Source: Sebaldella sp. S0638 (GTDB taxonomy: Bacteria > Fusobacteriota > Fusobacteriia > Fusobacteriales > Leptotrichiaceae). From it: a DNA stretch of 64,000 nucleotides. Below the pieces are notes generated by a model. It worked only from the letters and a program-made list of their open reading frames with translations. It ran no database searches and had not been told where the DNA came from. The position numbers were made by a program, and so were the translations under genes. The stretch is taken from the NCBI RefSeq assembly GCF_024158605.1, contig NZ_JAMZGM010000001.1:1-64000 (forward strand), read 5' to 3'. Below are positions 1 through 64,000 of the stretch, in pieces (position 1 is the stretch's first letter; each line of letters starts with the position of its first letter).

Positions 1-80
1 TGCGCTATACTTTTCCCATTTTTATGCAGTTCTACCATTGTTGATTTAAATACTTTATCGTATCTTTTTGTTCCTTTCAT
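1..80 (-). CDS. IS3-type transposase OrfA, N-terminal fragment (partial)
   Basis: An ATG at 80 opens a frame to the window edge: 26 codons beginning MKGTKRYDKVFKSTMVEL and continuing HKNGKSIA. This is the typical opening of IS3-family OrfA proteins, small helix-turn-helix DNA-binding subunits of a transposase normally completed by frameshifting into OrfB. It is preceded by a purine-rich GAGAGAAGG stretch. It is cut by the window edge, so the HTH motif and the frameshift site cannot be seen. A different small HTH protein is possible, but the position just inside a transposon-like end favours OrfA. Confidence 0.6.
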   Translation of the reverse strand, partial: MKGTKRYDKVFKSTMVELHKNGKSIA

Positions 81-134
81 TTCGGACACCTGCCTTCTCT
101 CAATTAGTTTACACAATCAAGATTTTTGTGTCCA
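1..134 (-). mobile_element. IS3-family insertion sequence, 5' end (runs off window)
   Basis: Read on the minus strand, the element appears to begin at position 134 with TGGACACAAAAATC, a TG-starting end of the kind seen in IS3/IS150-type terminal repeats. About 50 bases further in, an ORF starts that reads like an IS3-type OrfA. The last codons of the neighbouring autotransporter (Trp-Thr-Gln-Lys-Ser-stop) are encoded by this end sequence, which marks the junction. The other end and OrfB lie outside the window, so the family call rests on the OrfA start and the end sequence only. Confidence 0.65.
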
Positions 135-3100
135 CTTTTTCATACTAACACCATATATATTCTGTTCTCTTTGGTTTATATTAGCATACATTTTTCCTGC
201 CAATTGTTCCATACTGCTGTCAAAATCATTTATATCATTGATTAAATCCAGTTTATCATAAACCTTTAAAGCATCTCCTACAGCATCCAGATATTTCCCC
301 TCAATATTCTTCGCAAAGCTGTCATACCAAAGTCCTTTTGTAAACTGGTCATAATCTATCTTTTCCATCCAAATGTCTACTTTACCGTTTGAATTTATAT
401 TTGGTATTGCATCGAATGTCAATGATCCGCTCTTTACTGTTAATTCTCCTGAATTTAACCCTCCGCCTTCTGTCATTGGATCAAATACATTTTCAAATTT
501 ATATACTCTTGCATTTGTCCCCTGTGTGAATAAAGGATCTATATTCACTGCTTCTGTACCATAATCAAATGACGGCGCTGCTATCTGTACTGAATTTGTT
601 AACAAGAATCCTGCATTCATGTCTTCCATGTTGTAATCGTTTATAGTTACCTCATCTATTGTAGGTACCCTAAAACTGTTTACATCTGCTCTTATTATTA
701 AATTTAGTCCATTTAGGTCAAATTTCTCGTCTACCTTAATTACTCCTGCATTGATTATACTTGGGATTTCATATAACCCCTCTCCTTCACGAACTTGAAG
801 CGAGTTTATTATCCCAGAAGCTATTTCTATTTTACCGTTATTTACCAGTTTTGAACCGCCTGAAAGCTGAACACCTGTACTGTTATTTCCGTTTATGTAG
901 ATAGCTCCATTTTTTTCATTTACTATTGTTGAATTTAGCGATGCATAAATTCCTGTGCTTTCATTACCATTCATAGTAATTGTTCCTGAATTTGAGATTT
1001 TTGATCCTAGTGCTGCTGCTATCCCTATTGATTTTTCACCTGATAAAGTTATGTTTCCTGAATTCTCGAGGGTTCCCGTTACTGTATAAATTCCTATTGC
1101 ACCATTGGCATTGGAAACTATATTTCCGCTGTTTGATCCGCTGTTTGTATTTCCCTGCAGATATACACCGATTGAATCAGCACCGATTTCTATATTTCCT
1201 GTATTATTAAAATTTTCTGCCTTTTCATTGTATATACCTACTGAATAAAAATTCTTTGCCGGATCTTTTGCATCTATTATCATTGAATCTCCCACTTTTA
1301 TATTACCGCTGTTGTCTACATTTACTCCTTTTGTATAAATTCCTATATTGGCAGTTCCGCTGCCTCCTGTTATATCTGCTTTATTTACAAGGTCTCCGCC
1401 GTTTTCCATATAAAAGGCCATTGAATTCGACCCGTTCATTGTAATATCTGCACCTGTATCATTAAATACAGAGCTTCCATTATTTGAATATAATAAGACA
1501 CTACTTTCACCTAATGTTGATTTGTTTCTGTTTATTAGATTTGAACCTGTATCCAGAATAATTCCGTAATTATTTTGAGCAATTTTCATTTCCATATTAT
1601 TGTCAATATTAGCTCCGTCTTTTCCGTAAATACCTACTTCTTCCACATCATCTGCATTTAGTATTCCGTTATTTAAAGTTACTGTACCAGATACAGCATA
1701 AACATTAACTCCCTCTGAACCTGTATTTATATCACCTGACAGATGATTTATAGTTCCTCCGTCAGTATACAGTCCCACTGCTTTAGCCCCGCCTGTTATA
1801 TCAGCTGCGTTAGTTATTGCTGCGTTTGCATTTTTATTGAAAATACCGACACCTGAATCTCCTGTTGTTATATTCCCGGCATTATTTACGACATCAGCTT
1901 GTACACCATTCATATATATTCCCACTGATCCGTTGCCTGACAGCATTATCGACCCTGTATTATTAACTTCTGATACATCTGCCCCGCTAAAATATAAACC
2001 TACTGTTTTATCTCCGCTGCCGGATACATTCCCGCTGTTTGACATTTTATTTCCATCTTTCAGATAAAGACCTGCTGAATTAGAACCTATACTTATATTA
2101 CCTGTATTTGCTATCTCTGTTCCTGCTCCGCTGCCGTATAATCCTACAGAATATGATCCAAGACTTATTGTTCCTTCATTTAATGCTGATGCTCCGTTTT
2201 TAACGAAAATACCTACCGAATCATCACCAAATGAAATTATTCCTTTATTTGTAGCTTCATCGTTCACAGCAATACCATTAATATTTGTTAGTCCTGAATA
2301 CACTCCGTCTAAAGCCAGTGCTACTACATTAGAGTCTGTTGATACCAATTGTGAATTTGAATCTAACAACACTGCTGAGTTAGTTCCAGATATAAAGGTT
2401 CCTCCCTGACCTAATGAAGCTGTGGAATTATAGTATGAAGTTTTACCAATTAGATTTTGGAAATTATAACTCGATCCTGCTGTAGATGAAATATTAAAAC
2501 TTTGATCAAAACCACCAGTGTTTAATACATTAAATACTGTAATACCTTTCCCGTCTACATTTATATTTCCTGTTCCTGTGAAATTAGTTGTTCCGTCTAA
2601 GTAAATACCTACTGCGTTATCTCCGTTTAAATTCAATTCCAGATTAGTAATATTTATATCGGAATCTTTTGCATAAAGGCCTACTCCATTTTCTCCTACT
2701 GTTATTTCCCCTGCACTGCCGCTCCACCAATCGCTGTAGACACCTGATTTATTAGCATATATTCCTATACCGCCTTTTGAAGCACTCATATCTATATTTG
2801 ATGTATCATATAAAGTTGCATACATATATCCGTAAGAAGTATTGTTATTTGCGTAAATACCTATAGATTTATTTCCTCCGTCAGATATTATTTTCCCTGC
2901 ATTCTCTATAGAAGAATATGAATAATCATAAGGATTATCATCTGTATCAAGATATGTTGTATTGTATATCCCGATTCCATTATCAGCTATTCTTATTTCT
3001 CCTGTATTTGAGAGATATCCGCTTATTTCATACAAGCCTATACTTTTATTTCCACGTACATCTATTGTACCCGCATTATTTGTTCTTCCTCTTTTATTGT

Positions 3101-5861
3101 ATATTCCTACTGAAGAATCCCCTTTTAAATCTATTGTACCGTCATTATTAATATAACTTGTATTTTCATAATATTTAGAGGACTGTCCTATTCCTATAAG
3201 AGAGTTTTCCGTTCCTGTTATTTTCACTCCATTTTCCAGATTAATACTGGATTGTCCTATTCCTAAATTTCTGAATGTTTTATTTCCGTTAGAATTATTT
3301 TTATCTATATCAGAATCTATATCTATATTAACTGTTCCCTGAAAAATTTTTATTTTATCCACACCATTAACAAAATTTACATTTGGAATATTTAAATTTG
3401 ATAAATCAGAAATTTTAACGGTTGCATGTCCTATTGCCATATTATAACTGCTTTCATCTGCAATAACATTCAGCTGACCGTTGCTTATGTCTACTACATT
3501 TGTAAAATAGTTTTGAATATCGGCATTTCCATAGTTACCGTCATAATAAAATCCTATTGCGCCATTTTTTAAGTTTACATTTACTGTATCATTTATTTTA
3601 AATTTTCCTGACAGCACTCCATCTTTAGAATTCACTGTCTCATGATAGAAAGCATATGTACTCTTACCATTTGCAGTTATTTCGAGACTTCCTCCCGATG
3701 TCAGCGGTGATAATTCTATATCTCCTGGTTTTGAATAAATTACTGCCCCGTTATCACCATTTACTTCCAATCTGTTGGCGCTTATTTTAGACACGCTTGG
3801 TGTGTATACATTATAAGAACCGCCCGATATAGCGTAACCTCCATAAATAACTGTTCCTTTATTGTTATTTATTATAATATGATCACTTTTAGATTCAGCT
3901 GTTCCTCTATTATAGATTCCTATTGCATTTTCTCCGCCCATATCCAAATTTCCGTTATTTATTAATGTTGCTCCTAAGCTTAATGCTCCCATTCCCAAAG
4001 CTCCATAAGTGGTTCCTAAATTTGTATAAGGAGATGAATTATTTATTACATCTGCATTGTTAATAATTATTGGACTCGGTGTAAAATTAGTAGGTGTGTA
4101 CCAGCTAGTAGTTAAAGCATACATAGCTTTTGCATTTTCAGTAATTTCTATTGGCATATTGTTTATAACTTTTGAATGATACTCTGTAGTAACTACAGTA
4201 TTCATAGTTCCCGTGTCTATTATTCCAACTGCATTTTTCAAACTCTCATCTAATTCCAAAGTCACTTTTTCTGAATTAGCTGCTTCTGATACTGTAAATA
4301 ACGAACTTGATTTTGAATCTGGTCCGAATTTTATACTTTCTACCACTTTATCAGTTAGAATATAATGATAATCTTTTCCTTTTTCCATAGCTTCAAGTAC
4401 AATTCCTGAGCCTCTTTGTGAGTTTACTATTATATTCAAATTTTTGATATTTTCCAGAGGATTTATGCCTCCGGCTATTCCCATATTTCTGCTAATTACT
4501 ATTCCTGTGCCCATATCACTGTTAACCGTTATTAATCCGTCCGAACCGTCCAATATAATATTAGATGTGGCTTCATTAGGATTAGGGCCTATATAATTAA
4601 GACCAATATGAATCCCTGTTGCCCTATCTCCATTCACATTAATAATTCCCGGTTTCACAATCGCTTTTCCACTTTCACTAGTTCCATATAGTATATTTAA
4701 TCCTATTCCATTTCTATTCAAATTAATTATACCAGAATTGATCAATTCTCCGCTTACTGTTCCATCTTTAGTTTTGGCATTTAAAGTCATACCACTTCCA
4801 TAAGTCACTGTTATTGTGCCTTTATTCTCCAATGTTGCCGTTACATCAGGTAAACTAGCCTGATTTTGTAAATCTAAATAAAGTCCTGTTTTAATATTAT
4901 TTCCTGTCATCTCCAGATTCCCGTTAAATTCCACTTTGCTGTCAGACGTTATATAATATGGTCTGTAGCTTAAGAAACCATATCCTGGATTCCACCTAAC
5001 ATAATCAGTTATATTATAATCATTGTTAAGTTTCCAGTCTCCACCGACAGAAAAATCCCCGTCAATTCCCATAGTCATCAAAGAAAATTCATTTACCAAA
5101 GAACTTCCGAATGTATAAGATGCAGGTGTTGTTCCAGATACAACTCCGTTATTATATGAAGTTTCTCCTGTTATTTGAATACTTCCGTCGCTGTTACTCT
5201 GAACTTTTACTTCTCCTGATGAAGTTACATTTAAATTCTCATAAATAGTATTTCCAGATGAATTATATTGAATATTATTTGTATTTTCCCCAATTTGTGT
5301 GAATGCGAAAAAGCTATAAAAATTAGAAAAATCTGTAGTTGCTGATATTGCCCCTGGTACCTCTACAGGTGTAAAATTAATAATCGGATCACTTATCTGC
5401 GGTGCTGATATACTCGGCAAATTTACGTTCACTTCCGGTTCATCCGGTGAAAGTATATCTAAATTAACACCATTTACTGTTTTTCCTTTTACAGGTATAA
5501 AAACTCCCAGATCTATTTTCTTTCCTTCATTTTCTGCTATAGGAATACGCTCTTCCCTGTTTCCTCCTCTGTTTGAATGATTGTAAAAACCTGTAAAAAA
5601 CACTTGCCATTCAAGGTACTCCGGTTTTACAATATAGTCACCTTGTAAATACAAGTCTTTTAATTCTTTGTTTCTTTTATTTAGTATTTTTTCCAATAAT
5701 TTGTAATTTTCGTCATTTGATTTGTTTTTTTCTAAATTTTTTGTAATTTTATTGTAAACGTTTTCATATTTCATTTGACTTGATTGAGCCTGTACACCGC
5801 CTACACCCACAGCTAAAGTGTTGAGTGCCAGTGCAGTCAACAATTTTTTATTCTTTCTCAT
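117..5861 (-). pseudogene. Autotransporter adhesin passenger, truncated by IS before the beta-barrel
   Basis: Large surface protein, 1914 residues from the chosen start. The start at 5861 is preferred over the ATG at 5876 because AAGGAG (5868-5873) sits 6 bases before it; it gives a clean signal peptide (MRKNKKLLTALALNT, then an Ala-rich end near residue 25). Next come a charged coiled region (about 30-75), the fusobacterial autotransporter N-terminal region with EWQVFFTGFY, a linker, and from about residue 890 to 1690 a beta-roll of roughly 30-residue repeats of the type S.GIY...N.G.I..G. The C-terminal junction region (WYDSFAKNIEGKY, NINQREQNIYG) normally leads straight into a beta-barrel of about 280 residues. 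Here that barrel is absent: the frame runs into the IS end at 134 and stops at 117. Without a barrel, type V export should fail, so I treat it as an interrupted gene whose 3' part may lie beyond the IS. Confidence 0.85.
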
Positions 5862-6020
5862 TTTTTTCTCCTTCATTAAAAATCATAAAACAACAATGAT
5901 TTACATATTTACGGTTAATTATTAAAAATATTTTTTGAAACCTCTAATTTAAAAGAATAATTTTACAATTTTTTATTTTTAATTATTAACCAGACAATTA
6001 TTTTTCTCGCTGGTATAGAG

Positions 6021-6049
6021 ATTATATACATTTTAGAATAATATGTCAA
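6021..6049 (-). promoter_or_regulatory. Promoter of the autotransporter gene
   Basis: On the minus strand TTGACA (6044-6049) is followed, after 17 bases, by TATAAT (6021-6026), both full consensus. The predicted start near 6014 leaves a leader of about 150 bases before the ribosome site at 5868-5873. Confidence 0.75.
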
Positions 6050-6360
6050 CAATATTTCTAAACAAATATTTTTATTTCTTTAGAGTACCTAGAATCATTG
6101 CTTTATTAGTAAAAATATTACTTGAGATTATCTTCATCTATAATTTAGTTTATCTCTGAAAGATTTTTTACGACTTTTTTTATTATTTGTTTTATATTTT
6201 AAAAGTATAATCATCTGCTAAGGTTCTTTCATATTTTTTTTAACACGGGTAAAATACTAAGGTTTTCATTATGTTTTATCAACATAAAAAAATTGTATAC
6301 TTATTCTAAACGTCCTATATCGAGTTGTTAGTTTTTCTATTTTTATAATATAATCTGACT
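6050..6360. other. AT-rich intergenic stretch without a recognised gene
   Basis: About 310 bases between the autotransporter promoter and the terminator of the purine operon. I see no ORF with a ribosome site, no RNA gene and no strong inverted repeat here. Confidence 0.6.
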
Positions 6361-6404
6361 AAAAAAACACCTCTGTCAGTTTTACCCGACAATTGAGGTG
6401 TTTT
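6361..6404 (-). terminator. Rho-independent terminator of the purine operon
   Basis: Arms AAAACACCTC (6364-6373) and GAGGTGTTTT (6395-6404) are perfectly complementary, with an inner TGTC/GACA pairing. Read on the minus strand the hairpin ends in a run of T (6361-6367). It lies just after the purD stop. Confidence 0.85.
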
Positions 6405-6414
6405 ACCAAAATAT

Positions 6415-7659
6415 TTATATCTCTCCTATATCTTTTCTATAATATTTACCGTTAAAATTTATATTTCCTAATATCTCATATGCATTTTTTCTTGCCTCTT
6501 CCAGTGTATCTCCCAAACCTACAGTGCTTAAAACCCTACCGCCTGAAGTAAGAAATTTCCCGTCCTTCTCTATTACTCCGGCCATAAACACCAGCCCGTC
6601 TTTTACATCAAAATTTATTTCATATCCCTTCTTATATTCTTCGGGATACCCTCCTGAAGAAGCTACTACACAGCAGGAAAAACCATTTTTCCATTCAAGT
6701 CTAATTTTATTCAGCTCTCTCTTTAGACAGCTGTCAATAACATCCAGAAGGTCTGATTCAAGTAACGGCAATACTGCCTGTGTTTCAGGATCTCCCAGTC
6801 TCATATTGTATTCCAGAAGGTACACACCTTTTTTAGTGATCATTACTCCAAAAAATATTATACCTGCAAAATCCATTTTTTCTGCTTTTATACCTTTCAA
6901 AGTCGGTTCCAGTATATTTTTTCGAAACTCTTCTTCTACTGTATCAGTCATGTAGGGATTAGGGCATATAGCACCCATACCTCCCGTATTCAGTCCTGTT
7001 TCATTTTCTCCGATTTTTTTATGATCTTTGGCACTTATCATGGTAAGTATAGTTTCAGAATCTGTAAATGACAGAACAGATGCTTCATATCCCACAAGAA
7101 ACTCCTCAATTACTACTTCGCTTCCTGCGCTTTCAAACTTCATTTCTACCATTATTTCATTCACTGCTTTTTCTGCTTCTTCTTTATTCTTTGCTATTAT
7201 TACACCCTTTCCAGCTGCAAGCCCGCTTGCTTTCACCACTACAGGAAATTCTGCATGTGAAAGATACTCCAAAGCTGCGCTGCTTTCAGAAAAAGTCTCG
7301 TATTCAGCAGTTCTCACTCCATACTTTTTCATAAAGTTCTTTGAAAAAACCTTACTCCCCTCAAGCTGTGCGGCTAATTTATCAGGCCCGAAAATTTTCA
7401 GGTTTTTCTCTGTGAATTTATCTACTATTCCTTCTACAAGAAGCTCTTCACTTCCCACTATTGTCAGATCAATTGCATTTTTCACAGCAAATTCCAGCAT
7501 TTCGTCAACTGTTTTCAGGTTCACACATTCTCCTTTTTCCAAATGGCTTATCCCGGCATTTCCTAATGCCGCGTATATTTTCTCCACTTTAGGATTCTGC
7601 GATAATTTCCATGCAATTGCGTGTTCCCTTCCACCGTTTCCTATTATCAATATTTTCAT
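6415..7659 (-). CDS. purD: Phosphoribosylamine-glycine ligase (GAR synthetase)
   Basis: Step 2 of purine synthesis: ATP-dependent joining of glycine to phosphoribosylamine, in the cytoplasm. 414 residues, the usual length. Visible signatures are the N-terminal GNGGREHA loop (residues 7-14), the ATP-grasp region with KASGLAAGKGV (about 143-153), and LEYNMRLGDPETQ near 278-290, the PurD signature carrying metal ligands. It is the last gene of the pur operon, 57 bases after purH, and is followed by a strong terminator. No oddity seen. Confidence 0.97.
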   Translation of the reverse strand: MKILIIGNGGREHAIAWKLSQNPKVEKIYAALGNAGISHLEKGECVNLKTVDEMLEFAVKNAIDLTIVGSEELLVEGIVDKFTEKNLKIFGPDKLAAQLEGSKVFSKNFMKKYGVRTAEYETFSESSAALEYLSHAEFPVVVKASGLAAGKGVIIAKNKEEAEKAVNEIMVEMKFESAGSEVVIEEFLVGYEASVLSFTDSETILTMISAKDHKKIGENETGLNTGGMGAICPNPYMTDTVEEEFRKNILEPTLKGIKAEKMDFAGIIFFGVMITKKGVYLLEYNMRLGDPETQAVLPLLESDLLDVIDSCLKRELNKIRLEWKNGFSCCVVASSGGYPEEYKKGYEINFDVKDGLVFMAGVIEKDGKFLTSGGRVLSTVGLGDTLEEARKNAYEILGNINFNGKYYRKDIGEI

Positions 7660-7716
7660 TTTTTCTCCTACTAAAATATATTTAAATAACTAATGGCTGT
7701 TTCAGGTTTCATTTTA

Positions 7717-9219
7717 TTAATGTTTAAAGTGTCTTATTCCGGTAAATACCATTGATATTCCATGTTCATTGCAGGCATCCACAGATTCCTGATCTCTCAT
7801 AGAGCCTCCGGGCTGTATTATAGCAGTAATTCCTGCTTTAGCTGCTGCATCTACACAGTCCCTGAAAGGAAAAAATGCATCAGATGCAAGTACAACACCA
7901 TCTCCCGCTCTTTCCAAAGCCTGCATTGTAGCCCATATTCTGTTTGTTTCCCCGGTTCCTATTCCTTTTGCCATACCGTCTTTTACCACTACTATAGCAT
8001 TTGATTTTACATGTTTTACTACTTTCATTCCCAGAATCATATCTCTTATTTCAGCTTCATCCGGTACTTTTTTTGTTACAATATTGAATTCTTTCATCAT
8101 TTCTTTATTTACATCCTGTACAAGCAGCCCGCCGTCTACTTTTACATACTCGAATTTATCCTGAACTTTTCCTGTTTTGGCTTCTATTACTCTCAGATTT
8201 TTCTTTCCTTTTAATACTTCAAGTGCACGATCAGTATAAGAAGGTGCTACTACTATTTCCAGAAAAATCTTTGCCATTTCCACCGCAGTCTCCTCGTCCA
8301 CTTCTTTATTTACAGCAACTATCCCTCCGAATATTGATAGAGGGTCACATTCATAAGCTTTCTGATAGACTTCAAAAGGAGTTTTTCCTACTGCCGCCCC
8401 GCATGGTGTAGAATGTTTTATTGCAGAACATGCCGGCTCGTCAAACTCATTTACTATTTTCCATGCAATATCCATATCTCTTATATTATTAAAAGATAAT
8501 TCTTTTCCGTTCAGCTGTTTAAAATCTTTCATCGCCCCGTCCTGAACTGTAGATACATAATATGCCGCTTTTTGATGAGGATTTTCTCCGTATCTCAGAT
8601 CAAACATTTTTTCATAAGACATATTCAGATAGTGAGGGAATTCTTCATTAAGCAGGAATTCTGATATTGCCGCATCATATGCCGAACAAAGATTAAATAC
8701 CTTTCCTGCCAGATTTTTTCTTGTCTCAAAACTTACATTCCCTGATTCGTTTATTTCTCCTTTTACCTTTTCATAATCATCTGTATCAGATATTACCACT
8801 ACGTCTTTAAAAGACTTTGCAGCTGATCTCAGCATAGTCGGTCCGCCTATATCTATGAACTCTACCTTTTCCTCAAAGCTCTTGTCTGTTTTTACCTCTT
8901 CAAAAAACGGATACAGATTTACAATTACCATATCTATGGGCTTAATATCATTTTCCTCTATAGTTTTCATATGTTCGGCATTATCTCTTATGGCAAGTAT
9001 TCCTCCGTGTATATTCGGATGCAGTGTTTTCACTCTTCCGTCAAGCATCTCTTTGAATTTTGTTATTTCCGAAACTTCTGTTACCGGTATTCCGTTTTCT
9101 TTCAAATATCTGTATGTTCCTCCTGTAGATATTATCTCCACATCTTTTTCCATAAGAAATTTTGAAAATTCCAATATATTATCTTTTTTATAAACACTTA
9201 TCAAAGCTCTCTTTATCAT
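7717..9219 (-). CDS. purH: AICAR transformylase / IMP cyclohydrolase
   Basis: Bifunctional enzyme for the last two steps to IMP. 500 residues, normal length. The N-terminal IMP cyclohydrolase (MGS-like) domain shows STGGTYRYL and [17 protein letters not shown]; the C-terminal transformylase domain shows the [11 protein letters not shown] stretch and [10 protein letters not shown]-type end motifs. It uses 10-formyl-THF, which links it to fhs upstream of the operon. Located between purN (27 bases) and purD. Confidence 0.97.
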
Positions 9220-9246
9220 ATCTCACTCCTGATTAAATTAAATATT

Positions 9247-9816
9247 CTATTTTGTGAAAACTTTCTTTATTGCCTCTGTTAAAATTATATGTTCTTTTTC
9301 CAATACTTTCTGCTGTAATGTTTCCGGTGTGTCATCAGGTGTTACGGTTACTTTTTCCTGAATTATTATTTCTCCTGTATCTATGCCGGTATCCACATAA
9401 TGGACAGTACAGCCGCTTTCCTTTTCATTGTTTTTTATCACAGCTTCATGTATTTTTATTCCGTACATACCTGCACCACCATATTTTGGAAGCAATGAAG
9501 GGTGTATATTTATTATTTTTCTGTCCCACTTTTTTACAAATTCAGTATCAAGAATAGACAGAAAACCTGCTAATACAATATAGTCTACATTTCCGTCCAA
9601 AAATTCCCCGATTTTTTCCGATAATGAATCCCTGTATTTTTTCCTGTCAGCAACTAATGTTTTTATACCTTCATTTTCAGCTCTTTTTATTCCGAAACAT
9701 TCCCTGTCAGATATTACATATTCAATAGTACAGTCCAGATTTTTATTTTTTATATTATCAATTACTGATTGTAAATTTGAACCTCCCCCGGAAATTAAAA
9801 CTGCTATTTTAGGCAT
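9247..9816 (-). CDS. purN: Phosphoribosylglycinamide formyltransferase (GART)
   Basis: Transfers the formyl group of 10-formyl-THF to GAR. 189 residues. The start MPKIAVLISGGGSNLQ carries the phosphate-binding GGGSN loop; the catalytic core INIHPSLLPKYGG (about 102-114) has the conserved His, and HYVDTGIDTGEII near 139-151 has the conserved Asp. It overlaps the 3' end of purM by 13 bases, suggesting translational coupling. This is the folate-dependent type, not the formate-using PurT. Confidence 0.96.
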   Translation of the reverse strand: MPKIAVLISGGGSNLQSVIDNIKNKNLDCTIEYVISDRECFGIKRAENEGIKTLVADRKKYRDSLSEKIGEFLDGNVDYIVLAGFLSILDTEFVKKWDRKIINIHPSLLPKYGGAGMYGIKIHEAVIKNNEKESGCTVHYVDTGIDTGEIIIQEKVTVTPDDTPETLQQKVLEKEHIILTEAIKKVFTK

Positions 9817-10799
9817 ATTTTACTGTCTCCTTCTTCTATATGACCTATCTCGTATGCATTTTCACCATACTTTGACAGTTTTTTGATTATTTTATCCTTG
9901 TCCTTAGCTTTTACTACCATTATAAAGCCGATACCCATATTAAATGTTCCCCACATCTCATCCTCAGGAACACCTTTTGACTGAAGATAATTAAATATTT
10001 CAGGTACTTTTATTTTATCTTTAAAAATTACAGCACTTAAACCGTCAGGGATAATACGCGGCACATTTTCTATAAGTCCGCCTCCTGTGATATGAGCCAT
10101 ACCTTTTACTTTATATTTTTTCAGCACTTTTGATACTGGAGCTACGTATATTCTCGTGGGAGTAAGAAGGTATTCTGATATTTTCTGTCCGTTATACTCT
10201 TCATCAAGATCAGTTATGAGTTTTCTTACAAGTGAAAACCCATTGCTGTGTACACCGCTTGACGGAAGTCCGATAATTACATTACCCGGCTTTATCTTCT
10301 CACCGTTTATTACTTTCTTTCTCTCTACCACTCCTACAGCAAAACCGGCTATATCATATTCCCCTTCGCTGTAAAATCCCGGCATTTCAGCAGTTTCTCC
10401 GCCTACCAGAGCCATCTTGGAGCTGTGGCACCCTTCGGCTACACCTTTTACAATCTCCGAAGATACCCCGGCATCTAGTTTCCCGCATGCAAGATAATCA
10501 AGAAAAAACAAAGGCTTTGCCCCGTGACATAAAATATCATTTACACACATTGCTACACAATCTATTCCCACAGTATCATATTTTTTCAGGTGAAAAGCCA
10601 GTTTCAGCTTCGTACCCACCCCGTCTGTTCCTGAAACTAACACGGGATTTTTATATCTTCCCAGTTTATACATAGCCCCAAAACTTCCAAGCTCGTTTAA
10701 TACTTTTTTTGAATATGTACTCAGAGCCGTTTGTTTTATCAAATCAACACTTTTGTACCCCTCTTCTTTATCCACCCCGGAATTTTTATAAGTCAGCAT
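9804..10799 (-). CDS. purM: Phosphoribosylformylglycinamidine cyclo-ligase (AIR synthetase)
   Basis: Closes the imidazole ring to give AIR. The start at 10799 is chosen because GGAGG sits 6 bases before it; an ATG two codons earlier overlaps the ribosome site. About 331 residues. Family landmarks include the N-terminal YKNSGVDKEEG, GTDGVGTKL (about 58-66) and ALVGGETAEMPG. It overlaps the end of purF by 14 bases, so the two are probably coupled in translation. Confidence 0.96.
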   Translation of the reverse strand: MLTYKNSGVDKEEGYKSVDLIKQTALSTYSKKVLNELGSFGAMYKLGRYKNPVLVSGTDGVGTKLKLAFHLKKYDTVGIDCVAMCVNDILCHGAKPLFFLDYLACGKLDAGVSSEIVKGVAEGCHSSKMALVGGETAEMPGFYSEGEYDIAGFAVGVVERKKVINGEKIKPGNVIIGLPSSGVHSNGFSLVRKLITDLDEEYNGQKISEYLLTPTRIYVAPVSKVLKKYKVKGMAHITGGGLIENVPRIIPDGLSAVIFKDKIKVPEIFNYLQSKGVPEDEMWGTFNMGIGFIMVVKAKDKDKIIKKLSKYGENAYEIGHIEEGDSKICLK

Positions 10800-12213
10800 C
10801 TTCATCCTCCAAAGATTTATTTTCCATATTAGTTATAGGATAATTTCCTGTAAAACATCCCATACAGAAATTTGTTCCTCCTAATGTCAGTTTCAAATTT
10901 TCAAGTGTAAGATAATCCAGTGAATCAGCATCTATTTTCTCTCTGATTTCCTCAAGGCTCATATTACTTCCTATAAGTTCTTTTTTTGTGGCGATATCTA
11001 TCCCAAAGTAACATTCATTTTTTACCACAGGTGAAGCTGATCTGAAATGTACCTCTTTTGCTCCGGCTTCTCTAAGCATTTTTACTATTTTTTTGGAAGT
11101 AGTTCCTCTTACAAGTGAATCATCTATTACTACTACTCTTTTTCCTTCTACTACTTTTTTTATTGCATTTAGTTTTACTTTTACTGATTTTTCCCTTAAT
11201 TCCTGACTAGGGCTGATAAAAGTTCTGCCTATATATTTATTTTTTACCAGTCCTATACCATAGGGTATTTTACTCTCTTCCGAATAACCAATTGCCGCAG
11301 GAATTCCCGAATCAGGTACACCTATTACCACATCTGCCTCTATGGGATTCTGCTTGTACAGATACTTTCCTGTCTGGTGTCTTACGCTGTAGACATCTAT
11401 ACCGTCTATTTCAGTATCTGGTCTTGCAAAGTAAATATACTCAAATGAACACGGAGCTTTGGAACTGTTTTTTTCATACATTATAGAGTCTACTCCGTCA
11501 GAATCTATTATTACTATCTCTCCCGGCTCTATATCTCTTATAAACTTAGCGTCCACTGTATCAAGAGCGCATGTTTCCGAAGCCAGTACATAAGTACCGC
11601 CGTTTATTCTCCCGAGACACAGCGGTCTGATACCGTTCGGATCCCTTACTCCTATAAGTTTATCACCAATAAGCATCACAAGTGCAAATGAACCTTTTAT
11701 TGTTCTCATTGTATTTACTATCATAGATTTTATTCCGTTTCTGGAATATCTCGAAAGCAGATTCAGTATCAGCTCAGTATCAGTAGTAGTCTGAAATACG
11801 GCACTTTCCGATTCCAGCTGTCTTCTCAGAGTAGCGGTATTTACTAAATTACCATTATGTGCAATGGCAAATTGTCCCAGCATAAAGTATCCTCCGAGAG
11901 GCTGGGCATTCATAAGTGACGAACTTCCTGTAGTAGAGTATCTTACATGCCCTATTAATGCATTACCTGTATTTTCTGTCAGATCCTTATCTGTAAAAAC
12001 TTCCGAAACCAGACCCATTCCTTTTATAGTTTCCAGATTTCCCATATTACTTACAGTAAGACCTGCACTTTCCTGGCCTCTGTGCTGAAGAGCAAATAAT
12101 CCGTAGTAGCCAAGCCCCATTATATCATCACGTACTTCTTTGGAATAAACTCCGAAAATTCCGCATTCTTCTTCCATTTTATCCATAACCAAATCATTAT
12201 CTTCCATCATCAT
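10786..12213 (-). CDS. purF: Amidophosphoribosyltransferase
   Basis: First committed step of purine synthesis, PRPP plus glutamine to phosphoribosylamine. 475 residues. A short propeptide ends before the catalytic Cys of EEECGIFGVYS (Cys17), which should be freed by self-cleavage. The N-terminal half is a glutamine amidotransferase; the PRPP site is VVIDDSLVRGTTS near 346-358. Cysteines in PCSFEYIYF, NECYFGID and FCMGCFTGNYP match the pattern of the Bacillus-type Fe-S PurF, so an oxygen-sensitive 4Fe-4S cluster is inferred. It lies 3 bases after purC. Confidence 0.96.
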   Translation of the reverse strand: MMMEDNDLVMDKMEEECGIFGVYSKEVRDDIMGLGYYGLFALQHRGQESAGLTVSNMGNLETIKGMGLVSEVFTDKDLTENTGNALIGHVRYSTTGSSSLMNAQPLGGYFMLGQFAIAHNGNLVNTATLRRQLESESAVFQTTTDTELILNLLSRYSRNGIKSMIVNTMRTIKGSFALVMLIGDKLIGVRDPNGIRPLCLGRINGGTYVLASETCALDTVDAKFIRDIEPGEIVIIDSDGVDSIMYEKNSSKAPCSFEYIYFARPDTEIDGIDVYSVRHQTGKYLYKQNPIEADVVIGVPDSGIPAAIGYSEESKIPYGIGLVKNKYIGRTFISPSQELREKSVKVKLNAIKKVVEGKRVVVIDDSLVRGTTSKKIVKMLREAGAKEVHFRSASPVVKNECYFGIDIATKKELIGSNMSLEEIREKIDADSLDYLTLENLKLTLGGTNFCMGCFTGNYPITNMENKSLEDEDADL

Positions 12214-12216
12214 AAT

Positions 12217-12924
12217 TTATGCCTCTAGTCTTTTTAAAATCTCTATATATGCCTCTTCTATACCGCCCAAATCCTGTCTGAATCTGTCCTTGTCCAGTTT
12301 CTTCCCTGTCTCCTTATCCCACAGTCTGCATGTGTCAGGTGTAATCTCATCTGCAAGAAGTATTTCTCCCTTACTGTTTTTCCCAAATTCTATTTTAAAG
12401 TCTACAAGAATTATTCCTTCTTTATCAAACAATTCCTTTAAAAAGTCATTTATTTTCAGAGTAATCTCGTATATTTTGTTCAGTTCTTCATATGTAGCAA
12501 GCCCCAGAGCCACTGCATGATGGTCATTTATAAGCGGATCGCCGTACTCATCATTTTTATAGCAGATTTCCAGTATAGTATTTTCGGGCTTTATTCCTTC
12601 TTTTACGCCGAGTCTTTTTGACATAGAACCTGTTATTATATTTCTTACTATTACTTCCAGAGGAAATATCTTTACCTTTTCACAAAGCTGGTCTCTGTCA
12701 TTCAGCTTCTCTTTAAAATGTGTTCTTATTCCTATTTCTTCAAGTCTTTTGAATAAAAGTGCAGTTATCTGATTGTTTATTATCCCTTTATCCTTTATAC
12801 TTCCTTTTTTTTCACCGTTTCCTGCTGTTGCATCATCTTTATAGTGAATTATTACATAGTTTTCATCATCTGTAGAATATATCTGCTTTGCCTTTCCTTC
12901 ATATAGAAAATCCTTTTTTTCCAT
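12217..12924 (-). CDS. purC: SAICAR synthetase
   Basis: Adds aspartate to CAIR using ATP. The start at 12924 follows AGGAGG by 6 bases; the longer frame to 12957 would include that ribosome site and overlap purE. About 235 residues, beginning [16 protein letters not shown], the family's typical opening. The motif [12 protein letters not shown] (about 98-109) and [14 protein letters not shown] near 190-203 are the classic SAICAR synthetase signatures. Confidence 0.97.
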
Positions 12925-12946
12925 AGCGTGCCTCCTGGTTTTTATT

Positions 12947-13426
12947 TTATAAATCAACTGTTTTGTTGTTTTCTTCTATAAACTTTTCTTTCATAGTCTT
13001 TCTGTATAATATAAGCTTTTCTTTGAGTTCGGGATATTTCAGCGCAAGTATCTGTACAGCTGTCATACCGGCATTATAGGAATTATTGATTCCTACTGTT
13101 GCCACAGGAATTCCTTTTGGCATCTGTACAATTGAAAATAACGAATCAAGACCGTCCAATGCTGCTTCCAAAGGTACTCCCACCACAGGCAGAATAGTTT
13201 TTGATGCTATTACACCCGGAAGATGTGCTGCCAATCCTGCACCGGCTATTATTACTTCTGTTCCTTCCGCTTCAAGTCTTGTTAATACTTCCTCAAGTTT
13301 TTCAGGTACTCTGTGTGCAGACAGTATATGTGCCTCGAATTCTATATCAAATTCTTTCAGGCAGTTTGCTGCTCCCCTCATTTTTTCAGTATCAGATTTA
13401 CTTCCGAAAATTATTGCTGCTTTCAT
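12947..13426 (-). CDS. purE: PurE, N5-CAIR mutase or AIR carboxylase
   Basis: 159 residues. GSKSDTEKM near 8-16, SAHRVPEKL near 37-45 and [14 protein letters not shown] near 61-74 mark the PurE fold and substrate site; [12 protein letters not shown] follows. The C-terminal part resembles class I PurE (which works after PurK), but the Trp usual after GSxSD in class I is Thr here, and no purK is in the cluster. Which reaction it performs cannot be settled from this window. It sits 12 bases after purL. Confidence 0.93.
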
Positions 13427-13438
13427 TTTTCCTCCTGT

Positions 13439-16400
13439 TTACTTAAAATATTTTATTCCGTTTATAAATATATTTTGCTCTTTATTGCCTTTTATATTTT
13501 TGTAAAGATTAGTCCCCATTCTTTCAGAGTGTCCCATTTTCCCAAGAATTCTTCCATTTTCCGAAATTAATCCTTCTATTGCATAATCTGAGTTATTGGG
13601 ATTATACATAGAATCCATTGTTGGATTTCCATTAAGATCCACATATTGTGTAATTACCTGTCCGTTTTTAAATAATTTTTCAGCTGTTGCACTATCTACT
13701 ATAAGTCTTCCCTCACCATGCGACATAGCTATTTTATGTATATCTCCCACACTCATTCCTGAAAGCCATGGTGATCTGTTTGAAACTATCTTTGTGGGAA
13801 CTATTTTTGAAACGTGTCTTCCTATACTGTTATATGTAAGTGTTGATGAATCTTCTTCCAGTTCTGTTATTTTCCCGTAAGGCAGAAGTCCTGATTTTAT
13901 CAGCGCCTGAAAACCGTTACATATTCCCAGTATCAGACCGTCTCTTTTCAGAAATTTTTCTATTGCCTTTGCTATTCCTTTATTTCTCAATACCGCTGCT
14001 ATAAACTTAGCTGATCCGTCAGGCTCGTCACCTGAACTGAATCCTCCCGGCAGTACCAGAATCTGCGAATTTGTAATCTGATGAATTATTCTGTTTATTG
14101 AATCTTCTATGTCACTCTGGCTCATATTATTAAATATTACGGTATTTGCAACAGCACCGTTATTTTCCAATACCCTTACAGTATCATATTCACAGTTATT
14201 CCCCGGAAACACGAGAATTCCTGCACGGGGTTTTGCGAATTTTACTTTTGCAGCTGTTCCTTCTATATATATATTATTTTTTACCGCGAATTCTTTTATA
14301 CTTTCTGTTTTCATATGAAGTTTTGAAGGGAAAATCATTTCCAGCACTGATTCCCAGTTTTCTATTAATTCAGAAAGCTCTATCGTTTCACCATTTACTC
14401 TCATTTTTTCACTGCTGATTGTTTTTCCTATTAATACTGCATTTTTATTATTAAGCTCTGTTTCTGATTCCACTATCATGGCTCCATAATTCAGCTTAAA
14501 AAATTCATCCTCTTTAATATTTATTTCGGCGCCTATTTTATTTCCAAAACACATTTTCGCTGCTGCCTCGCCAATTCCACCCTGTTTCAGAGCCATAGCA
14601 GATATTATGTTTCCTTCGAGTATATTTTTATGCACATAATTATAATTCTCTTTTATTTCCTGAATATCAGGTATAAATGTATCATCTACACTGTGTTTTA
14701 TAAGATAAATATTATTTCCCGCAGCTTTAAATTCCGAAGATATCACATGTTCGGCATTAACTGTATTTACTGCAAAAGATATCAGCGTCGGCGGTACATT
14801 CAGTTCATTAAACGTTCCGCTCATAGAATCTTTACCGCCTATTGAAGGAAGCTCAAATTCTTTCTGGGCGTAAAGCGCTCCCAATAATGCCGAGAATGGT
14901 TTTCCCCATTTCTCTTTATCTTTCCCGAGACGCTCAAAATATTCCTGAAATGTAAATCTTATTTTTTTATAATCCCCGCCTGCTGCTGCTATCTTAGATA
15001 CAGATTCTATTACTGCATAAAGTGCCCCGTGAAAAGGAGACCATTTGGAAATATCCTGATTATAGCCGTGAGCTGCCATAGAAGCAGTATTTGTAATCCC
15101 ATCCTGAACAGGGAATTTTTGTACTGATACATCGGCAGGTGTAAGCTGATATCTCCCCCCGTAAGGCATTAACACCGTAGAAGCTCCAATAGTAGAGTCA
15201 AACATCTCTGAAAGTCCTTTTTGCGAACATGTATTCAAAGTTTTTATATTATTAATAAATTTTTCCCTGAATGTTTTTCCTTCCGCTTCTCTTGCCAAAG
15301 GTATTTTTTTATCAGGTGTTTTTACCAAAACTTCTGTTTCAGCCAATGCACCGTTTGTATTTAGGAATTTTCTTGATATATCCACTATTCTCTTATTTTT
15401 CCATGTCATAACCAGTCTGTTTTTATCAGTAACCCTTGCTACTATAGTTGCTTCGAGGTTTTCCTCTTTAGCAAGTGAAATGAATTTTTCCGCATCTTTT
15501 CTTGCTACCACTACAGCCATTCTTTCCTGTGATTCTGATATAGCCAGTTCTGTCCCGTCAAGTCCTATGTACTTTACAGGTACTTTATCCAGATCTATTT
15601 CCAGTCCGTCTGCCAGTTCCCCTATTGCTACAGAAACTCCGCCTGCACCAAAGTCATTACATTTTTTTATAAGCTTTGTTACAGTTTCATTTCTAAACAG
15701 TCTTTGTATCTTTCTTTCTGTTATTGCATTTCCTTTTTGCACCTCGGCACTGCATTTTTCAAATGAATCATGTGAATGTTCCTTAGATGATCCCGTTGCT
15801 CCCCCGCAGCCGTCTCTTCCTGTTTTTCCTCCCAAAAGTATAATTACATCACTTTTCAAAGGTTTATCCCTTCTGATATTTCCTATTGACGCCGCTCCTA
15901 TTACAAGCCCTGTTTCCAGTCTTTTTGCCTTGTATCCTTCATCATACACCTCAGTTACATGAGTAGTAGTAAGTCCTATCTGATTCCCGTAAGATGAAAA
16001 ACCGTGTGCTGCACCTCTTGTTATTACTTTTTGAGGAAGTTTCCCGGAAAGAGTATCCTCTATACTTTCTCTCGGATCAGCTGAACCGCTTATTCTCATT
16101 GCCTGATATACATATGTTCTCCCAGAAAGCGGATCTCTTATTGCTCCCCCTATACATGTGGAAGCTCCTCCAAACGGCTCTATTTCCGTAGGATGATTAT
16201 GTGTCTCATTTTTAAACTGCATCAGCCATTTTTCATTTTTACCGTTAATTTCCACATCTACAAATACCGAGCAGGCATTTATCTCGTCTGATACTTCCAT
16301 ATCATCAAGATATCCTTTTTTTCTCTGCTCTTTACCAAAAATCGTTGCCATATCCATCAGAGTAATCGGTCTTTCAGCCTCTTTTTTCTCAAAAAGATAT

Positions 16401-17173
16401 CTTCTGCTTTCCATATATTTGTCAAAAGTTTCCTGAAACAGCTTTTTATATTTTCCTGTCTCAAATTTTATATCTTTTATTCTTGTCTCAAAAGTAGTAT
16501 GTCTGCAATGGTCAGACCAGTATGTATCCAAAACTTTTATCTCTGTTTCTGTCGGATCTCTTTTTTCTGTTTCTTTGAAATACTGCTGAACAAATTCAAG
16601 GTCTTCAAATGTCATTGCCAGTTCCATTTTTTTCAGAAACTTTTCCAGTTCATCCTTTTTGTAGTTTATAAATCCGTTATATATTTCTATATCTTCTTTA
16701 TTTTCTGTTTCTGTATTTTCTTCAAGTATCTCTAAGTCTTTTTCTCTCATTTCTATAGAGTTTATATAATATTTCTTTATCTTTTCTATAGTTTCACTAT
16801 TTACATTCCCGTCAAAGATAAGAAGTTTTCCGCTTTTTACGACGGCATTTCTATTTTTCTTGGAAATAAGGTTCAGACACTGAATTGCCGAATCTGCTCT
16901 TTGGTCATACTGTCCGGGCAGATATTCCACTGCGAACCATTTTTTTTCCGAAAGTTCCATTTCATCGTATACATTATCCACTGTTATTTCAGAAAAAACT
17001 ATTTTCTTTGCATTTTTTAATTCTCTTTTTTCAATGTTGAATATATCATAGATATTCACTATTCTTATATTCTTTAGATTTTTTACAGAGAGATTTTCCT
17101 GTAAATCCTCAAAAAGCTCTCTTGCCTCTACATTAAATTCTTTTTTCTTCTCTACAAATATTCTGAAATTCAT
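13439..17173 (-). CDS. purL: Phosphoribosylformylglycinamidine synthase, single chain
   Basis: Glutamine- and ATP-dependent conversion of FGAR to FGAM. The start at 17173 (MNFRIFVEKKKEF) follows GGAGAGG; the ATG at 17191 would place the ribosome site inside the gene. About 1244 residues, with the N-terminal PurS-like part, two AIR-synthetase-like halves (TLMDMATIFGKE, FKNETHNHPTEIEPFGGAST, GGRYQLTPADVS) and a C-terminal glutamine amidotransferase domain with nucleophile Cys in GICNGFQALI and the end HSERMG. It matches the clade II single-chain PurL of clostridia and fusobacteria rather than the split PurS/Q/L system. First gene of the pur operon, preceded by a guanine riboswitch and terminator. 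Confidence 0.97.
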   Translation of the reverse strand: MNFRIFVEKKKEFNVEARELFEDLQENLSVKNLKNIRIVNIYDIFNIEKRELKNAKKIVFSEITVDNVYDEMELSEKKWFAVEYLPGQYDQRADSAIQCLNLISKKNRNAVVKSGKLLIFDGNVNSETIEKIKKYYINSIEMREKDLEILEENTETENKEDIEIYNGFINYKKDELEKFLKKMELAMTFEDLEFVQQYFKETEKRDPTETEIKVLDTYWSDHCRHTTFETRIKDIKFETGKYKKLFQETFDKYMESRRYLFEKKEAERPITLMDMATIFGKEQRKKGYLDDMEVSDEINACSVFVDVEINGKNEKWLMQFKNETHNHPTEIEPFGGASTCIGGAIRDPLSGRTYVYQAMRISGSADPRESIEDTLSGKLPQKVITRGAAHGFSSYGNQIGLTTTHVTEVYDEGYKAKRLETGLVIGAASIGNIRRDKPLKSDVIILLGGKTGRDGCGGATGSSKEHSHDSFEKCSAEVQKGNAITERKIQRLFRNETVTKLIKKCNDFGAGGVSVAIGELADGLEIDLDKVPVKYIGLDGTELAISESQERMAVVVARKDAEKFISLAKEENLEATIVARVTDKNRLVMTWKNKRIVDISRKFLNTNGALAETEVLVKTPDKKIPLAREAEGKTFREKFINNIKTLNTCSQKGLSEMFDSTIGASTVLMPYGGRYQLTPADVSVQKFPVQDGITNTASMAAHGYNQDISKWSPFHGALYAVIESVSKIAAAGGDYKKIRFTFQEYFERLGKDKEKWGKPFSALLGALYAQKEFELPSIGGKDSMSGTFNELNVPPTLISFAVNTVNAEHVISSEFKAAGNNIYLIKHSVDDTFIPDIQEIKENYNYVHKNILEGNIISAMALKQGGIGEAAAKMCFGNKIGAEINIKEDEFFKLNYGAMIVESETELNNKNAVLIGKTISSEKMRVNGETIELSELIENWESVLEMIFPSKLHMKTESIKEFAVKNNIYIEGTAAKVKFAKPRAGILVFPGNNCEYDTVRVLENNGAVANTVIFNNMSQSDIEDSINRIIHQITNSQILVLPGGFSSGDEPDGSAKFIAAVLRNKGIAKAIEKFLKRDGLILGICNGFQALIKSGLLPYGKITELEEDSSTLTYNSIGRHVSKIVPTKIVSNRSPWLSGMSVGDIHKIAMSHGEGRLIVDSATAEKLFKNGQVITQYVDLNGNPTMDSMYNPNNSDYAIEGLISENGRILGKMGHSERMGTNLYKNIKGNKEQNIFINGIKYFK

Positions 17174-17208
17174 ACTTTTCCTCTCCAACATATATAATTA
17201 TAATTTAT

Positions 17209-17268
17209 AAAAAAATTCTGACACTTTACATTTACCGCATACGCATAAGCAAAAGTAAAGCATCAGAA
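17209..17268 (-). terminator. Riboswitch-controlled terminator before purL
   Basis: On the minus strand a 14-pair stem (arms at 17255-17268 and 17216-17229, two wobble pairs) is followed directly by seven T (17209-17215). It lies 22 bases after the guanine aptamer and about 35 bases before purL, the usual expression platform of a transcriptional OFF switch. Confidence 0.85.
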
Positions 17269-17290
17269 CATATTCGTGCTTTGTACTTTC

Positions 17291-17355
17291 ACTCATAGAC
17301 AGTTATTTAAGGTAACCTGTAGAAACGTCCTGCCATATTCAGGACATATATGAGT
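17291..17355 (-). ncRNA. Purine (guanine-type) riboswitch aptamer of the pur operon
   Basis: Read on the minus strand: P1 ACTCATA/TATGAGT (17349-17355 with 17291-17297), P2 GTCCTG/CAGGAC with loop AATATGG, the core GTTTCTAC, P3 loop CCTTAAA, and the 3' core GTCTATGAG. By alignment with the known xpt aptamer the specificity base (position 74) is C, which predicts guanine/hypoxanthine, and the U at 51 is kept. The 5' arm of P1 touches the fhs stop codon, so transcripts from fhs read straight into this switch. Confidence 0.9.
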
Positions 17356-19016
17356 TAAAATAATCCAGTTATTTTTCCGTCTTTATCAATATCTATTAAT
17401 TCCGCAGCTGGTTTTTTCGGCAGTCCCGGCATATCTATTATTTCTCCTGCCATTGCCACTATGAAACCTGCCCCTGCTGCTATTCTTATCTCGTTTATTT
17501 TTACCGTAAATCCGTCGGGGCGTCCCAGAAGTGCCGGGTTATCCGAAAGTGATTTTTGGGTTTTTGATATACATACAGGCAGATTGCTGTACCCTAATTT
17601 TTCCAGTTTCAATATAGTTTTTCCTGCTTTGTCGGAAAATTCCACATTTCCTGCTCCGTATATCTCTTTAGCTATTTTTGTTATTTTTTCTTTTATGCTG
17701 AGATCCAGCTCATATAACGGTCTGTATCCTTCTGTTTCTTTTTCCATTTCATTTATCAGAATATCTACCAGTTCTTTTCCGCCTTCACCGCCTTTTTCCC
17801 ATATTTCGCAAAGAGCTGTTTTTACTCCTGCTTTTTCACAGTGTTCCTTAACAAAACCGATCTCTTTATCAGTATCAGTTATAAATTTATTTATTGCTAC
17901 CACTACCGGTATTCCGTATTTCTGCATATTTTCTATATGTTTATCCAGATTTGCCATACCTTCTTTTAATGTTTCCATATTTTCCACAGTGAGGTCGCTT
18001 CCCCCGCCGTGATGTTTTAATGCTCTTATTGTTGCTACTATTACTATTGCGTTAGGATTCAGTCCTGCTTTCCTTGCTTTTATATCCAAAAACTTCTCTG
18101 CTCCGAGATCAGCTGCGAACCCTGCTTCCGTTACCACATAGTCTGATAGTTTTAATGCCATTTTTGTGGCAAGTATAGAGTTACACCCGTGAGCTATATT
18201 TGCAAAAGGCCCGCCGTGTATAAATACCGGTGTGTTCTCCAAAGTCTGCACCAGATTCGGCTTGATTGCCTCTTTCAGCAGTGCAGCTGCGGCGCCTTCT
18301 ATTTTCAGGTCTTTTACTTTCAGCGATTCACCCTTATTGCTGTACCCAAAAATTATATTTCCTATTTTCTCTTTTAAATCAGGTATAGAGCTGGAAAGAC
18401 ATAATATTGCCATTATTTCCGATGCAACAGTTATCTGAAAAGACGACTCTCTGGGTATACCGTTTGCTTTTCCTCCCATTCCGATAACTATATCCCTGAG
18501 CGCTCTGTCATTCATATCAAGTACACGTTTCCACGTAATCTGTGTTATATCTATATTTAATTCATTACCGTGTTTCAAATGATTATCTATACATGCTGAA
18601 ATCAGATTATGTGCTGCTGTAATAGCATGCAGATCACCTGTAAAATGGAGGTTTATATCTTCCATTGGTACTACCTGTGAGTGTCCCCCTCCTGTAGCTC
18701 CGCCTTTTATTCCGAAAACCGGTCCTAAAGATGGTTCTCTTAGTGCTGCTATTGAATTATACCCAAACTTGTTAAATGCCTGTGTAAGTCCTACAGATAC
18801 TGTTGATTTTCCCTCACCGGGAGGTGTAGGCGTTATTGCTGTTACCAGTACAAGCTTACCGTCTTTTTTATCCTTATACTTTTCCAGTACACTCAGCTCC
18901 ACCTTCGCTTTATATTTTCCGTACTGTTCATATTCATCTTCTGTTAAACCTATTTTTTCTGCTATTTCGTTTATTTTTACCAATTTTGCTTTTTGTGCTA
19001 TCTCTATATCTGTCAT
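17355..19016 (-). CDS. fhs: Formate-tetrahydrofolate ligase (10-formyl-THF synthetase)
   Basis: Makes 10-formyl-THF from formate, ATP and THF. 553 residues, the normal size. P-loop [11 protein letters not shown] at about 63-73, followed by [11 protein letters not shown] and [15 protein letters not shown], all standard for the family; the C-terminal part ends with [17 protein letters not shown]. The product feeds PurN and PurH of the operon that follows directly, and the gene has its own guanine-riboswitch leader. Start ATG at 19016 follows a GGAGGAATC ribosome site. Confidence 0.97.
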
Positions 19017-19060
19017 GATTCCTCCTTATTTCATTAAATTAAAAATTTTATTGTAAGTAT

Positions 19061-19100
19061 AAAAGCCTAAGTATACACTGATTAATGTGTATACTTAGGC
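19061..19100 (-). terminator. Terminator-like hairpin in the fhs leader
   Basis: Perfect 14-pair stem: GCCTAAGTATACAC on the minus strand (19087-19100) pairs with 19065-19078, followed by TTTTATACTT. It lies between the guanine aptamer and fhs and also overlaps the end of the leader ORF, whose stop codon falls in the loop. Confidence 0.75.
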
Positions 19101-19192
19101 CCTGTGGAATAACTTTTTATATTTAAGTTATTATTATTTATAAATGCTATTAAAAATCCAAGTTTTATTTTATTTTTTCTAAAATTCTTCAT
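19082..19192 (-). CDS. Leader ORF (36 residues) in the fhs riboswitch leader
   Basis: ATG at 19192 is preceded by AGGAGG (19198-19203) at 5 bases, the strongest ribosome site around. It encodes 36 residues beginning MKNFRKNKIKLGF and ending GPKYTH; a hydrophobic stretch is followed by four Asn. The stop codon TAA (19082-19084) lies in the loop of the terminator hairpin, so the last eight codons are the 5' arm of that stem. A ribosome translating it would physically block the terminator. The ribosome site is itself overlapped by a possible CCTGA/TCAGG hairpin (19224-19228 with 19201-19205). No family is recognised; it could be a regulatory leader peptide, a real small protein, or chance. Confidence 0.5.
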   Translation of the reverse strand: MKNFRKNKIKLGFLIAFINNNNLNIKSYSTGPKYTH

Positions 19193-19266
19193 TACTTCCT
19201 CCTGATAAAGTGTCCCACATAATTCAGGCAAAACAAAGTAAGAGTTAATAAAGATTAACCTTGTTA

Positions 19267-19330
19267 TTCATAGCCGGTCATTTACGGTAACCTGTAGAGA
19301 CGTCCTGCCATATTCAGAACATATATGAGA
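19267..19330 (-). ncRNA. Purine (guanine-type) riboswitch aptamer of fhs
   Basis: Minus strand: P1 TCATA/TATGA, 5' core ATATG, P2 with loop AATATGG and CAGGAC, core GTCTCTAC, P3 loop CCGTAAA with GGTTA/TGACC, 3' core GGCTATGA. Very close in sequence to the aptamer before purL. Position 74 is C and 51 is T, predicting guanine. It starts about 15 bases after the predicted transcription start. Confidence 0.88.
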
Positions 19331-19348
19331 CTTATTCAATTCACATTT

Positions 19349-19377
19349 AGTATAACAGAAAGTTTTTAGTATTTCAA
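19349..19377 (-). promoter_or_regulatory. Promoter of fhs (and probably the pur operon)
   Basis: TTGAAA (19372-19377), 17-base spacer, TATACT (19349-19354) on the minus strand, placing the transcript start just before the guanine aptamer. I find no separate promoter between fhs and the pur riboswitch. Confidence 0.75.
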
Positions 19378-19662
19378 GAGAATTAATTATTTTTATCGAT
19401 TTTTAATTAGTCCATTCGTTTTATAAATGCTTTTTCTTTTCAATATCGGATTTCATCATTTTATTTTTATTCTTATTATTACTAATATATAATTTTATTT
19501 TATATTTATAATATTAAAATTTGCATATATATTTTTTATATTAGATAATTTATAAATTGCACTATTTATTATTTTTCTTTATAAATACTATTTAGTTAAT
19601 ACATATGAAAATTTTAATAACAGTAATTATAAGTATAGAAAGCCGATTAATATAAAAATATT
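19378..19662. other. Very AT-rich intergenic stretch
   Basis: Nearly 290 bases of A/T-dominated sequence between the fhs promoter and the exporter gene. I see no ORF with a ribosome site and no strong terminator hairpin for the sulfatase operon that ends here. Confidence 0.55.
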
Positions 19663-20403
19663 TTAATTTACATACTTAAAAATCACCGTAATACTCTGCA
19701 TTAGTATTATAAATAATATTGAAAGCTTAAATATCAAAGATACTTTTTCACTGCTTATTTTTCTGTTTATCTTACCTCCTGCATACCCTCCGATTATAGC
19801 AGCCGGCACCATAAACAAAGCAAGAGAAAAGTCCATATATCCGTTCATTGTATATTTTGTGAGAGAACTAAGTGTTGTAAGAAAAGTTATAAATATACTG
19901 TCCACTGCTGCTTCTTTTGGATCCATACCAAAAAATACAATTAATGCTGTTACCTGAAACGGGCCTCCGCCTATGCCGAAAAATCCTGATAATCCCCCTG
20001 TTATTATTCCTATTATGATTTCTGCTATAGGATTTTTTATATTTATCTCAGGAATTTTTTTTCTGAAAATTACAGAAAGCAAAACCAATATCAGCATAAA
20101 GATATATGCTACATCTATAAAATTTTCATTTACATATTTTAGAAGGGTTCCGCCAAGAAAACCTCCTATAATACTACCCGCAGCAAGCAGGATAATTTTT
20201 CTCACTTTTATTTTTACACCGTTTCTCATAAAAGTGACCAGTGTTACCACTGCCATTGACATTACCACAATTGATGATGTAAATGATGCCAGACTTTTGG
20301 CCACTCCTATATTTGCCAAAAGCGGTCTGATTATAAGTCCGCCCCCGATTCCCACTATTGCCCCTATTATTGTAGAAAATAAACTAATTATAAAGTACAG
20401 CAT
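19663..20403 (-). CDS. TauE/SafE-family anion exporter (TSUP)
   Basis: 246 residues with about eight hydrophobic segments and the two family signatures: GAIVGIGGGLIIRPLL near the N-terminus (residues 13-28) and GGLSGFFGIGGGPFQV near 136-151. TSUP proteins move sulfite, sulfate or organosulfur anions across the inner membrane. It is the last gene of the sulfatase locus, 20 bases after the sulfatase-maturating enzyme, with an AAGGAG ribosome site. The context suggests export of the sulfate released inside the cell by the two sulfatases; the substrate itself is inferred. Confidence 0.9.
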   Translation of the reverse strand: MLYFIISLFSTIIGAIVGIGGGLIIRPLLANIGVAKSLASFTSSIVVMSMAVVTLVTFMRNGVKIKVRKIILLAAGSIIGGFLGGTLLKYVNENFIDVAYIFMLILVLLSVIFRKKIPEINIKNPIAEIIIGIITGGLSGFFGIGGGPFQVTALIVFFGMDPKEAAVDSIFITFLTTLSSLTKYTMNGYMDFSLALFMVPAAIIGGYAGGKINRKISSEKVSLIFKLSILFIILMQSITVIFKYVN

Positions 20404-20423
20404 TTTACTTTCTCCTTAAATTT

Positions 20424-21533
20424 TTAAAAACTTCCTTTTATTAACATCTCCCTGATTTTATAAAATTTATCCGTATGTTTTCCGAAAAATTCTTTGTATG
20501 TTTCGCAAAACCTGTTTTTATTGTTGTTATCACGATGTTTCTTACATCCGTTACAGCATAAATTTCTATACTCACACTGCATGCATTCTTTATTATGAAC
20601 CAGTGACTCCATTATAAATTTCTCTGTTTTTTTGCTCTGTATTATTTCTTCAAAAGTGTTTTCATTTATATTCCCCAGTTTATAGTCGTCATATACATAA
20701 AAATCACAGGGATAAATACTGCCGTCACTTTCTATTATATTCTGACAGCTGCATACTCCTCTCATATCACAGGCTTCATAAGGATAGCCCAGAAAAAGAC
20801 CGACTATATTATCAAAATATCTTATACTTACTCCCCTGTCATTTATAAGATCATCATACCAAAGATCAAATAATCTGTTCAGAAAATCGCCATAAACCTC
20901 TGCAGAAAGCATATACTTTTCTGATTTCATATTCTCTTCTGTTTCTATATAAGGTATAAACTGTAAATAATGAAAATCATTTTTTTTATAAAATCTATAT
21001 ACTTCCTCTATATTTTCAGCCAGTTCTTTTGTTACTACAGTTAATATATTAAAGTCCGCCTCGTATTGTTTCAATAATTCTACAGAGTTCATTACTTCAT
21101 TAAATGTTCCCTGCCCGCTGTGATTTTTTCTGTTACTGTTGTGTATTGTCTCAGTTCCGTCAAGTGATATCCCTGTTAAAAAATTATTTTCCCTCAGAAA
21201 TTCCGCCCATTCCTCATTTATTAATATCCCGTTTGTCTGAATCGTAAAAACAAAATTCGTCTCCATTTTTTCTTCTTTTATATAATCCATTATTTTTTTA
21301 TAAAATTCTATTCCTCTCAGCATTGGTTCTCCGCCCTGAAAGCCAATGCCGCATGTTCCGCTTCCGCAGAATTCAGAAGCTTTTCTTATTATTTCTTTTA
21401 TAGTTTCTTCTTTCATGCCTCCGTAATCACTTATTTCCCTGTTACGTGCCGTTTCATTATAGAAACAATATCCGCAGTTTATATTACATCTGCTGGAAGC
21501 TGGTTTTATCATTAACTGTAAATTTCTAATCAT
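20424..21533 (-). CDS. Anaerobic sulfatase-maturating radical SAM enzyme
   Basis: Converts the active-site Cys of sulfatases to formylglycine without oxygen. 369 residues. The radical SAM cluster motif is Cys16-x3-Cys20-x2-Cys23 (CNINCGYC); GFQGGEPMLR near 62-71 is the glycine-rich SAM site. A SPASM domain follows with CDMRGVCSCQN, then IYPCDFYV and a Cys-rich end (CMQCEYRNLCCNGCKKH) for two auxiliary 4Fe-4S clusters. Length and motifs match the anSME/AslB group. It stands between a sulfatase gene and the exporter, and both sulfatases here are Cys-type. Confidence 0.93.
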   Translation of the reverse strand: MIRNLQLMIKPASSRCNINCGYCFYNETARNREISDYGGMKEETIKEIIRKASEFCGSGTCGIGFQGGEPMLRGIEFYKKIMDYIKEEKMETNFVFTIQTNGILINEEWAEFLRENNFLTGISLDGTETIHNSNRKNHSGQGTFNEVMNSVELLKQYEADFNILTVVTKELAENIEEVYRFYKKNDFHYLQFIPYIETEENMKSEKYMLSAEVYGDFLNRLFDLWYDDLINDRGVSIRYFDNIVGLFLGYPYEACDMRGVCSCQNIIESDGSIYPCDFYVYDDYKLGNINENTFEEIIQSKKTEKFIMESLVHNKECMQCEYRNLCCNGCKKHRDNNNKNRFCETYKEFFGKHTDKFYKIREMLIKGSF

Positions 21534-21672
21534 ATTTTTCCCCTGTCATTGTCTGCCTTAAATAATACATTCTTTTATCCTGACCAGCCAGAATATAAGA
21601 TTTCGTCTCTATATCCGGCTGATCTGATATATATAGTAAATGCTAAAACTAATTAATTTTCAAACAAAAATA

Positions 21673-23115
21673 TCAGTTATCCAGAATATGGCTCAGACAT
21701 TCTTTTGCTTTCATTCCTGTAATAAGATTTATCCCGTCAGAATATCCTTCTTCCCTGCCCTCCAGCTCTTTGGCGAGAATTTTTCTGTATTTTTCTAATA
21801 TTTCAGTATATTCTTTCTTTTGTGCAAGGTCAGTTATTTCTTTTGGATCATTTTCCAGATCAAATAATTTTTCTTCACCTGTTTGAGAAAACCACATATA
21901 TTTCATTTTTTTATCCACTATATACTGATTTGATTTTTCATGGTTAAAATGCTCTCCATGGAGATGTTCCCGCCATTCCACAGGTTTATTTTCTATTATT
22001 TCTTTTATACTCTTTCCGTCCACTGTATCAGGAATTTCCATATTGCAGAAATCAAGCAGTGAAGGCATTATGTCCCTTATTTCCACTAAATTATCAGGGT
22101 TTCTTTTTTCTCCTCCGTTAAGAAAATTTCCCGGATCGTATACTATAAACGGAATATGAATACTTCCCTGATAAGGCATTGATTTTCTGAATAAACCATG
22201 ATCTCCCATTAAGTCTCCGTGATCGGAAACAAAAAGTATAATGCTCTCTTTTAGCAGATCATTTTCTTTTAACACCATCAAAAATCTTCCTATCTGGTGG
22301 TCAATATGTGTTATACTTCCATAATACGCTGCTTTTGCTCTTTTCATTGCTTCTTTGGATATTTTTCCCTCAGTGGCATTAACATTATATGCTTCCTTTA
22401 TATCTTCCGCATCTGCGGGTATAGGATCGTCAATCTCCCTGTTTATATACATATTATAGTAATATTCAGGCGGGTCAAGCGGTGAATGCGGTCTTATAAA
22501 AGACAGTTTCAAAAAGAAATTTTTCCTCTTATCCCTTCTTCTCAAAAAGTTTATTCCTTCATTAACAAGCCAGTTTGTAGGATGATACTGTTCCTCATGA
22601 GGCCATGATCTTGCCACCCATGAATTACAGTCAAGCCCGCTGTCAGTAAGCTCTGCGGAAATTCCTTTTTTTTCTTTCAGCCAGTATAAATAATCATCTA
22701 CATTATAGAATACCGATTCATATGTTTTTCTGCTGTTTCTGCTGTTATTTGAATATCCGTTATGTAAAAGTATATTATGAAATCCGCACAGACTTCTTTC
22801 AGGATGTACATGCATTTTCCCCACACATTGTGTGTAATAATCATTCTTTGCAAAAGTTTCTGCAAGCATATTTTTATAATTCCATGTTACATTATTTTTA
22901 TATCCTACTCTTCCATGATTTCTCTGATTCATCCCCGTCATAAGTGCTGCTCTTGCGGCTATACAGCTTGGTACTGCTGAATATGCATTTTTAAAGTTAT
23001 ATCCTTCACTTGCCATCATATCCAGATTCGGTGTTTCTACTACAGGATGTCCGTTTATTCCCAAACAGTCTCCTCTCATCTGATCTACCATTATTAATAT
23101 TATGTTTGGTTTCAT
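21673..23115 (-). CDS. Sulfatase, Cys-type, apparently cytoplasmic
   Basis: 480 residues of the arylsulfatase/choline-sulfatase fold. Metal-binding Asp and Asn sit in the N-terminal IILIMVDQMRGD; the formylglycine motif is Cys51-I-A-A-Arg55 in PSCIAARAALMTG; later come GKMHVHPE, RPHSPLDPP and FVSDHGDLMGDHG, the usual catalytic and metal residues. No signal peptide or lipobox: the protein starts MKPNIILIMVDQ at the fold itself, so it should act inside the cell. It follows the PTS IID gene by about 28 bases with a clean AAAGGAG site. An imperfect hairpin lies between it and the maturase gene (about 21580-21640), without a T-run. Confidence 0.93.
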   Translation of the reverse strand: MKPNIILIMVDQMRGDCLGINGHPVVETPNLDMMASEGYNFKNAYSAVPSCIAARAALMTGMNQRNHGRVGYKNNVTWNYKNMLAETFAKNDYYTQCVGKMHVHPERSLCGFHNILLHNGYSNNSRNSRKTYESVFYNVDDYLYWLKEKKGISAELTDSGLDCNSWVARSWPHEEQYHPTNWLVNEGINFLRRRDKRKNFFLKLSFIRPHSPLDPPEYYYNMYINREIDDPIPADAEDIKEAYNVNATEGKISKEAMKRAKAAYYGSITHIDHQIGRFLMVLKENDLLKESIILFVSDHGDLMGDHGLFRKSMPYQGSIHIPFIVYDPGNFLNGGEKRNPDNLVEIRDIMPSLLDFCNMEIPDTVDGKSIKEIIENKPVEWREHLHGEHFNHEKSNQYIVDKKMKYMWFSQTGEEKLFDLENDPKEITDLAQKKEYTEILEKYRKILAKELEGREEGYSDGINLITGMKAKECLSHILDN

Positions 23116-23143
23116 TTTTTCTCCTTTTATCCAGTAAGATTAT

Positions 23144-23956
23144 TTATACCAAAATTCCGAACATAGACAGTATTACTGAAATAATTAATACGCCGAAAAT
23201 AATACGCACTGCAAATTTTCCGTTTGACTTTTTCAGCAGATAATAACATGCCACTGTTACCAGTACAGGCAGAAGATTCGGCATTACTTTATCAAGCATT
23301 TCCTGAAGTACCAGTACCTGATCACCTATTTCAAACTGTGTTCCTATTTTTACTTTTACGTTTCCGGCTATAAGTCCCCCGATTACTATTACCCCAAGTA
23401 CGTTTGCCATTCCTGAAAGTCTGTCCAGTACACGTGTTCCTTCATCTTTTTCATTTATTACACTTTCGCCTTTTTTATATCCGTAAAATAGCCCGTAATA
23501 TTTTAACGGTGTATAAAGTCCGTTTATCATAAGAAACATCAGTATTGGCCCCAGCACATTCCCCTGTACTGCAAGAGCTGCTCCTATACTTCCGCATATT
23601 GGCATCCATGTAAAGTTCAAAAGACTGTCTCCTAATCCCGCCAGCGGCCCCATAAGACCGGTTTTTACAGCTATTACCCCTTCTTTTTCTTCTTCTGTGG
23701 TATTTTCTTCCATAGCAGCCACTATTCCAAAAATGGAAAAAGCTAACATCGGGTGTGTATTAAAATATTCCAGATGCCTTCTCATTGACTCCACTCTTTG
23801 CTCTTTCGGTGCATCTTTATAGATTCTTTTTAATATAGGACTCAGACAGTAAAGAGATCCCAGACTCTGCATTCTCTCATAGTTATGAGACATCTGGATA
23901 AGCTGTGTACGCCAGAAAACTTTATTCAAATCACTTTTTGTTATTTTATTCTCCAT
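23144..23956 (-). CDS. PTS mannose-family component IID
   Basis: Membrane component of a mannose/fructose/sorbose-type phosphotransferase system. 270 residues beginning with KSDLNKVFWRTQLIQMSHNYERMQ, the standard IID opening, then GLMGPLAGLGDSL near 106-118 and hydrophobic C-terminal segments. Works with IIC as the sugar channel. The start overlaps the IIC stop codon (TAATG arrangement), so translation is coupled. Confidence 0.95.
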   Translation of the reverse strand: MENKITKSDLNKVFWRTQLIQMSHNYERMQSLGSLYCLSPILKRIYKDAPKEQRVESMRRHLEYFNTHPMLAFSIFGIVAAMEENTTEEEKEGVIAVKTGLMGPLAGLGDSLLNFTWMPICGSIGAALAVQGNVLGPILMFLMINGLYTPLKYYGLFYGYKKGESVINEKDEGTRVLDRLSGMANVLGVIVIGGLIAGNVKVKIGTQFEIGDQVLVLQEMLDKVMPNLLPVLVTVACYYLLKKSNGKFAVRIIFGVLIISVILSMFGILV

Positions 23957-24750
23957 TATAAATCCAACTCCTCTTCTGAATCATTTTCTGTTACACTGCT
24001 GCTTATTTCTGTTTTTACACTTTTTTCTTTGCTTGTAATAATAAGATCATATATTCCTGCGAATACTAGTCCCAGCAAAGCAAGACCCAGTAAAGGTATC
24101 TGAAAATATGATGCTATTACAAAACCTAATAAAAGAAACATCCACATATATTTTTTCATCATCATTGTAAGAAGCATTGCCATCCCCACAGCAGGTATTA
24201 TTTTTGATGCTACAGACAATCCTGTGAATATACTCTCAGGTATTCTGTTTGTTATGAACTCTATACTTGCTGTTCCCAGATAAACTGCAATAAATACCGG
24301 TATAAATCTCGATAAAAACCATAGTCCCATTCCTATATACTGCAGTTTGTCTATTTTTCTGTAGTCACCGCTTAATATTATTTTATCTGCTCTGTGAACC
24401 AGTGTAATATTGAAAGTCTGTAAAAACATCGATACCTGCTGTATAAGCATTGCTACGGGAATTGCCACAGCTACTCCCGCTGCTACACCCTGTCCTGAAA
24501 GAATTCCTATAGCTACACCTACCACGCTCCCGCTTATTACGTCAGGAGGAATATAAGCACCGACATTATTCATACCAAGCCACATTAATTCAAGTGTTCC
24601 CCCTATTATCAGTCCCTGTTTCAGATCTCCGAGTATCAGCCCTGTTACTACCCCTGCAAGCAGCGGTTTTCTAAATCCTAAATGCGGACCATACTGATCC
24701 CATACACAGACACCAGCCCAAATTGCCACCAATATTGCCTTTATTAACAT
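23956..24750 (-). CDS. PTS mannose-family component IIC
   Basis: 264 residues, strongly hydrophobic, opening with MLIKAILVAIWAGVCVWD and containing LIIGGTLELMWLGMNNVGAY (about 48-67), the typical IIC substrate-channel segment. Its C-terminal 20 residues are acidic and cytoplasmic. It forms the membrane channel with IID. It follows IIB by 24 bases. Confidence 0.95.
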   Translation of the reverse strand: MLIKAILVAIWAGVCVWDQYGPHLGFRKPLLAGVVTGLILGDLKQGLIIGGTLELMWLGMNNVGAYIPPDVISGSVVGVAIGILSGQGVAAGVAVAIPVAMLIQQVSMFLQTFNITLVHRADKIILSGDYRKIDKLQYIGMGLWFLSRFIPVFIAVYLGTASIEFITNRIPESIFTGLSVASKIIPAVGMAMLLTMMMKKYMWMFLLLGFVIASYFQIPLLGLALLGLVFAGIYDLIITSKEKSVKTEISSSVTENDSEEELDL

Positions 24751-24774
24751 AGAATTTCTCCTCCAGTCAAATTT

Positions 24775-25251
24775 TTATTTCAATAAATTTTTCATCAAAC
24801 TTTCGTCAGATTTCGGAATCATCTGTATAAATACTTTTATCTCTTTTTCTATTAGCTTTTTGAACGCCTCTTCTTCTTCCGGCGTGACAGATACAGCTTT
24901 GGAAAGTCTTTTTCTGTTCTCGTTATATCTCATTCCTCCGACATTTATTGCATTTATATCCAGCCCGTTTTCTACCAGCTTCAAAACATCTGTAGATGTA
25001 GTAAATATAAGCATTGTTTTTCTCTTTATAGGTGTTTTTTTCAATATTTCTATAAACTGATCCACACCAAATAGATGTACTTTCACTTCCTTTGGAGCTG
25101 CAAGTCCGGCTATAGATTTTTGAATAGGATCATTAGCGGCTTTGTCATTAATTATCAAAACCTGTTCTATCTTGTAATCTTTCAGCCATGTGGAAACTAC
25201 CTGTCCGTGAAGCATTCTGTCATCAATTCTCACTAATTCTATATTTTCCAT
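24775..25251 (-). CDS. PTS mannose-family component IIB
   Basis: 158 residues; cytoplasmic phosphocarrier that passes phosphate to the sugar. Motif VRIDDRMLHGQVVSTW carries the phosphorylated His (residue 15). PTS IIB proteins of this family are 155-165 residues, so this one is full length. Encoded as a separate protein, 23 bases after IIA, and not as an IIAB fusion. Confidence 0.95.
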   Translation of the reverse strand: MENIELVRIDDRMLHGQVVSTWLKDYKIEQVLIINDKAANDPIQKSIAGLAAPKEVKVHLFGVDQFIEILKKTPIKRKTMLIFTTSTDVLKLVENGLDINAINVGGMRYNENRKRLSKAVSVTPEEEEAFKKLIEKEIKVFIQMIPKSDESLMKNLLK

Positions 25252-25274
25252 TTTTTCCTCCTGATTTATAATTT

Positions 25275-25703
25275 TTATAATTCTATGTCATCATTGCATA
25301 ATCCCGCTGTTTCTTCCCTAAGATCCACCAATGATTCATTAAAAGCTTCAGACATACACTCTTTCAGTTCATCCATTTCCAGATCTCTGTTTGTAAATAA
25401 TTCCAGAAGCAAAGGCATATTATAGCCGCTCAAAGCCAGAATACCCGGTTCTCTTACCAAAAGACTGGCAGCTGCATTGCTTGGTGTTCCTCCTCTTATA
25501 TCTGTTAATATTATGACTCCTTTTTCATTTTTAAATTTTTCATATACCCCCTCCAGCTCTTTTGTCACACTTTCCAGATCCTTATCTTCCGTAACGGAAA
25601 TTACTTCACAGTTATCCTGTCTGCCTATTATCATTTCTGCACTTTCCAGCGCATATTTGGAATAATGGCCGTGACTGATTAAAATCACAGGTATTTCTCT
25701 CAT
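25275..25703 (-). CDS. PTS mannose-family component IIA
   Basis: About 142 residues from the chosen start; first cytoplasmic phosphocarrier after HPr. The start at 25703 is used because AAAGGAGG lies just before it and inside the longer frame that begins at 25727. The phosphorylated His is in VILISHGHYS (residue 11 of SHG). TDIRGGTPSN near 68-77 is the usual second family motif. First PTS gene after the larger sulfatase. Confidence 0.93.
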   Translation of the reverse strand: MREIPVILISHGHYSKYALESAEMIIGRQDNCEVISVTEDKDLESVTKELEGVYEKFKNEKGVIILTDIRGGTPSNAAASLLVREPGILALSGYNMPLLLELFTNRDLEMDELKECMSEAFNESLVDLREETAGLCNDDIEL

Positions 25704-25758
25704 TTTTCCTCCTTTATTTATATTCAAATATTTTTCTGTATATATTCAATACAAAGTA

Positions 25759-27543
25759 TCAGTCTTTTTTTTCTGCATATTTTATACTATCCATCAAAAC
25801 TTTCTTTTTATCACCGAGATTCAGTTTATCAGTTACACTGTCTGCGATTTTTAATATATCTTCTTCTTTTAATTCATTAATATTTTTTTCTTTACACATA
25901 TTATTTATTTCATTCAGGAAATATTCCCTGTCTTCATGATTTCTTATAATCCCCTTGACTATATTTATTTGTGTCAATACTTTATCAGATACTGATATAT
26001 CTCCGTTTATTCCTGATTTTCCCCTCAGGATTCTTGTTTTTCTCTGCTCTTCTAATTCCTTTGCAGTGATTTTTCTCTCTTTAAATAAACCGATTCTTTC
26101 GTACTGTTCATCTGGTGCTTCTGACTCAAGCATCAGTTCCCGCATTATCTCTGCTGCTTTTTCCTCGATTTCTATGTCATCTATATTATTTTCCTGAAAA
26201 GGATCATTTTTTCTGTTAAATAATTTATTCCCGAATCTGTAAAGTGATGATTCCAGTTCCCCAAAAGTTTTCAGGATTTTTGCTCCATTTGTGAATCCGA
26301 AGCCGCTGCTTAATTCCATATTTTTTATCTGTCTGCTGCTGAAAAAACCTCTCATTTTCGCAGGCATCAGAGTATATTCATACAGCGGAGTATTTTCAGG
26401 ATTAATCGGAGCTCTCATATAAATATAATCATCATTCACTACATTTACATGACCTCCATATATCCCGAACAAGCCTGCCTGCCTTACGTCTTCATGTTTT
26501 TCTATGGCTTTTCTCAGCGGTTTTCCCTGCATTGTTTCGGGCAAACTTATATTAAAGTATTCTAATATTGTAGCCGGCAGATCTATTGTCTGTGCCAGTG
26601 AATTTCTTATTTCATTTTTTATTTCAAATCTAGGATCCCAGATAAAAAACGGAATATGAGCCACTTCGTTATACACCGGTTCCATATTTTTCCCGAGCCA
26701 GCCGTGCTCACCCAGTAAGAAACCGTGATCAGTATTTACTATTAACATTGTATCTTCCCACATATTATATTTATCCATTATATCCAGTACTCTTCCCAGC
26801 TGTGCATCACACATGCTTATTAACGCCGCATATTCATAATTAAGATGCTCTATCTCTTCTTCACTTTCTGTTACAGGCTTATAAGACGGCCAGTCAAAGA
26901 ATTTCCCGTTATATTCATGTTTATATAATTCCTTATACTTCTCAGGTGAATAAAACGGTTCATGAGGATCAAAACATTCTATCTGGAGAAACCAGTTATC
27001 TTCGTTTATATTTTCCTCTATAAATTCCAGTCCTGCATTTACCACCTTTGTTCCTGAATAATCCTCCTCATCTTTCTGATAAAGCCTGTTTATCCAGTTT
27101 TGCTTAAAGGATATCCCTTTTTTGCCGGTTTCTATCTGTTCAGGTATATCTATACTGCTGATTCTGCCTTTCCAGCGATCCCCCTCCTGACCCCGAAAAC
27201 CCTCCCATGTATTGTATCTGTTATGGTATGTTGCTCCTCCGTCTTCGAAGTAATGTGAATGATCAGTTACCAGATGCGTGTAAATACCATTATTTTTCAA
27301 TGTTTCCGGCATGGAAAAGTCAAACGGCTCCAAAGGCCCCCAGCTTCTATGCAGAAAATTATACCTTCCTGTGTGCAGTTCTCTTCTTGCAGGCATACAT
27401 GGCAGACTTCCGGAAAAAAAGTTATTGAACATTACTGTCTTTTCTGCGAGTCTGTCAAAATTCGGTGTTTTTATCCATTTATTCCCGTAAACGGACAAAC
27501 TTCTTCTGTTTAGTGTGTCAAACATTAACATAACAGCTTTCAT
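25759..27543 (-). CDS. Sulfatase, Cys-type, large form, apparently cytoplasmic
   Basis: 594 residues. The formylglycine motif is Cys49-M-P-A-Arg53 in GSLPCMPARREL; metal ligands lie in MLMFDTLNRR and in VNTDHGFLLGEHGW. HLVTDHSHYFEDGG and CFDPHEPFYSPE carry further catalytic-pocket residues. About 100 extra residues at the C-terminus form a charged helical region not needed for the core fold. No signal peptide, so an intracellular site of action is expected. Its start overlaps the stop of the RpiR regulator gene (TAATG), which ties the regulator to the operon. Confidence 0.92.
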   Translation of the reverse strand: MKAVMLMFDTLNRRSLSVYGNKWIKTPNFDRLAEKTVMFNNFFSGSLPCMPARRELHTGRYNFLHRSWGPLEPFDFSMPETLKNNGIYTHLVTDHSHYFEDGGATYHNRYNTWEGFRGQEGDRWKGRISSIDIPEQIETGKKGISFKQNWINRLYQKDEEDYSGTKVVNAGLEFIEENINEDNWFLQIECFDPHEPFYSPEKYKELYKHEYNGKFFDWPSYKPVTESEEEIEHLNYEYAALISMCDAQLGRVLDIMDKYNMWEDTMLIVNTDHGFLLGEHGWLGKNMEPVYNEVAHIPFFIWDPRFEIKNEIRNSLAQTIDLPATILEYFNISLPETMQGKPLRKAIEKHEDVRQAGLFGIYGGHVNVVNDDYIYMRAPINPENTPLYEYTLMPAKMRGFFSSRQIKNMELSSGFGFTNGAKILKTFGELESSLYRFGNKLFNRKNDPFQENNIDDIEIEEKAAEIMRELMLESEAPDEQYERIGLFKERKITAKELEEQRKTRILRGKSGINGDISVSDKVLTQINIVKGIIRNHEDREYFLNEINNMCKEKNINELKEEDILKIADSVTDKLNLGDKKKVLMDSIKYAEKKD

Positions 27544-28379
27544 TACTTGCCACCTCTGTTTTTTATTTTTTTTAGATAATTCATAATTATTAAATTAAAT
27601 ACACTTGTGTAAAGTATTCCCGATATAAGCCCTCTTGGTATAAGCCCGTCTTCTTCATAAAAGATATTTATAAGAAAATCGCTGTTTTGAGCCATATAGC
27701 TGTTTGGTTTATAAGTAATAAGCACTGTTTTTGCCTTCCGGCTTTTTACTATATTCAAAATATCACATATGAATTTTCTTTCCCCTCCGGTTTTGGATAT
27801 AAAAATTGCAAGTGAATTTTCATCGAGGGATTCCGCAAGCTCTTCCTGCTTTTTAAATTCTGTGAATGCTTCCATATACTTTCCGTGTCTCAGCATATGA
27901 TACTGAAAATCTTTTCCCATTATCTGTGATATAGGCAGTCCGAATACTGCTATCTTCTCTGTATCTATTATGAGGTCGGTTACTTTGTCTATTGTCTCGA
28001 TATCTATTGATTTTTGTGCATTATACAAAGTTTTCATTGTTGAACTAAAGATTTCATCTGAAAAACTAAATACATCTTTATCGGCAGCCGCATAAAATGC
28101 TTCACTTAATTTACTGTCTGTTTTTAATTTTTCTATGTATTCATTTACATATTTTCTAAATTCTATAAAGTTTCTGTACCCTATCTTTTTACAAAATCTA
28201 CCAATTGTTGACGGTGCCACAAAGCTTAACTTTGCTATATGTTCCTGAGTCATATTCGGGATATTATAAAAATTTCTTAAAAGAACCCTTGCTATTACTG
28301 CTTTGCTGTCTCCTTTTTCCAGATTAGCTTCGAGTATATTTATAAGGCTCATTCGGGAGTCATTGCTTTCTAAGTCCAT
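27543..28379 (-). CDS. MurR/RpiR-family transcriptional regulator
   Basis: 278 residues: an N-terminal winged HTH (about 30-75, with AKLSFVAPSTIGRFCKKIGY) and a C-terminal SIS sugar-phosphate-binding domain (about 115-250, with GLPISQIMG and FISKTGGERKF). RpiR proteins sense phosphosugars and act on nearby catabolic genes. A 15-base inverted repeat, TTGCAGGTTCTGCAA, lies about 57 bases before the start, and a related copy overlaps the lacAB promoter. Ribosome site GGAGGG at 5 bases. First gene of the sulfatase/PTS transcript. Confidence 0.93.
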   Translation of the reverse strand: MDLESNDSRMSLINILEANLEKGDSKAVIARVLLRNFYNIPNMTQEHIAKLSFVAPSTIGRFCKKIGYRNFIEFRKYVNEYIEKLKTDSKLSEAFYAAADKDVFSFSDEIFSSTMKTLYNAQKSIDIETIDKVTDLIIDTEKIAVFGLPISQIMGKDFQYHMLRHGKYMEAFTEFKKQEELAESLDENSLAIFISKTGGERKFICDILNIVKSRKAKTVLITYKPNSYMAQNSDFLINIFYEEDGLIPRGLISGILYTSVFNLIIMNYLKKIKNRGGK

Positions 28380-28407
28380 AAAACCCTCCTTTGTCTTTAA
28401 TTAATAA

Positions 28408-28450
28408 ATTATACCCTGAAAAGAGATATAAAATGTTGCAGGTTCTGCAA
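28408..28450 (-). promoter_or_regulatory. rpiR promoter region with candidate RpiR operator
   Basis: Inverted repeat TTGCAG-GTT-CTGCAA at 28436-28450 and TATAAT (28408-28413, minus strand) downstream. The -35 match is poor, as expected for a regulated promoter. The repeat resembles the one at 29762-29776 in 11 of 15 positions. Confidence 0.45.
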
Positions 28451-28571
28451 GTTTTCTAAACACAAAAATCTTTTTTTAATTAAATAATAACTCAAAAAAT
28501 AAATGATTCTTTTTCTCTGTTATTTTATAAATACATATTTTAAAAAAATTTACTCTTTATAAATTATATGC

Positions 28572-28612
28572 ATAGAAACTGTGTATACTTGTGAACTATA
28601 TACAGTTTCTAT
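28572..28612. repeat. Long stem-loop between lacB and rpiR
   Basis: Arms ATAGAAACTGTGTATA (28572-28587) and TATATACAGTTTCTAT (28597-28612) form 16 pairs with one wobble and a 9-base loop. No T-run follows on either strand, so it is not a standard terminator; a processing or stabilising element for the lacAB message, or a protein site, is possible. The rest of the 28451-28687 gap is AT-rich with no gene seen. Confidence 0.55.
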
Positions 28613-28687
28613 ACATTATAATTCTTCATTTGATATCTATATTCATTTTAGGATTTTCACAAATATGAATTTATATACTCGGTTTAA

Positions 28688-29203
28688 TTAGTCATGATAA
28701 CAGCCTTGATTCCACTTTTCTATAAATTCATCAAAGAAATCTTCTTTCTTTATTTCTTCATTTTCAATTTTTAAATTATTAATTTTATTTATTAAATTTT
28801 CATTCTCTTCATTTTTTTCATATTCAGTTCCCAGAAATTCATCCATAATATTCTGAATAAGTCCTATTCCTGTAATCCGTCCCCCTAATCCCAGTACGTT
28901 GGCATCATATTTTTTTCTTGCCATTTTTGCAGCAAGAACATCACGTACAAGTGACAGGCGTATTCCCGGAACTTTGCTTGCAGCATTTGAAATACCCACT
29001 CCTGTCCCGCAGATTACTATCCCAAAATCTGCCTCTTTCTTCAAAACCCTTAGTCCCACTTTTCTTCCGTAGATTGGATAGTGTGTTCTTTCATTATCGT
29101 AAGTCCCTTCATCAAAAACTTCATGTCCTTTTTCTTCCAGATATTTAACCATTTCATTTTTTATATCTGTTACAATATGGTCACATCCTATTGATATTTT
29201 CAT
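28688..29203 (-). CDS. lacB: Galactose-6-phosphate isomerase subunit LacB
   Basis: 171 residues of the RpiB/LacAB fold. IVICGTGVGISNAASKVPGIR near 61-81 holds the conserved Cys and anion-binding loop, and GLGGRITG near 105-112 is typical of LacB. With LacA it would convert galactose 6-phosphate to tagatose 6-phosphate in the cytoplasm. The extended C-terminal tail (DFFDEFIEKWNQGCYHD) matches LacB rather than ribose-5-phosphate isomerase B. Follows lacA by 40 bases. Confidence 0.9.
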   Translation of the reverse strand: MKISIGCDHIVTDIKNEMVKYLEEKGHEVFDEGTYDNERTHYPIYGRKVGLRVLKKEADFGIVICGTGVGISNAASKVPGIRLSLVRDVLAAKMARKKYDANVLGLGGRITGIGLIQNIMDEFLGTEYEKNEENENLINKINNLKIENEEIKKEDFFDEFIEKWNQGCYHD

Positions 29204-29243
29204 TTCTTCCTCCTGTTTTTATAAAATTCTTAGACTTTGTTTA

Positions 29244-29666
29244 CTACATTTTATCCAGCATATCTACCCTGACCTGATGTCTTCCGCCTGAATAGTCAGA
29301 TTTTGCAAATATACCGCATATGCTTTTTGCCAGATTTTCTCCTGTAATTTCATATCCTATTGTGATTATACTTGTATTATTATGGTCTCTTGTCATCTTT
29401 GCCGAATGTTCGTCTGCCATCTGTGCACATACTATTTTTTTATGTTTTGTACATATCATAAAAGGGGCAATTCCATAGTCATCTATGATTATTCCCTTTT
29501 CAATATCCCCGTTCATTACCGCTTTCGCTATACTACATGAAATATTGAATATATCATTTCCATCTTCTTTATAATCAACAGTTTCATAACCATTCTCCAA
29601 AAGATATTCCATGATTTTTTCTTTCAAATAAACTCCTCCGTCAGAACTTCCTATACCTATTTTCAT
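29244..29666 (-). CDS. lacA: Galactose-6-phosphate isomerase subunit LacA
   Basis: 140 residues, same fold as LacB, opening MKIGIGSSDGGVYLKEKI; the catalytic Cys loop of RpiB is replaced (GIIIDDYGIAPFM), as in LacA, and GRHQVRVDMLDKM ends the protein. LacA and LacB work as a heteromer. First gene after the promoter at 29734-29761, with GGAGG 8 bases before the start. lacC and lacD are not in the window, so tagatose 6-phosphate must be handled elsewhere. Confidence 0.9.
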   Translation of the reverse strand: MKIGIGSSDGGVYLKEKIMEYLLENGYETVDYKEDGNDIFNISCSIAKAVMNGDIEKGIIIDDYGIAPFMICTKHKKIVCAQMADEHSAKMTRDHNNTSIITIGYEITGENLAKSICGIFAKSDYSGGRHQVRVDMLDKM

Positions 29667-29733
29667 TTGACCAGCCTCCGTTTTTATTTTTAGTTACTTT
29701 TTGTTACAAAATGTTATCTTTTATTATATGATT

Positions 29734-29776
29734 ATTATATCCTGATTTTTATATTTGTCACGTGCAGATATTGCAA
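29734..29776 (-). promoter_or_regulatory. lacAB promoter with candidate RpiR operator
   Basis: Minus strand GTGACA (29756-29761), 16-base spacer, TATAAT (29734-29739). Directly upstream and touching the -35 box is GTGCAGATATTGCAA (29762-29776), an imperfect copy of the inverted repeat before rpiR. The position suits a repressor or activator site. Confidence 0.5.
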
Positions 29777-29790
29777 CTTTTAATATAAAC

Positions 29791-29813
29791 AAAAAACACC
29801 CCGAAAGGTGTTT
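29791..29813 (-). terminator. Terminator of the 126-residue gene
   Basis: AAACACC/GGTGTTT arms (29794-29800, 29807-29813) around CCGAAA, with a T-run on the minus strand (29791-29796). It separates this gene from the lacAB promoter. Confidence 0.8.
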
Positions 29814-29823
29814 AATGTATTTA

Positions 29824-30204
29824 TTATTTAATTTCCATTTGTTTCGGATGCTTAAATTCCTGAATATGCTTTAAATAACGCTCTTTTTTCTCAGTATTTT
29901 CATCAGAGAAAAAATATTCCAGATAGTTTTCAAAAAGTTCCTTTTCCTGAAACAGCCATAATTCTGTTATTTTTCCGCTATAAACATAATTTTTATTATA
30001 GTATTTGATCAGCATTTCTATGGTTTTCGGTCTGAATACATCTATTCCCCATGATTCAGGGTAACTAAGGTGAATATTTAAAATAAGAATTTTATTTTTA
30101 TATACTCTGACCTGTACATCATCAGTATATTCAGTAACAGAATATACATATTGTGTCTCATCTACGACAATATTTCTCTTTTTTATCTGTCTTGATTTCC
30201 TCAT
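29824..30204 (-). CDS. Protein of unknown function, 126 residues
   Basis: Not recognised. 126 residues, soluble by appearance, with a basic N-terminus (RKSRQIKKRN), a beta-rich middle (TQYVYSVTEYTDDVQVRVYK) and an acidic-to-basic helical C-terminus. No signal peptide or metal motif. It stands alone: downstream of the polC terminator and with its own terminator. The sequence TTGACT about 75 bases upstream could be a -35 box, but no good -10 is visible. Confidence 0.75.
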   Translation of the reverse strand: MRKSRQIKKRNIVVDETQYVYSVTEYTDDVQVRVYKNKILILNIHLSYPESWGIDVFRPKTIEMLIKYYNKNYVYSGKITELWLFQEKELFENYLEYFFSDENTEKKERYLKHIQEFKHPKQMEIK

Positions 30205-30293
30205 ATTTTCTCCTGCTTTCTGAAAGTTTATTTTTTGGCATCCATTTTTATTATCTTATTACTGCTTTTCCAGATTTAGTCAATTTAAAATAT

Positions 30294-30350
30294 AAATCCC
30301 CAAAACCTTCGCAGATAAAAGCCTTATCTTATGAAGATATTCGGGGATTT
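30294..30350 (-). terminator. Terminator after polC
   Basis: Arms AAATCCCC (30294-30301) and GGGGATTT (30343-30350), with further pairing inside; read on the minus strand it is followed by an A/T stretch with TATATTTT. Lies 7 bases after the polC stop. Confidence 0.65.
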
Positions 30351-30356
30351 CAATGT

Positions 30357-33300
30357 TTAAAATAATGTCTGCTGGTTTGTCAGTGATATATCCGGCAGAA
30401 ATTTATAATGTTTCATTAGTTCCACTACTGTTTTATTTAATTTTGTTCTTTTCAATATATCTTCAAGTGAAATAAATTCTGAAATCTTTCTTTCTTCCAC
30501 TACTTTTTTGGCTACTGATTCCCCAAGCCCGTCCACTGCCACAAGAGGAAGTCTTATTTTGCCGTCTTCCACAAGAAATGATGAGGCTTCTGACTTATAT
30601 ATGTCCACCGGAAGCAGTTCTACTCCTCTGTGACTCATTTCTATTAATATTTCATATAATGTCATATCTCCTTTTTCCTTGACATCAAGGTTCATCTTTT
30701 CATCAAGAAGCTTTCTTGCCTCTTTTAATTCGTCAAGCTTCTTAAACATCTTTGTAACACTGAATCCGTCTACTTTTCTGTTTAAAAATGCCGTATAAAA
30801 CTCAAGAGGGTAATATACCTTGAAATATGCTATTCTCACAGCCATCATTACATAGGCCACAGCGTGTCCTTTTGGAAACATATACTTTATTTTTTCACAT
30901 GATTCTATGTACCATTCTTTTATACTTTTTTCCTTCATTGCTTTGGCATATTCATCCCATTTTTCTTTATTTTTGGAAGGCTGTCCTTTTCTGACAAATT
31001 CCATTATAGTAAATGCAAGTGATTTATCCAGACCATGATCTATAAGATAGTTCATAATGTCATCCCGCACGGATATTACTTCACTAAGTGTTGTTATTCC
31101 TGCTCTTACATAATCCTGTGCATTGTTCAGCCATACGTCTGTTCCGTGTGAAAGACCCGAGATTCTCACCAATTCAGCAAAGCTGCTCGGCTTTGTCTCA
31201 ATAAGCATCTCCCGTACGAACTTCGTACCAAACTCCGGTATACCAAATGATCCTATTACAGAACCTATCTCCTTCTGTGTAACACCTAATGCCTCTGTAG
31301 AATTAAATATACTAAGAACTTTCGGATCATCAAGAGGTATCTCGTATATATCAAGACCTGTAAGATCCTGAAGTATTCTAAGGGTAGTAGGATCGTCATG
31401 CCCCAGTATATCCAGCTTTACCAGCTGTTCATCCATTACGTGATAATCAAAATGTGTTGTTATTGATTCGGCTGTTTTATCATTAGCCGGTTTTTGTATA
31501 GGGGTAAACTCATATATTGACCTGTCGCTGGGTAATACTATCATTCCTCCCGGATGCTGCCCCGTAGTCTTTCTTGCACCTTCACAGCCTTTGGCTATTC
31601 TTTCTATTTCTGCTTTTCTTTTATGAATACCGCTTTCCTCAAAATATTTTCTCACATAACCGAATGCATTCCGCTCAGCCAGTGTTGATATTGTCCCTGC
31701 ACGAAATACGTGGTCTTTTCCGAAAAGTTCTTCTGTATATCGGTGTATCTCTGACTGATATTCACCTGAGAAGTTAAGGTCAATATCCGGTACCTTGTCC
31801 CCTTTGAATCCCATAAATACCTCAAACGGAATTGAATGTCCGTCTTTTATGTATTTTGTACCGCATTCAGGACAGATTTTATCAGGAAGATCGACTCCGC
31901 TTCCTGCCATATCTGTAAATTCACTGTGTTTGCATTCCGGATTAGGACATCTGTAATGCGGATACATTGCATTAACCTCGGTTATTTCCATTAGGTACGC
32001 AACTATGGATGACCCTACCGATCCTCTGGAACCTACGAGATATCCGTTATCAAGTGATTTCTTAACCAGCTTCTGGGATATTAGATATAGTACCGCAAAC
32101 CCGTTACCTATAATTGCTTCCAATTCACGTTCTATTCTTGCTTCCAAAACTTCCGGAAGATTTTCTCCGTATAATTTTTTAGCTCTTTTATATGTCATTT
32201 CCCGTACTTCTTCTTCTGCTCCTTCTATTTTCGGAGGATAAAAACCGTCAGGGATGGGCTTTAGCCGCTCTATCATATCAGCTAGTTTGTTGGTATTTTC
32301 CACTACTACTTCATAAGCTGTTTCTTCACCAAGAAATGTAAATGCTTCAAGCATTTCGTCAGTAGTTCTGAAATATAGCTTTCTGTCATGTTTATATGAT
32401 CTGTGTCCCATTCCTGAACCCAGTATTAATACACTTCTGTTAACAGATTCCCATTCTTCCAGATAATGTGCATCTCCTGTTGCTACTACTATTTTCCCTG
32501 TTTTTTTACCAAGTTCGTAAAAATATTTATTCATTTCCTTGGCTATATCCAGGCTTTCCATCTCACCGTTATTTACCATTTCTATATAATTGGCAGCAGG
32601 GTGAATTTCTATATAGTCATAGAACTCAGCTCTTTCTTCTATCTCATCTTTTGACATACCTCTCAGATATGCCCTGACCAGTTCGCCGTCATTTCTGAAT
32701 ACAGAATTGGCAGAACTCGCTATCAAAAGATTTTCTCTTTTTTCTTTTAACATACTTTTCGGGATTCTCGGCTTTCTTTCTCCGAAAAAATCCAGATGTG
32801 ATCTTGATATAAGTTCGTATAAATCCTTAAGTCCGTCCCTGTTTTTTACCAGTATCATTGTATTCATAGTATCTGCTGTCTGAACATTATTCTGGAATGT
32901 ATCGTTTATTTCATAAATTTTCAGTATTCCTTTAGATAAAACCATATTCAGCATTTTTATAAAAATTGAAGCTGTAGCTTCAGCATCATCTACTGCCCTG
33001 TGGTGATTATCAAGGGATATATTAAAATAATTAGCAAGTGCTTTCAGGTTAAATCTTTTGAGGTCTGTAACAAGAACTCTTGCCCAGTATAAAGTATCAA
33101 TAACACTTGGCAGAAACTCTAGTTCAAGCTGTCTTGCTTTCTGTGTAAGGAATCCCACATCGAATTTTGCATTATGAGCTACTAATGTAGAGTCACCGCA
33201 AAATTCCAGAAACTGCGGAAGAACTGTATCTATTAACTCGGCATCTTTTACCATATCATCTGTAATATTGGTAAGTTTTATTATTTCATCGGGAATTGGT

Positions 33301-34625
33301 ACTTCCGGATTTACAAAAGCAGAAAATCTGTCTATTATATTACGCCCTTTCAGCTTTACCGCACCTATCTCTATGATTTTATCTTTATACGGATCGAAAC
33401 CTGTTGTCTCTATATCGAATATAATATATATTTCTTCCTCAATCATGGCATCTTTAGGTCTTTCCACCATATTCTGCTCATCATCCACCACATATGCCTC
33501 TACACCGAAAATTACCTTAAAATCTTTTGGTGCTGCTTTGTATGCAAAAGGAAACGAATATGCCACACCGTAATCTGTGACAGCTATAGCATTATGTCCG
33601 TATTCTACAGCTCTGTTTATGAGATCTTTAGCAGATACCACCCCGCTCATCTCGCTCATATTGGTATGAGCGTGTAATTCTACTCTTTTTACTTCTGCTT
33701 CATCTTTTCTTCTTTCCAGTCTGGAAGGAATTCTTTCTATTGATGAAATAATCAGATAATAATCCTCTATATTAAATCTATCCTGTGTTACTCTTCCCTT
33801 TAGCTTTACCCATTCTCCGTTTTTCAGTTTCAGATCTTCCGTTTTCAGGAGAAAAAGTCTGCATGAGATGGAATCTTTGTAATTCGTAACGTTAAAAGTA
33901 ATAAGCAGCTTATCATTTTTAAGTTCTCTGGTATTTATATTAAATACTTCCCCTTCAATAGTCATGTTTTCCCCGACCTGAAGCTGGTCAAACACCTCAT
34001 ATTCCATGATTCTGCTCTTTATAACCTCACCGTATAATACTGGTGTTGAACTCTGCGACGTGGTATCTTCCACCACGAATGTTTCCTCCATTATAACTGC
34101 ATACTCCTCCATTGTCTCATTAATGGAGTCTCCTTCTTCTCTTTCACTTACAAAACTTATTCTGAATTCCTGATCAGTTACCTCTTTCAGTCTTATCTGA
34201 AGATCCTTGTCTATTCCCTGAGTAACTGCCTGTTCTATCAGATGATGGCTTTTCAGCTCTATTTGTATATTTTTATTATTTCTGTAATAAATTTCATAAT
34301 CTGAAAAAATATACTGATGTCTTATACTTTCATTCTTGTAATTATCAAGAAGAAATTCCACAAGACTTGTTAATTTATCAGTTTCTATAACGGTATTCAT
34401 AAGAAATTTCATTTTTACCTTTATGCTGTCACTAAAAGTTTTTGTTAGTTCCTTACGAAGATCCATTACTTCCTTAAAAGCATCTATATGTATTATTTTT
34501 ATAAGAACTTCCATTTCTTTCTTTTTTGAAAATAAATTTATGTGTTCTATGGAAAAACTTTTTATGTTAAGTCTTTCGTATATATCATCAGATGGTTTTA
34601 ATTTCATATATTTGATACTACTCAT
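30357..34625 (-). CDS. polC: DNA polymerase III alpha subunit, PolC type
   Basis: Main replicative polymerase of Gram-positive type, with built-in proofreading. 1422 residues. In order: N-terminal region, OB fold (about 210-290), PHP domain opening VELHAHTNMSEMSG (about 317-330), an inserted DnaQ-like exonuclease with FDIETTGFDP near 401-410, the second part of PHP, then the polymerase core with the zinc-binding Cys pairs (CPNPECKH, CPECGTKY) and PDIDLNFSGEYQ holding catalytic Asp residues. The end GLSHGTDVW and C-terminal helix-hairpin region are normal. Ribosome site AAGGAG at 9 bases. Full length. Confidence 0.97.
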   Translation of the reverse strand: MSSIKYMKLKPSDDIYERLNIKSFSIEHINLFSKKKEMEVLIKIIHIDAFKEVMDLRKELTKTFSDSIKVKMKFLMNTVIETDKLTSLVEFLLDNYKNESIRHQYIFSDYEIYYRNNKNIQIELKSHHLIEQAVTQGIDKDLQIRLKEVTDQEFRISFVSEREEGDSINETMEEYAVIMEETFVVEDTTSQSSTPVLYGEVIKSRIMEYEVFDQLQVGENMTIEGEVFNINTRELKNDKLLITFNVTNYKDSISCRLFLLKTEDLKLKNGEWVKLKGRVTQDRFNIEDYYLIISSIERIPSRLERRKDEAEVKRVELHAHTNMSEMSGVVSAKDLINRAVEYGHNAIAVTDYGVAYSFPFAYKAAPKDFKVIFGVEAYVVDDEQNMVERPKDAMIEEEIYIIFDIETTGFDPYKDKIIEIGAVKLKGRNIIDRFSAFVNPEVPIPDEIIKLTNITDDMVKDAELIDTVLPQFLEFCGDSTLVAHNAKFDVGFLTQKARQLELEFLPSVIDTLYWARVLVTDLKRFNLKALANYFNISLDNHHRAVDDAEATASIFIKMLNMVLSKGILKIYEINDTFQNNVQTADTMNTMILVKNRDGLKDLYELISRSHLDFFGERKPRIPKSMLKEKRENLLIASSANSVFRNDGELVRAYLRGMSKDEIEERAEFYDYIEIHPAANYIEMVNNGEMESLDIAKEMNKYFYELGKKTGKIVVATGDAHYLEEWESVNRSVLILGSGMGHRSYKHDRKLYFRTTDEMLEAFTFLGEETAYEVVVENTNKLADMIERLKPIPDGFYPPKIEGAEEEVREMTYKRAKKLYGENLPEVLEARIERELEAIIGNGFAVLYLISQKLVKKSLDNGYLVGSRGSVGSSIVAYLMEITEVNAMYPHYRCPNPECKHSEFTDMAGSGVDLPDKICPECGTKYIKDGHSIPFEVFMGFKGDKVPDIDLNFSGEYQSEIHRYTEELFGKDHVFRAGTISTLAERNAFGYVRKYFEESGIHKRKAEIERIAKGCEGARKTTGQHPGGMIVLPSDRSIYEFTPIQKPANDKTAESITTHFDYHVMDEQLVKLDILGHDDPTTLRILQDLTGLDIYEIPLDDPKVLSIFNSTEALGVTQKEIGSVIGSFGIPEFGTKFVREMLIETKPSSFAELVRISGLSHGTDVWLNNAQDYVRAGITTLSEVISVRDDIMNYLIDHGLDKSLAFTIMEFVRKGQPSKNKEKWDEYAKAMKEKSIKEWYIESCEKIKYMFPKGHAVAYVMMAVRIAYFKVYYPLEFYTAFLNRKVDGFSVTKMFKKLDELKEARKLLDEKMNLDVKEKGDMTLYEILIEMSHRGVELLPVDIYKSEASSFLVEDGKIRLPLVAVDGLGESVAKKVVEERKISEFISLEDILKRTKLNKTVVELMKHYKFLPDISLTNQQTLF

Positions 34626-34654
34626 TTCAGGCTGCTCCTTAAATTCATGATATA

Positions 34655-34739
34655 ACGTAACAATCCGGTTTATGTAAAAATACAGGTTCGCTGTGTATTA
34701 TGCAGGTTTCCCCGATACCGGACTTTATTCTTTATTATA
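34655..34739 (-). other. Candidate structured leader of polC, with a -10 box
   Basis: On the minus strand TATAAT (34734-34739) is followed about 15 bases later by TCCGGT, which pairs with ACCGGA about 50 bases further on, closing a loop that holds a second hairpin (ACAG-CGAAC-CUGU with flanking AAUA/AUUU) and the pair GGGGAAACC. The structure ends about 35 bases before the polC ribosome site. No known riboswitch class is recognised. The -35 match is poor. Confidence 0.35.
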
Positions 34740-34741
34740 TT

Positions 34742-35054
34742 TTATGTTTATGTATATTATTATTCCCGCAGACTTATGTTTTGCCGTTTTGGAAAAACTA
34801 CTGCACAACAGCTGTATGCAACATGACTCCTGATCTCCTCATATAAAAAAGTTTAAAATCATCTGTTTTTATACAGCTTCATTTATGTTCTAAAAATTCT
34901 ACATTTATTTTATACCTTTTTCCCAAAACTTTCAAGTGCTCTTACATTCATTATTTTTATAGAGTTAATAATTTTACTGCGTTTTTAAAAATTCATTAGT
35001 TCTCATAGTACATCCAAGGTTTTTTAATTAATAAATCTTTTTAGTTACATATAT
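34742..35054. other. Intergenic stretch upstream of polC
   Basis: About 310 bases without an ORF that has a ribosome site. AT-rich, with no strong inverted repeat or RNA gene seen. Confidence 0.5.
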
Positions 35055-35092
35055 GTAAAAATTCCCAGACACTGTCTATGTCCGGGAATTCT
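35055..35092 (-). terminator. Terminator of the 101-residue gene
   Basis: AATTCCC (35060-35066) pairs with GGGAATT (35084-35090), with inner GACA/TGTC-type pairs; a T-run follows on the minus strand. Confidence 0.75.
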
Positions 35093-35102
35093 TTATATTT
35101 TA

Positions 35103-35408
35103 TTATGCTGTAAGATTATTACCGGAAAGCATCTTAAGCTGTTTTATAGTTAAAAGTTTTTCTGCTTTACTTTTACTTTCCATAGTGAGTTTATCAAATA
35201 TTTTGGTTCTTTCATCATTGGGTACGTCTGATTTCAGCAATTCGTTTATCTCATTTAGATATTTTTCATATATTTTTTCGATTTCCATCTGCTGTTTTAG
35301 GCTTAATCCCAGCGTTTCTTCCACACTGCTGTTACTGTCATAAAATTCCAGCTTGTCAGTTAATGGTTCTAACAACATCAATGAAAGTATTGTTGTTATT
35401 CTTTCCAT
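35103..35408 (-). CDS. Small helical protein of unknown function
   Basis: Not recognised with certainty. 101 residues, no signal peptide, almost entirely helical by composition. Two stretches, LSLKQQMEIEKIYEKY and LLTIKQLKML, recall the LTxxQ pattern of Spy/CpxP-like proteins, but that resemblance is weak and the protein lacks an export signal. The start has AGGAGG at an unusually long 11 bases. It is a single-gene unit with its own promoter and terminator and a leader of about 175 bases. Confidence 0.7.
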   Translation of the reverse strand: MERITTILSLMLLEPLTDKLEFYDSNSSVEETLGLSLKQQMEIEKIYEKYLNEINELLKSDVPNDERTKIFDKLTMESKSKAEKLLTIKQLKMLSGNNLTA

Positions 35409-35591
35409 TTTAATTGCATCCTCCTATTGGTTCAATATACTTAAAGAATACTATTATACTCTTTGTATTATCTTTTTACCGGCTTTCTTTAATCTTTGTA
35501 TATAAAAATTTTTCTAATTCTAAAAAAAATTTTACTATAAACATTATTTCAGCCACTTTACTTTTATTCTCTTCTTTAATTTATCAAGCTA

Positions 35592-35621
35592 ATTATAGCA
35601 TTTTTATAATTTGTCAGTCAA
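35592..35621 (-). promoter_or_regulatory. Promoter of the 101-residue gene
   Basis: TTGACT (35616-35621), 18-base spacer, TATAAT (35592-35597) on the minus strand. The rest of the gap from 35409 to 35682 is the A/T-rich leader and holds no other visible gene. Confidence 0.6.
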
Positions 35622-35682
35622 ATTAGCTTTTGTTAAAAAAATTTATCTAGTGAGTATAATAAAACCTTGATATTTCTTCATT

Positions 35683-35741
35683 AAAAAAAACGACTCTGTG
35701 CTGTACCGTATTAAACTTACGGTTTTGAGCAGCAGAGCCGT
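35683..35741 (-). terminator. Terminator of the Thg1/kinase operon
   Basis: Large hairpin with outer CTCTG/CAGAG and GCTGCT/AGCA pairing and inner ACCGTA/TACGGT, followed on the minus strand by eight T (35683-35690). Confidence 0.85.
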
Positions 35742-35779
35742 ACATACCTGATAAAAGCATTAAATATTTATCTACTGTA

Positions 35780-36232
35780 TTATTTATCTGATTTTATCAC
35801 ATATATATTATTATTTTCAGTTATTACAGTAAAAATTTCGTCTATCCCCTCTTCAAACCGAGGTTTCTCCATCTGATTTTTTGTTGACAAAACAGCCCTT
35901 TCAGGTACTTTTTCTTTACCGCTCCTGCTGTTGTTTCTTTTCAGGGCAGTGTGATATTCAGTATCAAAGTAATATACAATTACTTTAAAGCCTGATTTTT
36001 TAGCGCCTTTTATATACTTTTTTCTGTTTTCTGCTGTTGGATTAGTATTATCAACCACAAAATTCTGCTTAGCTTCAAAACAGGCCTCTGTCAGTATCCT
36101 TTCCCTGTTTCTCGTTTTCAGCATATCCAGATTTATTCTGATATGAGTCCGAAAAAAATTTTCCTTATAAAAAGTGCTTTTCCCTGAACCCTGAATTCCC
36201 ACAAAAATAACACACTCAAATCTATTATCCAT
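35780..36232 (-). CDS. P-loop kinase resembling polynucleotide kinase
   Basis: About 150 residues from the chosen start MDNRFECVIFVGIQGSGKSTFY: Walker A GIQGSGKST near 12-20, then a DMLKTRNRERI segment, VVDNTNPTAENRKKYI near 60-76 (Asp-Asn-Thr-Asn-Pro, typical of the T4 Pnkp-like 5' kinase group), and a lid-like RNNSR. The start at 36232 overlaps the stop of the upstream Thg1-like gene (TAATG), and the longer frame to 36304 would overlap it by 73 bases. Expected role: ATP-dependent phosphorylation of a nucleic-acid 5' end or a small molecule; the substrate is unknown. The partner gene suggests RNA. Confidence 0.8.
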   Translation of the reverse strand: MDNRFECVIFVGIQGSGKSTFYKENFFRTHIRINLDMLKTRNRERILTEACFEAKQNFVVDNTNPTAENRKKYIKGAKKSGFKVIVYYFDTEYHTALKRNNSRSGKEKVPERAVLSTKNQMEKPRFEEGIDEIFTVITENNNIYVIKSDK

Positions 36233-36957
36233 TATAAATAAACGAATCTTTCTATATAATTTTTGTCTTTTGAAAATATTGGGATATCCGTATCTGTTTC
36301 CCATCTTCTACATACAGTGCCTTCTTTTAGATACTCTTTCTTTAAAACACAGGCTCCTCTTTTTTTCCATACAGGAAACTTATCCCAGTTTATTCCTTTT
36401 TCGGAAAAAAGCTTTTCCTGAAGCTGATTTCCGCTTAAACCATGTAATTCTTCATGCTTAAAATTAGCAAATGCTGTCATTGATATGCTGTTTTTAGTAG
36501 CATCCTGCTGTCTCCATGTAAAATAATTATTTACTTCATCCTGAGGAATTATCCATGCTCTTGAATCAAAAAATGCAAGTTCCTTATCAGGATATGATTT
36601 TCTGATAACTTCATTAAACTTCGCTGCTGCCATAGATGCAGAAACTGACACCATTTTTTGAATATTATTGCTAAACCATGAGTCTGTCTGTATCGTATCA
36701 TAATTCGTGATTAATATTGATATTTCATCACTTTGATGATAAATCAGCTTTGCTCCCATTATATTTTCACCGAGAAATTTACATGTTTCCCAGAACGCTT
36801 CTATCAGCTTCTCATCAAAGGGTTTATCCATTCCTTTTGTAAATGTGTGAAAATGGCAGCCGTCTATTCTCAGAATAACCGGCATCCTTCTTGGAAGAGT
36901 ATATCTGTATGAATTCTCATATGTTTTCATTCTTTTTCCAAAATCGTCATATATCAT
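36232..36957 (-). CDS. Thg1-like 3'-5' nucleotidyltransferase
   Basis: 241 residues of the tRNA-His guanylyltransferase family. The metal and nucleotide site is visible: RIDGCHFHTFT near 30-40 (first Asp), and YHQSDEISIL near 73-82 (second Asp), with KFNEVIRKSYP and FDSRAWIIPQ following. Bacterial members (Thg1-like proteins) add nucleotides in the 3'-5' direction, usually to repair 5'-shortened tRNAs rather than to add G-1. The C-terminal 60 residues hold WRQQDATKNSISM, the family's conserved tail. Coupled by overlap to the kinase gene and 18 bases after the HEAT-like gene. Confidence 0.92.
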   Translation of the reverse strand: MIYDDFGKRMKTYENSYRYTLPRRMPVILRIDGCHFHTFTKGMDKPFDEKLIEAFWETCKFLGENIMGAKLIYHQSDEISILITNYDTIQTDSWFSNNIQKMVSVSASMAAAKFNEVIRKSYPDKELAFFDSRAWIIPQDEVNNYFTWRQQDATKNSISMTAFANFKHEELHGLSGNQLQEKLFSEKGINWDKFPVWKKRGACVLKKEYLKEGTVCRRWETDTDIPIFSKDKNYIERFVYL

Positions 36958-36975
36958 TTTAACCCCGTTTCTCTT

Positions 36976-38706
36976 TTATCTTACAAGCTCTTTTACCATA
37001 TATTCTTTTTCATCATCTTTTATTTTATCGCCGAGTTTTTCCGTGATTTCACCAAATTCACTCTTAGTAAGCTTTATCCCGTACGCTTTCATCACTTCTG
37101 AAGCTGCTGCCCTTACATGCGGTGTTTCCGCAAGAAGACGCTTTACCTGCTTTGATATTTCCTTATTCATCTCATAATCTTCTGCTGTTAAAAGTGCAAT
37201 TAACGAAGCATGTCTTATCTGCGGATCAAAGTCATAAAGCCCGTATTCCATAAAATTATATAATTCTTCATCATCAAACTTATGAAAATTAGCTATTATC
37301 ATGCTGTATACAGCATCAAATTTATATTTATCATGAACTGCCCATTCAGGATCAGACTCCATTGAAAATTTTTCTTTCTGTCTTTCCTCAATATCAAATT
37401 CTTCTTTGAATCTCTTTATTACTTCATTTTTAGCCTTTTTTGTTCCTATTTCAAATACAAGATTCAGATAATTATAGTTATACAGATTACCTGAATATTT
37501 TTTCTTTACTATATCCAGTACAAAGCTTTTTTTATGGTCTATAGCATAATCCAGCAGAAAGAATTCATTTTCGCTCTGGATTATTTCACTTACTATTTCT
37601 TCTTTATAATTTTCATCAAGATAGTTTTTTACGTCTTTTTTCAGTTTTTTATAATCATATTCTTTTCCGAGAATCTGCTCCATAAGCTCAGCAGGAACGT
37701 ATTTGAAAGTTCTGTATAAAATTATATATCCAATGAGTCTTTCATGTTCAAATTCCACCTGTTCAAGTACCTCTATATATTTTATGAATTTCTCTCTTCC
37801 TTCCGGAGTATTCAGCAGAGAAGTATACACTCCGCCTTCTATGCTTATATTCAGAAGATTAGTCAGGTTCAGGAACAATTCACTGTCCTCTGTACTTTTA
37901 TTCAGAATTTCAATAATATCAAAATTATGTGCTATTATCGGATCAGTTTCCACGCTTAGTACAAAATTACCCGAATACACAGCCTCTATCAGCTCTATCT
38001 GATAATCTATCTTTCCGTTCAGCAGATTATTATAAGTCAAAAGTTCCAGTACTGCTATCTTTCCCCATCCTTCAGTTTTTGAAAGCAGTTCTGTTATCTT
38101 GTCAAAATTTTCTCTGTTTACCAAAAGCATTGCCATATATCTTGCTACCTCAGGATACTGACCTATTGTGAATATTACATCTTCAGTGCTTGAATCAGAA
38201 AAATTCCCAACTATTTCAAATGCTATTTTAAATACTTCCATATTTGTTGTATTCATCAGTACCTCTGCCATAAAATCATGAACCATTTTCAGATCCGGTT
38301 TAGCTTTTACCGCATTTGAATGAAAAAAATTCAGAAATTCCTTTGCACCTGTGTCCAGTTTTAGAAAGTCAGCCTCAAATTCCCCTGTTTTTTTATAATT
38401 ACCTTTTCCAAGTTTCTCTATAATAAGCATACCTGTAATTTCGTTAACTTCTCTCGGTTCTGATTTCAGATTATCTCTGTAGCCTGCCATAAATATTACT
38501 TCTTCAGGCTTATTCTCCATTTTCCATAACTCTTCTTCTATTCTCTGTACATTCAGCGTACCGTTTTCTTTTACATTTCCAAGTATGATCTTATAAATTG
38601 ACGGCTTCTCTTTTCTTCCTGCTGTTTTTGGTGCCGGAGCTGCTTCGTTTTTTTCTGAAACAATTTCTTTTTTATTTCCTTCTTTTTTCTTAAATGCGTT
38701 TAACAT
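36976..38706 (-). CDS. HEAT-repeat-like protein of unknown function
   Basis: 576 residues. After a charged, Ala/Pro-rich N-terminal 35 residues, the protein is a run of paired helices; the end (about 475-545) contains a classic HEAT-type element, DPQIRHASLIALL followed by TPHVRAAASEVMKAYG. No enzyme motif, signal peptide or membrane segment. It is the first gene of a three-gene operon with a strong promoter, so it may be a scaffold for the nucleotidyltransferase and kinase, but this is only inferred from position. Confidence 0.8.
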   Translation of the reverse strand: MLNAFKKKEGNKKEIVSEKNEAAPAPKTAGRKEKPSIYKIILGNVKENGTLNVQRIEEELWKMENKPEEVIFMAGYRDNLKSEPREVNEITGMLIIEKLGKGNYKKTGEFEADFLKLDTGAKEFLNFFHSNAVKAKPDLKMVHDFMAEVLMNTTNMEVFKIAFEIVGNFSDSSTEDVIFTIGQYPEVARYMAMLLVNRENFDKITELLSKTEGWGKIAVLELLTYNNLLNGKIDYQIELIEAVYSGNFVLSVETDPIIAHNFDIIEILNKSTEDSELFLNLTNLLNISIEGGVYTSLLNTPEGREKFIKYIEVLEQVEFEHERLIGYIILYRTFKYVPAELMEQILGKEYDYKKLKKDVKNYLDENYKEEIVSEIIQSENEFFLLDYAIDHKKSFVLDIVKKKYSGNLYNYNYLNLVFEIGTKKAKNEVIKRFKEEFDIEERQKEKFSMESDPEWAVHDKYKFDAVYSMIIANFHKFDDEELYNFMEYGLYDFDPQIRHASLIALLTAEDYEMNKEISKQVKRLLAETPHVRAAASEVMKAYGIKLTKSEFGEITEKLGDKIKDDEKEYMVKELVR

Positions 38707-38750
38707 TTCTCCTCCTAAAGTTTTTATAAAATAAATATTCTGTTTTTCAT

Positions 38751-38779
38751 ATTATACTGTAACATTTGATATCTTTCAA
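38751..38779 (-). promoter_or_regulatory. Promoter of the HEAT/Thg1/kinase operon
   Basis: TTGAAA (38774-38779), exactly 17 bases, TATAAT (38751-38756) on the minus strand, followed by a short leader and AGGAGG before the ATG at 38706. Confidence 0.75.
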
Positions 38780-38806
38780 TAATTATATGTTTAAGAATAT
38801 AATTTT

Positions 38807-39676
38807 TTATAATTTCTGTATCAAAAAATCAAATATTTTCCATAAATAAAATAGTGTCATTGCACTGCCTAAAAGACCTAAAATAATTCCCGAAGTATAT
38901 CTGTCATCATACTTCCCGCGAAAACCGTCATAGCAGAAATAAATTCCCAATGGGGGGAATATCAAAAGAAAAAATAACATAAACATTATTTCATCTGACT
39001 TAAATCCCATTAGACGTTTTTTATATGGTTTTGCCGGTATTTCCGGTCTTGTATCCATGACATAATCCGTTGTTTCCTCAGGAGAATACTGTGTATCAGA
39101 GTATGTATCCCTGAAATCGTAATACAGATATTCACTGAAACTGTTAAGTTCATACTGAAATTTTTCATATGTTTCTATTTCCTGATGTAAAACATCACAT
39201 AATTCACCTGTTTTCATAAAAGTATCCACATTTTTATTTATATTATTTATCTGCTCTATATCTCCCAATGTGAGCTTTTCAAATTCCTCATAAGAATCTG
39301 TCCTCATTTCATAAAGCTCAAAAGCCTCAAGCAGAAAATATTTATATCCTTCTGAAATAAAGCTGTCCTTATCCAGAAATTTTTCAATATTTTCGTAAGA
39401 TTCATCACTTACAAGTATTTTCCCCTTGCTTAAAGCTGTTTTTTCATCTTTCATTTTCAAAAGAAAAGCCTTTAATTTATCTATTCCCTCTGACATATCA
39501 GAAATTACAGCTATTTTTTCTTCCAAAATACATATTGAAGATTTTTCCGCTCTGGGCAGTGAACTGCATAAAATTTTGAATAAAAGCGGAAAAGCATAGT
39601 TATATTCAGCTATTCCCCTTATTTTTTCCCTTTTTCCCACACTGTCCGTTATATAAAGATAAGTTCTGTTCGCCAT
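38807..39676 (-). CDS. Unknown protein with C-terminal membrane segments
   Basis: 289 residues. It opens MANRTYLYITD, which resembles a family of uncharacterised MANRxYLY proteins (DUF7822-like, from memory and not checked). The first 215 residues look soluble and helical; after a Pro-rich linker (RPEIPAKPYKK) two or three hydrophobic segments follow (EIMFMLFFLLIFPPLGIYF and IILGLLGSAMTLFYLWKIF). It therefore probably faces the cytoplasm while anchored at its C-terminus. It follows the exported protein gene by about 38 bases in the same direction. Confidence 0.75.
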   Translation of the reverse strand: MANRTYLYITDSVGKREKIRGIAEYNYAFPLLFKILCSSLPRAEKSSICILEEKIAVISDMSEGIDKLKAFLLKMKDEKTALSKGKILVSDESYENIEKFLDKDSFISEGYKYFLLEAFELYEMRTDSYEEFEKLTLGDIEQINNINKNVDTFMKTGELCDVLHQEIETYEKFQYELNSFSEYLYYDFRDTYSDTQYSPEETTDYVMDTRPEIPAKPYKKRLMGFKSDEIMFMLFFLLIFPPLGIYFCYDGFRGKYDDRYTSGIILGLLGSAMTLFYLWKIFDFLIQKL

Positions 39677-39713
39677 ATTTCTCCTCTGAAGTGCTGATTT
39701 TTTACTGTACTTT

Positions 39714-40478
39714 TTATCTGCTGTTTAGCTGTTCGCCCATTCCGCCCGAGTCAGAAAATTTGAATTTTACTTTACCGTAATCATTTACAAAATCAAAACT
39801 TATATATGCATCTTCAAATATCCCGCAGTCACAGCTTTCTTCCCACTCTTCCCCGAAAAGATAAAATAGTTTCACTTTTTTAGAAAAAAGATAATCTTCT
39901 GTAAATCCTAGTTTTTTACTATTTTTTCTTCCCTTATAAATAAATTTCTTTTCATTATTAAAACTGTCAGTAACTGTTATATTATAAACAGAATTTTCTC
40001 CTTTTTCTATGTTTATTTTCGGAAGATTTATTGAAATCGGTTTCGGCATATCATTTTTGAAAGTGACAGGAACAAGTACATTATACCCTTCGCCCCAGTC
40101 AAGAAATATCCCGATATCCCTGATACCGTCATTATTAAAGTCACCTACATAATAACCTGTCACCATATAGTCAAAATACTCATTTCCGCTGTTTAAAAAA
40201 TTAATTTTCTCTCCGGAATAAAAAACGTAATTTTTATCTGTATCTCCGCTGTCATAATATATCAGACCGTTTTGATAAGTTACGGTCTTATTCTCCTCAT
40301 CCGTTACCTTAGTTGCAAGAAAATATATATTTTCAGATTCGTCGTCACCGTTAAAATCCTCTTTTTTGGTTTCATATATATCATGTTTAAAATTTTTCTT
40401 ATAATACTCAAACGGCTTGGCACTTTCCGAATATAAAAACACATAAAAAAATAACAGTAAATATTTAATCTTCTTCAT
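39714..40478 (-). CDS. Exported protein of unknown function with FG-GAP-like Asp loops
   Basis: About 254 residues from the start at 40478, chosen because GGGAG lies just before it and because it gives a signal peptide (MKKIKYLLLFFYVFLYSESA). The longer frame to 40598 has no ribosome site and would overlap the divergent promoter. Mature region: DFNGDDESENIYF (about 38-50) and DFNNDGIRDIGIFLD (about 114-128) are calcium-type Asp/Asn loops as in FG-GAP repeats. The end is CDCGIFEDAYI then a beta-rich tail. Likely periplasmic or surface-exposed; function unknown. Confidence 0.78.
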   Translation of the reverse strand: MKKIKYLLLFFYVFLYSESAKPFEYYKKNFKHDIYETKKEDFNGDDESENIYFLATKVTDEENKTVTYQNGLIYYDSGDTDKNYVFYSGEKINFLNSGNEYFDYMVTGYYVGDFNNDGIRDIGIFLDWGEGYNVLVPVTFKNDMPKPISINLPKINIEKGENSVYNITVTDSFNNEKKFIYKGRKNSKKLGFTEDYLFSKKVKLFYLFGEEWEESCDCGIFEDAYISFDFVNDYGKVKFKFSDSGGMGEQLNSR

Positions 40479-40545
40479 AAAAAACTCCCGTATACTCTGT
40501 TTGTTATTTAAAAACTCCCTGACTGCTGCGCTTTGATACACAGCC

Positions 40546-40598
40546 TTGTTTTCTCGTCGTAATAATGATATTATATAGTATATTTCTAAATAAAACAA
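40546..40598. promoter_or_regulatory. Shared divergent promoter with a common -10 region
   Basis: Plus strand: TTGTTT (40546-40551), 17 bases, TATTAT (40569-40574) with an upstream TG. Minus strand: TTGTTT (40593-40598), 17 bases, TATAAT (40570-40575). The two -10 boxes overlap almost fully, so one palindromic A/T core serves both directions. Confidence 0.65.
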
Positions 40599-40610
40599 TG
40601 GTGATTAAAT

Positions 40611-41276
40611 ATGAAGAATATAAATTTGTCCAGAATAAGAAATTATATGAATTTCAGACATGGATTTTACGGTGAAAAGTCTTTTAGAAAAGCTGCTGTA
40701 ATGGCTCTTATTATAGAAGTCGACCAAAAGCCCCACTTTGTGTTTCAGGAAAGAAACCAAAATATTCGTCAGGGCGGTGAAGTTTCTTTTCCAGGCGGCG
40801 GTTTTGAAAAAGAACTGGATTTCACACTGCTTGATACTGCTGTAAGGGAAACAGTGGAAGAAATGGGAATAAAAAAAGAAAGTATCGAAATATGGGGACA
40901 GCTTGATACGCTTATTACACAATTTGACGTGATTGTAGAACCCTTTGTGGGGTTTTCAAAAACAAAATTTGAGAATTTTACTCCGAACAAAGAAGAAGTT
41001 TCTAAGATATTCTCTGTTCCTGTTGAATTTTTTCTGGATACTAAGCCTGAATGGTATGATATTGTGCTGAAATCTTCCCCTATTGTTATTGATCCCAAGA
41101 CAAATGAGCAAAAGCTTATATTTCCTGCAAAAGACCTTGGTCTTCCGGAAATGTACCATAATGAATGGACTACCAATGTAAGAAAAATCCCTCTTTATAA
41201 AACAGGAGACGGAGTTATATGGGGATTTACCGCTCAGGTAATCATTAACTTTATTGAGAAAATTATAAAATTTTAA
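40611..41276 (+). CDS. NUDIX hydrolase, CoA-pyrophosphatase-like
   Basis: 221 residues. The region FVFQERNQNIRQGGEVSFPGG (about 44-64), then EKELDFTLLDTAVRETVEEMGI, has the Nudix box core RETVEEMG and the NuCoA-type lead-in (R.GGEVSFPGG), which points to the NudL-like hydrolases that cut coenzyme A or related diphosphates. Loop spacing in the first part of the Nudix box fits that subgroup. First gene of a plus-strand operon with mgsA 19 bases behind. Substrate not proven. Confidence 0.88.
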   Translation: MKNINLSRIRNYMNFRHGFYGEKSFRKAAVMALIIEVDQKPHFVFQERNQNIRQGGEVSFPGGGFEKELDFTLLDTAVRETVEEMGIKKESIEIWGQLDTLITQFDVIVEPFVGFSKTKFENFTPNKEEVSKIFSVPVEFFLDTKPEWYDIVLKSSPIVIDPKTNEQKLIFPAKDLGLPEMYHNEWTTNVRKIPLYKTGDGVIWGFTAQVIINFIEKIIKF

Positions 41277-41295
41277 TAGAATAAGGATGGTAAAT

Positions 41296-41658
41296 ATGAA
41301 AAAAGTCGCACTTATTGCACATGACAAAAAGAAAGACAATCTTTTGGAATTTGTTAAGAAAAATATCGAAATTTTCAGCAGATTCCCTCTTGTAGGGACT
41401 GGTACTACTGGAAAACTAATAACTGAAGTTCTAGGCCTGGAAGTAAAACGCTATAAAAGCGGTCCGCTTGGCGGGGATCAGCAGATTGGTGCACTTATTG
41501 CAGAAGATGAAATAGAATTCGTAATGTTTTTCAGAGATCCGCTTACGAGCCAGCCGCATGAACCTGATGTTCAGGCATTAATAAGACTCTGTGATGTACA
41601 TAATGTGGCAATTGCTACTAATACTTCCACAGCTGAGCTTATTATCAGAAATTTTTAA
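41296..41658 (+). CDS. mgsA: Methylglyoxal synthase
   Basis: Turns dihydroxyacetone phosphate into methylglyoxal plus phosphate, a bypass of lower glycolysis when phosphate is short. 120 residues from the start at 41296, which has AAGGATGG upstream; the ATG at 41287 lies inside that site. GTGTTGKLI (phosphate loop), GPLGGDQQIGA with the catalytic Asp, DPLTSQPHEPDV and ATNTSTAE at the end are all typical. Lies between the NUDIX hydrolase and an exported protein. Confidence 0.96.
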   Translation: MKKVALIAHDKKKDNLLEFVKKNIEIFSRFPLVGTGTTGKLITEVLGLEVKRYKSGPLGGDQQIGALIAEDEIEFVMFFRDPLTSQPHEPDVQALIRLCDVHNVAIATNTSTAELIIRNF

Positions 41659-41672
41659 TGCAAGGAGAAAAA

Positions 41673-42737
41673 ATGAAAAAATTTTTACTTTTAGTCTTAT
41701 TTACTGGTATTTGTACAGGAGTATACAGCGATTCTTCCATGAATGACCTGAATGATCTTCTTAAGCAGAGCGGTTCATTTACCAAGACTACCGATACTAA
41801 GAATAATATTGCCCCTGTAACAGGTGCAGCTGAAAAAAATACAATAAAAGAAAAAGACTTTTTTTCACAGTCTGAAAAGATTTATAAAGATAAAACTCTT
41901 TCGGGATTAAATGAATTATTTAAGAAAAACTCGGATTTCCTTGTAATTTCACAGTATATTGATGAAAATATAAAAAATCTTGACCGCAAAAATGCAGATG
42001 AAATGCTTTTGATGTTTGAAAATTACTATTATTCCATACCTTCTGATTCGGATATTTTTATTAATGATGAGGAATTAATGGATAAGAAGTTTGGTAAAAC
42101 AGTCCTTGAAGACGGAAAAAAATATAATAATGACTATACAATGCTTATAAAAAATTATAAAGAGGCAGATAATGCCGAACTTAGTGCATATTTGAAGTCT
42201 CTTTATGACAGAAACCTGAATCTTACATATAGTAACGGATATTTTTTCTTCACGGTTAATTATAATAAACTCCTTACATATGAAAAATATTTATCTGATA
42301 ATATGGTTAACTACCTGAAATATTCAGATAACGAAATAAGAAAGCCCGCTGTAGTAAACAGTAAAATAGTCATCCCGCTTGATGATCTGGTAAACAGAAT
42401 TCTCAGTGCTGAACAGTATATACAGCTTTCAGAAAATAAAGATCTGAACAAAGAATTTGCCAAAATGCTGGTATTTCACTTTGAAAATCTTATGCTCGGT
42501 GTAGGTGACACTTCTGTATTTAATTCTGATACAAATACATTAAATGATAATTTTCTGAAATCTTATAAATACTATATTTCTAAAAATGGAGTATTTAAAT
42601 CTGATTTACAAAAATATTTAGATACTCTTGATAAAAATAAATATGTGAAATCTTCTGATACTTATGGAAATCAAGTAAAATTAGTTAATAAAGTAATTAG
42701 TTTTTATCAGCTGAAAAGAGATGAAACTTTTCAGTAA
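41673..42737 (+). CDS. Exported protein of unknown function
   Basis: About 354 residues. The start at 41673 follows AAGGAG; the frame from 41658 begins on the mgsA stop and contains that site. The signal peptide is MKKFLLLVLFTGICTGVYS, probably cut after VYS. The rest is helical, Asn/Asp/Lys-rich, with many Tyr; no known domain, repeat or lipobox is visible. Last gene of the NUDIX-mgsA operon, with a terminator right after the stop. No function can be proposed. Confidence 0.8.
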   Translation: MKKFLLLVLFTGICTGVYSDSSMNDLNDLLKQSGSFTKTTDTKNNIAPVTGAAEKNTIKEKDFFSQSEKIYKDKTLSGLNELFKKNSDFLVISQYIDENIKNLDRKNADEMLLMFENYYYSIPSDSDIFINDEELMDKKFGKTVLEDGKKYNNDYTMLIKNYKEADNAELSAYLKSLYDRNLNLTYSNGYFFFTVNYNKLLTYEKYLSDNMVNYLKYSDNEIRKPAVVNSKIVIPLDDLVNRILSAEQYIQLSENKDLNKEFAKMLVFHFENLMLGVGDTSVFNSDTNTLNDNFLKSYKYYISKNGVFKSDLQKYLDTLDKNKYVKSSDTYGNQVKLVNKVISFYQLKRDETFQ

Positions 42738-42740
42738 TAC

Positions 42741-42776
42741 AAAAAAGAGCATTCCTTCTCAGGTCTGCTCTTTTTT
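42741..42776. terminator. Bidirectional terminator between convergent genes
   Basis: AAAAAAGAGCA (42741-42751) and TGCTCTTTTTT (42766-42776) pair perfectly and give a T-run on both strands. It lies between the plus-strand operon and the radical SAM gene, covering the last codons of the latter. Confidence 0.85.
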
Positions 42777-43727
42777 ACAAGGATTTTTTTTATTTTTAAT
42801 ACCCTGCCATGTGTTTCTTTGGACGAATTCTTTATCTATATCATTCAAAATGCTTATTTTATTCATACTCCATAGAGGCGCGGCGAGATCTTCAGCTTTT
42901 CCGTCTCCTGTTACCCTTTCCACTGCTATTTCTTCCGGAAGAAGTTCTATTTGATCCACAACTGTTTTTATATATTCTTCCCTTTCCATAATTTTGAATT
43001 TTTCATTTTCGTAAAGGGTAAATAACGGTGTATTTTTCAGAACATAAAGCATATGTATTTTCACTGCATTGATACCCAGATTTGAAATATCTTCCGCAGT
43101 TTTTATCATGTCGGCATATGATTCACCGGGAAGCCCGTTTATTATATGTACACATACCCTTATATTTCTCTTCCTCAGCTCTCTTACACCATTTATAAAA
43201 GTTCTGAAATCATGCCCTCTGTTTATCATTCCGGCAGTTTTGTCATTAGAACTCTGAAGTCCCAGTTCTACCCATAAAAATGTTCTTTTATTAAGCTCCC
43301 CGAGATATTCCAGAATATCTTCGTCCAATACATCTGCCCTTGTTGCTATACTCAGCCCTGCTACATCTTCCAGCGACAATACCGCTTCATACTTTTCCCT
43401 TAGTATGCTTATATCTGCATATGTATTTGTATAAGCCTGAAAATAAGCAATATATTTATTTATACCAGGCCATTTTTTCCTGATCTTCTCTTTGGCAGAC
43501 TGAAACTGTTCCTTTAGATTTTCTCCAGTTACCTCTAAAGCAAAGTCACCGCTTCCTCTTTCAGAACAGAAAATACATCCGCCCCTGCTTATGCTTCCGT
43601 CTATATTAGGGCATGTAAAGCCGCCGTCAAGGCTGATTTTTGCCACTTTTTCACCAAATACACTTTTCAGATAATAATCCCATGTATGGTATCTCTTATT
43701 GGTCGAAGTATATTTAAATCCACTCAT
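42759..43727 (-). CDS. YhcC-family radical SAM protein (TIGR01212 type)
   Basis: About 322 residues, beginning MSGFKYTSTNKRYHTWDYYL; the ATG at 43727 is used instead of the TTG before it. The cluster motif is the atypical CPNIDGSISRGGCIFC (Cys with long spacing, then CxxC), characteristic of the YhcC/TIGR01212 group. AYFQAYTNTYAD and WVELGLQSSND are further conserved stretches. The substrate is not known; E. coli YhcC is a relative. Lys-rich C-terminal tail. Stop codon inside the convergent terminator. Confidence 0.9.
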   Translation of the reverse strand: MSGFKYTSTNKRYHTWDYYLKSVFGEKVAKISLDGGFTCPNIDGSISRGGCIFCSERGSGDFALEVTGENLKEQFQSAKEKIRKKWPGINKYIAYFQAYTNTYADISILREKYEAVLSLEDVAGLSIATRADVLDEDILEYLGELNKRTFLWVELGLQSSNDKTAGMINRGHDFRTFINGVRELRKRNIRVCVHIINGLPGESYADMIKTAEDISNLGINAVKIHMLYVLKNTPLFTLYENEKFKIMEREEYIKTVVDQIELLPEEIAVERVTGDGKAEDLAAPLWSMNKISILNDIDKEFVQRNTWQGIKNKKNPCKKEQT

Positions 43728-43745
43728 CAAATTTCCTTTTCTGCT

Positions 43746-44624
43746 TTATTCCATTATATTTTTCAAAATTCCTATTTTTTCTATTTCACATTCTACTGTA
43801 TCACCGCTTTTTAAGTACTTAGGCGGCTTAAATCCCATACCTACTCCTGCCGGAGTCCCTGTTGCTATTATATCTCCCGGTATAAGCGTCATTCCCTTTG
43901 AAAGCTCCTCTATCAGATATTGGATACTGAAAATAAGGTTTTTTGTATTTGAATTTTGTCTTGTTTCTCCGTTTATTCTTGACGAAATATTCAGATTTTC
44001 AGGATTTTCAATATATGTTTTATAAACAATACACGGTCCTATAGATGTGTGAGAATCAAGACCTTTTCCCTTAAACCACTGATTATGTTTTCTTTGCAGG
44101 TCTCTTGCAGAAATATCATTTACTATGGTATAACCGAATATATACTCATCAGCATCTTCTTCTGTTACGTTAACCCCTTCTTTTCCCATAACTACCCCGA
44201 GTTCGGCTTCATAGTCTATTTCTTCTGTTATTCCTTCGTGTTTCATGATAATTTCCCCGTTTCCTATTGCTTTTAATACTCTTTTAGTAAAAAATACCGG
44301 TACTTCTATCTTTTTTTCAGGATCTTGTACACTCTGCGACTCTTTTATATGGTCAGAATAATTCAGGCCTACACATAATATATCTGTTGCCGGTCTTGGA
44401 ATCGGCGAAATTATCACTATATTTTCGATATTATAATGATTTCTTTCATTTTTTTCATATATATCTATGAGCTTTTCCATATGTTCTTCACTGTTCCAGA
44501 TGAATTCTGTCATATCATAAAAATCACAACCCAGAACTTTGTTTATATCTATCACTTTTTCACTGTCTTTTGAAATTATTCCGATTTTTTCTTCTGCATT
44601 TTCCAGAAATGTAATAAATTTCAT
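43746..44624 (-). CDS. Fumarylacetoacetate hydrolase-family protein
   Basis: 292 residues. The C-terminal catalytic domain (from about 80) shows DILCVGLNYSDHI, EIDYEAELGVVMG with the metal-binding Glu residues, GYTIVNDISARDLQ and IPGDIIATGTPAGVGMG. Family members act on 2-keto-4-pentenoate-type or oxaloacetate-type substrates, and many are acylpyruvases or oxaloacetate decarboxylases; which applies here is not clear. Upstream, TGATATAAT (44651-44659, minus strand) is a good extended -10 about 27 bases before the start. Single gene next to the radical SAM gene, 18 bases apart. Confidence 0.9.
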   Translation of the reverse strand: MKFITFLENAEEKIGIISKDSEKVIDINKVLGCDFYDMTEFIWNSEEHMEKLIDIYEKNERNHYNIENIVIISPIPRPATDILCVGLNYSDHIKESQSVQDPEKKIEVPVFFTKRVLKAIGNGEIIMKHEGITEEIDYEAELGVVMGKEGVNVTEEDADEYIFGYTIVNDISARDLQRKHNQWFKGKGLDSHTSIGPCIVYKTYIENPENLNISSRINGETRQNSNTKNLIFSIQYLIEELSKGMTLIPGDIIATGTPAGVGMGFKPPKYLKSGDTVECEIEKIGILKNIME

Positions 44625-44762
44625 TCTATCACCTCATTGATTTTTTTTAAATTATATCATTTTTTTGTTTTTATTGTTAGTATTTTGCTGAGCCTGATTC
44701 AAAACAGCACATGTCAACATATTTATATAATCTTTTTTTAACTATAAGCATATTGCACAGTT

Positions 44763-45557
44763 ATGTATCCTATATATTACAAATATTTATTTTCGGGATA
44801 TAAGTATGTTATAATATACTTTAGAAAATCTTTAACTTGGAAGGAGCTGTTTGAAATAGGTGTTATTGTCAATCTTCTGGCTATAGTCGCCGGAAGTCTT
44901 ATAGGAACTTTTGTAGGGCATAAATTTAAAAAGGATCTGAACGAACTGATAATGAATTGTGTTGGTTTATTTATTATTATTCTCGGGATAAAATCTACCA
45001 TAGGAGCCGGAAATGACATAAGAGTGCTTGTCTTCCTCATTATAGGCTCAATTATAGGAAACATAATTAATATAGATAAAAATATTACAAAATTCAGCAA
45101 ATTTCTTGAAAGAAAATTTGTAAAAGACCGTGAAAGTACTTTTGGAAAAGGACTTGTTATCAGTACCATCCTATACTGCGTGGGTGCCATGGCTATAATT
45201 GGTTCCATTAAGAGCGGACTATCCAAGGATAATAGTATCCTGTATATAAAATCTATTTTAGATGGTGTCAGTGCTATAATTTTCTCCTCTATTTACGGCA
45301 TAGGTGTAATGTTTTCAGGATTTGCAGTTCTTATTTATCAGGGATTATTTTATATTTTTGCTGCCCAGCTAAAAGGAATTCTCACTGAAACTGCTGTCAG
45401 AGAGATTGATTATCTCGGCGGAATTATGATACTTGGCATTGGAGTTAATATTTTATTTAAAAAAGAGATAAAAATAGCAAATATGCTTCCGGCAATTTTT
45501 ATACCAATGGTTTTTCCATTAATATGCAGCTTGTTTTCAAAAATTTTTAATTTCTAA
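44763..45557 (+). CDS. DUF554 family membrane protein; true start uncertain
   Basis: Integral membrane protein with about six or seven segments. The DUF554 pattern is clear from GVIVNLLAIVAGSLIG onward, including GIKSTIGAG, FGKGLVISTILYCVGAMAIIGSI and SKDNSILYIKSILDGVSAIIFSS. The first 20-30 residues of the longest frame are probably not translated: the extended -10 promoter (TGTTATAAT, 44807-44815) lies inside them. A good ribosome site AAGGAG (44841-44846) lies downstream, but no ATG, GTG or TTG follows in frame; the best-spaced codon is ATA at 44856 (9 bases). Function unknown, possibly transport. Confidence 0.82.
   Translation: MYPIYYKYLFSGYKYVIIYFRKSLTWKELFEIGVIVNLLAIVAGSLIGTFVGHKFKKDLNELIMNCVGLFIIILGIKSTIGAGNDIRVLVFLIIGSIIGNIINIDKNITKFSKFLERKFVKDRESTFGKGLVISTILYCVGAMAIIGSIKSGLSKDNSILYIKSILDGVSAIIFSSIYGIGVMFSGFAVLIYQGLFYIFAAQLKGILTETAVREIDYLGGIMILGIGVNILFKKEIKIANMLPAIFIPMVFPLICSLFSKIFNF
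44787..44815 (+). promoter_or_regulatory. Extended -10 promoter of the DUF554 gene
   Basis: TG-T-TATAAT at 44807-44815 is a perfect extended -10; the -35 (TTATTT at 44787-44792) is weak. Predicted start near 44821, about 20 bases before the ribosome site. Confidence 0.6.
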
Positions 45558-45562
45558 ATTTA

Positions 45563-45618
45563 TAAAAATATCATATTATGTAAAACTGCTTTTACCTGAT
45601 ATGATATTTTTTATTTTC
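45563..45618 (+). terminator. Terminator of the DUF554 gene
   Basis: Arms AAATATCATA and TATGATATTT with an inner GTAAAA/TTTTAC stem; a T-rich run follows on the plus strand. Confidence 0.7.
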
Positions 45619-45623
45619 TCTGT

Positions 45624-45659
45624 AAAAAAACAAGCCGCCCTGGATTATCCAGAACGGCT
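45624..45659 (-). terminator. Terminator of the small zinc-ribbon gene
   Basis: AGCCG..CTGG (45633-45643) pairs with CCAG..CGGCT (45649-45659); seven T follow on the minus strand (45624-45630). Confidence 0.75.
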
Positions 45660-45697
45660 CCTACCCGCTCTACCTTCAATTTCTTGAATTTTTTACA

Positions 45698-45868
45698 TTA
45701 GATACCTATGTTTTTGGCTTTTTTAGATAAAAGGACATTCCTAAGAAGCCTTCCATCTGTATAACAAAGTGAACAATATTCAAAGTTTCTTGTTTTATCT
45801 AGGTTCGTACCATACTGTCTACCACCTATTATGGGTATTCCGCAACACTGACAAATCTTACAGATCAT
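45698..45868 (-). CDS. Small zinc-ribbon protein, shortened paralogue
   Basis: 56 residues from the start at 45868, beginning MICKICQCCGIPI. Two Cys pairs (CQCC, and CSLC in FEYCSLCYTDG) and the sequence YGTN followed by D..RN.EYC match the putative zinc-ribbon family also represented by the gene at 46322-46588, which continues for about 35 residues more. A longer frame to 45901 has no ribosome site of its own. Role unknown; these proteins are often near oxidoreductases. Confidence 0.75.
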   Translation of the reverse strand: MICKICQCCGIPIIGGRQYGTNLDKTRNFEYCSLCYTDGRLLRNVLLSKKAKNIGI

Positions 45869-45901
45869 ATCATCACCCTTTCTGTTATATTTTTTTACCA
45901 T

Positions 45902-46260
45902 ATCGCTGAGATGATAACATAATTTCCTATTTTCTTTAAGTCATAAACATAGATTCCTTAATCCATTATACATTTTTACTATAGAGTAGTCAATTCATTA
46001 TTTTAATTTTATTAATTAATTTAATATCTACTCAAATATATATAAAATTTATAAAGACTATTGCGCAATAAAAATTTTCATCTTTTTTTAAATTCACTCT
46101 ATTATAATATAATTCAGTAACCAAGCAATGTTGTCAACATTTTTTCATTATTATTTTTTTTGATATAAAATATAGTATTTTTATTTAAAAAAACCATATT
46201 TTAAAAATTTTTTTTACTTTTTAACCAATAAATTACTAAAAATCTTTACTAAAAACTTTT
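45902..46260. other. AT-rich intergenic stretch
   Basis: About 360 bases, over three-quarters A/T, without a gene I can support. On the minus strand TTGACA occurs near 46130-46135 but no well-spaced -10 box follows. Confidence 0.5.
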
Positions 46261-46314
46261 AATAAAAAACACTGTGAAATTCTGCTGTTAAACATTCATT
46301 ATTCACAGTGTTTT
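46261..46314 (-). terminator. Terminator of the zinc-ribbon gene
   Basis: AAAAAACACTGTGAA (46264-46278) pairs with TTCACAGTGTTTT (46302-46314) across a 23-base loop; T-run on the minus strand. Confidence 0.8.
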
Positions 46315-46321
46315 GTCTATA

Positions 46322-46588
46322 TTATTTTGACCAGCGTTTTAGTCCTGAATACATTACATTTAATATCTCTTTTATACCATCGGTATTTTTACTGTCCAGA
46401 CCGCCGAATCTTTTCAGAAAGTCCATTCCCTTTTCCACCATTTCATTCATGGTAATTTCATAGGTAAATTCACCCTCGCTAAAACAAAAGACACAGTAAT
46501 CTTCATTTTTGCTGCCGTCAGTATTTGTTCCGAAATATTTTTCCTCATTCAGTGACATTGCACAGCTTTGACATATTTTTTCTATCAT
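46322..46588 (-). CDS. Putative zinc-ribbon protein
   Basis: 88 residues. Cys residues at C6, C9 (ICQSCAMSL) and C32, C35 (DYCVFCFSEG) form a zinc-ribbon pattern; FGTNTDGSKNEDYC is the family's typical middle. A helical C-terminal half (MNEMVEKGMDFLKRFGG) follows. It resembles the putative zinc-ribbon domain family PF12674 from memory. Lies 60 bases after the Gfo/Idh/MocA gene in the same direction, so probably the same transcript. Confidence 0.82.
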   Translation of the reverse strand: MIEKICQSCAMSLNEEKYFGTNTDGSKNEDYCVFCFSEGEFTYEITMNEMVEKGMDFLKRFGGLDSKNTDGIKEILNVMYSGLKRWSK

Positions 46589-46648
46589 ATTTCCTCCTTT
46601 TTAATATCAATTTTCAAAATTTATATTTCCAAGAGGTGCCAAAAGAAA

Positions 46649-47647
46649 CTATTCATTGTCATATTTACTGTCAGCGGGATAAACTACACCCATCTGTTTT
46701 CTTGCTGTATCCATTATTTCACCCATTATTTTAGTAAGCTCATAGCTGTTTACAGGTGATTCTGATTTTCCTGCCTCATATGTTTCTATAAAATGTTCCA
46801 GTTCGTATACCATTGTATTTTCTTCCTGATATTCCGTAAGTATTTCCTCAGTACCATTTCTGTAAATGATTTTTGCTCCTCTCATTTCAGAAATATGATT
46901 TATCATTATAGAACCGTTTTCTCCCTGAATCTCACTGGGATTAAACGAATCAGTTATCTTTGAAAAAATAACATTTGCCTGCATATCATCATATTCCAGA
47001 ATAAGTGTACCTTCACCGTCAACTCCGCTTGTAAGCTTCAACCCGCTTGCGATTACGTTATTCGGTCTTCCGAACATTGCTACTATGGCATAGAGAGGAT
47101 AAACCCCTATATCCATTAATGCTCCGTTAGAAAATTTCGGATCAAACGTATTTGTATATTCCCCGTTTTTATATTTATCATATCTTGAGGAATACTGACA
47201 GTATGAACCGATATATCTTCTTACCTTTCCTATTTTATGAAGATTTTTATATAATGCTTCATAATTAGGAACAAATGTTAGTTTCATGGCTTCCATCACC
47301 AAAGTTTCGTACTCTTTTGATGTTTTTATCAGATCATTTACTTCAAAAGCATTTGAAGCAAGAGGTTTCTCACATAATACTGCTATTTTATGTGTAAGAA
47401 AAAGTTTTGACTGCTCGTAATGAAGCGAATTCGGAGAAGCTATATAGACAGCATCTATTGTTCCACTCTCAGCCATCTCTTTCAGATCTGTAAAAATATT
47501 CTCTACCTTGTATTTTGCTGCGAATTCTGCCGCCTTTTCCTCAGTTCTTGAATAAACTGCATTCAGCTTAAAATTCTCAAGCATTCCGCCGGCATTTATC
47601 AGTTTTTCAGTTATCCAGTTTGTACCTACTATACCAAATCTTACCAT
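46649..47647 (-). CDS. Gfo/Idh/MocA-family oxidoreductase
   Basis: About 332 residues from the ATG at 47647, which follows GAGGTGAT; the longer frame starts with GTG. N-terminal Rossmann fold with GIVGTNWIT (about 5-13), and YIASPNSLHYEQ then CEKPLASNA, the EKP motif that binds the nicotinamide and holds the catalytic Lys. The C-terminal half is the usual alpha/beta dimerisation domain. NAD(P)-dependent oxidation or reduction of a sugar or polyol is expected; the substrate cannot be read from the sequence. No sugar genes adjoin it. Confidence 0.92.
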   Translation of the reverse strand: MVRFGIVGTNWITEKLINAGGMLENFKLNAVYSRTEEKAAEFAAKYKVENIFTDLKEMAESGTIDAVYIASPNSLHYEQSKLFLTHKIAVLCEKPLASNAFEVNDLIKTSKEYETLVMEAMKLTFVPNYEALYKNLHKIGKVRRYIGSYCQYSSRYDKYKNGEYTNTFDPKFSNGALMDIGVYPLYAIVAMFGRPNNVIASGLKLTSGVDGEGTLILEYDDMQANVIFSKITDSFNPSEIQGENGSIMINHISEMRGAKIIYRNGTEEILTEYQEENTMVYELEHFIETYEAGKSESPVNSYELTKIMGEIMDTARKQMGVVYPADSKYDNE

Positions 47648-47779
47648 CTTTATCACCTCATATATTTTCTGATACTCTGGCAGTCCGGAGTTTTATAAAT
47701 TAAAATACTTATTCATGACATCCAGACTTTGTTTTTGTATAATTTTATTTAAACATAAAATTCTTTTGTAGTCAAGGAA

Positions 47780-48997
47780 TTAATCCACTCTCAATGCATC
47801 TATAGGATTTAATTTCGACGCCTTTGATGCCGGGTATACTCCGAAAACCACTCCGATTAGTGTGGAAACAATAATCGAAATCAAAAGTATGCTTACTTTT
47901 ATAATAAGAACCAGTCCAAGTGCATTAGATATTAATAATGCAGAAATACTTCCCAGAAGTATCCCGATTACTCCCCCTGAAACAGTAAGAATTATCGACT
48001 CTATCAAAAACTGAAGCAGTATATCTTTATTCTTTGCCCCTATTGCTTTTCTAAGTCCTATTTCCCTTATTCTTTCCGTAACACTTACAAGCATGATATT
48101 CATTACCCCTATTCCTCCTACGAAAAGAGAAACTGAGGCTACGAAACTCACGAATATAGAAAGCATACTAAGTATACTGTTAAACTGTTCCAGTCCTGTA
48201 TTAGAGTTTACAGCCTGATAAAGTCCGTCTATCTGTGCTTCTTTATTTAAAACATTTGTTGTAACATCCATTATCTGGCTTAGCTCATTCGGGTCTGATA
48301 CTTTTACTTTTATTCCCGAATAATATTTCTCGTCAAGTTTACTGATATATTGATAATTCTGATAAGGTATCTGTATAAAACTCGGGCTGTTTCCTCCGAA
48401 GATACCGGACAGACTGGCCACAGGGTTCTTGGAAACTCCCACTACCACATAATCTTTATTTCCCAGATCTCTTATCCTTACAGTTATTTTTTTCCCCAGA
48501 GGTGATTCATCTCCGAATATTCTTGCTACGGTCACATCATCCACTATGGCAAAATATCCTGTTTTTCTGTACTCCTCTGCGTTAAAGTATCTCCCTTTCA
48601 GAAGCTGTGTATTTTCTATATTAAAAGACGCCGGAATTACACCTGTTATTATGGCAAAATTTCTAAATCCCGATGCCATTTCTACTCTTTGTCTTGCTGT
48701 TCCTGTCGGTGCTACAGCTTCCACGCCGCTTATATTTTTTATCATATCCACTTGTTTCTGCTGCAGTCTGTTTCTGTTTTTTATATTATCTATTGAAGTG
48801 TCTATTGATACATCAAAGTTTCCTATTCCAAGTTTGTTTAAATCCCCGACTATTTTTTCCTGTGCTCCGGCCCCTATTGCCGACATTAATATTACCGCAC
48901 TTATCCCGATTATTATTCCCAGCATGGTCAGGAATGATCTCATTTTATAGCTTAGGAGATTGGCAAAGGCCATTTTTAATGATTCTAAAAAATTCAT
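47780..48997 (-). CDS. MacB-like ABC transporter permease
   Basis: 405 residues of the FtsX/MacB permease type. One N-terminal membrane helix (about 20-42, FLTMLGIIIGISAVILMSAI), a large periplasmic domain (about 43-275), then three helices near the C-terminus, including VGGIGVMNIMLVSVTERIREIGLRKAIGA. The end is KLNPIDALRVD, typical of the family. In this system the permease and ATPase are separate genes. Start overlaps the ATPase stop by 4 bases (ATGA). Confidence 0.93.
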   Translation of the reverse strand: MNFLESLKMAFANLLSYKMRSFLTMLGIIIGISAVILMSAIGAGAQEKIVGDLNKLGIGNFDVSIDTSIDNIKNRNRLQQKQVDMIKNISGVEAVAPTGTARQRVEMASGFRNFAIITGVIPASFNIENTQLLKGRYFNAEEYRKTGYFAIVDDVTVARIFGDESPLGKKITVRIRDLGNKDYVVVGVSKNPVASLSGIFGGNSPSFIQIPYQNYQYISKLDEKYYSGIKVKVSDPNELSQIMDVTTNVLNKEAQIDGLYQAVNSNTGLEQFNSILSMLSIFVSFVASVSLFVGGIGVMNIMLVSVTERIREIGLRKAIGAKNKDILLQFLIESIILTVSGGVIGILLGSISALLISNALGLVLIIKVSILLISIIVSTLIGVVFGVYPASKASKLNPIDALRVD

Positions 48998-49680
48998 CTT
49001 CTGTTTTTCACCTCTTCATCCAGTTCTATAATTCCGTCCCTGAGCCTGATTATTCTCTTACAGTGTTCTGCTACATCCTCTTCGTGTGTAACCATTACAA
49101 TTGTTGTTCCTTTATCATTAAGATCCCTGAATATACCGAGAACTTCTTCTCCTGAACGTGTATCAAGGTTTCCTGTAGGCTCATCTGCGAGCAGTATTTT
49201 TGGAGAATTGATGATAGACCTTGCAATTGCCACCCTTTGTCTCTGACCGCCTGACAGCTCATTCGGCTTATGATGTACTCTGTCTCCGAGTCCCACTGCA
49301 GTCAATGCTTCCACGCCTCTTTCATATCTTTCTTTTTTCGGCATATTGGCATACATTGCCGGCAGTATTACATTTTCCAGTGATGATAATTTAGGCAGCA
49401 GATTAAATGACTGAAATATAAATCCCAGCTTTTGATTTCTTATTGTAGAAAGTTCGTCCTGTGTCATCGTGGAAATATCTATTCCGTCAAGGTAATATTT
49501 ACCTCCTGTAAGCTGATCCAGACATCCCAGAATATTCATAAAAGTAGATTTTCCGCTTCCGCTTGGTCCCATCAGGGCAACATATTCCTCAGCTTCCACT
49601 TTTAGATTTATCCCTTTCAAAACTTCCAGAGAAAGCGGACCATTCTCATATACTTTTCTCAGATCTTCAACAACTATCAT
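48994..49680 (-). CDS. MacB-like ABC transporter ATP-binding protein
   Basis: 228 residues. Walker A GPSGSGKST (about 39-47), signature LSGGQRQRVAIARS, Walker B KILLADEPTGNLD and a switch His in VTHEEDV. This belongs to the LolD/MacB family that drives mechanotransmission rather than classic transport. Pairs with the permease at 47780-48997 and lies 25 bases after the adaptor gene. Confidence 0.95.
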   Translation of the reverse strand: MIVVEDLRKVYENGPLSLEVLKGINLKVEAEEYVALMGPSGSGKSTFMNILGCLDQLTGGKYYLDGIDISTMTQDELSTIRNQKLGFIFQSFNLLPKLSSLENVILPAMYANMPKKERYERGVEALTAVGLGDRVHHKPNELSGGQRQRVAIARSIINSPKILLADEPTGNLDTRSGEEVLGIFRDLNDKGTTIVMVTHEEDVAEHCKRIIRLRDGIIELDEEVKNRR

Positions 49681-49705
49681 TTATACTATCCTTTCCTGTG
49701 CCGCA

Positions 49706-50845
49706 TTACATAGGCCCTCTTGGGGCTCCTGGTGTTCTTTGGTTTCCTTTTTTATTTCCTTTTTTACCGTTACCGGCACCTGCCTTAGTGTCGGCAATTT
49801 TTATTTTTTCACCGTCTTTAAGATTCAGATCAGCTTCTTTTACTACTCTGTCTCCTACATTTATACCGCTTTTTATATGGTAAAAATTATTGTCTGTTTC
49901 CCCTACGGTTACTTCTTTTCTCATTACTTTATTATCCTTATCCACTATATATACAAAATATTTATTATTTTCGTTTAATACAGATGTATATGGAAGCTTT
50001 ATTACATTCTGTTCATCAAGATACAAAACCTTTGCATCTACCACATTTCCCGGCTTCAAAAGTCCCGGATTATCCAGTCTTATTTCTATTTCTACACGGC
50101 TTTCGTTATATGAAGTATCTTTAGTTGCTGTACTTGCTATATCTACTACTCTTCCGGTAATTGTCTCTCCTTCTGTAAGAGCATCTGCTGTTATAAGTGC
50201 CTTTTGCCCTACTTTTACATTCTTGGCATCATAATCCGTAAGGTCTACTTTTATGGAAAGGTCTCTTATATTAGTGATTTTAAACAAAGGGCTGTCTGTA
50301 TTAACCCTGTAGTTATCATCAGCTATCATTTCAGTGATTACGCCATCTACTGGACTGATTATTCTATCGTCATATTTTTGGTAATCTTCTTCCAAGTTAG
50401 CTATTTCCAGTCTTAATGTTCTTATATCATAGTCTATATCCTGAAGATCCACTCTTGGAGCACCGCCTACTTTCAGTAATTCTCCTGTATTCACACGGTC
50501 TCTCTGTTTTTGTTCCAGAGAAATCTTTTTTTCCTGAATTGATCTAAGTGCTGAATTTTTATCCGTAGGATCAAATGTAAGTATTATATCGCCTTTTTTT
50601 ACTGTATCGCCCAGTTCAAAGTATCTTTTGGCAACCATTAATTTTTTTGATGTATATACTGATATTTCATTATTTGACTTTACCTGTCCTGTTTCTTCCA
50701 CAAAAAGCTGTAAATTTCCTTTTTCTGCTGTTACTACTTCATATGCAACTTCATTTTTATCCTTTTTTGAAGACGATTTGAAGAATAAAAATCCCAAAAG
50801 TAACACTACTATTAATAAAACTGCTATTATTATTTTCTTTTTCAA
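49706..50845 (-). CDS. MacA-like periplasmic adaptor subunit
   Basis: 379 residues. One N-terminal membrane anchor (IIIAVLLIVVLLLGFLFF, about 4-21), then lipoyl-like half-motifs, a coiled hairpin (about 95-150), and beta-barrel and membrane-proximal domains (DGVITEMIADDNY, VGQKALITADAL). The C-terminus is a Gly/Lys/Pro-rich tail (GNGKKGNKKGNQRTPGAPRG) with no known role. It bridges MacB and TolC in a tripartite export pump. Located 13 bases after the TolC gene. Confidence 0.93.
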   Translation of the reverse strand: MKKKIIIAVLLIVVLLLGFLFFKSSSKKDKNEVAYEVVTAEKGNLQLFVEETGQVKSNNEISVYTSKKLMVAKRYFELGDTVKKGDIILTFDPTDKNSALRSIQEKKISLEQKQRDRVNTGELLKVGGAPRVDLQDIDYDIRTLRLEIANLEEDYQKYDDRIISPVDGVITEMIADDNYRVNTDSPLFKITNIRDLSIKVDLTDYDAKNVKVGQKALITADALTEGETITGRVVDIASTATKDTSYNESRVEIEIRLDNPGLLKPGNVVDAKVLYLDEQNVIKLPYTSVLNENNKYFVYIVDKDNKVMRKEVTVGETDNNFYHIKSGINVGDRVVKEADLNLKDGEKIKIADTKAGAGNGKKGNKKGNQRTPGAPRGPM

Positions 50846-50858
50846 ACTATCCTCACTC

Positions 50859-52103
50859 CTAATTCATATATTTTATTTTATAAGTAAAACTTGCAAGTTC
50901 ATTCTTTGCTTTTTCATATTCCCTTGCAGCCAGATCAAGTGCATTCAGACGATCCAGATAATCACTGTAAGTAGACATCCCCAGTTCGTATTTTTTATTA
51001 TAAACCTCATAATCTTTCTGTTTTACTTCAAAATCCTTCTGGCTTATAAGTTCATTGGTCTGAAGAGTCGTATACTGAATCATATTTTCTTTGATTCTGT
51101 TCTCTACATTTGCCTTTGTATCCAGATAATCCACCTGATTTTTCTTCAGATCGTTCTTTATCTGCTCATAGTCTCCCTTATAATTAAAGAGTGTCTTTTT
51201 TACTCCTAATCCCAGTATGAATTCTTCATTTTCAAATGAATAAGACATTTCTGCGTTTAATTCAGGCATACTGGTTTCATATTTTTCTCTTCTCAGTTTT
51301 TCTACATTTACCTTTTCATTCAGCTTTACACTTTTTAAGTCAGTCACTCCTATATTATAAAACTCGTCTTTTTCTAAGTCTCTTTTTTTTATGTCATCAA
51401 ATTTTCCGTCAAGAATAACATTGTATACCTTAAAATTTTCCGTAAAAACCAAAAGCTCTCTCCTCATATTATCCAGATTAAGTATGGCTTTTTCGTATTC
51501 TGCCCTTGAGGAAATATGGTCAAATTCAGAAGCTGTTCCCAGTTCAAATTTTCTTTTTATTATGTTATAGTCTCTTTTCTTTACTTCAAGAGTTTTTTCC
51601 TCTACTTCTATTTCTTTTTCTTTATTCTTGTAATTTTTATACAAATCAATAAGATTAACCACCTGTGTATCCAGTGTCTGCTGATTTGTAACCTTCTGAG
51701 CTTCCAGTGATAAATCGTTAATGATACGCTGTGAGTCGTACTGGCTGTAATAAAGTTCTTTCAAATCTTTAGAGACTCCTATTCTGTTTTCTATAACCTT
51801 ACTGTCAAGAGTATCATAATCAAATCTGTAATTAAAAATCCCGTATTCAGCCTGTGTTGATAACCCGTAATGACTTTTCCCCACTGTATCATAATACTTA
51901 TTATCTACATTTAAAGTGACTCCGTTCCATTCGCCTTTATCTATAAGTGCTCTGTTTATCTCATAAGAATCAATATTCAGTTTGTTCTTTTCTGTAGTAT
52001 ATGATTGATTTTCCAGCTGTGTTATAGCATTATCTAAGTCTATTGAATACAGGTTCACACTAATTAAAATTAAAAACAAAAGTTTTATTTTTGTATTTTT
52101 CAC
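50859..52103 (-). CDS. TolC-family outer membrane efflux protein
   Basis: 414 residues. Signal peptide KIKLLFLILISVNLYS, then long coiled helices (about 100-190 and 320-400) and two beta stretches (NVDNKYYDTVGKSHYGLS, PELNAEMSYSFENEEFIL) that would form the outer-membrane barrel of the trimer. The repeated FELGTASEFD and YELGMSTYSDYLDR are the two helix-turn signatures of TolC repeats. First gene of the efflux set, 23 bases after sdaA. Confidence 0.88.
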   Translation of the reverse strand: MKNTKIKLLFLILISVNLYSIDLDNAITQLENQSYTTEKNKLNIDSYEINRALIDKGEWNGVTLNVDNKYYDTVGKSHYGLSTQAEYGIFNYRFDYDTLDSKVIENRIGVSKDLKELYYSQYDSQRIINDLSLEAQKVTNQQTLDTQVVNLIDLYKNYKNKEKEIEVEEKTLEVKKRDYNIIKRKFELGTASEFDHISSRAEYEKAILNLDNMRRELLVFTENFKVYNVILDGKFDDIKKRDLEKDEFYNIGVTDLKSVKLNEKVNVEKLRREKYETSMPELNAEMSYSFENEEFILGLGVKKTLFNYKGDYEQIKNDLKKNQVDYLDTKANVENRIKENMIQYTTLQTNELISQKDFEVKQKDYEVYNKKYELGMSTYSDYLDRLNALDLAAREYEKAKNELASFTYKIKYMN

Positions 52104-52126
52104 TTTTCTACTACTCCTTAGTTTTT

Positions 52127-53338
52127 TTATTTCTTCAATAACTTATCCAACTTCACCTTAGCCAGTCCTGCAAGTGAAGTCTCTTTATATTCCGAACGCA
52201 GATCTTTTCCTGTTTCCATCATAGTTTCTGTTATCTCGTCAAAAGAAACAAGATGCTCACCGTCAGACATAAGACTGTAGTATGCACAGTCTATCGCTTT
52301 AGCGGAATATATCGCATTTCTTTCTATACACGGAACCTGAACATATCCTTCTATAGGATCGCATGTCATTCCTAGACAATGTTCCAGTCCTATTTCCGCC
52401 GCATATTCTATCTGATCCAGAGTACCGTTAAGTATATATGCCACCATTCCGGCTCCCATAGAACAGGCTACACCGATTTCACCCTGACATCCTACTTCTG
52501 CTCCGGAAATAGAAGCATTCTTTTTTATCACATTTCCAAGAATCCCTGCCACTGCCAGTGCTTTTACCAGCTCTTCTTCAGTAAGATCCTTTGTTACTTT
52601 ATAAGCCTTTAAAAGTGCGGGTATGATTCCGCAGGCTCCGCATGTAGGAGCAGTTACTACTTTTCCGGCTGCGGCATTTTCCTCAGAAACAGCAAGTGCA
52701 TATGAATAAACCCTTCCTTCAAGTCTGTCCTGAAATCCGGATTTTCTGAATTTTTCATAATAACTCTTGGCTTTTCTCTCAAGCTTTAATTTCCCCGGTA
52801 AAAAACCTTCGGCTTTAAGGCCTTTTTCTACAGCTTCGTCCATTACTTTCAGTATATCTTTCAGATAATCCCATATTTCAGTACCTTCATTATGTTCTAC
52901 ATATTCTGTAAGGTCTTTTCCGTTATCTCTGCACCATTTCATAATTTCCTTAAAATTCTTTTCTTTATAAACTTCTTCCTGATCTGCGGCAGCTTCACCT
53001 TCTTCCACTATCTTTCCGCCGCCTACAGAATAAAACAAAGATTCTCCGGTTATTTTTCCGCTGTTATCATAAGCTGTGAACTTCATTGCATTAGTATGTT
53101 TTTCTTTTATTATTTCCGGTTTAAATATTATGTTACAGTTTTCACCAAGTGTTTTCAGTATGATATAATCTGTTAAATGTCCTTTTCCTGTGGCTGCAAG
53201 ACTGCCATACAGCTCCACTTCGTAAGAAACAGCTGCCGGATTTTTTTCCCGGAATTTTTCTGCTGCTCTCTGAGGCCCCATTGTATGACTGCTTGACGGC
53301 CCGTAACCTGCTTTATATAATTCTCTTAATGATTCCAT
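52127..53338 (-). CDS. sdaA: L-serine ammonia-lyase, Fe-S dependent, single chain
   Basis: Deaminates L-serine to pyruvate. About 403 residues from the start at 53338 (MESLRELYKAGYGPSSSHT), the conserved opening of the family; the longer frame to 53371 has the AAGGAG site inside it, 14 bases from this ATG. The N-terminal beta domain (SSSHTMGP) is followed by the alpha domain with APTCGACGIIPALL and GCQGEIGVACSMGAG, then CDPIEGYVQVPCIERN; the Cys residues coordinate the 4Fe-4S cluster. The fused alpha/beta layout is like that of E. coli SdaA. Confidence 0.95.
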   Translation of the reverse strand: MESLRELYKAGYGPSSSHTMGPQRAAEKFREKNPAAVSYEVELYGSLAATGKGHLTDYIILKTLGENCNIIFKPEIIKEKHTNAMKFTAYDNSGKITGESLFYSVGGGKIVEEGEAAADQEEVYKEKNFKEIMKWCRDNGKDLTEYVEHNEGTEIWDYLKDILKVMDEAVEKGLKAEGFLPGKLKLERKAKSYYEKFRKSGFQDRLEGRVYSYALAVSEENAAAGKVVTAPTCGACGIIPALLKAYKVTKDLTEEELVKALAVAGILGNVIKKNASISGAEVGCQGEIGVACSMGAGMVAYILNGTLDQIEYAAEIGLEHCLGMTCDPIEGYVQVPCIERNAIYSAKAIDCAYYSLMSDGEHLVSFDEITETMMETGKDLRSEYKETSLAGLAKVKLDKLLKK

Positions 53339-53500
53339 ATGTATAAATTTATGTCTCCTTTCTATGATCAATTATCTTTTTTTAATAACTTGTCTGTTCT
53401 ATTTTACCATTTTTCGTATTTATTTTGTATCTAAAAATAAATTTTTATACATAAAAAAGAAAATGGAAAAATTCAGTATTTTTGTGATATCTGCCGGTTA

Positions 53501-54208
53501 TTATTCCCACCAGAAACTCCATACTGTGGAATCTTTCAGCAATGAAGCCAGTTTTCTTAAAGAACCCGCATCGTTGCTCACTATTTCATTACAAAACAGA
53601 TATTGTTCATAAGCCAGTTTTTCTGCCTCCTGAAAGTTCTGCGGCGGTATTTCCACCATGAATTCTACACTGTTTGCTGTTATTACTGTAGGAACAGCCT
53701 TATATTTTCTGTACCAGTATTCTGATACTGCTATCTGGCTGTCAGGAGTGGGACATTCGTTATAACCGCCCATAGGTATATACCCGGGTATTTCCCATGG
53801 TTTTCTCGTAGGTATTTTGAATATCAGAATTTCGTCAAAGGGATGTGAAGTATCAGAATCTATGTATTCATTCAGATAGTCATTTGCCGTTTCCAGCGAA
53901 AACTCGCCGAGCGGTACCTGATAATCCTGCATATAATCATAATAACTTCTTTTAGCCTTAAAAAACTTTTCCGCATCTATATCCCTTGAATATTCAATAA
54001 GCTCTTTTACACTGCTCAGTTCCAGATTCACTGTCAGTGCATCATACAAAACATCAGAAGGTACTACTATCACAGGGTAAAAATTACTTTTCTTTCCTTC
54101 TTTGTACAATTCTGCATATCTGTTTTCTATTATCTCTCTTATTGAACCTTCAAAGATTTCATATTTATAATTTAGTATATTTACTATATCTTCTGTACTT
54201 TTTTTCAT
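53501..54208 (-). CDS. DUF4253-containing protein
   Basis: 235 residues. The C-terminal half shows the DUF4253 pattern: PMGGYNECPTPDSQIAVSEYW, AVPTVITANSVEFMV, EIPPQ..EA..LAYEQYLFC and the end STVWSFWWE. The N-terminal 110 residues are helical. No signal peptide, so probably cytoplasmic. Family function is unknown; DUF4253 is often found near toxin/immunity genes, but none is nearby here. Its mRNA leader holds a long hairpin just upstream of the AAGGAAGG ribosome site. Confidence 0.9.
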   Translation of the reverse strand: MKKSTEDIVNILNYKYEIFEGSIREIIENRYAELYKEGKKSNFYPVIVVPSDVLYDALTVNLELSSVKELIEYSRDIDAEKFFKAKRSYYDYMQDYQVPLGEFSLETANDYLNEYIDSDTSHPFDEILIFKIPTRKPWEIPGYIPMGGYNECPTPDSQIAVSEYWYRKYKAVPTVITANSVEFMVEIPPQNFQEAEKLAYEQYLFCNEIVSNDAGSLRKLASLLKDSTVWSFWWE

Positions 54209-54226
54209 TTAAGCAACCTTCCTTTA

Positions 54227-54312
54227 TATAGCAGTTTTATTTATTTTGCGGAATAAACCGTATTTTTATGAAACCGGTTTATTATTCCGCACCAATAAGT
54301 AAAACTGCTATA
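54227..54312. repeat. MITE-like palindrome in the DUF4253 leader
   Basis: 86 bases with inverted ends of about 35 bases: TATAGCAGTTTTA on each side, followed by TTATT and GCGGAATAA..ACCG in both arms, with small differences (an extra TAA and two bases). The whole can fold into one hairpin. It lies between the DUF4253 promoter and its ribosome site. It could be a small non-autonomous transposon copy, or a leader structure. Confidence 0.6.
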
Positions 54313-54333
54313 ATAAAAAAACTATATAAACAA

Positions 54334-54362
54334 ATTATACTTTATTTATAGTAAAATAACAA
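54334..54362 (-). promoter_or_regulatory. Promoter of the DUF4253 gene
   Basis: TTGTTA (54357-54362), 17 bases, TATAAT (54334-54339) on the minus strand; the transcript would begin about 15 bases before the 86-base hairpin. The other part of the gap, from 54363 to 54543, is AT-rich and holds no other gene I can support. Confidence 0.65.
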
Positions 54363-54543
54363 CTTATAAATTTTTTCGCAGAATGGTTCCGAACCCTGTA
54401 TATAATTATTTCCCGGAAATTTCATCTGATGCTTTTAGTATAACTATCCAATGTGTCAAACGTGTGAATTTTTTATTTTTTATTTAAAATTTTTATTGTT
54501 TTCAATGTATCTTCTATTATATATTTTAAACAACCGCATTATG

Positions 54544-54552
54544 TGATATAAT
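54544..54552 (+). promoter_or_regulatory. Extended -10 promoter of the UbiB-family gene
   Basis: TGA-TATAAT at 54544-54552 with a weak -35; a short leader leads to AGGAGG before the ATG at 54594. Confidence 0.55.
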
Positions 54553-54593
54553 TAAACAAATATTATATATTAATATATTCAGAAGGAGGATTT

Positions 54594-56366
54594 ATGAGTG
54601 AAAATACTAACAGCAAAGAATTAAACAAAAATGACCTGCCGGATTCGGATAATGATACTATAAATACAGAAAACAGCAGTGTTTCACCTGAAGATGACAA
54701 AAATACAGAGGGAGACTTTTCTGACGAGAACATTTCTGACAGTAATATAACTGATTTTATGGAGGTTTCCGAAAAAAATAACAGAGAGCGTCTGAAGCAG
54801 ATTATAGCAACACTCGGGAAGCATAAAGCCATAGAAAGTCTTATTACTTCGAAGCATCCTGAGAGAATAAAAGACGCCTTTGAAGAACTCGGCCCTACAT
54901 TTATCAAAATGGGACAGATGCTTTCTACACGTTCTGACCTTATCCCCGAAGCTCTTGCAGAAGAATTCAAAAAACTTCAGGATAATGTAAAAACTGATGA
55001 CTTTTGCGTGGTTAAATCAATTATAGAAAACAGTTTCGGCGTTCCGGTAGATGATATTTTCAAAACTTTTGACGAAACTCCTGTTGCTTCAGCATCAATG
55101 GCTCAGGTACATGCTGCCACACTAAAAGATGGTACTAAAGTAGCTGTTAAGATACAGCACGCAGGGATTAAAAGTATGATGCTAAACGATATAGCACTTT
55201 TTGAAAAAGCACTTCCATTTTTCAAAATAGCACCTACAAGTAAAATCATGGATCCTGTAGCCCTTGTAAAGGAGCTGAAAAAATCTTGTGAAAATGAGCT
55301 GGACTTCACTGTGGAAGCAAAGAATATACATTTATTCTATAAAAATAACAGTAATCTTGACTATATGGAATGTTTGAGAGAATATCCCGAATACGCAAGG
55401 GAAGATATTCTTGTTATGGATTTTGTCAACGGAATAAAAATTACCGAAATTGATGAATTAAAAGCAAAAAATTATGATATTAAAAAAATAGCTCAAAATC
55501 TTGTTAACAATTACATGAAACAGGCTTTTGAAGACGGATTTTTCCATGCTGATCCTCATCCCGGCAATATTGTTGTCCGTGACGGAAAAATAACATTTCT
55601 TGATTTTGGAATGATGGGTGTTATGAGTGACAGTACGCTAAAAAGACTTAATGATCTGCTCTATTCTATATACATAGAAAATACTGAGGAAATGACTAAT
55701 GCTGTATTAAAGCTTTGTATAAAGAAAGGACCTGTTGACAGGGAAAAGCTTAATTCCGAAATAAATGATTTTTATTATACATATATTGATGGTGTTTCTC
55801 TAAAAGACATGAAATTTCATATTGTAATTGCTAAACTCACAGTCATATGTGCTGAAAATAATCTCAGTATACCTGAGGAAGTAACAATGTTTATGAGGGG
55901 ACTTTTGAATATCGTAGGAGTAGTAGAGGCTTTAGACCCTGAAATTACTCTTATTTCAGCTCTAGGTCCTTATATGGAAAAATATATTGCTGAAAAATTT
56001 GATCCTGTAAAAGAAGCAAAAGATTATATAAAAAGTCTCTATGCCCTTGGAAAACTTACTCCCAAGATACCTGTGAAACTGGCTGATGTTCTTGATAAAT
56101 TAAAAGAAGGAACTCTTGAAGTAAAAGTGGAGCATAATCATAATAAGCTGGAAAAGATGTTTGATCAGCTGGATTATATTACTAATAAAATTGTAATAGG
56201 AATGCTTTTATTTGCACTTATTGTAGGTTCTTCAATACTTGCCGATTCGGGAAAACAGAGTGAAACCCAGAGTATAATGTCTATCATTGGTATTATTGGT
56301 TATATTGTGGCGGCGGTTTTTACAGTAATTCTTATTATTTCTCTATTTAGAAATAAGTACAAATAA
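54594..56366 (+). CDS. AarF/UbiB-family atypical kinase
   Basis: 590 residues. An acidic, Ser/Asn-rich N-terminal 60 residues, then the ABC1 core: GPTFIKMGQMLSTRSDLIP (about 98-116, the KxGQ motif), VASASMAQVHAA, VAVKIQHAG with the catalytic Lys, FHADPHPGNIVV (about 316-327) and LDFGMMG as the metal site. Two hydrophobic segments at the end (IGMLLFALIVGSSILA, IIGYIVAAVFTVILIISLF) anchor it. UbiB relatives support quinone lipid handling. Fusobacteria often lack ubiquinone, so the target here is unclear. Confidence 0.93.
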   Translation: MSENTNSKELNKNDLPDSDNDTINTENSSVSPEDDKNTEGDFSDENISDSNITDFMEVSEKNNRERLKQIIATLGKHKAIESLITSKHPERIKDAFEELGPTFIKMGQMLSTRSDLIPEALAEEFKKLQDNVKTDDFCVVKSIIENSFGVPVDDIFKTFDETPVASASMAQVHAATLKDGTKVAVKIQHAGIKSMMLNDIALFEKALPFFKIAPTSKIMDPVALVKELKKSCENELDFTVEAKNIHLFYKNNSNLDYMECLREYPEYAREDILVMDFVNGIKITEIDELKAKNYDIKKIAQNLVNNYMKQAFEDGFFHADPHPGNIVVRDGKITFLDFGMMGVMSDSTLKRLNDLLYSIYIENTEEMTNAVLKLCIKKGPVDREKLNSEINDFYYTYIDGVSLKDMKFHIVIAKLTVICAENNLSIPEEVTMFMRGLLNIVGVVEALDPEITLISALGPYMEKYIAEKFDPVKEAKDYIKSLYALGKLTPKIPVKLADVLDKLKEGTLEVKVEHNHNKLEKMFDQLDYITNKIVIGMLLFALIVGSSILADSGKQSETQSIMSIIGIIGYIVAAVFTVILIISLFRNKYK

Positions 56367-56380
56367 TAAATAAAAGATAA

Positions 56381-56422
56381 AGAAAACGGGATGTATCATT
56401 TTCGATACGATCCCGTTTTTTA
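56381..56422. terminator. Bidirectional terminator
   Basis: AAAACGGGA (56383-56391) pairs with TCCCGTTTTT (56411-56420), with inner TATC/GATA; A/T runs flank both sides. It serves the UbiB-family gene and the thi operon, which converge here. Confidence 0.85.
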
Positions 56423-57214
56423 TATAATTGAAAAAAGATTTGCTGCATTTTGATTGGAAATCTTCATAATTTCCTCTTTGCTCACACCATAAACAGTTTC
56501 CAGAAATTCTGCTGTTTTCTCCACCATCGAAGGAACTCCGGTTTCCCCGCCGTATTCCCACGGACCGTCGCTTTCCAGCGTAATTATCTCCAACGGAATA
56601 TTTTTTACAAAATCCCTGTATTCTTTATTATAAATAACATCAGGAGATATTGACACATTCCAGCCGTTTTGCTCTATCTTTTCAAGAACATGCAGTTCTC
56701 CCTCAAACCAGTGAAACAAAGCTTTTTTTACATTATACTCTTCCAGCTTTCTGACTGCATACTCTCCGCCGTCCTCTATACAATGAAGATTAACAGGAAG
56801 ATCAAGTTCTGCTGCCAGTTTCAGAAATTTCACAAAAATAACTTTTGCTTTTTCCATTATCTCCTCTTTTTCCTTTTCATTGCTTAATTCTAAAAGATTA
56901 AAATACGGAAGCCCGATTTCGCCTATTGCCGATATCTCCGTAAAATTTTCCCTGATCTGTTTCTCTACCTTATCATAATTATCATATTTCTCTGGATATT
57001 CAGGATGAATCCCGAGACAGACCCTGAGATTCGGATATAATTTTTTATATTCCAAAAGTATTTCTCCGCTTTTATAACCTACAGCCACTCCTACCACAAT
57101 ATTTTCCTTTATCTCTTTTTCACGTAATTCGGCAGGCAGCTGTTCAAAATGGCAATGTACGTCTATATTCAAAATAAATCCCTGCTTTCCGGTTTTATTT
57201 ATTTTTCTCCGCAA
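56420..57214 (-). CDS. TatD-family metal-dependent hydrolase
   Basis: About 250-264 residues. All metal ligands are visible: DVHCHF (HxH), GEIGLPY (Glu), NLHCIEDGG and LFHWFEGE (His), and ESDGPWE (Asp). TatD proteins are usually DNases or peptidyl-D-amino-acid-type hydrolases. Both candidate starts are TTG, at 57214 and at 57172; the second follows AGGGA and begins directly at the fold (NIDVHCHFE). It is the last gene of the TPP-riboswitch operon, only a few bases after thiZ, and so may act on a thiamine breakdown product, as the amidohydrolase YlmB does elsewhere. This role is inference. Confidence 0.9.
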   Translation of the reverse strand: MRRKINKTGKQGFILNIDVHCHFEQLPAELREKEIKENIVVGVAVGYKSGEILLEYKKLYPNLRVCLGIHPEYPEKYDNYDKVEKQIRENFTEISAIGEIGLPYFNLLELSNEKEKEEIMEKAKVIFVKFLKLAAELDLPVNLHCIEDGGEYAVRKLEEYNVKKALFHWFEGELHVLEKIEQNGWNVSISPDVIYNKEYRDFVKNIPLEIITLESDGPWEYGGETGVPSMVEKTAEFLETVYGVSKEEIMKISNQNAANLFSII

Positions 57215-57216
57215 AA

Positions 57217-57951
57217 CTAAACCAATAACTCCATTATCCTTTTTTTATACTCCAAAAATTCCCTTTCTAGCAGAACCTCTGTATTTCTCGGTTTAGGCAG
57301 CTTTATTTCCAGCTCGCCTTTTATTACAGCAGGATTTTTACCAAGAACTATTATACGGTCAGACAGATACACAGCTTCATCTATATCATGTGTTATAAAT
57401 AAAACAGTATGTTTATGCTTTTCGCAGACTTCAAGTAAAAATTCCTGCATCTCGCTTCGTGTTATTGCATCTAAAGCACCAAACGGCTCATCCAAAAGCA
57501 TAATATCAGTATCTACCAAAAAAGTCCGAAGAAGTGCCGCTCTCTTTTTCATCCCCCCGCTTAATTCATATGGATACTTATTTTCTTCTCCCAAAAGTTT
57601 GAACTCGGGAAGGAGTTTTCTTACTTTTTCATCTGCTGTTTTTTTATTAATCTTTTCTATTTCCATAGGCAGAACGGCATTTTTATATAGTGTCCTCCAG
57701 TCCATAAGCAGATCATTCTGAGGCATATAAGCCAGTTTTCCCTGATACTTTTCCAGATCAATGCCGTTTATTAATACAGTTCCCGTATAATTCTTTTCAA
57801 GCCCGGTTATTATTTTAAAAATCGTGCTTTTGCCGCAGCCGCTGGGACCTATTAATGTAATAAACTCCCCCGCATTTACATCAAACGAAATCTCAGAAAG
57901 GACTTTTTTCCCGTCATATACCTGTCCGATATTATTCAACGAAATTTTCAT
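57217..57951 (-). CDS. thiZ: Thiamine-precursor ABC transporter ATPase (ThiZ-like)
   Basis: 244 residues. Walker A GPSGCGKST near 36-44, signature LSGGMKKRAALLR near 128-140, Walker B IMLLDEPFGALD and the switch His in FITHDIDEAV. The nitrate/taurine/pyrimidine-precursor subgroup. Sits after thiY by 25 bases. The gene symbol is by context (TPP riboswitch and ThiY-like binding protein). Confidence 0.9.
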   Translation of the reverse strand: MKISLNNIGQVYDGKKVLSEISFDVNAGEFITLIGPSGCGKSTIFKIITGLEKNYTGTVLINGIDLEKYQGKLAYMPQNDLLMDWRTLYKNAVLPMEIEKINKKTADEKVRKLLPEFKLLGEENKYPYELSGGMKKRAALLRTFLVDTDIMLLDEPFGALDAITRSEMQEFLLEVCEKHKHTVLFITHDIDEAVYLSDRIIVLGKNPAVIKGELEIKLPKPRNTEVLLEREFLEYKKRIMELLV

Positions 57952-57976
57952 TTTACTCCTTTAAAACTGATTATTT

Positions 57977-58957
57977 TTATTCTTTTACAAATTCATTGGT
58001 AAATGCTTTTGATATATCAGTTTTTTTATCAATTAATTTATTGTCATAAAGCCAGTTCATATAATTTTCCCATACTTCCGGTTTTTGTTCTCCCCAGTAA
58101 GCCGCATCAGCTTTATATTCTTTAGCAAGAAACTTCTGACTTTCCGTTACCAGCTCCCTGTTTAGTTCAGGAGCATTTTTCATTAGTATTTCTGCTGCTT
58201 CTGAAGGATTTTCCCATGAATACTGGTATCCTTTTTTAGTGGCTTTCATGAATTTTGCCGCAATATCCGGACTTTGTGAAATCATCTTTTCATTGGTAAT
58301 AATTACTGGTGTGTAATAATCAAGATTTTTATTATAATCACTTAATTTTATATAATTCACAGGAATATTTCTTACTTTAGCCTCTATTCCAGTCCATCCT
58401 TCGAATCCCCAGGCAAAATCAATGCTGTTTTCACTTGTAGCAAAAAAGTCAGTATCTCCTGATGTTATTATCTTCACTTTTTCCACATCTCCGCCGTCTT
58501 TATCCATTAAAGCCTTTAATGTAGCCTTTTCTATAGGTGACCCCCATCCGCCGTATCTCTTATTTTCAAAATCCTTCGGTGATTTTATCCCTTTATCTTC
58601 TTTCGCATAAAAACCGCTTGTATTATGCTGTATTACTGCTGCTATTGAAACAACAGGTATATCCTGAAGCCTTGCCAGTGTAACATTTTCCTGATATGAT
58701 ACTCCAAACTGGGCTTTTCCTGAAGCCACCAGCTGGTCGGAAGTCCCGTTACCGGGCTGTATTATTGTTACATCCAGTCCCTCTTCATCATAATATCCCA
58801 GATCTTTAGCCGCATAAAGTCCTGTATGATTAGTATTCGGCGTCCAGTCCAGAACCACTGTAATTTTTGTTTTTTCTTCTCCCTTTGCTTTTTTTGCACT
58901 ATCTCCGCATGATACTGCAAGTATTATTAAAAATATCATCAATAAAATCTTTTTCAT
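57977..58957 (-). CDS. thiY: Thiamine-precursor binding lipoprotein (ThiY-like)
   Basis: 326 residues. Lipobox LAVSC (Cys17) after MKKILLMIFLII, so it is anchored to the membrane. The mature part starts ITVVLDWTPNTNHTGLYAA, the NMT1/THI5 opening, then QPGNGTSDQLVASGKAQFG. Members bind N-formyl-4-amino-5-aminomethyl-2-methylpyrimidine or HMP. It follows the permease gene by 16 bases in the TPP-regulated operon, which supports pyrimidine salvage. Confidence 0.92.
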   Translation of the reverse strand: MKKILLMIFLIILAVSCGDSAKKAKGEEKTKITVVLDWTPNTNHTGLYAAKDLGYYDEEGLDVTIIQPGNGTSDQLVASGKAQFGVSYQENVTLARLQDIPVVSIAAVIQHNTSGFYAKEDKGIKSPKDFENKRYGGWGSPIEKATLKALMDKDGGDVEKVKIITSGDTDFFATSENSIDFAWGFEGWTGIEAKVRNIPVNYIKLSDYNKNLDYYTPVIITNEKMISQSPDIAAKFMKATKKGYQYSWENPSEAAEILMKNAPELNRELVTESQKFLAKEYKADAAYWGEQKPEVWENYMNWLYDNKLIDKKTDISKAFTNEFVKE

Positions 58958-58973
58958 TTTTTACCGCCTATAT

Positions 58974-59738
58974 CTAAATTTTATTATTTTTCCATGGAAT
59001 AAGCTTTTTTTCTGCATATTCCGTAGCCTTAAATACTGCAAGGCTCAGCACTATTATCACAATTATTGAAGCAAACAATGCATCTGTCCTAAAAGAACTG
59101 ATAGATCTTGTCATATAAATCCCCAGTCCTTTTTCCGCGCCGAGCCATTCACCTATAACCGCTCCCATTATACTGTATACTGCACTTATTTTTAGTCCTG
59201 AAAGAAGACTCTGCAGACTCGCCGGGAGTTTCAGCTTAAAAAATATTTGTATTTCGTTTGCTTTCATAGTTTTCATAAGACTTATCAATTCATTATCTAT
59301 GTTATCCAATCCGTCAAGAAAAGATAAAATACATGGAAAAATACACACTGTAAGGACTATTAATATCTTAGGCATTATTCCAAAGCCGAACCATATTAAA
59401 ATAACAGGAGCCACTGCAATAAGCGGTACCATCTGCGATATAAGAATGAGAGGATAAAGTATATTTCTTAGAAGCCTGAAATACCCCAGAAATCCTCCCA
59501 GAACTATCCCTAGTATCACTGCTGCTGCAAACCCTGCCAGTGCTTCTCCGAATGTAATCAATGCATGCTCGCCTAAAATAGATTTATCATTCCAAAGAAC
59601 ACTGATAACATCTGCCGGCGAAGGAAATACATATTTTGGAATATTGAATTTTACTGTTATTACTTGTATTACCACAATCAGTATAAGAAAAAACAATACT
59701 GCCTGAAATTTACTTCCTGTATTTTCCGATTTTTTCAT
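58974..59738 (-). CDS. thiX: Thiamine-precursor ABC transporter permease (ThiX-like)
   Basis: 254 residues with about six hydrophobic segments. The EAA-like loop is KTMKANEIQIFFKLKLPASLQ followed by LLSGLKISAVYSIMGAVIGEW, the usual contact to the ATPase. Start overlaps the end of the thiamine-binding gene by 29 bases with AAGGAG upstream, so the two are coupled. Confidence 0.9.
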   Translation of the reverse strand: MKKSENTGSKFQAVLFFLILIVVIQVITVKFNIPKYVFPSPADVISVLWNDKSILGEHALITFGEALAGFAAAVILGIVLGGFLGYFRLLRNILYPLILISQMVPLIAVAPVILIWFGFGIMPKILIVLTVCIFPCILSFLDGLDNIDNELISLMKTMKANEIQIFFKLKLPASLQSLLSGLKISAVYSIMGAVIGEWLGAEKGLGIYMTRSISSFRTDALFASIIVIIVLSLAVFKATEYAEKKLIPWKNNKI

Positions 59739-59997
59739 CTATAGTAACTCCTTCAGGTTTATAATCAATTTTCACTACCGAACACACCCTGCTTGCCCCG
59801 TATTTCACACATATTTCCTGTGCTTCTTTTACTATCACAAGTATATCATCAAGCTCTCCCTCTATTGTCGTCTCCATAGGCCCTACTTCATATTTTAGAC
59901 CTGATTCCGCTATCCTGTCTATAACTCTGTCTACTACATAATAGATTTCTTCCTCTTTTACCGTAGGAATTACCTGTAAACTTAAATTAACTAACAT
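59710..59997 (-). CDS. Thiamine-binding protein, DUF77/MTH1187 family
   Basis: 95 residues, a small ferredoxin-like fold. It opens MLVNLSLQVIPTVKEEEIYY and has YEVGPMETTIEGELDDILVI near 35-54, the family's core. DUF77/YkoF-like proteins bind thiamine or its pyrimidine and are often found in TPP-regulated operons. First gene after the TPP riboswitch, with AGGAGG upstream. Confidence 0.92.
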   Translation of the reverse strand: MLVNLSLQVIPTVKEEEIYYVVDRVIDRIAESGLKYEVGPMETTIEGELDDILVIVKEAQEICVKYGASRVCSVVKIDYKPEGVTIDEKIGKYRK

Positions 59998-60019
59998 TTT
60001 TACCTCCTGAAAAATTTAT

Positions 60020-60046
60020 AAAAAAAAGACCTTCACAACAAGGTCT
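60020..60046 (-). terminator. TPP-riboswitch terminator
   Basis: AGACCTT/AAGGTCT arms (60027-60033 with 60040-60046) with a run of seven or more T on the minus strand. Lies between the aptamer and the first gene: transcription OFF when TPP is bound. Confidence 0.85.
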
Positions 60047-60069
60047 ACTAAGAAATATCTGAATCTAAA

Positions 60070-60132
60070 CTCCCTTCGCTAGCATTACCTAGAGCAGGTT
60101 AAACGGTATTTCTCAGCATTAAGCACCCGTGT
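60070..60132 (-). ncRNA. TPP riboswitch (THI element)
   Basis: Minus strand: GGGTGC..CTGAGA, then AACCTG, AGGTAATGCTAGCG and GAAGGGA. These are the core THI-box segments in order and at normal spacing (pyrimidine-binding CTGAGA, and the GCTAGCGAAGGGA end). Predicted to start within a few bases of the transcript start at about 60133. Confidence 0.95.
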
Positions 60133-60139
60133 TGACATT

Positions 60140-60168
60140 AGTATATAATATTTTACTGATAATAGCAA
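60140..60168 (-). promoter_or_regulatory. Promoter of the thi operon
   Basis: TTGCTA (60163-60168), 17 bases, TATACT (60140-60145) on the minus strand. Between it and the next promoter on the plus strand (60169-60380) I see no gene. Confidence 0.7.
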
Positions 60169-60380
60169 TACTTTTATATAATTTTATATCTGTACTTTTT
60201 ATTTCACGCCTGAAAACAGATGATTTTTATGTTATGGAGTTAATTTATAACAATTAGATATTTTAATTATATCTTCTGTATTTCAGGTATTTTATGTTCT
60301 TAGTTTATTTATATTTTTTTTATATTTTACACAAATTCTTTCTTTTAAGATGTCCGGACACATTTCAGAATTTTACCGCC

Positions 60381-60409
60381 TTCCTATTTTTTGGCTCTTG
60401 TGCTATACT
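60381..60409 (+). promoter_or_regulatory. Promoter of the DUF2188 gene
   Basis: TTCCTA (60381-60386), 17 bases, TGC-TATACT (60401-60409), an extended -10. A TAGCAG/CTGCTA hairpin (60415-60439) follows at the transcript start. Confidence 0.6.
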
Positions 60410-60464
60410 TGTATTAGCAGGTAATTTCATTTTCTGCTAAGTCTTTATGAAAGGAGATGTATTC

Positions 60465-60674
60465 ATGGGTATAAACCAGTTTGTTATTCTTGAAGACGAA
60501 GAATGGCAGGTTAAGGGTGACGGAAATCTGCAGGCTACAAAAGGCTTCAATACACAGGAAGAAGCTGTAAGTTACGCTAAAGAGATCTCAATATACGAAA
60601 AGTCGGAACTCATTATTCATGATGAAGATGGTGAAATCTGTAAGAAATACAATTACAAGAAAAAACCGCAGTAA
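60465..60674 (+). CDS. DUF2188-like small protein
   Basis: 69 residues from the start at 60465, which follows AAGGAG by 8 bases; the longer frame from 60447 contains that site. Trp in EEWQVKGDGN, then ATKGFNTQEEAVSYAKEIS and ELIIHDEDGEICKKYNY match the DUF2188 pattern (W.VK..G...A...F.T..EA...A.EI....ELIIH..DG.I...Y). Function unknown; single-gene unit. Confidence 0.85.
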   Translation: MGINQFVILEDEEWQVKGDGNLQATKGFNTQEEAVSYAKEISIYEKSELIIHDEDGEICKKYNYKKKPQ

Positions 60675-60717
60675 TCTCCTGAAGATTTAAGCACTTCTCT
60701 GTGGTGAACTTACATTG

Positions 60718-60754
60718 GGGGATTGTATCAATTTTTTTGATACATCCCTTTTAG
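60718..60754 (+). terminator. Terminator of the DUF2188 gene
   Basis: GGGATTGTATCAA pairs with TTGATACATCCC, with one bulged T; TTTT follows on the plus strand. Confidence 0.75.
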
Positions 60755-60943
60755 TTTTAAAATATGAAAAACAGAAACGGAGAGAATATTTTGAAAAAAT
60801 CATATGAAACAGTAATTACAAATAATAAAACAGGTATTTACAGCCTGTCTGTTTTATTTCTGTATAATATTTCAAAAACTAATATTAACAATAAAATTCA
60901 CAGTAACAAATAAACCAATATTTTTTTATAAGGAGAGAGTTTA

Positions 60944-61324
60944 ATGCGTGACAATAATAATCTGAAATTTACGTATTCTCTGTTATATGCAGCAGGAGTC
61001 ATTTCCTGTATACTAATATTTATGTTTTCTTTTATTCCCTCTGTGGTTGTTCTTATTTTTGCCCTTTCGGTAAAATCCAAGCTGCCTTATGAGGACACTC
61101 CCCCGCAGGGGTTGAAAATAATGATTCTTACCAGTTCCGCCCATATTATTTTTTCAGTTTTATTTTTATTTCCGCTGGTATTTGCATTTGTTTTTCCTGA
61201 CAGTATCAGGGTATTTCTTCAATTATCAAGTATTACATTTCATTTTCTTTTTAATATTATAATTTTAATTTTTTATATTATAGGCTTGATATTTGTAAAA
61301 AAAGAATATTATAATGTTGACTGA
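60944..61324 (+). CDS. Small membrane protein of unknown function
   Basis: 126 residues with three or four hydrophobic segments (about 10-42, 57-85, 90-122) and a short charged loop DTPPQ in between. Ribosome site AAGGAGAG. It resembles DUF4064-like four-helix proteins in layout only. No signature residues. The 190 bases before it are AT-rich with no gene I can support. Confidence 0.7.
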   Translation: MRDNNNLKFTYSLLYAAGVISCILIFMFSFIPSVVVLIFALSVKSKLPYEDTPPQGLKIMILTSSAHIIFSVLFLFPLVFAFVFPDSIRVFLQLSSITFHFLFNIIILIFYIIGLIFVKKEYYNVD

Positions 61325-61341
61325 TTCTGAAAATCTATAAT

Positions 61342-61382
61342 AAAAAGCAGAAAATATTCACTGAAATGTTTTCTGCTTTTTT
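61342..61382 (+). terminator. Terminator of the small membrane protein gene
   Basis: AAAAAGCAGAAAA (61342-61354) pairs with TTTTCTGCTTTTTT (61369-61382); T-run on the plus strand. Confidence 0.85.
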
Positions 61383-61433
61383 ATATGTTAATTTTATCCC
61401 CGGAATTTTATAGAAGAAAAACAAACTTCAAAT

Positions 61434-61478
61434 AAAAAACTGTCCGAACTTTATTATCTCATGATGAGTCAGACAGTT
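61434..61478 (-). terminator. Terminator of the glycerol operon
   Basis: AACTGTC.GA (61438-61447) pairs with TCAGACAGTT (61469-61478); T-run on the minus strand from 61434. Confidence 0.75.
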
Positions 61479-61519
61479 ATTTTTATTAATTTTATCAAAA
61501 CATCAGCTTTTTCCAGCCT

Positions 61520-63016
61520 TTATATATTCCAGAAACTCTGTTTTCCCAACTCTGTTTTCCCAACTCTGTTTATACCGCTGTTTTGTACATCTTCATTGCT
61601 GTTTACAGAAATTCCGTATTCTTTCTCAATTATTTCCCGTACCCTTTCTCTGCAAAAACTCCCCTGACACCATCCCATTCCTGCTCTTGTACGTCTTTTT
61701 ACCCCGTCAGTACTTGTTACTCTTATTCCTCTTCTAAGTGAATCCAGTATTGTTTTTTCAGTTACCTGTTCACATCGGCATATTATCTTTTCTTCTGGAA
61801 TTTCACTCTCTAAAAGTCTGTTCACTTCTTGCACGGAGAGCATATCTTCCTTTGTTTTTTTCTTTATCAAAGGCTTTCTGTATGGATTGAAATTATCTTT
61901 TTCCATTAATTCAAAACCGCTGTTTTTTATTATCTCTATTATCACTTCCGCTGCAGCCGGAGAAGATGTCAAGCCCGGAGACTGTATTCCTGCTGCGTTT
62001 ATAAAGCCTTTGGATTCAGTTTCCTCTATTATGAAATCTCCTGTGTCCGCCGCTGCCCTCAAGCCTGAAAATGTTCTGATAAAAGTTTTCAAATCAAACT
62101 CTTTTGTTACATGTTCCGCCCTTTTCAAAATCTGTTCAAGATTTTCTTTTTCTGTTCCTGTATCTTCACGCCCTGAATCATTCTGCGCATCAGGTCCAAT
62201 TAAGAGATTCCCATGATAGGTGCTTGTTACCAGCACACCTTTCCCTAGTTTTGAAGGTGTTTGAAAAATAACATTATTTAATATATTTCCTGTATCTCTG
62301 GCAAACAAAATATACTCCCCTTTTCTGGGATTTATCGTAAAATTTTTTTTATTCACCGTTTCAGAAATAACATCACTGTATATCCCGGCTGCATTAATTA
62401 CATATCTTGTACTGACAGTATTATTCTCTGCTCTGCCGTTAATATTTTCTTCATATGTTACATTATAATTATAATCTCCGCATTTTTTTATATCTGTAAC
62501 CTTTGAATTCAATTTTAGAACTGTACCGTTTTCCACTGCATTCTCTGCAAGCGCTATGGCAAATTCATAAGGCGAACAGACTCCGGCTCCCTCACAATAT
62601 AAGGCATATTTTATTTCAGGATTTAATGCAGGCTCCATTTCCAGTATTTCTTTCTGTTCTAGAATTCTTATATCATCTACACCATTTTTCAACCCGTTTT
62701 CATATATATTATAAAGTGTTTCCCTGTCCTCTTCATTAAAACCAACCACAAGAGAACCTGTTTTTCTGTATCCGAAATTCAACTCTGAATTATATTTCTC
62801 AAAAGACAGGCGCCCTTTATAACAAAGCTTTGATTTCAGCGTACCGTGTTTATCATCATAACCGCCGTGTACTATGGCACTGTTTGCCTTGGTTGCTCCC
62901 ATGGAAACATCATTTTCTTTTTCTGCCAGAAGTATTTTGACCTTATATCTGCTTAGTTCTCTTGCTATAATTGTTCCAGTGATTCCGGCACCTATAATAA
63001 CAAAATCATATATCAT
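61520..63016 (-). CDS. FAD-dependent oxidoreductase, GlpA-like with BFD-type Fe-S domain
   Basis: About 498 residues from the ATG at 63016, with GGGAG upstream (the longer frame to 63085 overlaps glpK). Dinucleotide fold IIGAGITGTIIARELS near 7-22, then GATKANSAIVHGGYD, FSGLRAAAD and INAAGIQSPGLTSSP near the FAD. The C-terminal part has Cys-x-Cys (ICRCEQVTE) and WCQGSFC, a BFD-like 2Fe-2S site. Layout matches anaerobic GlpA-like glycerol-3-phosphate dehydrogenase. The usual partners (a second flavoprotein and a small DUF1667 protein) do not follow, since a terminator closes the operon. A 14-base direct repeat lies in its last codons. Confidence 0.88.
   Translation of the reverse strand: MIYDFVIIGAGITGTIIARELSRYKVKILLAEKENDVSMGATKANSAIVHGGYDDKHGTLKSKLCYKGRLSFEKYNSELNFGYRKTGSLVVGFNEEDRETLYNIYENGLKNGVDDIRILEQKEILEMEPALNPEIKYALYCEGAGVCSPYEFAIALAENAVENGTVLKLNSKVTDIKKCGDYNYNVTYEENINGRAENNTVSTRYVINAAGIYSDVISETVNKKNFTINPRKGEYILFARDTGNILNNVIFQTPSKLGKGVLVTSTYHGNLLIGPDAQNDSGREDTGTEKENLEQILKRAEHVTKEFDLKTFIRTFSGLRAAADTGDFIIEETESKGFINAAGIQSPGLTSSPAAAEVIIEIIKNSGFELMEKDNFNPYRKPLIKKKTKEDMLSVQEVNRLLESEIPEEKIICRCEQVTEKTILDSLRRGIRVTSTDGVKRRTRAGMGWCQGSFCRERVREIIEKEYGISVNSNEDVQNSGINRVGKTELGKQSFWNI
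61534..61571. repeat. 14-base tandem repeat at the 3' end of the GlpA-like gene
   Basis: AACTCTGTTTTCCC occurs twice in a row plus a third partial copy of 10 bases. The unit is not a multiple of three, so a change in copy number would shift the frame of the last residues. Confidence 0.8.
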
Positions 63017-63033
63017 TGCAGTTCTCCCGTATT

Positions 63034-64000
<967 letters not shown>

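Follow-up and report, generated by a model that had tools for sequence, protein, structure and literature searches.

The fhs locus of the window, the 64,000-nucleotide stretch of DNA analysed here, raises the question of how a guanine aptamer might govern a gene from which it is separated by a short open reading frame (ORF) that runs into a terminator. A riboswitch is generally assumed to have as its direct target either a terminator or the ribosome site of the gene itself; at this locus the target seems instead to be a throw-away ORF, and antitermination seems to fall to the ribosome on that ORF. The elements of the locus are as follows:

19349..19377, minus strand: promoter-like site, TTGAAA-17-TATACT, a consensus match only (10 of 12 positions)
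19251..19348, minus strand: purine (guanine-type) riboswitch aptamer, RF00167, scoring 57.6 bits (gathering threshold 37)
19322..19331, minus strand: GUCUCAUAUA, holding the P1 5' strand, a 10-bp complement of 19221-19212; paired in the unconstrained fold
19227..19275, minus strand: predicted anti-P1 / anti-sequester hairpin (P1 3' side plus linker), from folding; 1 of 60 shuffled controls as strong
19212..19221, minus strand: UAUGUGGGAC, in the loop of the SD hairpin and complementary to the P1 5' strand, from sequence and fold
19192..19241, minus strand: SD-sequestering hairpin, UUACUU/AAGUAA plus CCUGA/UCAGG, from folding
19198..19203, minus strand: AGGAGG, ribosome-binding site of the leader ORF, 5 bases 5' of the ATG at 19192
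19082..19192, minus strand: leader ORF, 36 codons including the stop, translation MKNFRKNKIKLGFLIAFINNNNLNIKSYSTGPKYTH and stop
19061..19101, minus strand: hairpin of the terminator plus its U tract; the loop contains the stop of the leader ORF, from sequence and folding
19021..19026, minus strand: AGGAGG, ribosome-binding site of fhs, from sequence
17355..19016, minus strand: fhs, formate-tetrahydrofolate ligase, 553 aa, from its ORF

The preliminary description of this locus had read it as a guanine aptamer, an AGGAGG-led 36-codon ORF and then fhs, and both Rfam and the sequence bear out these parts and their order on the minus strand. The aptamer is presumably of the guanine type because a C precedes UAUG in J3/1, the position from which specificity is read, and its predicted ligand is guanine. 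The name fhs, which we take to be correct for 17355..19016, comes from the preliminary description and from knowledge of the family. A promoter consensus scan returned two sites in the whole stretch against a shuffle mean of 3.4, and the same two promoter hexamers are visible in three relatives (G087, G088 and G089). The terminator hairpin, GCCTAAGTATACAC / ATTAATCA / GTGTATACTTAGGC at 19100-19065, has a predicted energy of about -23 kcal/mol and is followed by TTTT; a simple consensus scan returned no terminator-like site at the leader, the U tract having four U before an A. The leader stop, TAA at 19084-19082, does lie in the terminator loop, whereas the 5' arm, which had been said to comprise the last eight codons, takes in only about five (from the last base of codon 31 to the first base of codon 36). 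CCTGA at 19228-19224 pairs with TCAGG at 19205-19201 over the ribosome site as had been claimed, and UUACUU/AAGUAA prolongs the hairpin outward.

The leader is an exception among the purine switches of the window genome. Three further purine aptamers in that genome belong to permease, guaA and purL switches; all three are compact: the gene begins within 80-120 bases of the aptamer, and none has an SD-led ORF that runs into a terminator. Guanine riboswitches of the xpt/pbuG type likewise have a compact terminator, and these, as well as the switches at L001 and L003, share the aptamer family of the fhs leader and have the gene or terminator directly after the aptamer, with no leader ORF between. 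The compact switches of the same genome, and the fact that short ORFs occur in leaders by chance, would suit an ordinary terminator-type guanine riboswitch in which the ORF is incidental. With the interior of the leader ORF shuffled 1000 times, 2.7% of trials left the frame open into the window hairpin; when the shuffle took in everything from aptamer to terminator (200 times), an ORF of this kind arose in 1.0%.

We examined 60 fhs loci, from 30 of the 33 genomes of the family and from 30 of the 59 matching genomes of the neighbouring family; the script found no fhs motif in two of them, and the remaining 58 were used. Our claims are confined to the Fusobacteriales. An aptamer core lies upstream of fhs in 20 of the 58 (four in g1, the window genus, eleven in g15, three in g19 and one each in g23 and g24), and a 21st aptamer-bearing leader, in a twelfth g15 genome (G027), was reached through its riboswitch locus. 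In all 21, from five genera and two families, an SD-like site leads into an ORF 26-47 codons long whose end lies in the terminator hairpin, with leader peptides such as MKKLKLKKIKLNYSTNINKKEGLSIY (G087), MLFVDKKRKKLKNRLKKVFINKGIIVNLRVDINNGLSVY (G019) and MLSHKRIKKKIVQNINNVVNQPKEKTMV (G025). Loss of the ORF or of its overlap with the terminator in related fhs leaders had been set beforehand as one outcome that would speak against the proposal, and both are present in 21 of 21 aptamer-bearing leaders. Across 23 leaders, of which three lack an aptamer, several positions of the terminator stem have changed on both sides with the pairing preserved, and the hairpin sequence GGYCTAAGT is exact in 17 of 20 fhs leaders.

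Three of the 38 aptamer-less fhs leaders (G044 in g20, G050 and G051 in g23) have the ORF and a similar terminator with no aptamer upstream: Rfam found none at the G050 and G051 loci, and the aptamer at the G044 locus lies downstream of fhs. The terminators of these loci (L105 and L106 for G050 and G051, L103 for G044) read GGTCTAAGT or GACCTAAGT. At G027:C1:1306331-1307985, fhs matches as two overlapping pieces, like a frameshift split, and the leader looks intact. Rfam found no second kind of aptamer in the window leader, 14 leader loci and 6 fhs loci, with the exception of a ZTP riboswitch, not a purine one, at about 1363-1442 of L111, upstream of fhs in a g16 genome. Its other matches were below threshold, namely an sRNA in L113 and a miRNA on the window terminator (14.7 bits against 101). 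A scan of genome contigs yielded 80 fhs loci, few of them from Fusobacteriales; the aptamer core was sought in L207 and L208 only, and the one match in this pair lies downstream of fhs in L207.

Among 20 fhs leaders the ORF frame is free of stops across the 592 codons from start to terminator, whereas the other two frames have 108 in 585 and 70 in 578 codons. Within lineages, which were grouped post hoc by leader likeness, the distance from start to terminator varies by multiples of three: 99, 102, 99, 93, 75, 99 and 80, 77, 80, 83, 80 in g15, 91, 88, 88 in g1 (with G087 apart at 63), and 100, 100, 100 in another lineage. All three frames relative to the shared hairpin sequence are used among lineages, and the fhs leader peptides differ between genera. 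A further 29 non-fhs leaders have 0 stops in 878 codons of the ORF frame against 116 in 870 and 111 in 862 in the other frames; as these leaders were chosen for an open ORF, only the contrast with the other frames is informative. In eight g13 purE leaders, variation at codon positions 1, 2 and 3 is 10/10/12 and hence without bias. The absence of a codon-position bias and the use of three frames argue that the frame rather than the peptide is conserved, and these patterns indicate that the reading frame is selected and the peptide is not. The comparative data are far stronger evidence than the window shuffles against a chance origin and indicate that the leader ORF is not a chance feature.

A leader encoding a functional small protein would have a conserved SD and start, as observed, and a TLFY-like stretch is visible by eye in some purL leaders. 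We nevertheless judge such a protein to be very unlikely, given that the fhs leader peptides diverge and lie in three frames relative to the terminator; the g13 purE leaders also lack the codon-position bias. An amino-acid attenuator of the trp/his type was rejected, as the peptides of the 21 fhs leaders, inspected by eye, share no run of control codons.

The survey was widened to 150 purine-aptamer loci, comprising 31 of 32 of the family, all 26 of g15, 88 from the rest of the order (among the matches listed, mostly top ones, with some skipped) and five fhs leaders. Gene classes were assigned by short motifs, by which four of 16 'purL' labels fell on adenosine deaminases and four fhs leaders (three of g19, one of g24) were binned by the script as 'other' or 'no gene found'. 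An ORF ending in the terminator is present at 17 of 17 fhs loci, plus the four g19 and g24 fhs leaders that the script did not place, and at 19 of 22 purE loci, 7 of 12 purL loci (the four mislabelled deaminases removed), one of two purM loci and the single glutamine synthetase-like locus. It was found at none of the 14 NCS2 permease, four guaA and eight adenosine deaminase loci (four labelled and four mislabelled). Other genes contribute 1 of 58 (in g14), and loci with no gene found 1 of 12, a spurious match inside a gene (L012). The total is 47 of 150 (46 without L012) against about 1.5 expected by interval shuffling, although the loci are related rather than independent and the expected counts are based on the last terminator of each leader only. 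By eye, L029 (purE) also has the layout, its SD having been missed by the pattern, and the ORFs of L028 (purE) and L130 (purM) stop just beyond the U tract; at L181, the first listed match is a spurious 16-codon ORF beside the real one of 39 codons. Among purL switches, those of g1 and g18 and one from g8 lack the layout, as does a single g12 purE switch.

Across these 150 loci the layout thus marks synthesis operons (fhs, purE, some purL, purM) and not permease, guaA or deaminase switches. It occurs in 15 genera with an aptamer, or 16 counting the aptamer-less G044. The arrangement first noticed at fhs therefore extends, in relatives, to many purE and some purL switches; it is conserved and more general than the window alone shows. 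Fourteen purE leaders (L007, L022, L025, L030, L124, L125, L127, L128, L131, L138, L139, L140, L146 and L161) have a pair of terminator-like hairpins: the first is compact and follows the aptamer, and the second comes after an SD and ORF. At L017 (G053), what a short motif marks as a putative glutamine synthetase gene is preceded by a purine aptamer, then a leader ORF of 47 codons and a terminator. The purL leader peptides of L066, L068, L069, L072 and L075 have a loose TLFY-like stretch (by eye), and their terminators start with TCTAAGT in five of five.

Folding was used to ask which part of the leader the aptamer could reach. In 20 of 20 fhs leaders the terminator forms with a predicted probability of 0.96-1.00 with or without P1 enforced, and no antiterminator was predicted in any of them, so direct antitermination by the aptamer, as in a terminator-type switch, was rejected. 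With an ORF that is also far above chance, both in the counts for the 150 related loci and in the frame test, we consider the ordinary switch with an incidental ORF to be quite improbable. A ribosome at the stop codon with a 12-nt lead would lower the hairpin from between -12.7 and -27.5 kcal/mol to between 0 and -6.5 kcal/mol (20 leaders), although with a 9-base lead the G053 hairpin retains -10.6. As no aptamer-driven antiterminator is predicted, translational control is the simplest route. The terminator is predicted to fold regardless of the aptamer, and a ribosome at the stop codon would abolish or cripple it, so the ribosome site of the leader is the most likely point at which the aptamer acts.

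The predicted link between aptamer and SD is clearest near the window. In the four window-genus genomes the probability that the SD is unpaired, free and with P1 enforced, is.79/.19,.70/.11,.73/.17 and.50/.17 (the last being G087), and shuffled linkers reached these differences in 1, 1, 2 and 3 of 200 cases. Across all 20 leaders the equilibrium difference exceeds 0.3 in five, is 0.05-0.14 in three and about zero or negative in twelve; the equilibrium test fails outside the window genus and G024, and in G053 the difference is opposite in sign (-0.15, matched by 99 of 100 shuffles). In a scan of transcript lengths, the P1 probability is 0.17-0.87 at first and falls below 0.1 at some length before the SD in 20 of 20 leaders. 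In all 20 this fall goes beyond the shuffle mean (average z -1.9); between 0 and 17 of 60 shuffles match it, and it is singly striking in some leaders only. Recovery of P1 near or after the SD is predicted in g19 and part of g15. In six g15 leaders, UCAUAUAUACC with GGUAUAUAUGA or a near variant shows, by eye, the same complementarity to the P1 strand. The models therefore predict an aptamer-independent terminator, competition between P1 and anti-P1, and masking of the SD that is clear in the window genus and one other leader only. The combined switch of the preliminary description gains from the lack of an aptamer-controlled antiterminator in 20 of 20 leaders and from the SD link in the window genus, while that link is weak or absent in most others; overall its interpretation is supported.

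We propose that this is a guanine riboswitch whose output is translation of the leader ORF, the ribosome on the ORF being the antiterminator, and give this reading a probability of about 0.62. Without guanine, the nascent linker would pair with the P1 strands of the aptamer and leave the leader AGGAGG open; a ribosome would then translate the ORF and, at or near the stop codon, cover the terminator stem, so that the polymerase would read into fhs. With guanine, P1 would hold, the freed linker would pair with AGGAGG and the leader would stay untranslated; the terminator would then fold and transcription would stop before fhs. The parts, their order, the conserved frame and the conserved overlap of stop and terminator can be read from the sequences themselves; we infer translation of the leader, blocking of the terminator by the ribosome and the direction of control. 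The added relay step would make transcription responsive to translation.

Available passages of a study in E. coli report that terminator efficiency dropped from about 90% to less than 10% once a stop codon had been shifted to 5 bp ahead of the terminator, that translation reduced a terminator located 30 bp into an ORF by only about 10%, and that a terminator near the beginning of an ORF is hardly affected without polymerase pausing (PMC4824070). The start-to-terminator distance in fhs leaders is 61-137 nt, so that, if the early-terminator result as given there applies, RNA polymerase must be slow or pause (PMC4824070). Together with the aptamer-less leaders that retain the ORF and terminator, this limit suggests that the unit may have an input of its own, and that it may itself also sense something.

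The leader ORF of E. coli pyrBI runs into a terminator, and a ribosome that follows closely prevents termination, the signal being UTP-dependent pausing. The fhs leader ORF enters its terminator in the same way; unlike the fhs leaders, pyrBI has no aptamer, and its signal is UTP-dependent pausing. The fhs unit could accordingly be an autonomous attenuator of this kind, in which read-through is set by the spacing of ribosome and polymerase (for example by ATP or GTP supply) and the aptamer is an extra or separate input. The three fhs leaders with the unit and no upstream aptamer fit this explanation, as do the many purE leaders in which the unit sits after a separate compact riboswitch terminator, an arrangement that makes direct aptamer output possible there. 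Leader ORFs are also A-rich: their A content averages.503 (n=46), whereas two controls, the opening 60 nt of 138 downstream genes and the opening 90 nt of 35 window genes, give.403 and.409. This suits a response to purine nucleotides and is only suggestive, as A-richness may just prevent structure in the RNA or be a by-product of the open frame, and some leaders are not A-rich (.33-.34 in L017, L069, L142 and L177). In aptamer-bearing fhs leaders, moreover, folding predicts no direct influence of the aptamer on its terminator, so that the leader SD is the most likely thing for the aptamer to act on, and we regard the autonomous attenuator as rather unlikely.

The guanine riboswitch acting through leader translation and a nucleotide-sensing leader might also be combined. 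For de novo purine synthesis in Fusobacteriales we tentatively raise, as a possibility that we doubt, a two-input device in which the leader ORF would read purine nucleotide supply via polymerase speed and the upstream guanine aptamer would veto leader translation. If so, control would be built on the coupling of ribosome and RNA polymerase, as pyrBI reads UTP. PRPP-guanine tandem riboswitches are likewise reported to give two-input control of purine genes that includes a guanine aptamer, their second input being another aptamer (PMC5912903); no second kind of aptamer was found in 14 Rfam-scanned loci here.

For the M. tuberculosis ppe2 B12 riboswitch with its uORF uPPE2, the relevant passages describe a relay mainly by termination-reinitiation at an overlapping AUGA (PMC11260477). 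There, as is proposed here, ligand binding is predicted to hide the SD of a short uORF, and downstream expression depends on translation of that uORF (PMC11260477). The order of riboswitch, uORF and gene is the same, and leader translation could in principle feed fhs by reinitiation; unlike in ppe2 as described there, the fhs leader ORF ends in an intrinsic terminator and its stop lies 65 bases from the gene start, with no stop/start overlap. This gap of 65 bases, together with the AGGAGG that fhs has of its own and the terminator between, makes such a translational relay scarcely plausible to us. The S. meliloti metA SAM-II switch, in the passages available, has an intrinsic terminator downstream for which its authors could predict no aptamer-driven antiterminator, and so resembles the fhs leaders in joining a translation-controlling switch to such a terminator (PMC9373788). 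Unlike in the fhs leaders, metA translation starts at AUG2, beyond the terminator, and those passages mention no leader ORF that ends in it (PMC9373788).

Among the matches listed, in a largely open literature, no paper appears to describe a purine aptamer that is separated from its terminator by a leader ORF. Each half of the arrangement is known; the new element is the predicted coupling of a guanine aptamer with a terminator operated by the ribosome, which is retained in frame at operons for purine synthesis across 15 genera in one order. Distant terminators behind riboswitches in other bacteria are worth checking for leader ORFs. Transcription attenuation may be overrepresented in Fusobacteria, according to the passages available of a study with small samples (PMC2258182).

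Two further riboswitches lie in the window. A second purine aptamer at 17276-17373 (minus strand) shares sequence with the 3' end of fhs, whose stop is at 17355, and lies ahead of purL (17191-13439), with a compact terminator and without a leader ORF; fhs is also placed between two purine aptamers at L094 (g24) and L108 (g19). At 60054-60140 (minus strand) there is a TPP riboswitch aptamer (60.5 bits).
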